From assembly GCA_026710055.1 (NCBI GenBank), contig JAPORV010000135.1:1-44694 (forward strand): 44,694 bases of DNA, in the 5' to 3' direction. Under the pieces are notes generated by a model. That model ran no database searches. It was not told the DNA's origin and worked only from the letters and a program-made list of their open reading frames with translations. Numbering within the stretch: the stretch's first letter is position 1; each line of letters opens with the position of its first letter. A program made the position numbers and the translations under genes. Source of the stretch: Aestuariivita sp. GTDB lineage: Bacteria > Pseudomonadota > Alphaproteobacteria > Rhodobacterales > Rhodobacteraceae. Of the stretch, positions 1 through 44,694 are shown piece by piece.

Positions 1-476
1 GTCGCGCTGCTTAATCATCAATTCAAAAAAAACAGTCTTCTGACCGGACAGGCGGGGTCTGTCTGCTGCGTCATTTTGGCGGAAATGTCGGCCTGATGAG
101 GCCACCGGACATCGGGTAATCGGCAATTATGCGGTAAAATTCCCCAATAAATTTGATATTGCGATGAAAAAAATTCACATTCGTCTCGGGCGGGCGTCAA
201 AAAAGGGGGGTTTTTTAACAGACACTATTTAAGTACTAAACATAGTAATTTTGATATCCAGTATACCACATTGAATTATTTTATTTGTTTATTCTCAATT
301 ACTCTTGGGCCGAAATTAAACTTAACGAAATAAGGCAGCTATATACTGCATATTATTATAAATTAATCACTGTCTGTAGACTGATTCGCACCTGAATAGT
401 TACCTGATCTATTCACTTAGCACCTTAATATTTTTATCGCTTCTTTTGCCCTAAACAATAAATCAGATCAAATTTT

Positions 477-1091
477 CTAATCAACGACACGCAACGTTAA
501 ATTGATGCGTCCTCCCTTCGGTAATAATCGTGAAGACCCAAACCGAATTCGGTCAACACCATGATATTTTAATCTTGCATCACCAGACATCAATACAACA
601 TCACCACTTTGTAACCAAAGAGACTCCGTCGAACCACCTCTAGTTGAATTACCCATACGAAAAAGACAATCATCTCCAAGTGATATTGACAAAACAGGCC
701 AAGAGAAGTCAGCTTCATCACGATCTTGATGCATTCCCATTCTAGCATCTTTTCCATAAAAGTTTATCAAGCAACAGTCTGGTTTCTTTTTGACATCAAC
801 TAATTTCGACCAAACACGCAAAATACTCTCAGGAATGTCTGGCCAATTCTGCCCAGACGGATGTCGTCGAATATAACAATATCCCTTCCGATCCGAAAAC
901 CACCCATACCGACCAGCAGATGTCATCTTTACGCTCATCGGCTTATCATAAGGTGTGTTCGGGCAAAACAAAGGTACCTGAGATATGACTTTTCGAAGTG
1001 CGGAAAGCTGCTGCTGCTGCTGTGCACTATCCAAATATTTCTTATGAACTATAAATCCACGTATTTCAATCTTCATATCATTCCGCAACAA
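477..1091 (-). CDS. alkB: AlkB-like 2-oxoglutarate/Fe(II)-dependent dioxygenase (DNA alkylation repair)
   Basis: ORF 204 aa; INFYGKDARMGMHQDRDE (HxD), YHGVDRI (distal His) and NLTLR (Arg) match the AlkB family core. Confidence 0.85.
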   Translation of the reverse strand: MLRNDMKIEIRGFIVHKKYLDSAQQQQQLSALRKVISQVPLFCPNTPYDKPMSVKMTSAGRYGWFSDRKGYCYIRRHPSGQNWPDIPESILRVWSKLVDVKKKPDCCLINFYGKDARMGMHQDRDEADFSWPVLSISLGDDCLFRMGNSTRGGSTESLWLQSGDVVLMSGDARLKYHGVDRIRFGSSRLLPKGGRINLTLRVVD

Positions 1092-1142
1092 ATCTATAAA
1101 TTAAGTTCAATAGCTTTTAAAAATAAAAATGAAGCTCCGTGT

Positions 1143-1174
1143 GGTTGAACGAGCAACAAGTGATTCCTATATAT
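1143..1174 (+). promoter_or_regulatory. Putative heat-shock (sigma-32 type) promoter upstream of dnaK
   Basis: GTTGAAC (1144-1150) - 15 nt - CCTATATAT (1166-1174), about 110 bp upstream of the dnaK start; resembles the CTTGAA / CCYTATNT alphaproteobacterial RpoH pattern. Confidence 0.45.
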
Positions 1175-1281
1175 CGCCCAATTAAGTTAAAAATAGTGAG
1201 CATTTATCACAAATTTCAAGATCAAGAAGTGTCGTAAGGGGCTTCGTTTCGTGTCATCGCCTGAAAAAAAGGGGTAAAGAA

Positions 1282-3210
1282 ATGGGAAAAGTTATTGGAA
1301 TCGACCTCGGAACAACAAATAGTTGTGTGGCGATCATGGACGGGTCGCAACCAAAAGTTATTGAAAACGCAGAAGGAGCGCGCACAACTCCATCAATTGT
1401 TGCTTTTACAGACAACGAACGCCTTGTCGGTCAACCAGCAAAACGCCAAGCAGTTACCAACCCAGAAAATACTATTTTCGGTGTCAAACGGCTTATCGGT
1501 CGCCGGTTCAAAGATAAAGACCTCAGTAAAGATAAGAAAAACTTGTCCTATTCCGTCGTTGATGACGGCAATGGTGATGCGTGGGTAAAGGCAAAGGATG
1601 AAAATTACTCTCCGAGCCAAATTAGTGCTTTCATTTTAGGAAAAATGAAGGAAACAGCTGAAAGCTATCTTGGCGAGGATGTGTCTGAAGCGGTAATTAC
1701 CGTCCCGGCTTACTTTAATGATGCGCAGCGCCAAGCAACCAAAGACGCAGGAAAAATCGCCGGACTTGAAGTCTTAAGGATAATCAACGAGCCAACTGCA
1801 GCAGCTTTAGCATACGGCCTCGACAAAACCGAGTCGCATACAATAGCAGTTTATGATCTTGGCGGCGGAACTTTTGACGTAACAATCTTAGAAATTGACG
1901 ATGGATTGTTTGAAGTTAAGTCCACCAACGGGGATACATATTTAGGCGGTGAAGATTTTGACATGCGCATTGTCAATCATCTCGCTGATGAATTCAAAAA
2001 AGAAAATGGCGTTGATCTTCTTCAAGATAAGATGGCGCTACAACGCCTGAAAGAAGCTGCGGAAAAAGCCAAAATTGAACTCTCAAGTTCTGCACAAACA
2101 GAAATTAATCAACCCTTCATTTCGATGGATCCAAACGGCGGACAGCCGTTGCACATGGTTATTAAACTAACGCGTGCAACGCTCGAAAGTCTTGTGAGTG
2201 ATTTAATAAAAAAATCATTCAATCCATGCAAGGCCGCACTGAAAGACGCAGGTTTATCTCCCTCAGATGTGAATGAAGTTGTTCTAGTCGGCGGTATGAC
2301 CCGAATGCCAAAGGTCGTCGAAGAAGTAACAAACTTTTTTAAGAAAGAACCACATAAAGGTGTTAATCCAGACGAAGTTGTGGCGATGGGTGCAGCTATT
2401 CAAGCTGGTGTGCTCCAAGGTGATGTTAAAGATGTTGTTCTTCTTGACGTGACACCACTATCCCTCGGCATTGAAACACTTGGCGGGGTCTTCACACGAC
2501 TTATTGATCGTAATACGACAATTCCAACCAAAAAATCTCAAGTATTTTCGACGGCCGATGACAATCAAAACGCCGTTACAATCCGTGTTTTCCAAGGCGA
2601 ACGCGAAATGTCGGTTGATAACAAAATGCTTGCCAACTTTAATCTGGAGAATATTCCTCCAGCCCCGCGTGGCATACCGCAAATCGAAGTTACGTTTGAC
2701 ATTGACGCAAATGGTATTGTTTCCGTGTCAGCAAAAGACAAAGGAACAGGAAAAGAACAAAAAATCACTATCCAAGCATCTGGTGGTTTATCAGAAGAAG
2801 ATATCGAGCAAATGGTTAAGGATGCTGAAGAAAATGCTGAAGCCGATAAGGAACGTCGTGAACTTGTTGAGGTTAGAAACCAAGCCGAATCCTTTATTCA
2901 CTCTACTGAAAAATCATTGGAAGAACATGGAGATAAAGTCGACCCAACAACAGTTGAAGCGATTGAACTTGCAACTGCCGCACTAAAAGAAGAGCTTGAA
3001 AAAGAAGAAGCAAGTGCTGAGAAAATCCGTGCAGGGATTCAAAATTTAACCGAAGCGTCAATGAAACTCGGTGAGGCGATTTATAAAGCAACGCAAGAGG
3101 CTGAAGCCGAGGCTGATGCTAATCAAGGCGATGCTGACATGGCAAAGAATAGTAATGATGAAGTCGTAGATGCAGAGTTTGAGGACTTAAGTGACGACAA
3201 AAAGTCGTAG
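1282..3210 (+). CDS. dnaK: Molecular chaperone DnaK (Hsp70)
   Basis: 642 aa, [21 protein letters not shown] start, full Hsp70 architecture. Confidence 0.99.
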
Positions 3211-3227
3211 TTTATCAAACATGAATC

Positions 3228-3264
3228 TCAATTAGGCCGGTTCACTTTGTACCGGCCTAATTGA
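3228..3264 (+). terminator. Strong intercistronic hairpin between dnaK and dnaJ
   Basis: Perfect 14-bp inverted repeat TCAATTAGGCCGGT (3228-3241) / ACCGGCCTAATTGA (3251-3264), 9-nt loop; no clear U-tract. Confidence 0.7.
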
Positions 3265-3285
3265 TTTCATTAGGAGCGTCCCTAC

Positions 3286-4401
3286 ATGTCAAAACGCGAT
3301 TATTATGATGTTCTAGGCGTATCAAGGAACGCTAACGCTGATGAAATCAAAAAAGCATTTCGGACAAAAGCGAAACAGCTTCACCCGGATCGAAATACTG
3401 ACAAAAGTAATGCAGAAGCAAAATTTAAAGAGGTTAATGAAGCTTACGAGGTTTTAAAGGATCGAGAAAAAAAAGCTGCTTATGATCAATTTGGTCACGC
3501 AGCATTTGAAGCCGGTATGGGCGCAGGTCGGCAATCGGACGGATTTTCCAGCACGTTTTCTGATGTATTTGATGATCTATTCGGCGACTTCATGGGTGGC
3601 CGCAGTAGTGGATCACGTTCTGCCACCCGTGGTTCAGACTTACGTTACGATTTATCGATTACATTGGAAGAATCTTATTCTGGTCTTAAGCCTTCGTTGA
3701 AAGTTCCAACCTTGGTGACCTGCAGTAGTTGCTTCGGTTCTGGCTCTGAAGATAACTCGCCACCAACAACCTGCCCGACATGCTCGGGCCGCGGAAAAGT
3801 ACGTGCAAGTCAGGGATTTTTTACTGTAGAGCGTACTTGCCCAACCTGCCGAGGAACTGGACAAATAATCAAAAACCCTTGTAAAGTTTGCCAAGGTAGC
3901 GGGCGCATACAAAAAGAAATTGCCCTTGAAGTTAACATACCAGCCGGAGTTGATACGGGTTCACGGATTCGCATAGCTGGCAAAGGTGAGGCAGGAACAC
4001 GCGGTGGACCAGCCGGAGATCTTTATATCTTTATCCAAATCAAAGAACATGATCTCTTCATACGTGATGGTACGAATTTATATTGCCGCGTACCAGTTAG
4101 CATGACTAAAGCGGCCTTGGGCGGCTCGATTGAAGTGCCGACAATTGACGGCGGCCGTACCCGTGTACAAATACCAGGCGGAAGCCAATCCGGACGACAA
4201 ATGCGATTACGTACGAAAGGCATGCCAGCTTTACGCAGCGGTGAACAGGGCGATATGTTTCTTGAACTTGCTGTTGAAACACCGGTAAATCTAACAGCAC
4301 GACAAAAGGAATTGCTGGAAGAGTTTGAAGAAATAAGTTCAGATAATAATCCCGAAACGAACAATTTTTTTTCAACGATGAAATCTTTTTGGCGAGGATA
4401 G
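3286..4401 (+). CDS. dnaJ: Molecular chaperone DnaJ
   Basis: 371 aa; J-domain with HPD motif, Gly-rich region, CxxCxGxG zinc fingers. Confidence 0.99.
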
Positions 4402-5566
4402 GCCAAATTTAAGCTTCTATATTATTTGTTTATTAACAAAGAATGATATCAGAGTAACTTAGGTTACCTGCATGATTTCTTACGGCCAATATGATGTTTA
4501 TAGCAAACATATCAGATTTTTGCTATCACCATGAATGTATTTTCTAACCTCAATAACATCAAGAGTGTATCAAGTTAAAATACCCACAAGTACTCTTGAT
4601 GGTCATATGTCTTGCTACCGTCTTGATGATTTTAACACAACAGTTAAATCGGTTCCAACAAAACAAAGTACGACATAAGATCTGTAAACTTCCACTGATA
4701 GTAATCAACTATCACTCATACGCTCCTGTAATTGGTTCAGTAAGATATTTTTTAGACATAGGTCCACGCCCATCGGGCAAAAGACCATAAGTACTTTAAA
4801 AAACTTCAAGGGCTATTTATATTTTAAGACCGCTAATGCCGTCTGCAAAATCAGATAACAAACTGTTAAACCGCGACAATCTTATCTTAATTATTTTTGC
4901 ATAGTTTTTACATTAAAGTTGGTTGTGCGGTTTTTGGTTTCTTTTGGAGTGTCCCGTGACAATAATACGGTTTTGATCTCTAATGACATCCTTCAAAATT
5001 CAATCTCCCACTTTAAAAAGAAATACACGTACCCAGCAGGCACGACAACTCTCGAATTAAAAAAGTGATGTTAAAGGATGAATGGGAGTGTGTGAGTGTA
5101 TCAAGGAGCGCTTGAAGTATAACCTTGGTTTAAGCTTTTCCCGCTCCCTGATAAGGTGTAGGCATCATCCCACCCGTTGTCGACCTGATTATGTCGGAAG
5201 AGGAAACGCATCGCTTCCCATACATAAAAGGATGTACTTCTGACGATCCCATACTTTTTGAAAAAGCGCGTAGAAATTGAATGGCACATGATCAATCAAT
5301 AAGCTGCGGAGAGCAAACGTGATAAAGACATGCGCTATCAGCAGCTGAAGTCTGTCGGGGCTAATGAGACTAAAAATAGTTGATCAAACTACACAAAGTC
5401 AATGAGGTAAAAGGAATACAATCCCATGACCGAGGTAGAAACCGCGCATGCTGGCAAAGCCGCAGAAATAACTTGAAACAAATGAATTATGACTATTGAT
5501 TCAAAAAATCACCGCAACAAAATAGCCCTTCACATCCTTCAATAATTCTCACTAATATCTCTCAAA

Positions 5567-8260
5567 TTATTGAACACGCCCATGACAGTGCTTGAACTTT
5601 AACCCAGAGCCGCACGGACACTTCTGATTTCGTCTAGGATTACCCCAGGTTGATCTATCATTCTCATCAAAAGTCATAGAACCCTTTTTTTTTTGCGAAC
5701 CCGGTAAGTTTTGTGCCAATCTTGAAGATAAGTCTCCCCTTCCATTCGCTTCTACACGCACCTGCGCTAAACTTTCCTCCTCGACTGGCCGAACATGCGC
5801 CAAGAGCGTTGTGACATTCGTACGCAACCCTTCCAGCATATTCTCAAAAAGTTGGAAGCTCTCGCTTTTATATTCATTTAATGGATCACGTTGCGCGTAA
5901 CCACGAAAACCAATGACTGATCGTAGATGCTCTAAAGTCAAAAGATGCTCTCGCCACTTCGTATCAATCGTTTGAAGCAACAATTGTTTTTCAATGAGAC
6001 GCATAACGCTTGAACCAAAATCAGTCTCTTTTTTGCTCATGAGTGAGTCACTTGCCTCAATTAAACGTTCAATAATAACGTCATCTGCGATATCGTCCTC
6101 ATTCACCCAATCCGTTACGGGAACATCAATCCCCAGAATTTTCCTAATATCATTCTGTAGACCTTCAATATCCCATTGCTCAGCGTAAGTGTCTGGAGGA
6201 AAATGACGATGAACCATATCTTCAATACTCTGGTGCCGCATATCCATACAGGTGTCAGAAACAGACTCATCTTCCATAATTTCACGACGTTGGCCGAATA
6301 TCAATTTACGTTGATCATTCATAACATCATCAAACTTTAAAATTTGCTTCCGCATGTCAAAATTTCGGCCCTCAACTTTTGCTTGGGCGCGTTCCAGAGA
6401 TTTATTAACCCACGGATGAACGATGGCTTCTCCTTCTGCCATACCGATTCTATTAAGAATTTTATCAAGACGGTCTGAACCAAATATCCGCATCAGATCG
6501 TCTTCTAAACTGAGATAAAACGCCGTACGTCCGGGATCACCTTGGCGACCAGAGCGTCCGCGTAACTGATTATCTATCCGTCTACTTTCATGCCGCTCAG
6601 AAGCTAATACAAATAATCCACCTGCATCAATGACCTGCCTGTTCTCCTCAGCATGTCGTATTTCTTCTTCTTCTCTGATCGCCAGAGGATCTGCCTCAGG
6701 ATTCTCGGCAAGTGCCGTTACAACATTCATTTCTACGTTACCACCAAGCTGGATATCCGTCCCGCGCCCGGCCATATTGGTGGCAATCGTTACCGCACCG
6801 AATTTTCCAGCATCTGCAATTATCTGAGCTTCCAACTCATGATGCAAAGCGTTCAACACATTATGCTTAATGCGATTTTTTTTAAGCAACTTACTTAAGA
6901 CCGTTGACTTTTCGATAGATGTCGTTCCAACCAATACTGGTTGACCACCCGCATTCGCTTGCATTATTTCATTTACGATCGCATCGTACTTTTCTTCGAC
7001 AGTCCTATAAACTTTATCATCATCATCAATTCGAATAATCGGTTTATTTGTTGGTACTTCTACAACTCCCAAACCATAAATTTCTTGAAATTCTTCCGCC
7101 TCAGTTGCCGCAGTCCCCGTCATTCCTGATAACTTATCGTATAATCTAAAGTAGTTTTGAAAAGTAACACTTGCGAGAGTCACATTCTCCGGCTGAATAT
7201 CCACTCCTTCCTTGGCTTCAATTGCTTGATGAAGCCCTTCCGACAACCGGCGCCCGGGCATCATACGTCCAGTAAACTCATCAATAAGCACAATTTCTTT
7301 TTTACGTACAATATAGTCTTTATCCCTTGAAAAGAGCTTGTGTGCCCTTAAACCTTGGTTAATATGATGCACTAATGTTGTACTTTCGGGATCATAAAGT
7401 GACTGCCGTTCATCAAGAAGCCCTTGTTGATGAAGCTGTTCTTCCAAAAATTCATTGCCAGCATCAGTGAGTGCAACACTGCGCTGCTTTTCATCCAGTT
7501 CAAAATGCTCTTGTGATAAATCTGGAATGACCGTATCGATTACCTGATAAAGTTCCAATCGATCCTGTGCGGGACCTGAAATAATTAATGGCGTTCGTGC
7601 TTCATCAATTAAAATCGAATCAACCTCATCAACGATAGCAAAAGCATGATCCTTTTGCAAAACATATTGCAAATCTGCTTTCATATTATCCCGAAGATAA
7701 TCAAACCCAAATTCATTGTTTGTCCCGTAGACAATATCACAACTATAAGCTGATTTCTTCTCTTCTTCGCCGCTTGCTGTTTGATTATATCCGGTCGTCA
7801 GCCCAAGAGCTGAGTAAACATTTCCCATCCAATCACTGTCGCGTTTAGCCAAATATTCATTTACAGTAACAATATGAACACTTTTGCCTGAAAGCGCATT
7901 TAGATATGCTGGAAATGTCGCAACAAGAGTTTTCCCCTCCCCAGTTTTCATTTCAGCAATATTACCTTGATGCAGAAAAATCCCGCCTATGAGTTGTGTG
8001 TCAAAAGCTCTTAAACCAAGCATACGTTTCGCTGCCTCTCGGCAATTGGCAAATGCTTCAATCAACAAATCATCTAACGTTGAACCATCAGCGAAACGCC
8101 CTCGTAGTTTTTCCGTTTTGTCAATAATTTCTTGATCGCTGAGACTTTCAAACTCCTTCTCAAGGGCATTGATCGACTCTACCACCGACTGAACACCTTT
8201 GATTTTTCGATCATTAGGAGTGCCAAAAATCCTTTTGGCGAATGTGTTAAGTCCTAGCAT
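5567..8260 (-). CDS. secA: Preprotein translocase ATPase SecA
   Basis: 897 aa; GEGKTLVA Walker A, full motor and C-terminal [14 protein letters not shown] zinc-binding motif. Confidence 0.99.
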
Positions 8261-8437
8261 TATCTCTCCAGCAGAACTAGACTTATCGCGTGAAAGCTAG
8301 CCTTGTCGCTTTAGCAAACAATCCATAAATATCCTAGCAGTTAATCACTTACTAAAGCTATACAGAATTTTGGCGATGTAATTATTCATTAGAAACATGT
8401 CAACTGTTCAGCCGCATCATCAAAGGAATCTTTACTC

Positions 8438-9289
8438 ATGAAAAAATTAACAGCGTTGTTGTTTACCTTCGTAACTCTCTTCTGTCTTGTCACTACTACA
8501 CAGGCGGAGGACGACCCATCTGCTCAAACAGTTATGGCAACAATTAATGGAAAAAATATAACACTTGGAAATATGATTGTTACATATCTGAGTTTGCCCG
8601 AGCAATATATAAATTTGTCCCCAGCCTTACTATTTGAAAGTATACTGATGGAGTTAATTCAACAGGAAGTTCTGGCGCAGTCCTACGTTGGAGACCCAAG
8701 CACTGCCATAGAATTAACATTGCAAAACAACAGGCGGGCCTTATTGGCCGCAGAAGCCATTGAAGGTAAAGTCAATGTCGCTATTCCAGATGCTGAAATT
8801 GAAACTAAATATGCTCAGGAATACTCCAATATACCTAACGAAAATGAATACAACGCCGCACATATTTTGCTCACATCTAAAAGTGATGCGTTACAAGTTA
8901 TTTCTGATTTAAATGCTGGCATAACGTTTGAAACACTTGCAAAGGAACGATCAACAGGGCCATCAGGACCCAATGGTGGTTCATTAGGTTGGTTTGGGCG
9001 CGGTCAAATGGTTCCAGAGTTTGAAACTGCAGTAATGGCTCTTGAAAAAAGCGAGGTTTCTGAACCTGTTCAAACTCAATTTGGTTGGCACGTTATTCGC
9101 TTAAATGAAACACGTATTAAACCAACACCGTCACTTGATGACGTTCGTGAAACCATCGTGCGTGAACTTCAGCGTGCGGAAATTGAAAAACATATACAAA
9201 ATTTAATGAGTTCAGCGGAGATACTGCGGCCTGATATGAACAGTATTGATCCGTCTGTACTTTCTAAAGTGGAATTATTGTCAAAATGA
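8438..9289 (+). CDS. Peptidylprolyl isomerase, PpiC/parvulin type, secreted
   Basis: 283 aa; signal peptide, parvulin core AAHILL...GPSGPNGGSLGWFGRGQMVPEFE...QTQFGWHVI. Confidence 0.93.
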   Translation: MKKLTALLFTFVTLFCLVTTTQAEDDPSAQTVMATINGKNITLGNMIVTYLSLPEQYINLSPALLFESILMELIQQEVLAQSYVGDPSTAIELTLQNNRRALLAAEAIEGKVNVAIPDAEIETKYAQEYSNIPNENEYNAAHILLTSKSDALQVISDLNAGITFETLAKERSTGPSGPNGGSLGWFGRGQMVPEFETAVMALEKSEVSEPVQTQFGWHVIRLNETRIKPTPSLDDVRETIVRELQRAEIEKHIQNLMSSAEILRPDMNSIDPSVLSKVELLSK

Positions 9290-10512
9290 CTAAACATTTA
9301 AAAAAGTCACCACTAGCACCAAGACAATTCCCCGTGATGCCAATAATTAAAGGAGCACTTTTCTCAACGACTACTGCGAATATAAAGTACATTGGAAGAC
9401 CTGACGTTTTTTTAGCAACTTTTTGTCCAAATACGTCAATTGCTGGTGTATTTTCTCAATCAGCAACACGCGCTGCTCCAGTTTTGGACTGTCAATCAAA
9501 AATAGACATTCAATCATCATCAGGTGCCGCGATTCTTGTCAATTCGGGTAATGCGAATGCATTTACAGGCAAACGTGGTCAACAATCAGTCAAAAAACTG
9601 TGTGCAGCTGTCGCAAAACGTGCAAAAATCCCCGAAAATCGTGTGTTCACTTCGTCAACTGGTGTGATTGGCGAACCCCTCCCTCATGATCGAATTTTAA
9701 CAAAAATTAATACGTTAATTAAGCAGCAAAAACCTTCAAATCTTTACGACGCCGCTAACGCCATAATGACTACGGATACTTTCCCAAAAGGAGCTGCTAA
9801 CTCGATACTTGTCAATGATTGTCAGATTAGTTTAGCTGGCATTGCAAAAGGATCAGGAATGATTGCCCCTGATATGGCAACAATGTTGGCATATATCTTC
9901 ACTGATGCATTCGTTCCTCAGAAAAAACTCCAAAAGATTGTCAATCGATTGAACAGGAAGACTTTTAATTGTATCACCGTCGACAGCGACACTTCAACAT
10001 CAGATACAGTATTGGTGTTTGCAACAGGGACTACAGGCGTTGATGTCAGCAACAATTCAGCATTCGAATCAGCGCTAAATTCAGTAATGTTAAGTTTAGC
10101 ACAACAAATTGTGCGTGACGGTGAAGGCGCAACAAAATTCATTGAAATTCGGGTATGCGGCGCAAAAAGTGACCTTGAAGCACGCGTTCATGCTTTTTCA
10201 ATTGCAAATTCACCGCTTGTCAAAACTGCCATTGCAGGAGAGGATCCAAACTGGGGCCGAATTGTAATGGCTATCGGGAAATCAGGTGCACAGGCAGACA
10301 GAGATTTGCTGCGCATTTGGTTTGGCGATTTTCTGATCGCTGAAAATGGCTGGATTGCTCCAAACTATCAAGAAGAAGATATTGCTCGCTACATGAAGAA
10401 TCAAGAATTGAAGCTTAGCGTAAACCTAGGGCTAGGTAATGGAGACGCAACAGTTTGGACATGTGACTTAACGAGCGGATATATTAAAATAAATTCGGAC
10501 TACCGATCCTAA
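9286..10512 (+). CDS. argJ: Bifunctional glutamate N-acetyltransferase / amino-acid acetyltransferase ArgJ
   Basis: 408 aa; FTSSTGVIGEPLP and KGSGMIAPDMATMLAYIFTDA self-cleavage region; EDPNWGRI. Confidence 0.96.
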   Translation: MTKHLKKSPLAPRQFPVMPIIKGALFSTTTANIKYIGRPDVFLATFCPNTSIAGVFSQSATRAAPVLDCQSKIDIQSSSGAAILVNSGNANAFTGKRGQQSVKKLCAAVAKRAKIPENRVFTSSTGVIGEPLPHDRILTKINTLIKQQKPSNLYDAANAIMTTDTFPKGAANSILVNDCQISLAGIAKGSGMIAPDMATMLAYIFTDAFVPQKKLQKIVNRLNRKTFNCITVDSDTSTSDTVLVFATGTTGVDVSNNSAFESALNSVMLSLAQQIVRDGEGATKFIEIRVCGAKSDLEARVHAFSIANSPLVKTAIAGEDPNWGRIVMAIGKSGAQADRDLLRIWFGDFLIAENGWIAPNYQEEDIARYMKNQELKLSVNLGLGNGDATVWTCDLTSGYIKINSDYRS

Positions 10513-10529
10513 ACAACGAGATTATCACG

Positions 10530-10934
10530 ATGAAAAAAGAAAACGTGCTCGTATCCGCCGTCGCATTAATTGATCGAGATGGTCGTGTTTTGTTATCGCA
10601 ACGCCCTTCAGGAAAGTTTTTAGCTGAACTTTGGGAATTTCCTGGCGGTAAAATTGAATCAGGAGAAACACCTGAAAGTGCGCTTATTCGTGAATTAACC
10701 GAAGAATTAGGGATAAGTACATGGAAAAGCTGCCTAGCACCCTTGAACTTTGCTAGTCATAGCTATGAAAATTTCCACCTTGTACTCTTTTTGTTTGCCT
10801 GTCGAAAATGGATTGGAACGCCGATATCCATGGAAGGACAACCTTTAAGATGGGTTCATGTTAACAACTTAAAATCCTATCCAATGCCTCCTGCTGATAT
10901 TCCTTTAGTCTCAGTGTTAAGAGATTGGTTATGA
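10530..10934 (+). CDS. mutT: MutT-type Nudix nucleoside triphosphate pyrophosphohydrolase
   Basis: 134 aa; Nudix box GGKIESGETPESALIRELTEELGI. Confidence 0.88.
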   Translation: MKKENVLVSAVALIDRDGRVLLSQRPSGKFLAELWEFPGGKIESGETPESALIRELTEELGISTWKSCLAPLNFASHSYENFHLVLFLFACRKWIGTPISMEGQPLRWVHVNNLKSYPMPPADIPLVSVLRDWL

Positions 10935-11266
10935 CCATTTTCGGTTCAAGAAATGCAACTTCATATTTGCTTTCACGTTAAAGATTGAGGATTATAAGAA
11001 GACCTTTAAGACGCTCAAATGTGACTATCAGATGTCGACTTTATTAACAGTGCCGAGAAAACTATAAAGATAGCAAGGGTCAAACAAAAATCTTAGTTGC
11101 TTTTGGTCAAAAAACAACGCAACCTGTTTGCAACAGAGTCTCAAATTACTTAACGTCAATGACAACCCTGAAATATACGCCACTTATTATCCTTCAAATG
11201 GCCTTCCAAGGCAATACCGTCAACTTCCACAAAAAATAATTCAGAAACTCATCTCATCAAACCGAC

Positions 11267-11350
11267 ATACAGTGTCATGCGTTTTGCCCGAAGCATAAAA
11301 TTATTTTCGACTTTTATCTCACACATAAGATCAAACTTATGTGAGAAAAT
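11267..11350 (+). repeat. Dispersed repeat family 2, copy A
   Basis: ATACAGTGTCA...GTTTTGCCCGAAGCATAAAATTATTTTCGACTTTT...CTTATGTGAGAAAAT; diverged direct copy at 34607-34691. Confidence 0.75.
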
Positions 11351-11810
11351 TAATAATATGTGTTTTTTTTCAATAACCTGCTTTCGAAATCCGAACTGAA
11401 CAAAGATGTCGTAAAGGAACCAGGCCAACTTTCCGAAGTAAAACATGGAGCGATTTAGAAAACCAGTCAAATACTGGCTTCAACTGCATGTAATTTAATT
11501 TAACCGCTGTTGAAAAAAAGAGAACTAGAACATGTACTCGACTTCTACATAACTTTAGGCTCTTGAAGAAGCGAGCCAAAGTTAAAGAATTGATTAATAC
11601 GTTCGAACCATACTTGCATCCACCCTCTAGGCTGCGCAAAAGTCACTCCTCAAGTGCACAGAGGTGCGAAACCGAAAATCCGTATTGATAACGTACTCCA
11701 TCTTTTCTAAAATAATTTCGAAGACACTTGGTTGATCCTGACATTGCTGATCACAAGGGAATGGAACCAAGGGCAATTTATTCATTGATTGGAAGAGAAT
11801 TTCCAACAAT

Positions 11811-11836
11811 TTCTTTCATTGCTAACAATGAAAGAA
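11811..11836. other. Intergenic perfect hairpin
   Basis: TTCTTTCATTG (11811-11821) / CAATGAAAGAA (11826-11836), 4-nt loop. Confidence 0.6.
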
Positions 11837-12101
11837 GCAAATTAGTTTTTTCTGAAGCATTTAACCCATAAATGACAGTAGAATGAACAAGCCTGATTTG
11901 TTTAGCTTTTTATTAGTCACAAGAATGGAAATATGAGTGTCGTCCCTGTCATTAAACGTATCGGCAACAAGGCTAAGGCAAATGTTTTTTTTTGCACATA
12001 AAATTTGAATTTTCAAACTCAATAAGCACGAGAAAAACCCTTATTAAAATATTAACAATAAATGACAAAAACACGTTAGAAATAGGTAAATAAGATTTTT
12101 T

Positions 12102-12195
12102 AGCAATTCCCGCTAACTCGGGTGAATAGTAACGAGTGTCATTTGGACTCTAAGTCTCTGAGAAAACTAGAAAAAATGTTCTAGCGGAAATTACT
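12102..12195 (+). mobile_element. MITE-like element, short (94 bp) copy
   Basis: TIRs AGCAATTCCCGCTA (12102-12115) and TAGCGGAAATTACT (12182-12195, 12/14 match to the reverse complement); first 70 bp match the copy at 30861-31053 at 67/70 positions. Confidence 0.75.
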
Positions 12196-12288
12196 GAAGA
12201 TTTTTACAGAAAGAACTCTGTTTTCAACATATCAATCAAAATTGATTTGCAATCCTTGGCAAAAGAACCGTTCAGTTCGGATACTTAA

Positions 12289-12318
12289 GTTTTAAACAGA
12301 TTTTGATCCGTTTAAAAC
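12289..12318 (-). terminator. Inverted repeat downstream of ubiG, possible terminator
   Basis: GTTTTAAAC (12289-12297) / GTTTAAAAC (12310-12318), 9-bp arms, 12-nt loop, 30 bp beyond the ubiG stop. Confidence 0.4.
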
Positions 12319-12347
12319 CTAGATTGATAAAGATTTCTTGCGATAAA

Positions 12348-13094
12348 TTAGTTGGAATTTACACTCGCTGTAACGTAATTCACACTCAGGTCTCGTTCAG
12401 AAATTCTCCAACTCCACGTAATGGGATTAAAAACAAATCCCTTTCGATCTACAGGAGTTAATCCCGCATTTGACAACATATCAAATAACTCATCAGGTGT
12501 TATAAATTTACGCCATTTATGAGTACCTTTTGGCAACCAGCGTAAAACATACTCCGCTCCCCAAATCAGCATGACATAACTCTTTGAATTACGATTAATC
12601 GTTGAACAAATATGCAAACCGCCCTGCTTTAGTAATCTCCGACATGATGACAGGTAAGTTTGTGGGTTTACCACATGCTCAATAACTTCCATATTTAAAA
12701 TGACATCAAATAATTCACCATTAGCCACGAGTTGTTCTGCCGTTGTATGACGATAGTCTATGCTGAGACCTGCTTGGCGTGCATGTGCTTTTGCAATTGG
12801 GATATTGCGAGGTGCCGCATCAGCGCCGACAACGTCAGCACCTAAGCGCGCGGTTGGCTCACAAAGCAAGCCACCGCCGCAACCGATATCCAAAATACGC
12901 AATCCACTAAATGGTTGCGACTTAGTAAGATCAAGGTTAAATTCAGCTGCGATTTGACTCGTGATATAATCTAGTCGATAGGGATTAATCATATGAAGAG
13001 GTTTGAACTTCCCACTAGGATCCCACCACTCTGCAGCCATGGCCTCAAACTTCTCAATTTCTGATGTATTAACAGTTGACGGTTCTATTTGCAT
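12348..13094 (-). CDS. ubiG: Ubiquinone biosynthesis O-methyltransferase UbiG
   Basis: 248 aa; [28 protein letters not shown] start, [28 protein letters not shown]-binding motif. Confidence 0.96.
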
Positions 13095-13143
13095 TTCTTT
13101 CTCCGTATGTTCTTAAAATTATGCTGAACAATATAGGACAACC

Positions 13144-14121
13144 ATGGATAAAAACTCTGACCAAAAATCCACAATGGTGCAACTTTACCCGCCAATTGAT
13201 CCGTTTGAGCAACGGATGTTAAATGTTGGTAACGGTCATACCATCTATGTTGAACAATGCGGTAAGCCAAACGGAATTCCAGTCATTGTTTTACATGGCG
13301 GACCAGGCGCCGGCTGTAGTCCGACGATGCGTCGCTATTTCGACCCACAAAAATACCGCGTGATCCTATTTGACCAGCGGGGATGCGGAAGATCAAGACC
13401 TCATGCTTCTGTCACGCACAATACAACATGGCATTTAATTGACGATATCGAAAAAATTCGCAAAACCCTGCGAATTAGTCAGTGGTGTATCTTCGGTGGC
13501 AGTTGGGGCGCAACACTCGCTTTACTTTATGCACAGGCGTACTCAGACAAAGTTCTAAACCTCATTTTACGCGGCATTTTTCTAATGACTAAATCAGAAC
13601 TTGATTGGTTTTATGCAGGAGGTGCAGGAAAGTTCTGGCCTAATTTTTGGAACAGATTTATTTCCGTTATTCCTCAAGAAGAACAAAGCGATTTAATTGC
13701 TGCTTACCATAGACGTCTTTTTTGCAATAATATATCCGAAGAAATTCGCTTCGCACAAGAATGGGCTAATTGGGAGAATACACTTGCTTCAATGGACACA
13801 ATGCACGCGTCTATGTCAAGTCCAAAAGGTTATGTCAGGGCATTTTCAAGGCTTGAGAATCACTATTTTTTAAATAATGGATTTCTTGAATTTGATGGAT
13901 ATATTTTATCTTGTATCCACAAAATCGAAAGTATCCCCGGAATTATTGTGCAAGGTCGTTACGATATGATTTGCCCCCCGACTTCAGCTTACCAGTTGTC
14001 TCAGTTCTGGCCATCGTGTAAATTAAGAATAATTGAAAATGCTGGCCATGCCTTAAGCGAACCTAGCATCAGTGTTGCATTGATAGATTATATGAATCAA
14101 ATTTCCGAGGAATTAACGTGA
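13144..14121 (+). CDS. pip: Prolyl (proline) iminopeptidase, alpha/beta hydrolase
   Basis: 325 aa; HGGPGAGCSPTMRRYFDP, DQRGCGRSRPH, GGSWGATLALLYAQ nucleophile elbow, GRYDMICP. Confidence 0.93.
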   Translation: MDKNSDQKSTMVQLYPPIDPFEQRMLNVGNGHTIYVEQCGKPNGIPVIVLHGGPGAGCSPTMRRYFDPQKYRVILFDQRGCGRSRPHASVTHNTTWHLIDDIEKIRKTLRISQWCIFGGSWGATLALLYAQAYSDKVLNLILRGIFLMTKSELDWFYAGGAGKFWPNFWNRFISVIPQEEQSDLIAAYHRRLFCNNISEEIRFAQEWANWENTLASMDTMHASMSSPKGYVRAFSRLENHYFLNNGFLEFDGYILSCIHKIESIPGIIVQGRYDMICPPTSAYQLSQFWPSCKLRIIENAGHALSEPSISVALIDYMNQISEELT

Positions 14122-14942
14122 CATCCCGTATTGATCGCCGCGCACTACTCAAATCTAGTGCGGCAACTGCTTTACTCTCAGCGTCAGGTCTATCAGTAGA
14201 TGCTGCGCCACGTTATGGCGGGCGATTACGTCTTGCGATACCACACGCAGATAAACACTTCGAATCTGTTGTCCTCGGTGCAGTCTATCATTCACTCACC
14301 AATATTGATGCAAATGGTTTATTACGAGACGAACTAGCGACTGAATGGCGCTGTGACCGCCGTGCCCGCAACTGGAAACTGAAATTGCGCGATAATATCA
14401 AATTTCACAATGGTGAAAAACTAACAGTCCAGGATGTCGCAAACTCTCTAATTAACACAAATTTTGATGTCGAAAGTCATCCATCACAAAACAGTCTCTT
14501 CATTCACTTGAATAAACCTGATCCTCACCTGCCTTATCGGCTCGCTGATATTGCACCAATTATAACGAAAACTGGGGAAAAAATCAATGCCATGAATGGG
14601 ACAGGACTGTATCGCGTCAAGCGTCTACATCCTGAGCGTCATTTTATTGGTGATCGTGTGAAACCACATCAAAAGGAGACAACTTCCGGTTGGCTAAGTG
14701 AAATCGAGATTATTGTTATTTCCGACTCAAAAGTCCGCCACGAAGCACTAAGGGACAATTTTGTTGATGCCGCTGAATTTCATCAAGCTGAATCCCTGCC
14801 TATTTCATCTGATTGGTCTTTGATCACCGGAGCTCAAAATACGCACATTGTGGTTAATAAGAGAGTTGGCATCCCCCCCCAAACCGGACAACGCAAACCC
14901 CTTGATGACAATAGAATTGCCGAGAGATGGTGGATGACTTAA
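14118..14942 (+). CDS. ABC transporter substrate-binding protein (SBP family 5), unusually short
   Basis: 274 aa; Tat-like DRRALLKSSAATALLSASG signal, PRYGGRLRLAIPHA, WKLKLRDNIKFHNGEKLTVQDVANSL and C-terminal DDNRIAERWWMT; family members are usually about 500 aa. Confidence 0.7.
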   Translation: MTSRIDRRALLKSSAATALLSASGLSVDAAPRYGGRLRLAIPHADKHFESVVLGAVYHSLTNIDANGLLRDELATEWRCDRRARNWKLKLRDNIKFHNGEKLTVQDVANSLINTNFDVESHPSQNSLFIHLNKPDPHLPYRLADIAPIITKTGEKINAMNGTGLYRVKRLHPERHFIGDRVKPHQKETTSGWLSEIEIIVISDSKVRHEALRDNFVDAAEFHQAESLPISSDWSLITGAQNTHIVVNKRVGIPPQTGQRKPLDDNRIAERWWMT

Positions 14943-15030
14943 TATTTTTTTCTTGAACTATCGGAACTTAGAACTTATTTTAGTTATTAATTAGTAGTAT
15001 TGAATTTATTCAGTGCTCTGTAAAGCATTT

Positions 15031-15053
15031 GCGGGCTTTATGCCCGTTTTTTT
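15031..15053 (+). terminator. Rho-independent terminator after the SBP gene
   Basis: CGGGC TTTAT GCCCG followed by TTTTTTT. Confidence 0.8.
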
Positions 15054-15068
15054 ATTCCCTAAGAAATA

Positions 15069-15605
15069 ATGTCTTATGATCTGATTGCAAAATCTAATGT
15101 TGAACGCCATGTAGCAGGTATCGTATCTCCCGTTCTTAACGAACTTGGATTTGAACTTGTAAGAGTTCGCCTAATTTTGAGTGAAATCAAAACGCTTCAG
15201 ATTATGGCCGACAACCCCAAAAAAGGAATTGACGTTGATGACTGTGCCGAGATTTCAAATTCACTTAGTATGCTATTGGATGTTGAAAGTTCACTGCCAG
15301 ATGCTTACAGCTTAGAAATTTCAAGTCCTGGCATAGATCGACCCTTAACCCGGATAAAGGACTTTATGGATTTTGCAGGACGTGAAGCAAAACTTGAAAC
15401 ATACGAGCCGATTGACGGACGCCGCCGTTTCCGTGGCATTCTGGCTGGATTTGAAGATGGTGAAGTGCTGATCACCATGAACGAAACAACAATTGGCTTA
15501 AAAATAGATTGGCTAAGTGACGCAAGACTAATAATAACCGAAGATCTCATTAAAGACAGTCTAAGCAGAAAAACCGTCGCATTAAATCACGCGATGCAAA
15601 ACTAA
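15069..15605 (+). CDS. rimP: Ribosome maturation factor RimP
   Basis: 178 aa; LGFELVRVRL, SLEISSPGIDRPL; located upstream of nusA. Confidence 0.95.
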   Translation: MSYDLIAKSNVERHVAGIVSPVLNELGFELVRVRLILSEIKTLQIMADNPKKGIDVDDCAEISNSLSMLLDVESSLPDAYSLEISSPGIDRPLTRIKDFMDFAGREAKLETYEPIDGRRRFRGILAGFEDGEVLITMNETTIGLKIDWLSDARLIITEDLIKDSLSRKTVALNHAMQN

Positions 15606-15639
15606 AGACAAGACCAAAATGTCTGCCATAGAGGAGTAA

Positions 15640-17286
15640 ATGATGACCATAACCTCTGCCAATCAGCTCGAACTTCTACAAACGGCTGAAGCCGTTGCTC
15701 GAGAAAAATTAATTGAACCTGATTTGGTCGTAGAGGCCATGGAAGAATGTCTCGCACGAGCTGCAAAGAGTCAATATGGCACTGATATGGATATTCGTGT
15801 CGAAATTGATCGCAAAACAGGAAAAGCAACATTTTCTAGGGTACGAACTGTTGTAGAGGAAAATAAGATTGAAAATCACCTTGCTGAATTCACCATTGAG
15901 CAGGCACAGCAATATCTTGAATTTCCAAAAATCGGAGACCAGTTTATTGAAGAAGTGCCGCCCGTAGATATGGGGAGAATCGCAGCACAAACCGCCAAGC
16001 AAGTTATTTTGCAAAAAATCCGCGAGGCAGAACGTGAGCGCCAATACGAAGAGTTTAAAGATCGTGCTGGAACGATCATTAGTGGTCAAGTCAAACGTGA
16101 AGAGTATGGCAACTATATTATTGACGTTGGTGCTGGTGAAACTATTCTTCGAAGAAATGATAAAATCGGTCGCGAAAGTTATCGCCCTAATGATCGAATC
16201 CGCGTTTACGTAAAGGATGTAAGACGTGAACCCCGTGGTCCGCAAATTATTCTATCAAGAACTGCGCCCGAATTCATGGCAGAACTCTTTAAGTTAGAGG
16301 TGCCGGAAATTTATGAAGGCATTATCGAAATAAAGTCAGTTGCACGAGATCCGGGCAGTCGTGCCAAAATCGCCGTGATAACTCATGATATGTCAATTGA
16401 TCCCGTCGGCGCATGCGTCGGTATGCGTGGATCGCGTGTTCAAGCCGTGGTAAACGAACTACAGGGCGAAAAAATCGATATTATACCTTGGAATGAAGAT
16501 CAACCAACTTTCTTAGTCAATGCATTGCAACCCGCCGAAGTCTCTAAAGTTGTATATGATGAAGAAACTGGAAAAATTGAAGTCGTCGTCCCAGAAGATC
16601 AATTATCACTGGCTATTGGGAGGCGCGGTCAGAATGTTCGCTTAGCATCACATCTAACTGGTTTGGATATAGATATAATGACCGAAGAGCAAGAGAGTGT
16701 TCGTCGGCAAAAAGAATTTGAAGATCAAACTGGCTATTTTAAGGAACAGCTTGATCTAGATGAATTCTTTGCACAACTATTGGTTTCGGAAGGATTTAGT
16801 AGTTTAGAAGAAGTCGCTTACGTTGAGACAGAAGAGCTTTTGAGAATTGATGGTGTAGATGAAGAAACAGCGCAGGAACTGCAAGCAAGAGCACGAGATG
16901 TAATAGATGAGCAGAACAAAATCGCGCTTAAAAATGCACATGAAAATGGCGCTGAAGAGAGTTTAATTGAATTCGAGGGTCTCACACCAAAAATGATAGA
17001 AGCCCTCACGGACGATGACGTGAAAACTCTTGAAGACTTTGCAACTTGTGCCGATTGGGAACTCGCTGGTGGATGGACAACAGTTGATGGATCACGCGTT
17101 AAAGACGACGGGGTCTTAGAACCCTTTGATGTGTCACTTGAAGAGGCACAACATATGATTATGACAGCACGTGTTCAACTCGGTTGGGTTAAACTAGAAG
17201 ATTTCGAAGCCCAGCAAGATGATATAACTATAGACGAATCTGAACGTGAATTGGACGATTCAAATAAAACTACGGAGCCAATTTAA
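15640..17286 (+). CDS. nusA: Transcription termination/antitermination factor NusA
   Basis: 548 aa; S1/KH domains, VGACVGMRGSRVQAVVNELQGEKIDII. Confidence 0.99.
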   Translation: MMTITSANQLELLQTAEAVAREKLIEPDLVVEAMEECLARAAKSQYGTDMDIRVEIDRKTGKATFSRVRTVVEENKIENHLAEFTIEQAQQYLEFPKIGDQFIEEVPPVDMGRIAAQTAKQVILQKIREAERERQYEEFKDRAGTIISGQVKREEYGNYIIDVGAGETILRRNDKIGRESYRPNDRIRVYVKDVRREPRGPQIILSRTAPEFMAELFKLEVPEIYEGIIEIKSVARDPGSRAKIAVITHDMSIDPVGACVGMRGSRVQAVVNELQGEKIDIIPWNEDQPTFLVNALQPAEVSKVVYDEETGKIEVVVPEDQLSLAIGRRGQNVRLASHLTGLDIDIMTEEQESVRRQKEFEDQTGYFKEQLDLDEFFAQLLVSEGFSSLEEVAYVETEELLRIDGVDEETAQELQARARDVIDEQNKIALKNAHENGAEESLIEFEGLTPKMIEALTDDDVKTLEDFATCADWELAGGWTTVDGSRVKDDGVLEPFDVSLEEAQHMIMTARVQLGWVKLEDFEAQQDDITIDESERELDDSNKTTEPI

Positions 17287-17927
17287 TGGGACGAGGCGGC
17301 AAAACAAAAGATAGACCAAGAACAATAGAACGAAGGTGTTTAGTGACCCGAGAGACATATCCTAAAGCCTGCTTAATCCGGTTTGTTCTTGACCCAAACG
17401 GACATGTTACTCCAGATGTCGTTGGCAAACTACCCGGACGCGGTGTTTATGTGTGTGCCTGTCAAAACTTGCTTCAAAAAGCCATGAGTAACGGTCTTTT
17501 TTCATGGGGCTTTAAAAAAGCGGCTATTGTTCCAGACGGATTAATTGAATTAATTGACAAGTCACTTGTACGTTACATTATTGAACTCATCAGCTTAGCT
17601 CGCAAATCGGGTAATGCCGTTGCAGGATTCCAAAAAGTAAAAGCTTGGATGTCAAGAGAAAATTGCTTTGTTTTCCTTCAAGCATCTGATAGTTCAAAGC
17701 GTGGAAAAACAAAATTGCAACCTCAAAATGTCCAGTGTATTATCAACTCACTATCGTCTCAAGAGCTAGGACTGGCATTTGGTCGTGAATATGTCGTTAA
17801 TGTAGCGCTCAGCACTGGAAAACTCTCACAAACTATACTAGAAAATACTAAAAGATTAAAAGGCGTTCGTCAAATTACCAGTAATTCAACACGCTTTAAA
17901 AGGGAAAATGAACTGAATGAGCGATAG
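17286..17927 (+). CDS. ylxR: YlxR-family (DUF448) RNA-binding protein with L7Ae-like C-terminal region
   Basis: 213 aa; [19 protein letters not shown] and PGRGVYVCA; overlaps nusA stop and infB start. Confidence 0.88.
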
Positions 17928-20403
17928 CGACGGAAAAAAAACACTGGGTTTGCGAGGAACTCCGCGCTCAGGGAGTGTTCAGCAGAGTTTTAGCCATGGA
18001 CGAAAAAATAACGTTGTCGTCGAGACCAAGCGCAAACGTGTTGTAGTGCCTAGAACAAATTCCAACAAAGTAACTAAAGGCTTGCATGGCCCTAATTTAA
18101 CAAATTCACATAAAAGAAGTCATTCTGTAGGAATATCCGATGCCGAAATTGATCGTCGTGTAAAAGCTGTTCAAGCAGCCAAAGCCCGTGAATTTGAAGA
18201 GTTAGAAAAAAAGCAAGCTGAAGAAAAAGCGCGCGAAGAAGAACGAAGGAAACGTCGTGCCGAGATTCAGGCGAAGCAAAAAGAAGAGCAAGATCGCCTT
18301 GACCGTGAGCGAATTTCTACTGAAAACGAAGAACGTCAACGCCGTTCACGAGAAGAAGCAGATCAAGACTCTTTGATTAAATCTCCACAAATTTCAACTA
18401 CTGGAAAGGAAACAAGATCAAAGGGATCACCGCAACGCAAATTAGATCGAGAACATCCCGATGAACGTCTTCGTTCTGGTAAAGGACGTAATGACAACAC
18501 CGAACGTCGTGCAGGGAAACTTACGCTAAATCAAGCATTATCAGACACGGAGGGTGGCCGACAACGCTCAATGGCGTCAATGCGGCGCAAACAGGAACGT
18601 GCGCGAAAAAAGGCTATGGGCGGTCCAGTAGAACGAGAAAAAGTCGTCCGTGATGTTCAACTTCCCGAAACAATTGTTGTTAGCGAACTTGCTAATCGAA
18701 TGGCCGAAAGAGCAGCAGATATTGTGAAAATACTCCTTAAAAATGGTCTAATGATTACTCAAAATGAATCGATTGACGCTGATACAGCAGAATTAATTAT
18801 TAGTGAATTCGGACACCGCGTTGTACGTGTGTCAGACGCAGATGTTGAAGATGTGATTCAAACTTCTGAAGACTTAGATAAAGATCTACAGGAACGCCCC
18901 CCCGTGATTACCATCATGGGACATGTAGATCACGGAAAGACTTCGCTTCTTGACGCCATCCGAAGTTCAAATGTAACCGCAGGAGAGGCCGGAGGTATTA
19001 CACAACATATTGGTGCTTATCAAGTTGAAACCAACCTCGGGAAAATTTTGACCTTCTTAGATACACCTGGACATGCTGCTTTCACATCAATGCGATCACG
19101 TGGGGCTCAAGTCACAGATATTGTCGTTTTGGTTGTGGCAGCGGACGACTCAGTTATGCCGCAGACTATTGAAGCTATTAACCACGCTAAGGCAGCTGAT
19201 GTACCCATTATTGTAGCCATAAATAAAATCGACAAAGAAGAAGCTAACGCTGATAAGGTGCGCACAGAATTGTTGCAACATAACGTAACTGTTGAAACGC
19301 TATCTGGAAATGTACAAGATGTCGAAATATCAGCAATTTCTGGTCAGGGCTTAAACGAACTTCTTGAGGCAATCACCTTACAAGCTGAAATACTAGAACT
19401 GAAGGCAAATCCCGAACGCACTGCCGAAGGCGCTGTTATTGAAGCGCGGCTTGATACTGGGCGTGGACCCGTAGCCACTGTTTTGGTTCAAAAAGGGACA
19501 TTAAAAACCAAAAGTATTTTTGTGGTTGGCGAACAATGGGGTAAAGTCCGTGCGATGGAGAATGACAAGGGCGAGCGCATAACAGAAGCGGGTCCTTCTG
19601 TCCCTGTCGAAATTCTTGGATTGGACGGCGCACCAGAGGCCGGTGATATCTTGAATGTGGTCGAAACCGAAGGGCAAGCACGAGAGATTGTTGATTTCAG
19701 GAGACAGCGTGAAAAAGATAAACGCGCTGTTTCAGGAGGCACGGCAACAATTGAACAAATCTTCCGAGCAAAGGATGGCGATAATTTAGCGGAATTACCA
19801 ATTGTTGTAAAAGCAGATGTTCAAGGTTCCGCCGAAGCGATTGTTCAAGCTATGGACAAAATCGGAAATGATGAAGTACGGGTTCGTGTCCTCCATCACG
19901 GTGTTGGTGCAATAACCGACACAGATATTGGGCTGGCAGAGGCAAGCCATGCTCTAATTTTAGGCTTTAATGTTCGCGCTAATGCATCAGCTCGAAAATA
20001 TGCCCATCAAAAAAACGTCGATTTGCGTTATTATTCCGTCATTTACGATCTTGTGGATGACGTTAAATTAGCAGCATCTGGTTTACTTTCTGCTGAAATT
20101 CGTGAAAACCATATTGGTTATGCTGAAATTAAGGAAGTGTTCAGTGTATCAGGCGTTGGGAATGTTGCCGGATGTCTCGTAACAGAGGGTGTTTCACGCA
20201 AATCTGCCGGAGTACGACTATTAAGAGATAACATTGTTATTCATGCTGGTACACTAAAGACACTTAAACGCTTCAAGGAAGAGGTTAAAGAAGTGCAGTC
20301 CGGTCAAGAATGCGGAATGGCATTTGAGAATTATAATGACATCAGAAAAGGAGATGTTATTGAAATTTTTGAGAGTGAAGAAATCACCCGTATGCTTGAG
20401 TAA
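17917..20403 (+). CDS. infB: Translation initiation factor IF-2
   Basis: 828 aa; [28 protein letters not shown]-motifs. Confidence 0.99.
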
Positions 20404-20541
20404 TTGACTATAACTCAAACTGAACAAAATCACATAAATTAACGCTTGATTTCAGAGTGATTCGTTTATTTCTGGTATTTAAGATAAGGTACGGAATCTT
20501 ACACATTTGACAAAAACTCTCATTTCTAAATAGTGCCGAAA

Positions 20542-21390
20542 TCATTGCGCAATATTTTCGTCTGGACCATCAAAAAAGCAGATATGTGTCAGTGACGGAA
20601 CACGACCTCGTGCCTTTTCAATTTCATAATCTTGCCATTCAAAACAAAAAACTCCGGGCTTAACGCCCGCATCAAGTAAAATCTCACCCCACGGCGATAT
20701 TACGAGGCTGTGCCCATAAGTTTGTCTTGGTCGTCCACGCTTTACGTTATGATCACCCGTTTGAGCTGGCGCAAAAATATAACAACCTGTTTCAATAGCC
20801 CTCGCTCTCAAAATAGGCTCCCAATGTGCTTTTCCGGTGATTGACGAAAATGCTGCTGGAACGGTTAAAATACGCGCCCCAGCAAGCGCCAATTTTTGAT
20901 ATAGATGAGGAAACCTTAAATCATAACAAATGGACAAACCAACCGCACCAAATTCTGTCTGTGCCAATACTGCCCTGTCACCGGGGCGAAATGCCGCAGA
21001 TTCCCGATATGTTTCTTCTACACTAATCTGAACATCAAACATGTGAATCTTATCATATCGTGCAATTATTCTCCCTTTAGGATCAATCAGAAAAGAACGA
21101 TTCGCAAAACGACCATCTGGATCATCTGTCTTCAATGCGAGTGAACCAATCAATAGCCAAATTTGAAGTTCTGCTGATAGAGCCTGCAAAGAACTTAATG
21201 TTTTATCATCACTTTCTTTGGTCAAAACAATGTTTTTTTGACCTGTACTATTCGTAACACAGTTAATGATCTCAGGCGTCAAAACAAATTGAGCTCCTTT
21301 CATTGCTGCATCCGTAATAAAGGAACGAATTAATGGTAGATTAGACTCTGGGTCGTCAGAAGAAGTGAGTTGAACAAGCGCACCAAGCAT
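20542..21390 (-). CDS. Carbon-nitrogen hydrolase (nitrilase superfamily)
   Basis: 282 aa; Glu (LTPEII), Lys (RYDKIHMFDV), Cys (LSICYDLRFP) triad. Confidence 0.92.
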   Translation of the reverse strand: MLGALVQLTSSDDPESNLPLIRSFITDAAMKGAQFVLTPEIINCVTNSTGQKNIVLTKESDDKTLSSLQALSAELQIWLLIGSLALKTDDPDGRFANRSFLIDPKGRIIARYDKIHMFDVQISVEETYRESAAFRPGDRAVLAQTEFGAVGLSICYDLRFPHLYQKLALAGARILTVPAAFSSITGKAHWEPILRARAIETGCYIFAPAQTGDHNVKRGRPRQTYGHSLVISPWGEILLDAGVKPGVFCFEWQDYEIEKARGRVPSLTHICFFDGPDENIAQ

Positions 21391-21700
21391 ATTATTAACC
21401 TATAAGTCAAAAAAATTATGACCTAATTCCTTATTGTTTTCCAATTTAATAAAATTACGATTTTTTTTACACATTAGACTACCTCTTCCATCAGGCATTC
21501 AGTCAAATAAACAATGTAACGACATAATTTGTCCTAATAAACATTTTTTATAAAATGTTCATAAACCATTCTTCTGGTTAAAGACGGTTGATCATTTTTA
21601 GAGTTACTATCTCAGTCTTCCATAGGCACGGCTAAACGCTAGAATTCAACTAAATACTCGTTAAATTAGCATGTTCCCCAACCAATGATTTTCCATTGTC

Positions 21701-22537
21701 TTGAATACTCCAGCAAAAATGCAGCAAAATCTAGATATTGTTGATAAAAACGCCCTGTCAAGAAACCGCGAGCGTGCAAAAAGAACTAATTTGTTTTTGC
21801 ACCAGATTGCGCGAGATGAAATTCAAACGCGACTAACACTAATCAATCGCAAATTTTTAAAAATTGCGATAATCTCACCATTTCCTCAAATCTGGGAAAA
21901 AGACTACCATTCTGCGCTCATCATTCCTGACTCAGAAATTCTCACTCTTGAAACATTAAATCATGATCTTATCATCCATGCAATGTGCCTTCACTGGTCC
22001 AATGACCCCATTGGACAATTAGTTCAATGCCGCCACGCGTTACAACCTGATGGCCTTTGCATAGCTATTTCACTTGGCGGTCAAACTCTGATGGAATTGC
22101 GAACAGCTCTCATTGAAGCTGAGTCGAGCCTTACTGGCGGTGTTTCACCGCGTATTTTACCAATGGCCGAAATCCGAGAGCTCGGTTCTCTCTTACAACG
22201 TGCTGGTTTTGCACTTCCAGTTGCAGATAACATTATATTAAAAGCCGAATATAAAGACCTTCATCACCTCATGTACGACTTAAGATACATGGGTGAAACA
22301 AATGCCCTCAAAGCGCGAACCAAGAAATTTACAAGACGCGGAATTTTCACTAAATCCGAATCCATATACTTAAAACGATTTTCAACATTAAACAAAACAA
22401 TATCTGCTACATTTGAATTAATTTCACTTACAGGTTGGACACCCGACGTTAGTCAACAAAAACCTCAAAAACCCGGCTCAGCACAAATTCGACTCATTGA
22501 TGCGCTTAACGCAAGCCTAGCAAATAAACCAAAATAA
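21701..22537 (+). CDS. SAM-dependent methyltransferase, BioC/NDUFAF5-like
   Basis: 278 aa; LIIHAMCLHWSNDPIGQLVQCRHALQPDGLCIAISLGGQTLMELRTAL and LLQRAGFALPVADN. Confidence 0.8.
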   Translation: MNTPAKMQQNLDIVDKNALSRNRERAKRTNLFLHQIARDEIQTRLTLINRKFLKIAIISPFPQIWEKDYHSALIIPDSEILTLETLNHDLIIHAMCLHWSNDPIGQLVQCRHALQPDGLCIAISLGGQTLMELRTALIEAESSLTGGVSPRILPMAEIRELGSLLQRAGFALPVADNIILKAEYKDLHHLMYDLRYMGETNALKARTKKFTRRGIFTKSESIYLKRFSTLNKTISATFELISLTGWTPDVSQQKPQKPGSAQIRLIDALNASLANKPK

Positions 22538-22591
22538 ACTTCGCATTGAAAGTCACCAAAATACAGCTACCTCAATATCACTGAGAATAGT

Positions 22592-23662
22592 TTGGAACAG
22601 AAAATGTTTGACGCAAATAGAAAAACTTTCTACCCGGCACACGCACCGGCAGATCATGTTTCGATACCTGAGGAGAAAATCGGCGTTCTTCTAACCAATC
22701 TGGGAACCCCAGATGGATATGATTATTGGTCAATGCGCCGCTATCTAAATGAGTTTTTATCCGATAAACGTGTTATTGATTATTCTTCTTGGATTTGGCA
22801 ACCATTACTTCAACTCGTCATTCTTAGCAAAAGGCCGTTTAGCTCAGGCGCCGCTTATAAGTCTATCTGGAATATGCAAGAAAATGAAAGCCCTTTAATG
22901 ACGATAACGCGACAGCAAACGGCAAAAATTCAAGCAAAAATTAAAACCTGTTACGAAAATAAAGTCGTTGTCGATTTTTGTATGCGATACGGTCAACCAT
23001 CCACAAAATCAAAAGTTCAGCAGTTAATTGATATCGGCTGCACACGAATATTATTTTTTCCATTATACCCGCACTATTCTGGCGCGACGTCCGCAACTGC
23101 CAATGACCAATTTTTTCGAGCACTCATGAAGCAAAAATGGCAGCCAGCGATAAGAACGGTCGCACCTTATTTTAGCAATCCACATTATATTGATGCTTTA
23201 GCTCTTTCAATTGAACGCGCTTATTCCACTTTTGAAACACAGCCTGATGTACTTATATGTTCGTATCATGGCGTTCCAAAACGATACCTATTGGAAGGCG
23301 ACCCTTATCATTGCCATTGCCAAAAAACAACGCGGCTACTTCGTGAAAGACTTGGTTGGTCAGAAACAGAAATATCAACGACATTTCAATCTCGATTTGG
23401 ACCCGAAGAATGGCTAAAACCTTACACGGTTGACGAAGTGGCAAGACTCGCAAAGAACGGAAAGAAAAAAATTGCAATATGTGCTCCTGCTTTTTCCGCC
23501 GACTGTATTGAAACTCTTGAAGAAATTAACGAAGAAATCAAAGAAAGTTTCGTAGAAGCAGGTGGACACGAGTTTAATTATATTCCTTGTCTCAATGATA
23601 ATTCTGAACATATTAAAGCCCTCACCAAAATTATTGACGATAATCTAAATGGCTGGGTGTAA
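22592..23662 (+). CDS. hemH: Ferrochelatase
   Basis: 356 aa; GVLLTNLGTPD, FPLYPHYSGATSATAND, SYHGVPKRYL, APAFSADCIETLEEI. Confidence 0.98.
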   Translation: MEQKMFDANRKTFYPAHAPADHVSIPEEKIGVLLTNLGTPDGYDYWSMRRYLNEFLSDKRVIDYSSWIWQPLLQLVILSKRPFSSGAAYKSIWNMQENESPLMTITRQQTAKIQAKIKTCYENKVVVDFCMRYGQPSTKSKVQQLIDIGCTRILFFPLYPHYSGATSATANDQFFRALMKQKWQPAIRTVAPYFSNPHYIDALALSIERAYSTFETQPDVLICSYHGVPKRYLLEGDPYHCHCQKTTRLLRERLGWSETEISTTFQSRFGPEEWLKPYTVDEVARLAKNGKKKIAICAPAFSADCIETLEEINEEIKESFVEAGGHEFNYIPCLNDNSEHIKALTKIIDDNLNGWV

Positions 23663-23905
23663 TGAGCAGCCTTTATTCAAGGAACTAAAAATATTTTGAA
23701 ATCAAAAAAGGCAATTCAATTCAAAATTTCATAAGGGCCAACCTGAAACTTTGCCTTAGTCTTTTTTATGGTTAAGTTACTTTTTGATCCCATGACGCAT
23801 TAATTTTCTCATCACGGGTAAAGTAATCTTGCGAAATCTGAATTAATAAAGTCAAAGATTAGATTGCCTATGACAAATATGTTCGTGCGAATCTGAGGTC
23901 ACATC

Positions 23906-24439
23906 GTGTGTCGATTTACTTTACCATTCATTATTTTTTTCTTTATCCTATCTTCCTGCGAACCCGTCACTGAAAAAAGATACGATGAGTCTGGAAATCC
24001 ACTACCCGTTGTGAACCGTATTCCTCCTTACACAGCCGCCAAATTACAGTTTCGAATGCTAGATTCAATAAATGCATTACGGCAGGCATCAGGGCTTAAA
24101 AACCTAAGTCTTGATAAGAATTTGAACGCAGCAGCAGCAACACATTCGCGCGATATGTCCGCACAAAATCGACCTTGGCACTTTGGTTCCGATGGGTCTT
24201 CGCCGTTCGAGCGGGTAAAACGCGCGCAATTTACCGGTACCATGCTCGGCGAAGTTATTTCTGAAACATACGAAACAGACCTGCAAACACTTACCGTGTG
24301 GATTCAAGACGAAGGATCTCGCTCTGTGTTGTTAAGCCCACAAGCAACTAGAATGGGGTTTTCTTGGTTTCAAGAACCAAATGGAAAAATATGGTGGACA
24401 CTTGTGACGGGAAAATATGAAACACTTATGGACGAATAA
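23906..24439 (+). CDS. CAP (SCP/PR-1) domain lipoprotein-like protein
   Basis: 177 aa; lipobox-like LSSC, ATHSRDMSAQNRPWHFGSDGSSPFERVKRAQFTGTMLGEVISE. Confidence 0.82.
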   Translation: MCRFTLPFIIFFFILSSCEPVTEKRYDESGNPLPVVNRIPPYTAAKLQFRMLDSINALRQASGLKNLSLDKNLNAAAATHSRDMSAQNRPWHFGSDGSSPFERVKRAQFTGTMLGEVISETYETDLQTLTVWIQDEGSRSVLLSPQATRMGFSWFQEPNGKIWWTLVTGKYETLMDE

Positions 24440-24932
24440 TGATCGGTGTTCCGGTTTTGACCACGCGATAAATCTCCTCTATATCATCATTACTCACTGC
24501 AATACATCCCTCTGTCCAGTCTTCACGCGTCACATTTGTTGAATTTGGTTGCCCATGAATAAAAATATCGCCTCCTGGATCTTTCCCGAGTGCTTGAGCA
24601 TTCTTAACATCTTCATCATTTGGGTAAGAAATACCCAAAGATAAGTGAAAGTTACTATTTGGATTTCGTCGATTAATGTAATAGACACCCTCAGGAGTTT
24701 TTCCATCACCTTCAACTCTTTTCCCCCCGATAGGGTTAAAACCAAGATCAAAGTTATATTTTTTTAACACAAAACCATCATTCAGCAAAAATAATTCCCG
24801 CTCTCCTTTATTGACCAAAATTGAGGTCACGGGAAAGCTATCCTGCCACCTAATCCTTGATCCTGAACTACAGCCAATCAAGCCGATTCCAAGAATAGAC
24901 AAAGAAACAAAATTAAAATTTCGCCGATTCAT
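24426..24932 (-). CDS. L,D-transpeptidase (YkuD domain)
   Basis: 168 aa; IHGQPNSTNVTREDWTEGCIAVSNDDIEEIY catalytic motif; lipobox-like LIGC. Confidence 0.9.
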   Translation of the reverse strand: MNRRNFNFVSLSILGIGLIGCSSGSRIRWQDSFPVTSILVNKGERELFLLNDGFVLKKYNFDLGFNPIGGKRVEGDGKTPEGVYYINRRNPNSNFHLSLGISYPNDEDVKNAQALGKDPGGDIFIHGQPNSTNVTREDWTEGCIAVSNDDIEEIYRVVKTGTPIIIRP

Positions 24933-24997
24933 TTTATTGCCTTTTTCAGTTCACTCTGTGATAATTCCAAGTGTCTAGTTTTTTAGGGCTGAATCAT

Positions 24998-25762
24998 TTA
25001 TTTTGAATTTAGATTATTTTCGATAGCATCAAGACGCTTAAGCACTTCGTCGCGATAGCTTTCTGTTGCCGCAACACTTTCTTCCGAATGAGCTTCCTGC
25101 ATTGAATTTACAATTAAGCCAACAAGTAAATTTACAACCGCAAAGGTTGTCACCATAATAAACGGAACAAAGAAAAGCCATGCATATGGATAAGTTATCA
25201 TAACTGGCCGAACAATACCCATTGACCAACTTTCGAGTGTCATGATTTGGAACAATGAATACGCACTAGCTCCTAATGTACCAAACCACTCTGGAAATGT
25301 ATCACCGAAAAGTTTTGTTGCCATCACTGATCCAATATAAAAAATAATGGCCATTAGCAAGAATACTGATCCCATTCCAGGCAACGCTGTCACAAACCCC
25401 TCGACAACACGCCTTAACCGAGGTGCAACAGAAATCACACGGAAAACTCTTAGAACACGCAACGCTCGCAATACCGACAAGCCTTCACCTGACGGCAATA
25501 AGGCAATGCTGACAATCAAAAAGTCAAAATTATTCCAACCGGTTCGAAAGAACTTTCCGCCAAAAACATATAGTTTAAGAAGAATTTCCAAGACAAAAAT
25601 TGTCAAACAGATCCGATCTATAAGCAAAATAATTGCACCCGCTCTGTCCATAAGAAACTTTGATGTTTCCATGCCGAGCGTTATTGCATTAATGACAATT
25701 ACAACAATTATCGCATAACTAACCAAAGGCTTTTCAATCCAATCTTTAATTTTCTCTTTCAT
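24998..25762 (-). CDS. Bacterial voltage-gated sodium channel (NaChBac/NavMs-like ion transporter)
   Basis: 254 aa; S4 LRALRVLRVFRVISVAPRLRRVVEG; pore FQIMTLESWSMGIVRPVM; C-terminal helix. Confidence 0.9.
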   Translation of the reverse strand: MKEKIKDWIEKPLVSYAIIVVIVINAITLGMETSKFLMDRAGAIILLIDRICLTIFVLEILLKLYVFGGKFFRTGWNNFDFLIVSIALLPSGEGLSVLRALRVLRVFRVISVAPRLRRVVEGFVTALPGMGSVFLLMAIIFYIGSVMATKLFGDTFPEWFGTLGASAYSLFQIMTLESWSMGIVRPVMITYPYAWLFFVPFIMVTTFAVVNLLVGLIVNSMQEAHSEESVAATESYRDEVLKRLDAIENNLNSK

Positions 25763-25852
25763 CGTGAACTATCTCTGCTTTCTGTCAACTACATGAGATA
25801 CAAACTCATCATTCACACTTTTTGTTAAACCGTATGCTCAATTTTGTTAAAA

Positions 25853-26992
25853 TTAACGCGATAATAACTCATCTTTGTTAAGCGTGAATCTTGACAGTAT
25901 CCATTCATTTTCCAAATGATTTAATTTTTGACCCAGTAATCTGCCTTTATATGTTGGCATAAGATCTGAGGCGGAAACTGGAAACACTTGTTTTGCTGCG
26001 TTATAAACTGCATCAATCTCGCTTGCTTCAATTTGCAACTCTCGAAATGCCGCACGCAAAGTCAAGGTTGCCAAAGCATCTGTTTCGCCATAACGGTAAC
26101 CTAATTCTGCACCTGTCATCATCCCTTGAGCCAATTTTCGAAGTTTCTTAGCGCGACAATAATCAACCCTACGAATTCGTAAATTTTCACCCATTTTTTT
26201 TCCAAGTGCTGCAAGGCGTAAAACAGGATCCGGTGTACTTTCCAACGCAACTAAAGACTTAAGCACATTATCAGTTGCACCAGGCATAATGCGTTTCAAT
26301 ACACCAACATCTTTCATTAAAGAAATAGCATCACTTGGATTTGCTGCAGAAAGTAATTTCATTATTTCTGCGCCAATACGTTCTTTAGATAAGTTTAATA
26401 AGCCATCAAGATTTGCAGTGACAGCCGCCAGAGATTCTGGTATAATTTGCATCTGTAAACCATGAAAACACCCAAAAAACCTAAATAAACGTATTGACCG
26501 AAGGTAGTCTTCCTTCACTCTTTTTTCAGGGTTTCCAACGAAACGTAAACAGCGGGTTTTCAGATCTTCTAATCCATTCAATGGATCAATGAGCTTTCCC
26601 TCGAATGTGGCATATAGTGCATTAATTGTAAAATCACGTCGTTTTGCATCTTCTTCAATTATTTTTGAAAAAACCACTTTTGAATGTCTGCCATCAGGTT
26701 TAATATCTCGCCTAAATGTTGTGACTTCGAATGGTTTTCCGCCTGAAATAACCATTACAGTACCATACTGGATTCCTGTTAAAAGTGTGCGAAGCCCGTT
26801 TGCTTTGGCTAGACTCACCACATCTGTTGGCATCAGATCTGTTGCGATATCCACGTCATGAACAGGTAGCTGCAACAAATTGTCACGGATACAACCACCC
26901 ACAAAAAGAACCTTTGAACCTGAAACATCTAATGCTTGAAAAACAGCTTTTGTTTCCGGCCAACTTAAAAAATCACCATTTATCTGTTTCAT
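25853..26992 (-). CDS. CCA tRNA nucleotidyltransferase / poly(A) polymerase family
   Basis: 379 aa; VLFVGGCIRDNLL, HDVDIATDL, RRDFTINALYATFEGKLIDPLNGLEDL. Confidence 0.94.
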   Translation of the reverse strand: MKQINGDFLSWPETKAVFQALDVSGSKVLFVGGCIRDNLLQLPVHDVDIATDLMPTDVVSLAKANGLRTLLTGIQYGTVMVISGGKPFEVTTFRRDIKPDGRHSKVVFSKIIEEDAKRRDFTINALYATFEGKLIDPLNGLEDLKTRCLRFVGNPEKRVKEDYLRSIRLFRFFGCFHGLQMQIIPESLAAVTANLDGLLNLSKERIGAEIMKLLSAANPSDAISLMKDVGVLKRIMPGATDNVLKSLVALESTPDPVLRLAALGKKMGENLRIRRVDYCRAKKLRKLAQGMMTGAELGYRYGETDALATLTLRAAFRELQIEASEIDAVYNAAKQVFPVSASDLMPTYKGRLLGQKLNHLENEWILSRFTLNKDELLSR

Positions 26993-27647
26993 TATTTATT
27001 CGCTCTGCTAGCCCTCTTAGTATACAGGCGGTTGCTCCCCAAATATAATAAGGTCCAAACGGTACCGCAAAGAACACGCGCTTTGTTCCCCGCCAATATC
27101 TTGTTTGAATATGATAATTCGATAAATTGAGTATGTGATCAAAAGGAACCTTAAATACTTCCTCAACTTCACCAACCTCTGGCCGAATATCAAATGGACG
27201 CTCAATAATTGCAATAACGGGCGTGATTCGAAACCCCGTCACAGTCTCATGATGAGGCAAAGCTCCAACAACTTTCACACAATCTGATAATAATCCAATT
27301 TCTTCATAAGCTTCTCTAAATGCTGCCGCCAAAACATCTGCGTCACTTATTTCCTTCTTTCCACCTGGAAACGCAACCTGTCCAGCATGATGACTAAGTC
27401 TTTGGCATCTCTTAGTCAAAATTAAATTTGGTTGAGTTTCAAAGTTTGAAATTGCGATTACAACTCCCGCGATCTTAAAATTACGATACTGCGGTGGATT
27501 AACTTCCCGATCTAAGTCAAAATCCGAAGTTGTCTGAAATGATGACGATACAGCAGCCTCGAGTCGCGCATTAAGGTCAAATTCACTCTTTGCCTGTGAC
27601 GGCCTCAAATCCCAATGAAAGCGGGTCGAGTTCATAATGGGCTCCAC
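26973..27647 (-). CDS. Nudix hydrolase, CoA pyrophosphatase-like (NudL)
   Basis: 224 aa; HHAGQVAFPGGKKEISDADVLAAAFREAYEEIGL. Confidence 0.9.
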   Translation of the reverse strand: MEPIMNSTRFHWDLRPSQAKSEFDLNARLEAAVSSSFQTTSDFDLDREVNPPQYRNFKIAGVVIAISNFETQPNLILTKRCQRLSHHAGQVAFPGGKKEISDADVLAAAFREAYEEIGLLSDCVKVVGALPHHETVTGFRITPVIAIIERPFDIRPEVGEVEEVFKVPFDHILNLSNYHIQTRYWRGTKRVFFAVPFGPYYIWGATACILRGLAERINNETDKW

Positions 27648-28569
27648 AAAACTGACAATCCGCAGTCACGCGATTATCTGCCGTGATCATTTTTGCAATC
27701 TCATTTTGCGAGTAAATCGAAAGGCTATTTCGAACTCTCTCTTCTGAACAAGTGCATCCAAATCGAATTGCTTGCGGATCAAAAATACAAAGTTGTTCTT
27801 CAGCAAACAGCTGATATAAAAGCTCATTTAATGCAATAGATGGATTAACCAATTCGATGTCTGTAACAGTTCCCAATAATAAATTCGCCCTGTTCCAATC
27901 GTCCACTCTCTTTTGCTCTAATAAATTTATCTTAGCTTCACATACACCGCTTTCATTACACTCATTTTGTTTTGGATTTTCCTGTGGTAAATATTGAAGC
28001 ATTATTCCACCCGCCCGCCATTTTAACGCTGGTTTCAAATCCTGAACCTCGCCAAAAGATAACAAAAACTTCGTTTTTAATTGTTCAGATTGATAAAAGT
28101 ATGTTTCCGCACAGGCACGCAATGATCCACCCGATAAAGGTGTGATTCCTTGATAAGGCGTCGTTCCCTCTCCTTGGTCAATTAAAACAGCAAAGTATCC
28201 TGTGTTATCAAAACCAAATTTCGGCGTATTTGTTTCGTAAGCTTTGCGATCAAAACTTGCATATGAACGAATTCGTGCTGGTTCTCCACATTCTTGGGGC
28301 GCAAAATAATCAGCAGCAATCATCTTGATTGATCCTTTAGCCTGAACTTGTAAAGACAACTTCCAACGTAGCTTAATGGTTTGTCCAATTAAAGCCGTTA
28401 GGACAACAATCTCGGTGATCAACTCTTGAACTAATGGTGGATAATCATGCTGCTTTAGAACATCATCAAGAACAGAATTTACCCGAACTATACGTCCGCG
28501 TACATCACTTGCCTCAAGTTGAAATGGCAAAACAGTATCATCCCAAACGATTTGTATCCCGTTTGCCAT
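27583..28569 (-). CDS. hslO: Redox-regulated chaperone Hsp33
   Basis: 328 aa; RFGCTCSEERVRNSL ... ADCQFCGAHY zinc-binding cysteines. Confidence 0.93.
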   Translation of the reverse strand: MANGIQIVWDDTVLPFQLEASDVRGRIVRVNSVLDDVLKQHDYPPLVQELITEIVVLTALIGQTIKLRWKLSLQVQAKGSIKMIAADYFAPQECGEPARIRSYASFDRKAYETNTPKFGFDNTGYFAVLIDQGEGTTPYQGITPLSGGSLRACAETYFYQSEQLKTKFLLSFGEVQDLKPALKWRAGGIMLQYLPQENPKQNECNESGVCEAKINLLEQKRVDDWNRANLLLGTVTDIELVNPSIALNELLYQLFAEEQLCIFDPQAIRFGCTCSEERVRNSLSIYSQNEIAKMITADNRVTADCQFCGAHYELDPLSLGFEAVTGKE

Positions 28570-28647
28570 ATTAACTGTATCGGTTTAAAAAAAGCATCAA
28601 TATCATTATTATGTCTTTAGTGGGAAAATGAAAAGGGTTCTCTAAAA

Positions 28648-29085
28648 ATGATTCATCGCATTGGCGAACCGCGTCTAAAATCAAAACGATACACGCGACG
28701 TCCAGGAGCTTATGCACTCTTACCACGTGATGGTAATTTATTGCTAACTGTTCAACTTTGTGATGAGCCAGACATCCAACTGCCTGGCGGTGGAATAGAT
28801 ACGGGAGAGCATGCGATTGTTGCTCTACATCGTGAAGTATATGAAGAAACAGGTTGGCGTATTTCAAAGCCTCGCCGAATTGGTGCTTTCAGGCGTTTTG
28901 TATATATGCCGGAATATGATCTTTGGGCAGAAAAAATATGTCATATATTTATTGCGCGCCCCACACGGCAAATCGGCCCACCGGTCGAAACAGACCACAA
29001 AGTTATATGGGCCAACCCCGAAACAGCTGTACGGATACTAGGGAATGCTGGTGATCGCTATTTTGCGAGCCTCTTGTCATTCTAA
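28648..29085 (+). CDS. Nudix hydrolase
   Basis: 145 aa; PGGGIDTGEHAIVALHREVYEETGW. Confidence 0.88.
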   Translation: MIHRIGEPRLKSKRYTRRPGAYALLPRDGNLLLTVQLCDEPDIQLPGGGIDTGEHAIVALHREVYEETGWRISKPRRIGAFRRFVYMPEYDLWAEKICHIFIARPTRQIGPPVETDHKVIWANPETAVRILGNAGDRYFASLLSF

Positions 29086-29478
29086 ACAAGTAATTTTAAT
29101 GGCTCCAAATCTTGACACCTGTCAATGACAGTATTACACGAGTCTGTCATAAATCCAAGAAATCTATCAAAATTGACCGCACGAATATTCAAAAAATGAA
29201 GTGAAACATTCTCCACTATTTGACTTCCTTAATTGATGTCGAACTTAATTGGCATTAGGTCTTTCAATTAAGAAATCACTCAATAACTTAATTCATTATT
29301 TTCTTGTTATTGAATAACATCACATAAAAAATGTAATCTCTGTGAGGTGATCAATACAAATTAAGAAAAATATGACTGATTTTGAAAATCGTCAAACTTG
29401 ATCTTATTCTTCACTATATTTTGTTTTCAATCTTGTTACTCAAAAAGAGGATTGGTGCCGTGTATTTCATGAAACAAT

Positions 29479-30726
29479 ATGAGGAACAGCATGCGTAAAC
29501 CACAAAAAGTTGTTCTTGCTTATTCTGGAGGCCTAGACACATCAATCATTCTGAAATGGTTGCAAACAGAATATGGTTGCGAAGTTATCACTTTTACAGC
29601 AGACTTAGGACAAGGCGAAGAATTACAAGAAGCAAAAAACAAAGCTTTGTTATTAGGGATAAAACCAGAAAATATCTTCATTGAGGACCTTCGGGAGGAA
29701 TTTGTCCGCGATTTTGTATTTCCGATGTTTCGCGCAAACACTGTATATGAGGGTAAATACCTTCTCGGAACAGCAATCGCACGGCCTTTAATTTCAAAGC
29801 ATTTAGTTAGAATTGCATCCCAGAAGGGTGCTGACTCCATCGCTCACGGCGCGACAGGAAAGGGAAATGATCAAATTCGCTTTGAGCTCTCAGCTTATGC
29901 TTTAAACCCAAACATTAATATTATTGCGCCTTGGCGCGAATGGGTCTTGAACTCCCGTGAACGACTTATTGAATTCGCAGAAGAAAACCAAATTCCAATT
30001 GCCAAAGATAAGCGCGGTGAAGCTCCTTTTTCTGTTGATGCAAATCTCTTACATACATCATCTGAAGGTAAGGCTCTTGAAGATCCTGCTCAAGAAGCAC
30101 CAGCACATATTTACCAACGAACAGTTGATCCAGAGAACGCGCCAAACCAGCCAGAATATATTGAAATTGGTTTTTTGAAGGGTGATGCTGTCAGCGTTAA
30201 TGATGAGACAATGTCACCTGCTGCACTTTTAGCGCATCTAAATGCCATTGGCGGACGACACGGCTGTGGTCGACTTGACTTAGTTGAAGGCCGTTTTGTT
30301 GGAATGAAATCGCGTGGAATTTATGAAACACCTGGTGGGACACTCTTGTTAGAAGCACACCGTGGAATAGAGTCGATCACTCTAGACCGTAGTGCTTCTC
30401 ATCTCAAAGATGAACTCATGCCACGATATTCTGAATTGATTTACAACGGTCTTTGGTATTCTCCTGAACGCGAAATGATACAAGCTGCAATTGATGCAAG
30501 TCAAACTTACGTATCAGGCACTGTACGTCTAAAGCTATATAAAAGCTCAGCAAAATGTATTGGTAGATGGAGTGAGAATAGCTTGTATTCTGAATCACAT
30601 GTAACTTTTGAAGATGATGCTGGTGCTTATGATCAAACAGATGCATCAGGTTTTATTCAATTAAATGCCCTACGCTTAAAACTTTTAGCAAATCGGAATT
30701 TAAAAGCAAAAGGCACACTACTTTAA
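29479..30726 (+). CDS. argG: Argininosuccinate synthase (start may be ATG at 29491)
   Basis: 415 aa; [34 protein letters not shown]. Confidence 0.98.
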
Positions 30727-30860
30727 CCATTTTTTGTCTCTCCTATCACACCGGTTTCATTTGAACACAAAACCACAAAACCCGTGCTTTCCGCACATTT
30801 TACATAATTCCACGAAAACCATAACTACTGCTTTCCTATAAATGTTCTTATGGGAAACTC

Positions 30861-31053
30861 AGCAATTCCCGCTAGAATATTTTTTCTTTTATTTTCATAT
30901 AGTTACGCAATTTAAAAAAATTATTTTTCGTAAAATTTCTGCACCAAAATTGAAACTTTAATATTATTTTCGGAATATTTTTTTCTAGTTTTCTCAAAGA
31001 CTTAGAGTTCGAATGACACTCGTTACTATTCACCCGAGTTAGCGGGAATTGCT
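30861..31053 (-). mobile_element. MITE-like element, long (193 bp) copy
   Basis: Perfect 14-bp TIRs AGCAATTCCCGCTA (30861-30874) and TAGCGGGAATTGCT (31040-31053); no coding capacity; inverted relative copy at 12102-12195. Confidence 0.8.
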
Positions 31054-31560
31054 ATAGAAAAGCCGTTGAAAATGAGCAGGCCAATGAAGCAATGGCAGAA
31101 ACAGCCAAGACACTGCATGGGTATTTAGCTACCATAACTACAGTGGTTGATACTAAATAGACCTGATGAAACTGACCAAGGCTTAACTGGCGATTTACTG
31201 CAAGTCTATATGGCAGCTGAAAAAGCCAGTGACGGAATGGGATCAGAGGAAAAGTCCAAGTTATGGTAATGAAGGTTAAATCGAGCACAACTGAAACAGG
31301 CACTCCCCCAACCAAAGGGACAGCAGTTAATGAGGAAAATATTGGAGCCATAGCCGAAAATGCAAAATTTATTACAGGATCTGGATTTGCTACTGGAGCA
31401 ACAGAAGTAAAAGATCACGCAGTTGGTTCTGAAGTTACAGGATCTTATGCCGGTCAGGCCGGTACGTATAGGGTTCGTCCCAACAAAGGTACAAAGTGCG
31501 ACATAGGATTTGGGAATTTATCCAATCACAACAAATGTTTGACCGGATCTCGGACCTCCT
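31054..31560 (+). pseudogene. Decayed ORF region of unknown origin
   Basis: Successive open stretches in shifting frames: RKAVENEQANEAMAETAKTLHGYLATITTVVDTK*, DETDQGLTGDLLQVYMAAEKASDGMGSEEKSKLW*, MKVKSSTTETGTPPTKGTAVNEENIGAIAENAKFITGSGFATGATEV... Confidence 0.4.
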
Positions 31561-31575
31561 AGAATCGAAGCCCTA

Positions 31576-32101
31576 TCAGACGGTTGATTTCAGGGGCAGG
31601 ATTCTGATGCTGTTCTGCAGCTTTTCATCCGGGAAATCGTATTCGCCCAGCAGGTTGACATGGGCACCCATGATATGGATGCGGATGCGTTGATGGTGCG
31701 GCGGCATCCGGCATCGTCTTCATCTGCCGCGTGAGATAGATATAGTTCCAGCAGATGATGCCGTTTCGGATCAAGAGGTTGCAGCCTTCGGCGATGGCCC
31801 AGGCATCTGGTTCGGTCTGGCTGAAGGCACAGGGGGTGACGACCACAACGGCACAGGAGAACCTGTTTGCCAGTTCGACTGTGTTGAGTTTTCCTTCGAT
31901 GGCTTGGCGTAATTCGAGACGGTCGGCATACCGCAGAATGAAACAGCGTTTTAATCACCTGCCCGAAAGCCTTAATGATTTAGTACAGCGCGTGTTGACG
32001 GAAATAGAAATTGAGCCGCCGAAAAATTGCGGACGCGGTATTTCCCTTGAGCTTGATGGTGACGACCATGCGCAGAAACTCATCCAAGTTGGGATAGGCT
32101 A
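31576..32101 (-). pseudogene. Tn3-family transposase (TnpA) C-terminal remnant, frameshifted
   Basis: Minus-strand pieces: YPNLDEFLRMVVTIKLKGNTASAIFRRLNFYFRQHALY*IIKAFGQVIKTL; FILRYADRLELRQAIEGKLNTVELANRF...AIAEGCNLLIRNGIICWNYIYLTRQM; MGAHVNLLGEYDFPDEKLQNSIRILPLKSTV*; in-frame stop and at least two frameshifts. Confidence 0.88.
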
Positions 32102-32608
32102 GAGTTGGTAGAGGGAGAGCACTTCAAGATTAAGGGGGTGCTGCATAACCTTGAAGGTACCCGAGACCTATAGGAGAATGATAAGTATCACTTCCGGAAA
32201 TGGGTGTTAGAACAGGTTGACGGATTCGTAACGACCCCAAAAGGGAGTGATGATGGTATTGACGGCCGCCTGTATTTTGACTTTCCGAACAAAAAAGAAC
32301 TACAGAGCATGATTCTGGAAGTGAAAAGCGGTGCGAATGTGGGCATTGGCGTCGTTCGAGACCTGCGCGGCGTGCTTGCATGAAAAGGAGCGCAAATGGC
32401 TGGGTTGATCATTATGGGAGACCTTGGGGAACGGAAGATGAGCAATTTAAGGGTGGAAATATCGCGGGCCGGAGACTTGGACGTACTTGGCGTAAAATAC
32501 GCGCGGATGCAGATGCTCACCGTTCAGGAGATATTTGACGGCAAGCGGTTCCTCACGCCCACGGTGGCGCAGGGCAAGAGGCTGGCCCAGCCCAGCCGGC
32601 CGTTGTAA
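32102..32608 (+). pseudogene. Remnant of site-specific DNA methyltransferase C-terminal restriction-endonuclease-like (PD-(D/E)xK) domain
   Basis: ELVEGEHFKIKGVLHNLEGTRDL*ENDKYHFRKWVLEQVDGFVTTPKGSDDGIDGRLYFDFPNKKELQSMILEVKSGANVGIGVVRDLRGVLA*KGAQMAGLIIMGDLGERKM...DLDVLGVKYARMQMLTVQEIFDGKRFLTPTVAQGKRLAQPSRPL*; internal stops. Confidence 0.7.
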
Positions 32609-32716
32609 GGAGTTCTATGAAAACCGAGAAAGGAAAAGACTATGAACGCACTTAGATGTCAGTATCCTGAATGGCAGCAACGGGTGCTTCTCAATCAGCT
32701 CCCTCACCCCTCTTAA

Positions 32717-32740
32717 TGCCCGCAACTGTCTGTGCGGGCA
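32717..32740. other. Perfect GC-rich hairpin
   Basis: TGCCCGCA (32717-32724) / TGCGGGCA (32733-32740), 8-nt loop. Confidence 0.5.
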
Positions 32741-32969
32741 GTTAGCTAGGGGAACCGTTACGATTGATGGATCGGCCGTGAGTTGGGACTATTCCTCAAT
32801 TCGGGATAACGGGGGCTGTCAGCCAACGGCACGTGCCGAGCACACGCGGGGCGGTCTCGGGATCGCCCTTTTTCCGCAAACAGGAAAAGCCCAAGACTAC
32901 TCATTCCGATGTTTTTAATGTTGGATCACCCTCAGCAATAACCATATTTTGTCATAACCCCGCGTTAAT

Positions 32970-33256
32970 AAGTATGTCGTATTTATTATTATGATTTTGT
33001 AACAGGAAAGACAGGTAAAGAAAAACTCCTGGAGCTAAAAGCGACACAATCCTGTAAGAACATTCCCTCTGATAATTGGACACTTATTGAACCCGACGAA
33101 CGCCATGACTGGATTGCAAAACAGGAAGTGGGTTTTGACGCTCTTGTTCCAATGGGATCGAAAGAGGTCAAAACGGAGAAAACTGACGATACGATTTTCA
33201 AGTTATTCAGTTGTAGAATCGCTACCTCGCGTGATTCATATAGAAATACTCGCTGA
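32970..33256 (+). pseudogene. Remnant of type ISP restriction-modification enzyme / DEAD-box helicase-methylase
   Basis: YYYDFVTGKTGKEKLLELKATQSCKNIPSDNWTLIEPDERHDWIAKQEVGFDALVPMGSKEVKTEKTDDTIFKLFSCRIATSRDSYRNTR*; resembles the linker and start of the methylase domain in type ISP enzymes. Confidence 0.7.
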
Positions 33257-33628
33257 TTGCTGGGAGGAAGGAAACGGTGAATATCGAAGTCCCATTGTTT
33301 CGAGAGGGAGAGGAAATGGTGTAAGCGCCCTATGGAACAATGCAGTCGCTAAAGTGATGAATTGGGATCCGAACTGGTTGACTGAATTGCGATTGCTCTT
33401 GCACGACGAACCACATGTAAAAGCACTTGGAAGAGAAGACTTTATAGAAGAAGACTATGAGAAACGAAGAAACTTAAAAGGTTGAGCTTGATCTGTGAAA
33501 GATTCTGACAATCTTAACAGATCTTCGGTAATTAAAGCCTTTTTTCCCTTATCCAACTTCCTCACCAATTGGCTGAAATATCGGGCAATATCATTCAAAG
33601 CCTGCGTGAATGCATTTGCTAAATTTGT

Positions 33629-34507
33629 TCACTTGCTTAGCATTAAATCTTGCACATCCTTTAGGTCTGGAATAACATCTGCTGTACCATGTCTTGTTAC
33701 CATTATTGATGCAGCAAGATTAGCTTGAGAAATCGCTTGCTGCATTACAAGCCCTTGATGAAGACCTGCCAAAAGAAACCCCGCAAACGTGTCACCAGCG
33801 CCAGTCGTATCAATCGCTCTTGCTTGCCGTGTTGGAAAATCTTGAATACTTCGCGAACTTAACTGAAACCATCGTGAACCATTTTTTCCACGTGTAACGA
33901 TAACGTCATTAACCGATAAATCAAGCAATGAACATGATTTTGATTTTTCCAGTTGCAATGCTTCTACCTCATTTAAGATCAATAAATCAATAAATGGCAA
34001 TACTGAAGATAGTGCTGTATCGTCAAATGGTGCAGCCACATAACAAACGGTTATCCCTAGACGATGGCCCAAAATAGCAGCTTCAATTTGTGCGTTTGTT
34101 TCATTTTGAACAACAAGAAAATCTCCTGGCTGTGCCGATGAAAGTGCTGCTTTAATACCATCTGTTGGAATTTTACGATTTGCACCCGGAAAAACAATAA
34201 TTTGGTTTTCTCCAAATTGGTCAACCACAATTATCGCATGCCCTGTCATTTCATCAACAACAGAAATCTGGCTCGTATCGACACCATATTCCATCAATCG
34301 CTCTACCGCCCAGTGACCATCTGAACCCACAGAGCCTATATGAATGACATGAGCTGCTGCGCGAACGGCCGCGACGGAAATATTTGTGCCTTTACCGCCA
34401 AGAAATTCCGTCTTCTGTCGCGCCACAACCGTTTCTCCAGATTTTGGAAATTCAGCTAATTCATAGACAAAATCAAGATTTATTGATCCTAGATTCCAAA
34501 TTGTCAT
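33629..34507 (-). CDS. PfkB-family carbohydrate kinase (ribokinase-like)
   Basis: 292 aa; GGKGTNISVAAVRAAAHV, DTTGAGDTFAGFLLAGL. Confidence 0.92.
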   Translation of the reverse strand: MTIWNLGSINLDFVYELAEFPKSGETVVARQKTEFLGGKGTNISVAAVRAAAHVIHIGSVGSDGHWAVERLMEYGVDTSQISVVDEMTGHAIIVVDQFGENQIIVFPGANRKIPTDGIKAALSSAQPGDFLVVQNETNAQIEAAILGHRLGITVCYVAAPFDDTALSSVLPFIDLLILNEVEALQLEKSKSCSLLDLSVNDVIVTRGKNGSRWFQLSSRSIQDFPTRQARAIDTTGAGDTFAGFLLAGLHQGLVMQQAISQANLAASIMVTRHGTADVIPDLKDVQDLMLSK

Positions 34508-34606
34508 CTAGCATACCTGGATGAACATACATTGTATTCTTGTAACTTTTCCATCACACTCGTCGGTTGTTTAATAGTCATTTCTTATCTTAAGCTTCAA
34601 ACTATA

Positions 34607-34691
34607 ATACAGTGTCAGATGTTTTACCCCAAAGCGTAAAATTATTATCGACTTTTGTCTTGCATGGTATCTTAAACTTATGTGAGAAAAT
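34607..34691 (+). repeat. Dispersed repeat family 2, copy B
   Basis: ATACAGTGTCAGATGTTTTACCCCAAAGCGTAAAATTATTATCGACTTTTGTCT...CTTAAACTTATGTGAGAAAAT; direct-orientation copy of 11267-11350. Confidence 0.75.
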
Positions 34692-35168
34692 AACGTCATA
34701 ATCATAAAAGTTAAGGATGAGATAGAGCGATTATCACAACACATCTACATCAACACTCCGTTATAAAGAATTGATTTTTTGAACGAAGGTCTCATTCGGG
34801 ATCGCCTCAGTCAACAAAGATCACATTCTTTACGGAATAGGGATAAGAAATTTTAATGTAAATGAACTCGGCGTAAGTCGAACCGAGTCTGTGAACCTAT
34901 TATTTTTACCAGATTCACAAGTAATTTCACATCAAAGAAAAACAATACCTGTTACTTTGATCCAAGATCCTTACGATTAACGATGCTCAAACATTCTCGT
35001 TGCTTGATAAATGGGTCGTCTCGTTAGTCCCTTCATTTCCAATAACAGCGAACGATCAAGCACCTTGCCAACAAGTAATATTTACTTTAAAAATTAATAT
35101 TGATTATTTTTGATTTTTAGTGATGATTTAAAAATAATCTAGGTAAAAAAGTATTGAGTGAGGAGAAA

Positions 35169-36467
35169 ATGTCAGTTGTAAATGAAAAAAAATACTCGAA
35201 ACAGTTAATGTTTACCGATGAGTCGCAAAATTCAAGTCTACAATTGCCTATTGATGAGATTGTAGATAACGACCGGCGTGGCTTTCTGAAACGCACAGGG
35301 GTTGCAACCATTGCCGCAATGGTCGGAACATCCATTCCATTTCAGCACAATCTACCAATTGGCTTCGTTCCAGCGGCCTTAGCACAAGGCAATATCTTAA
35401 GTGGTAAAGATGGATTAACATTACTTAATGACAGGCCTGTCAATGCAGAAACTCCGCCTGAACTTTTAGATGACGGAATCACCCCGACAAACCGCCATTT
35501 TATTCGCAATAATGGTATTCCACCGGAAGATATTGATCCAAAAACTTGGACGCTAACGATTGACGGATTTGTTGATAACCCGATGACGTTGACTATTGCC
35601 GATTTACGCGATCAGTTTGACGTTGTCACAATGGCCTTAACTCTTGAATGTGGTGGCAACGGACGAGGGTTCTTTAACCCGCCCGCCAAAGGCAATCAAT
35701 GGACATATGGCGCTGTTGCTTGTTCCAACTGGACAGGCGTTCGATTGAAAGATGTTCTCAAAAAGGCTGGCGTTCAGTCAACCGTAATTTATACAGCTCA
35801 CTACGGCGCTGATGGTCACTTATCCGGCGACCCGGATAAACTACCAATTTCTCGCGGAATTCCAATCGAAAAAGCAATGACTGAAAATGTTTTGATTGCC
35901 TTTGAAATGAATGGTGATGCGCTTCATCCAATGAACGGTGCCCCATTGCGACTTGTTGTTCCAGGTTGGCCCGCATCAACGGCACAAAAATGGTTAAAGC
36001 GAATTGAGTTGCGTGATCAGGTTCATGATGGCCCCAAAATGACCGGAAAAGCTTATAGAGTTCCTGCCTACAAAGTCTCGCCGGGTCAGGATGTTCCAGA
36101 AGAGGATTTCGTCATTATCGAAAGAATGCCGGTTAAGTCTCTCGTGACTTTCCCTGCAAATGATTCTAACGTCGGATTGCAATCAGATGTTCGCGGTCAT
36201 GCTTGGTCAGGTGACCGAACTGTGGACAAAGTCGAAATCTCCATTGATTTTGGAGCAACCTGGATGCAAGCAGAACTCGACAAACCAGTTAATTCAGGTG
36301 CTTGGCAAAATTGGAGAGCCAATGTTCGTTTTCCACAATCAGGTTACTACGAAGTTTGGGCACGAGCTACTGATAATGAAGGGGTTATGCAACCTTTCGC
36401 TATTGACTGGAACCCTAAAGGTTACCTGAATAATACAATGCATCGCGTTGGTTTGCGCGTAAGTTAA
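35169..36467 (+). CDS. Sulfite oxidase-family molybdopterin enzyme (SoxC/SorA-like), Tat-exported
   Basis: DNDRRGFLKRTGVAT Tat motif; ALTLECGGNGRGFFNPPAKGNQWTYGAVACSNWTGVRLKDVLKKAGV Mo-cofactor region; dimerisation domain; ATG chosen over ORF-track start 35154 (TTG). Confidence 0.9.
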   Translation: MSVVNEKKYSKQLMFTDESQNSSLQLPIDEIVDNDRRGFLKRTGVATIAAMVGTSIPFQHNLPIGFVPAALAQGNILSGKDGLTLLNDRPVNAETPPELLDDGITPTNRHFIRNNGIPPEDIDPKTWTLTIDGFVDNPMTLTIADLRDQFDVVTMALTLECGGNGRGFFNPPAKGNQWTYGAVACSNWTGVRLKDVLKKAGVQSTVIYTAHYGADGHLSGDPDKLPISRGIPIEKAMTENVLIAFEMNGDALHPMNGAPLRLVVPGWPASTAQKWLKRIELRDQVHDGPKMTGKAYRVPAYKVSPGQDVPEEDFVIIERMPVKSLVTFPANDSNVGLQSDVRGHAWSGDRTVDKVEISIDFGATWMQAELDKPVNSGAWQNWRANVRFPQSGYYEVWARATDNEGVMQPFAIDWNPKGYLNNTMHRVGLRVS

Positions 36468-36475
36468 TAAGTTAA

Positions 36476-36500
36476 AGGCGGTACAGGAGTACCGCCTCTT
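36476..36500 (+). terminator. Hairpin after the sulfite oxidase gene
   Basis: AGGCGGTAC AGGA GTACCGCCT followed by CTTTTC. Confidence 0.75.
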
Positions 36501-36526
36501 TTCAATAACAATATCGGATAATTATC

Positions 36527-37135
36527 ATGCGTTTCGCAAAAATGCGAAGCTTCATTATTCTTCTATTTTTTCTCGGGTTTAGCACAACCGCGTTTGCCGA
36601 CTTAATCAAAAGAATAGTAACTCATAGCCCCTTAAACGCCGCGTGCATTACGACATCTTGCACTGAGAAATATCACATTGAACGACATCATGAATACAAC
36701 AAAAGTGTATACTTGTTCAGGCTTATTAATACAGCAGTAGAAGCTCCTAGCAGGTCTCAACCCGTGTCTATCTTTGATGAATTTGAAAATACACGAACTC
36801 TTGAAAACCATCATGTCTTTATCGCAAGTAATCAGTTCACTTTAAATGAAACCACTTACTCTGCATCTAAAAACACCGAAAATTACGAGTTTGGATTATT
36901 GTTTGACGCGCCTGGTGTTGAAATAACATACTACACCTGCATCGCTTGCCATTCTGAAAGAATTATCGCTCAACAAGGTCTTTCCCGGAAAAGCTGGGAT
37001 GAGATGCTTGATTGGATGGTAGAAGAACAGGGAATGTTAGAACTTGATGAGCAGGATCGAATAGAAATACTTGATTATCTTTCGACACATTACAACGAAG
37101 ACCGGCCAAACTTTCCTTACCAGAATAAAAAATAA
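36527..37135 (+). CDS. Secreted monoheme cytochrome c-like protein, probable electron-acceptor partner of the sulfite oxidase
   Basis: 202 aa; signal peptide, CIACH heme-binding motif, WDEMLDWMVEEQGMLEL...ILDYLSTHY. Confidence 0.75.
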   Translation: MRFAKMRSFIILLFFLGFSTTAFADLIKRIVTHSPLNAACITTSCTEKYHIERHHEYNKSVYLFRLINTAVEAPSRSQPVSIFDEFENTRTLENHHVFIASNQFTLNETTYSASKNTENYEFGLLFDAPGVEITYYTCIACHSERIIAQQGLSRKSWDEMLDWMVEEQGMLELDEQDRIEILDYLSTHYNEDRPNFPYQNKK

Positions 37136-37210
37136 CATCAATCATTCAGACCTATCAACTTTTAATCTTTCTTTCCCGATCTTTATTTTTACCAAAACTA
37201 AAAGATAAGA

Positions 37211-39844
37211 GTGCATTCAATGACTCCAATGATGGCACAATATCTCAAGATCAAGGCAAAATACACAGATGCACTTCTATTCTATAGAATGGGAGACTTT
37301 TATGAGCTCTTTCACGAAGATGCGGTCTTAGCTTCAGAAGCATTAGATATTGCATTAACAAAACGCGGAAAATTATCTGGCGAAAATATCCCAATGTGCG
37401 GCGTCCCAGCACACTCTGTAGAAGGATATCTCTTAACGCTGATCAGAAAAGGCTTTCGTGTTGCCGTTTGCGAACAATTAGAAACGCCAACTGAGGCAAA
37501 AAAACGCGGTTCAAAATCAGTTGTTGATAGAGATGTTGTTCGTCTCATTACTCCGGGGACTTTAACCGAAGATACGCTCCTGGAAGCGCGTCGGCATAAC
37601 TTCCTTGCATCCTTAGCCATCATTCGAGATAAGTACGCCCTAGCATGGGCCGATATTTCAACTGGTGCTCTAAATTTAATGATTTTAAATGACCAACGTT
37701 TATCTCCAGAATTAGCGAGACTTGCACCCTCTGAATTGCTTATTATAGATACAGTTCCTCAACAAGTTATGGATGTTTGTAACGACCTATCCATTCCCAC
37801 CACATCTCTAGATATTTCCAATTTTGATAGTACAGCTTCCAAAAATCGCATTTGTTCAGCATTTAAAGTAAAAACTCTTGACGTTTTTGGCTCATTTGAA
37901 CGTGTGGAAATTTCAGCGCTAGGTGCTCTCATAAATTACCTAAACATAACACAGTGCGGAAAACTACCATTATTACAACCGCCAATTCGCCACTCACAAA
38001 AACATGTTGTGCAAATTGGTTCCGAAACAAGAAAAAATCTTGAGCTTACCAGGACGTTAAGCGGAGCGCGAGAAAATTCACTTCTCGCTGTTATCGACCG
38101 AACTCTCACACCAGCCGGCGGAAGACTCTTGGAACAAAGGGTTTCGAGTCCTACATGTAATTTGACCGAAATAAATTACAGGCTATCTGCCGTAGAATGG
38201 TTATACCTCAACTCCAATGTTTGTAACACCATTCGAAAACAGCTTCAAAAAATCCCAGACTTAGATCGTGCTCTTTCCAGACTATCAGTCGAACGCGGTG
38301 GGCCGCGTGATCTAGCCGCCATTCGCGATGGACTTAATCAAGCAGAAGAAATCTCTCAAGAAACACGTGAACTTGAAATGCCGGAAAAACTGAGAGATGC
38401 ACGACAAAACTTAACTGGTCACGATGAATTAATAAGTCTTTTGGAAAAAGCGTTAATTGATTCGCCACCAATATTTGTTCGAGACGGTGGTTTTATTAAA
38501 CCAGAGTATAGCCAATCCTTAATGGAGGCCCAAACACTAAGGAACAACGGACGCTCAATCATTGCAAAAATGCAAACAGATTATATTCTGCAAACTGGCA
38601 TTCAATCACTTAAAATTAAATACAACAATGTGCTCGGGTACTTTGTTGAAACACCTGCGACTCATGCCAAAAAAATGATGTCGCAACCCTTATCTGAGAC
38701 CTTCATTCATCGACAAACAACAGCGAGTCAGGTCAGGTTTACTACTCTTGAGTTATCTGAAACCGAAAACAAGGTGAATAATGCCGGTACAAGAGCATTG
38801 GAAATTGAAAAACAACTTTTTGGTGATCTTTTACAAGCTGTTCTAAGCCAATCAAAGCAAATAATTACAACTTCTCAAGCTCTTGCTGAAGTTGACTTGG
38901 CTGCTGGTCTTGCTGATCTTGCACGACGTGAGGCTTGGTGTTGTCCTGAAGTTAATCTATCTCGCGAATTCTCAATTTCAGGAGGTCGCCATCCCGTTGT
39001 TGAATACGCTCTCAAACAACAGGATAAGCAAAATTTTATTACTAATAACTGCGAACTTACAGCCACAGATACCGCTGCAATTTGGCTATTGACTGGGCCG
39101 AATATGTCGGGAAAATCAACTTTTTTGAGGCAAAATGCTCTAATCGCCATCCTTGCACAAATGGGTAGTTTTGTACCTGCAGATGCTGCAAAAATTGGTA
39201 TGGTCAGCCAGATATTTAGCCGTGTGGGCGCTTCCGATGACTTGGCTCAAGGCCGCTCAACATTTATGGTTGAAATGGTTGAAACCGCGGCTATTCTCCA
39301 CCAAGCCGATAATCGAGCGTTGGTCATTCTTGATGAAATAGGGCGTGGAACAGCAACTTATGATGGATTATCAATTGCTTGGGCTACGTTAGAACACTTA
39401 TATTCGGTAAATAAATGCCGAGCGTTATTTGCAACCCACTACCATGAACTCACTTTACTAGCTAGCAAATTAGAAGGTATTGAAAATACAACCGTAACTG
39501 TGAAAGAATGGGATGGTGACATTATCTTTTTACACGAAGTTCAAAAAGGAGCAGCCAACCGTTCTTATGGTGTTCAAGTTGCAAAACTCGCAGGCCTTCC
39601 CGATTCTGTCATAAACCGTGCCCAAACTGTATTGAGTTTGTTAGAGAAAAAAAGCTATTCAGGAAATGATCAAGCCGACAAGTTATTTGATGATTTACCT
39701 TTGTTTTCACAAAAGATGAGCACCAAACCGGCAATCACCTCATCAATCCTAGAAAACATGATGAAGGAAATTCATCCAGATGAACTCACGCCGCGCGAAG
39801 CACTTGAATTAATCTATAAACTCAAAACAGCTTCCAAATCCTAG
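37211..39844 (+). CDS. mutS: DNA mismatch repair protein MutS
   Basis: 877 aa; GDFYELFHEDA mismatch-binding Phe-x-Glu, GPNMSGKSTFLRQ Walker A. Confidence 0.99.
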   Translation: MHSMTPMMAQYLKIKAKYTDALLFYRMGDFYELFHEDAVLASEALDIALTKRGKLSGENIPMCGVPAHSVEGYLLTLIRKGFRVAVCEQLETPTEAKKRGSKSVVDRDVVRLITPGTLTEDTLLEARRHNFLASLAIIRDKYALAWADISTGALNLMILNDQRLSPELARLAPSELLIIDTVPQQVMDVCNDLSIPTTSLDISNFDSTASKNRICSAFKVKTLDVFGSFERVEISALGALINYLNITQCGKLPLLQPPIRHSQKHVVQIGSETRKNLELTRTLSGARENSLLAVIDRTLTPAGGRLLEQRVSSPTCNLTEINYRLSAVEWLYLNSNVCNTIRKQLQKIPDLDRALSRLSVERGGPRDLAAIRDGLNQAEEISQETRELEMPEKLRDARQNLTGHDELISLLEKALIDSPPIFVRDGGFIKPEYSQSLMEAQTLRNNGRSIIAKMQTDYILQTGIQSLKIKYNNVLGYFVETPATHAKKMMSQPLSETFIHRQTTASQVRFTTLELSETENKVNNAGTRALEIEKQLFGDLLQAVLSQSKQIITTSQALAEVDLAAGLADLARREAWCCPEVNLSREFSISGGRHPVVEYALKQQDKQNFITNNCELTATDTAAIWLLTGPNMSGKSTFLRQNALIAILAQMGSFVPADAAKIGMVSQIFSRVGASDDLAQGRSTFMVEMVETAAILHQADNRALVILDEIGRGTATYDGLSIAWATLEHLYSVNKCRALFATHYHELTLLASKLEGIENTTVTVKEWDGDIIFLHEVQKGAANRSYGVQVAKLAGLPDSVINRAQTVLSLLEKKSYSGNDQADKLFDDLPLFSQKMSTKPAITSSILENMMKEIHPDELTPREALELIYKLKTASKS

Positions 39845-40497
39845 CCTGTATTTGACGATACACCAACTTGGGCAGGGCGTAATAATCGATCGTATAACAT
39901 AACGCCATCAGCCGATATTTCAATAATTTCTCCCGCTTTTGTGTCTGGAACAGGCGCTTCAAACATTGCCTCATGTAGCGTAGGATCAAATTTATCGCCA
40001 ACTTCTGGTCGAATAAACTCTATTCCGTGTTTTTTAAATACATTACTAAATTCTCGAAGAGTTAATTCAATCCCATCAATCAGACCTTTTTCATCTTCAC
40101 CGCGTTTATCATTCGTAGCGTTCAGTGCACGATTGAGATTATCGTAGACTGGAAGCATATCGCGGATGAATCTCGACCCTCCATATTTCTCTGCTTCACG
40201 TCGTGCTTTATCAGACCGCTTTCGCGCATTTTCCGCCTCTGCTAAAGCCCGCATGAATTTATCCTTTAGTTCATCTCTCTCATCACGCAGTATATCAATC
40301 TCGGACTTTTCCTCTTCCACTTGCTCAATTTCTGAATCTGTCAAATCTACTTCTTCATCTGACGATTCTGTAAGCACTTCACCATTCACTTCCTCATTGT
40401 TCAAAGAGATTTCTTCTTCTGTTTCCAACGTACTGTCATTGCAGACCTCTTGCTGTTTTACGTCCGCCTCTTTAAAAGAACTTTCTTTCTTTTTCAC
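39841..40497 (-). CDS. grpE: Nucleotide exchange factor GrpE
   Basis: 218 aa; acidic N-terminus, LPVYDNLNRAL, HGIEFIRPEVGDKFDPTLHEAMFE. Confidence 0.97.
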   Translation of the reverse strand: MKKKESSFKEADVKQQEVCNDSTLETEEEISLNNEEVNGEVLTESSDEEVDLTDSEIEQVEEEKSEIDILRDERDELKDKFMRALAEAENARKRSDKARREAEKYGGSRFIRDMLPVYDNLNRALNATNDKRGEDEKGLIDGIELTLREFSNVFKKHGIEFIRPEVGDKFDPTLHEAMFEAPVPDTKAGEIIEISADGVMLYDRLLRPAQVGVSSNTG

Positions 40498-40507
40498 AAC
40501 TTCACTC

Positions 40508-41572
40508 CTATTTTCGATCTGAAATCAAACGTCCAACTAGTTGAGCTGTATAATTGACAATCGGAACTATTCGACCGTAATTCAATCGGGTCGGACCGAT
40601 GACACCAACCGCACCTACTATTTTTCGATCGGTATTCATATATGGTGATACGACCAAAGATGAACCCGATAGGGAAAAAAGTTTGTTTTCGGAACCAATA
40701 AAAATACGCACACCCTCTCCTTGATCGGTCAATTCAAGAAAATCTGCTATATCTCTTTTTCTTTCAAGATCATCAAAAAGATGTCGAATACGATCAAGTT
40801 GATCCTTTGCTGTTTCTGTTTCCAAAAGGTTTGCACGACCTCTGACAATAAGTCTTTCAGCTTTAGATTTTTCATCATCCCAAATTGCCAATCCTGATTG
40901 CACCATAGCCTTTGCTAACTCATCAATTTCAATCTGGCTTTTTTCAATTTCAAATGCAATTTGACTACGCAATTCTGCGAGTGTTTTTCCCTCTAAAAAC
41001 GCATTTAGGAAATTCGACGCTTCGCGCATTGAAGAGCGTGTATGACCTGGGGGTGGCGTGAATAACCGGTTTTCAACATGACCATCCGTGAAGACTAAAA
41101 CCACAAGAGCACGATCATGTGAAAGTGAAACGAAATCCAAGTGCTTTAGTGCGGCCTCATATTTTGGCGTCAAGACAATTGACGCTCCGCTTGTAACCGC
41201 AGATAATGCAGAACCGACACGATCCAAGATAGATCCTACTTCTTGGTTTTTATCAACAATAGTTGCATCCATAACCTCACGGTCTTCATTTTCTGGATCG
41301 CCAACTTCCAAAATTCCATCAACAAAAATACGTAAGCCCAACTCTGTTGGTATACGCCCTGCGCTAACATGCGGGCTATCAAGCAAACCTAAATATTCCA
41401 AATCTTGCATGACGTTACGAACTGTTGCTGCACTTACTTGTTCATCTAATGATCGCACTAAAGTTCGGCTTCCAACTGGACCACCACTATTAAGAAAAGA
41501 TTCAACAACACGTCGAAAAACCTCCCGTGACCTATTATTCATTTCCTCTAACAATTTGGACGTATCTGTCAT
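40508..41572 (-). CDS. hrcA: Heat-inducible transcriptional repressor HrcA
   Basis: 354 aa; SRTLVRSLDEQVSAATVRNVMQDLEYLGLLDSPHVSAGRIPTELGLRIFVD. Confidence 0.97.
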   Translation of the reverse strand: MTDTSKLLEEMNNRSREVFRRVVESFLNSGGPVGSRTLVRSLDEQVSAATVRNVMQDLEYLGLLDSPHVSAGRIPTELGLRIFVDGILEVGDPENEDREVMDATIVDKNQEVGSILDRVGSALSAVTSGASIVLTPKYEAALKHLDFVSLSHDRALVVLVFTDGHVENRLFTPPPGHTRSSMREASNFLNAFLEGKTLAELRSQIAFEIEKSQIEIDELAKAMVQSGLAIWDDEKSKAERLIVRGRANLLETETAKDQLDRIRHLFDDLERKRDIADFLELTDQGEGVRIFIGSENKLFSLSGSSLVVSPYMNTDRKIVGAVGVIGPTRLNYGRIVPIVNYTAQLVGRLISDRK

Positions 41573-41685
41573 AACGATCTCAGCTTGTTCTTTTGTTAAT
41601 TTTGATGTGATATACAGGTAAAATTAAAAATAATGCTATCAACCGTAAAGAAGTAAAAATTCGATAATAAAAAAGGAGAGCCCTT

Positions 41686-42399
41686 ATGCGACCTTCTAGA
41701 CGCCTTCTAGACGAAATGCGATCTGTTTCGATAGAAACTAATGTCATCAAACATGCGGAAGGATCCTGCTTAATCAAAATCGGCGATACGCATGTCTTAT
41801 GCACTGCAACACTAGAAAATCGTGTACCTCCTTTCATTAAAGGTTCTGGATTAGGTTGGCTAACAGCTGAGTACGGTATGATACCGCGTGCGACAGGTAC
41901 ACGAACACGTAGAGAAGCATCAGCAGGTAAACAGGTTGGTCGCACGGTCGAGATTCAACGCTTAATTGGACGGTCATTGCGAGCAGGGATTGATCGCAGT
42001 GCGCTTGGCGAGCGGCAAATTACAATTGATTGCGATGTGCTACAGGCCGATGCAGGAACACGGTGCGCGTCAATTACAGGAGGTTGGGTTGCATTGCGTT
42101 TGGCATTGAATAATCTACTTGAGAATTCAGTATTAAAAAATGACCCTCTCTTATCTCCTATTGCTGCCGTTAGCTGCGGTATATACGCAGGTCAGCCAAT
42201 CCTGGACTTAGATTATGTAGAAGATACAGAAGCTGGCGTTGATGGAAATTTTGTTATGACTCGTTCCGGTGACTTTATTGAAGTGCAAATGAGTGCTGAA
42301 AGATCTACATTTTCACGATCAGAATTTAATCAACTCCTGGACCTTGCCAAAAAAGGAATAAACCAACTCATTGATATTCAAGAAGCGTGTTTAACATAA
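41686..42399 (+). CDS. rph: Ribonuclease PH
   Basis: 237 aa; [37 protein letters not shown] region. Confidence 0.98.
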
Positions 42400-43007
42400 T
42401 GAGGAAATTTGTAAACGACAAATTGCTTTTTGCCACACATAATTTAGGTAAACTCGAAGAAATGCGACATCTCTTTACGCCCTACGATATTGAAATCATA
42501 GGATCGCTCGACCTCGCATTAAATGAACCTGAAGAAACTGAAAACACATTCATAGGAAACGCTCGAATTAAAGCAAGAGCCGCTTTTGAGGCAAGTGGAT
42601 TACCAGTCTTAGCTGATGATTCAGGAATAGAAATTGATGCATTAAACGGGGCACCAGGCGTTCATACGGCTGATTGGGCCGAAACATCATTGGGTCGTGA
42701 TTTTATAAAGGCCATGAAATATACCCATGATAAATTGGAAAGGATCAATGCGCCATATCCACGTCGCGCACAATTCTCATGTACATTGGTATTAGCTTGG
42801 CCAGACAGACATGAAGAATCATTTTATGGGACGGTTAAAGGTCAACTGGTTTGGCCAATGCGCGGAGTTCTCGGACACGGATTTGATCCAATTTTTAAAC
42901 CAGACGGATATCATCAAACTTTTGGCGAAATGGATCGGTGGGAAAAAAACAAAATTAGTCATCGAGCACAAGCTGTTAAGAAATTAATAGCGAGTTGTTT
43001 TGAGTGA
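42387..43007 (+). CDS. rdgB: XTP/dITP diphosphatase (RdgB/HAM1)
   Basis: 206 aa; [39 protein letters not shown]. Confidence 0.97.
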
Positions 43008-44151
43008 TGATTGGAAAACAGGCGGTTTTGGCCTGTATATTCATTGGCCATTTTGCGAAGCAAAATGTCCTTATTGTGACTTCAATAGTCATGTCGCTCA
43101 ATCAGTAAATCAACGTCGCTGGACAAGAGCTTATTGTTCTTCAATTAGTCAATTTGCTTTAGAATTTCCTCATAGAACCTTGAATGCCATTTTTTTTGGT
43201 GGTGGCACACCAAGCCTTATGAGCTCAAATACCATAGAAGAGATTCTTTCTCATATATCAAAAAATTGGAAATTTTCTCCTAATATTGAAATTACTTTGG
43301 AAGCCAATCCGACATCGATAGAAGCTGAAAAATTTAAAAACTTCCATGCGGCAGGTATCAACCGAATTTCCATAGGAATCCAGGCGTTAAATAATTACGA
43401 TCTTCGCAGACTTGGTCGGCGTCATAACGTAAAAGACGCACTAAATGCATTGGAAATCGCACAAAATTTATTTCCAAGTGTGAGTTTTGATCTAATCTAT
43501 GCTCGACAACATCAAACAATTAATCAATGGACAAATGAATTAAAGCAGGCTTTGTCACTTGGCATTGACCACGTATCACTTTATCAATTGACAATTGAAG
43601 AAAATACAGCCTTTGGTGACCGTTATCAAGCAGATAAACTTAATGGACTTCCGAATGAGGCTATCGCAGCCGATATGTATTTAGTGACACAAAATACATG
43701 TGAAGAGGCAGGTCTTGTGCGTTATGAAATTTCTAACCATGCGAAACCAGGTGCTGAGTCAAAGCACAACCTGATTTATTGGTGTTATGGCGACTACGTT
43801 GGGATTGGACCAGGTGCGCACGGTCGTTTGACACTCAACGATGTTCGGTATGCGACAGAAGCAAAAAAAATGCCTGATGATTGGCTTTCCGCAATTGAAA
43901 CTGGCATTGACCATACAATTCGTATGCCGCTATCCTCATTAGAACAAGCATACGAATATTTGTTGCTAGGTCTGCGCATTCGAGAAGGTATTGATCAAAA
44001 AAGATATGCTTTATTGGCCGGTAAAAAACTTAGTGAAATAAAAATTGAAAAATTAACCAACCTTGGCTTGATTACAAATATCAAAGACAGGATTTCTGTT
44101 ACAAATCAAGGTTTGTTGGTCTTAAATTCTATTGTTAAAAACCTATTATGA
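43000..44151 (+). CDS. hemW: Radical SAM heme chaperone HemW
   Basis: 383 aa; YIHWPFCEAKCPYCDFNSH (CxxxCxxC), FFGGGTPSLM. Confidence 0.97.
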   Translation: MSDDWKTGGFGLYIHWPFCEAKCPYCDFNSHVAQSVNQRRWTRAYCSSISQFALEFPHRTLNAIFFGGGTPSLMSSNTIEEILSHISKNWKFSPNIEITLEANPTSIEAEKFKNFHAAGINRISIGIQALNNYDLRRLGRRHNVKDALNALEIAQNLFPSVSFDLIYARQHQTINQWTNELKQALSLGIDHVSLYQLTIEENTAFGDRYQADKLNGLPNEAIAADMYLVTQNTCEEAGLVRYEISNHAKPGAESKHNLIYWCYGDYVGIGPGAHGRLTLNDVRYATEAKKMPDDWLSAIETGIDHTIRMPLSSLEQAYEYLLLGLRIREGIDQKRYALLAGKKLSEIKIEKLTNLGLITNIKDRISVTNQGLLVLNSIVKNLL

Positions 44152-44162
44152 AATAGAGCCCG

Positions 44163-44694
44163 TTAACATTTATCGTGTGGCGATGACCCCTGCAACCAGA
44201 TAAATGCCAACTGCAAAGCTTGACACGGTCTTGTCGTAGTGCGGCGCGATCGCACGAAACTCCTTGATTTTGGCGAAAAAATTCTCATATGAGAACGCGT
44301 CCAAAAGTGCAGGAACTGCCAACAGATCGTCACTCTGACCCGGCAGAACAACAAAGCGGATCAACTATCTAACCGTATCGGTCAACGCCACGATCTTTCT
44401 CGTCAAACCGCCTTTTTCTGACTCGGAAGCGTTTGCAAAGGCTCACATCATTATCCCATCAACCGATACAGCTGAGACATCGAAATCAGATGCTGAAAAG
44501 ATCGTCAAAAGACCTTTCTGCTCCCACCGGCGAAAGCGCTGGAAGAGACGGGTCTCATTGCCAAAATGTACCGGAAAATTCCGGACGAAACCGCCACAGT
44601 ACGGCCTCAAGAAACAGGCAGTTGTCCGCAGTAAATAGTGCCCCATGGCTTTTGACGCCAGATGCTGACACTGCACTTGCGGGCGAATGAGAAA
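44163..44694 (-). pseudogene. IS5-family transposase remnant (frameshifted), truncated by window end
   Basis: Minus-strand pieces: RFRRWEQKGLLTIF, SESEKGGLTRKIVALTDTVR*LIRFVVLPGQSDDLLAVPALLDAFSYE, NFFAKIKEFRAIAPHYDKTVSSFAVGIYLVAGVIATR; IS5-type transposase blocks in different frames. Confidence 0.8.

Follow-up and report, generated by a model that had tools for sequence, protein, structure and literature searches.

A lineage-specific expansion of miniature inverted-repeat elements in Aestuariivita sp. whose terminal repeats match an ISNCY-like insertion sequence group

The element at 30.8 kb and a shortened copy in the same window

The DNA analysed here (the window) is a 44,694-nt stretch of contig JAPORV010000135.1 from Aestuariivita sp., a marine alphaproteobacterium of the family Rhodobacteraceae, and coordinates without a contig or locus label refer to it. 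Downstream of the argininosuccinate synthase gene argG (29479..30726, + strand; PF00764, PF20979) lies a full-length MITE copy of 195 bp (30860..31054, + strand, taken as the reference orientation), with the left arm GAATATTTTTTC and the right arm ...CACCCGAGTTAGCG. It is bounded by a left terminal inverted repeat (TIR) of 15 bp, CAGCAATTCCCGCTA (30860..30874, + strand), and a right TIR, TAGCGGGAATTGCTA (31040..31054, - strand), for which the family consensus end is CTG. The initial annotation had placed perfect 14-bp TIRs here, and AGCAATTCCCGCTA at 30861-30874 is indeed the exact reverse complement of 31040-31053; perfect 14-mer inverted-repeat pairings no more than 250 bp apart occur twice in the window and in none of 20 dinucleotide shuffles. 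The length of 193 bp given at the same time has to be extended to 195 bp, as alignment of copies, which end at CAG...CTG, places the ends at 30860 and 31054 (CAG...CTR). The description of the interior as AT-rich and non-coding holds, with a GC content of 0.287 against 0.411 for the window, no usable frame in six-frame translation and no ORF of at least 80 aa inside the 195 bp. Two internal direct repeats are present, GAATATTTTTTCT at 30875..30887 and GAATATTTTTTTCT at 30973..30986 (both + strand), and the copy is 97% identical to the family consensus.

As had also been remarked, no clear target-site duplication (TSD) accompanies this copy: the left and right 9-bp flanks at the expected positions (TGGGAAACT, 30851..30859, and TAGAAAAGC, 31055..31063) agree at 5/9 positions. 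Since the window copy is 99% identical to another copy that has a perfect TSD (L002), it is a fair guess that a rearrangement beside the window copy removed its duplication. In a sister genome (G002), argG and the gene for a pfkB-family carbohydrate kinase (33629..34507, - strand, in the window) are adjacent, with about 330 bp and no MITE between them, whereas 2.9 kb of MITE and debris separate them in the window. The sister species being only about 70% identical in argG, and the intergenic DNA consequently not aligning with it, this orthologous empty site was compared by gene order only. The approximately 2.5 kb between the MITE and pfkB (31064-33628) hold no recognisable gene and are absent from G002.

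The second copy reported at 12 kb is the same MITE but not a full-length one. It is a 96-bp internal-deletion derivative (12101..12196, - strand), inverted relative to the 30.8-kb copy and flanked by a perfect 9-bp TSD, AAGATTTTT (left copy 12092..12100, right copy 12197..12205). One TIR is exact (12102-12115) and the other has two mismatches. Another 96-bp form is found on contig C44 (L072:580-675) with its own TSD, AAGGGTATT, and both forms lack the DNA between the internal direct repeats GAAYATTTTTTCT, which makes slippage or recombination between these repeats a plausible origin of the short form. The presence of a separate TSD at each 96-bp form points either to transposition of the short form or to independent deletions at the two sites. 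The surroundings of the 12-kb copy (10935-12340), a gene-poor stretch of 1.4 kb between a NUDIX gene and a methyltransferase gene, look like decayed DNA. Elsewhere in the genome, a divergent MITE of 196 bp (contig C329, L064:375-570), 68% identical to the consensus, has TIRs that closely resemble those of the family, is flanked by a perfect 9-bp TSD (ATGTATTTT) and likely represents a second subfamily.

Copy number and signatures of insertion

The genome from which the window comes (G000) measures 3.84 Mb in 508 contigs, with 99.4% completeness and 1.9% contamination. A search of it with the element gave at least 42 matches, 40 of them near full length at 91-100% identity and including the window copy (scoring covered 40 of the 166 first-look candidates). 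With no more than 3 mismatches allowed, the conserved 27-base right end is present 70 times in this genome (0 control hits) and 1 and 2 times in two other genomes of the genus, which belong to the sister species. The family therefore comprises at least 70 copies in one Rhodobacteraceae species. The initial annotation had asked for a genome-wide search and would have been undermined by a mere pair of copies without insertion polymorphism; copies far exceed two on either count, and the presence of insertions varies between relatives.

The family is hardly found outside the genus. Of 196 genomes searched, only 8 gave any match, the matches outside the genus being short. Among named public genomes, the exact right-end pattern was found on four contigs, three of them from two MAGs called Aestuariivita sp. 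(CAR1_bin_6 and CAR2_bin_10) and the fourth, at a contig end, from a MAG with the same sample prefix called Litoreibacter sp. (CAR1_bin_18). This last contig, JAPORH010000065.1 (L147), carries the MITE end at its very end and may, through a binning error, in fact belong to the Aestuariivita-like MAG of that sample. No similar sequences were found in plasmids and phages, nor was the right-end pattern found in viral contigs.

We compared the flanks at 42 loci where both ends are present, a set that contains a few weak or composite pairs. A 9-bp TSD is perfect at 27/42 and has at most one mismatch at 35/42, while control flanks mispaired between loci gave 0 perfect matches and 0.2% with at most one mismatch. 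At the same 42 loci, no match with at most one mismatch was obtained for TSD lengths of 7, 8, 10 or 11. In the 35 TSDs with at most one mismatch, positions 1, 4, 5, 6 and 9 are AT-rich.

Empty sites in relatives, which the initial annotation had suggested looking for, were found by joining the flanks of a copy, dropping one TSD, and comparing the result with uninterrupted relatives, both at paralogous sites and on a sister-species contig. The empty site of L026 is 88% identical over 143 bp to its paralogue L020 and 71% identical to the sister-species contig L222; the joined flanks of L021 match the uninterrupted L089, L142 and L020. The empty sites of L021 and L025 are several copies of another dispersed repeat, at L006 one MITE is inserted within another MITE, and the flanks of L018 occur in the same order in genome G001 at a distance that leaves no room for a MITE. 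That other dispersed repeat family of G000 (around TACCATGCATAAAA...), into which MITEs have inserted, is represented in the L021 flanks and at L089, L142/L132, L020, L037 and L025. The MITE avoids open frames and lies mostly between genes: with the MITE removed, 4% of 26 sites fall in open frames of at least 200 codons, against 42% of random nearby sites. At L002, an open frame has lost its last few codons to the insertion, which stands in their place.

Short, bounded by TIRs, with no gene inside, flanked by a TSD of constant 9-bp length and dispersed as a family with empty sites, the element is what the initial annotation took it for, a MITE; the TSDs, the empty sites, the many copies and an insertion sequence (IS) with the same TIRs, described below, all support this reading. 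The TIR stem would also suit a regulatory or structural element, RNA or DNA, that selection keeps at many loci (an attenuator, terminator or small RNA). The preference for intergenic sites would agree with such a role, as would the folding of the single strand, which is better than that of shuffles (z -4.5), but most of the fold energy is contributed by the TIR stem, in which, across 34 copies, 9.4% of cells are broken (17/34 at the fourth pair) and compensatory changes are absent. The paired fraction across these copies lies below that of shuffles, covariation in the consensus fold amounts to almost nothing (about -0.5 kcal/mol), and there is no Rfam match, so that the conserved structured RNA named by the initial annotation as a refutation was rejected. 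Together with the insertion revealed by 9-bp TSDs and empty sites, and with the near absence of the element from the sister species, this renders the RNA reading highly improbable. Nor do we find it credible that the apparent copies are an artefact of metagenome assembly or binning. The 508 contigs of the assembly, and the fact that the named relatives are MAGs, would invite that explanation, but the copies have different surroundings and, in most cases, a TSD of their own, and they differ in sequence, in a genome with the high completeness and low contamination given above.

The resident insertion sequence and its transposase group

The TIR CAGYVATTCCCGCTA has 107 matches per strand in G000 with up to one mismatch (1 for a reversed-pattern control), and it also bounds a resident IS of about 1.6 kb that occurs in multiple copies. 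The left end of this IS (L073), present in 20 strict copies, is followed by the beginning of a transposase, MKHSFRKHL..., whose C-terminus lies in the right end (L079). A complete but decayed copy of about 1.6 kb lies at C41:3531-5117, with flanks GATAAACTT/AATAAACTC that match at 7/9 positions. Two copies covering the catalytic region have a frameshift and a stop in common, and most C-terminal copies have a common stop near the end. Such lesions in common suggest that defective IS copies were amplified in trans, although few copies are covered in an assembly that breaks in the IS. Lesion-sharing copies are on contigs C54 and C94 (L262, L267), C482, C85, C472, C333 and C189. No intact autonomous copy was seen in the 508-contig assembly, which breaks at IS copies, and one may be present but unassembled.

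An IS relative with an open transposase frame is found in another Rhodobacteraceae genus (G016, L194:145-1816), with perfect 16-bp TIRs, CAGCAATTCCCGCTAA, and a 448-aa transposase, P0001. The search for an autonomous partner with the same TIRs, proposed with the initial annotation, has thus yielded a full-length IS in G000 and an open frame in G016, although the copies assembled in G000 are all decayed. P0001 falls below the cut-offs of both NCBIfam IS4 (22.6 bits against 152) and Pfam DDE_Tnp_1 (18 against 23), and the curated IS4 model thus gives no support for membership of the IS4 family. No PDB relatives were found by sequence. A tblastn search of plasmids with a 57-aa transposase fragment returned nothing, while the full protein did give matches in plasmids.

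One of these is an IS on the Saccharobesus litoralis plasmid NZ_CP026605.1 (L214:597-2258), with a transposase at 32% identity, the TIR CAGCAATTATTGG and an exact 9-bp TSD, TAAATAAAG; it differs from the MITE in being full-length, in its gammaproteobacterial host and in a TIR that diverges after position 8. Another of these plasmid-borne relatives is WP_013335080.1 of Gloeothece verrucosa PCC 7822, annotated as ISNCY family and about 27% identical to P0001 over most of its length. Its element (L215) has the TIR CAGCAATTCTCATTTT, with only the outer TIR bases in common with the MITE, and unlike the gene-less MITE it is a full-length IS with a 443-aa transposase. The TIR start CAGCAATT is common to the MITE and the Saccharobesus, Gloeothece and G016 elements. 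A 9-bp TSD is exact at L214 and matches at 7/9 at C41, and was not seen at L194 or at the Gloeothece copy L215. In five aligned transposases of the group, D132, D221 and E343 (IENE) are invariant and, judging from this alignment, likely form the DDE triad. The initial annotation could not match the TIR to a known IS family; by the TIR in common it can now be matched to what appears to be an ISNCY-like IS group, the family name being the annotation of one Gloeothece protein.

Origin of the family and its place among known elements

With both sequences anchored at the TIR, about 90 bp of the MITE left arm can be aligned to the left end of an IS from G111, a genome of the same family but another genus (score 18, against a maximum of 8 in 1000 dinucleotide shuffles). 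This IS end is followed by the start of a transposase belonging to the ISNCY-like group, and an IS of that group is therefore the apparent source of the left arm. The right arm gave no significant alignment with any IS end tested, nor did the MITE beyond the TIR with the resident IS in the anchored test, and a simple internal deletion of the resident IS was accordingly rejected as the origin of the MITE. Only the TIR-anchored test discriminated, position-free local alignment being uninformative because of AT richness.

We consider it very probable that the MITE is a non-autonomous DNA transposon moved in trans by an ISNCY-like transposase and expanded in this lineage. The founding copy probably arose by deletion from an IS of that group. 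The DDE transposase of this little-studied group would recognise the TIR CAGYVATTCCCGCTA and move the 195-bp element in trans, although the resident IS copies seen look transposase-dead. Each insertion duplicates a 9-bp target, and the copies have settled mostly between genes. The element has multiplied to at least 70 copies in this genome, an expansion that most likely postdates the divergence from the sister species and may be continuing.

It is conceivable that an unrelated transposase family moved the MITE and that its TIR resembles that of the resident IS by chance, since the TIR is all that the two have in common, no intact copy of the resident IS is assembled, and the genome contains many other DDE_Tnp_1 transposase remnants. 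Yet the common 15-bp TIR, the 9-bp TSD of a group member and the left-arm homology to the G111 IS point to one group, and the DDE_Tnp_1 loci fetched had no fitting TIR pair around them, for which reason these transposases were rejected as partners. Movement by an unrelated family thus seems quite unlikely, and mobilisation by the ISNCY-like group remains the reading we favour. More tentatively, two non-autonomous families, the MITE and the full-length but transposase-dead IS with its common lesions, could have burst together under a single ISNCY-like master, since lost or left out of the assembly, a possibility that we regard as somewhat doubtful.

Comparable elements are known from other bacteria. 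MITECca01 of Cardinium cOegib is derived from IS982 and present in 169 copies (PMC9769881). Like the MITE described here, it has undergone a lineage-specific burst, is mostly intergenic or located in mobile elements, and has TIRs in common with a multi-copy IS, but it belongs to another IS family, has another TIR and resides in a maternally inherited endosymbiont (PMC9769881). QMITE2 of Coxiella and Chunjie of Geobacter resemble our element: they measure about 190-235 bp, have TIRs and direct repeats, occur in tens of copies and come in size variants (PMC10969869); the likeness is one of description only, the hosts are others, and QMITE2 has longer TIRs (23-29 bp) and direct repeats of 7-9 bp (PMC10969869). 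In the literature searched we found no MITE tied to an ISNCY-like transposase; of two papers naming both, the one on Microcystis assigns its MITE to an ISL3-type transposase. The family is well supported and, as far as our searches reach, new, but of an ordinary kind.

Should the joint burst prove true, the genome would capture a community of transposons at a moment when its master element has already died out. For an IS group so far without classification, the family provides a TIR consensus, a target duplication of 9 bp and a set of natural substrates, and it offers a clean example of lineage-specific MITE expansion in Rhodobacteraceae, with 70 copies against 1-2 in the sister species.
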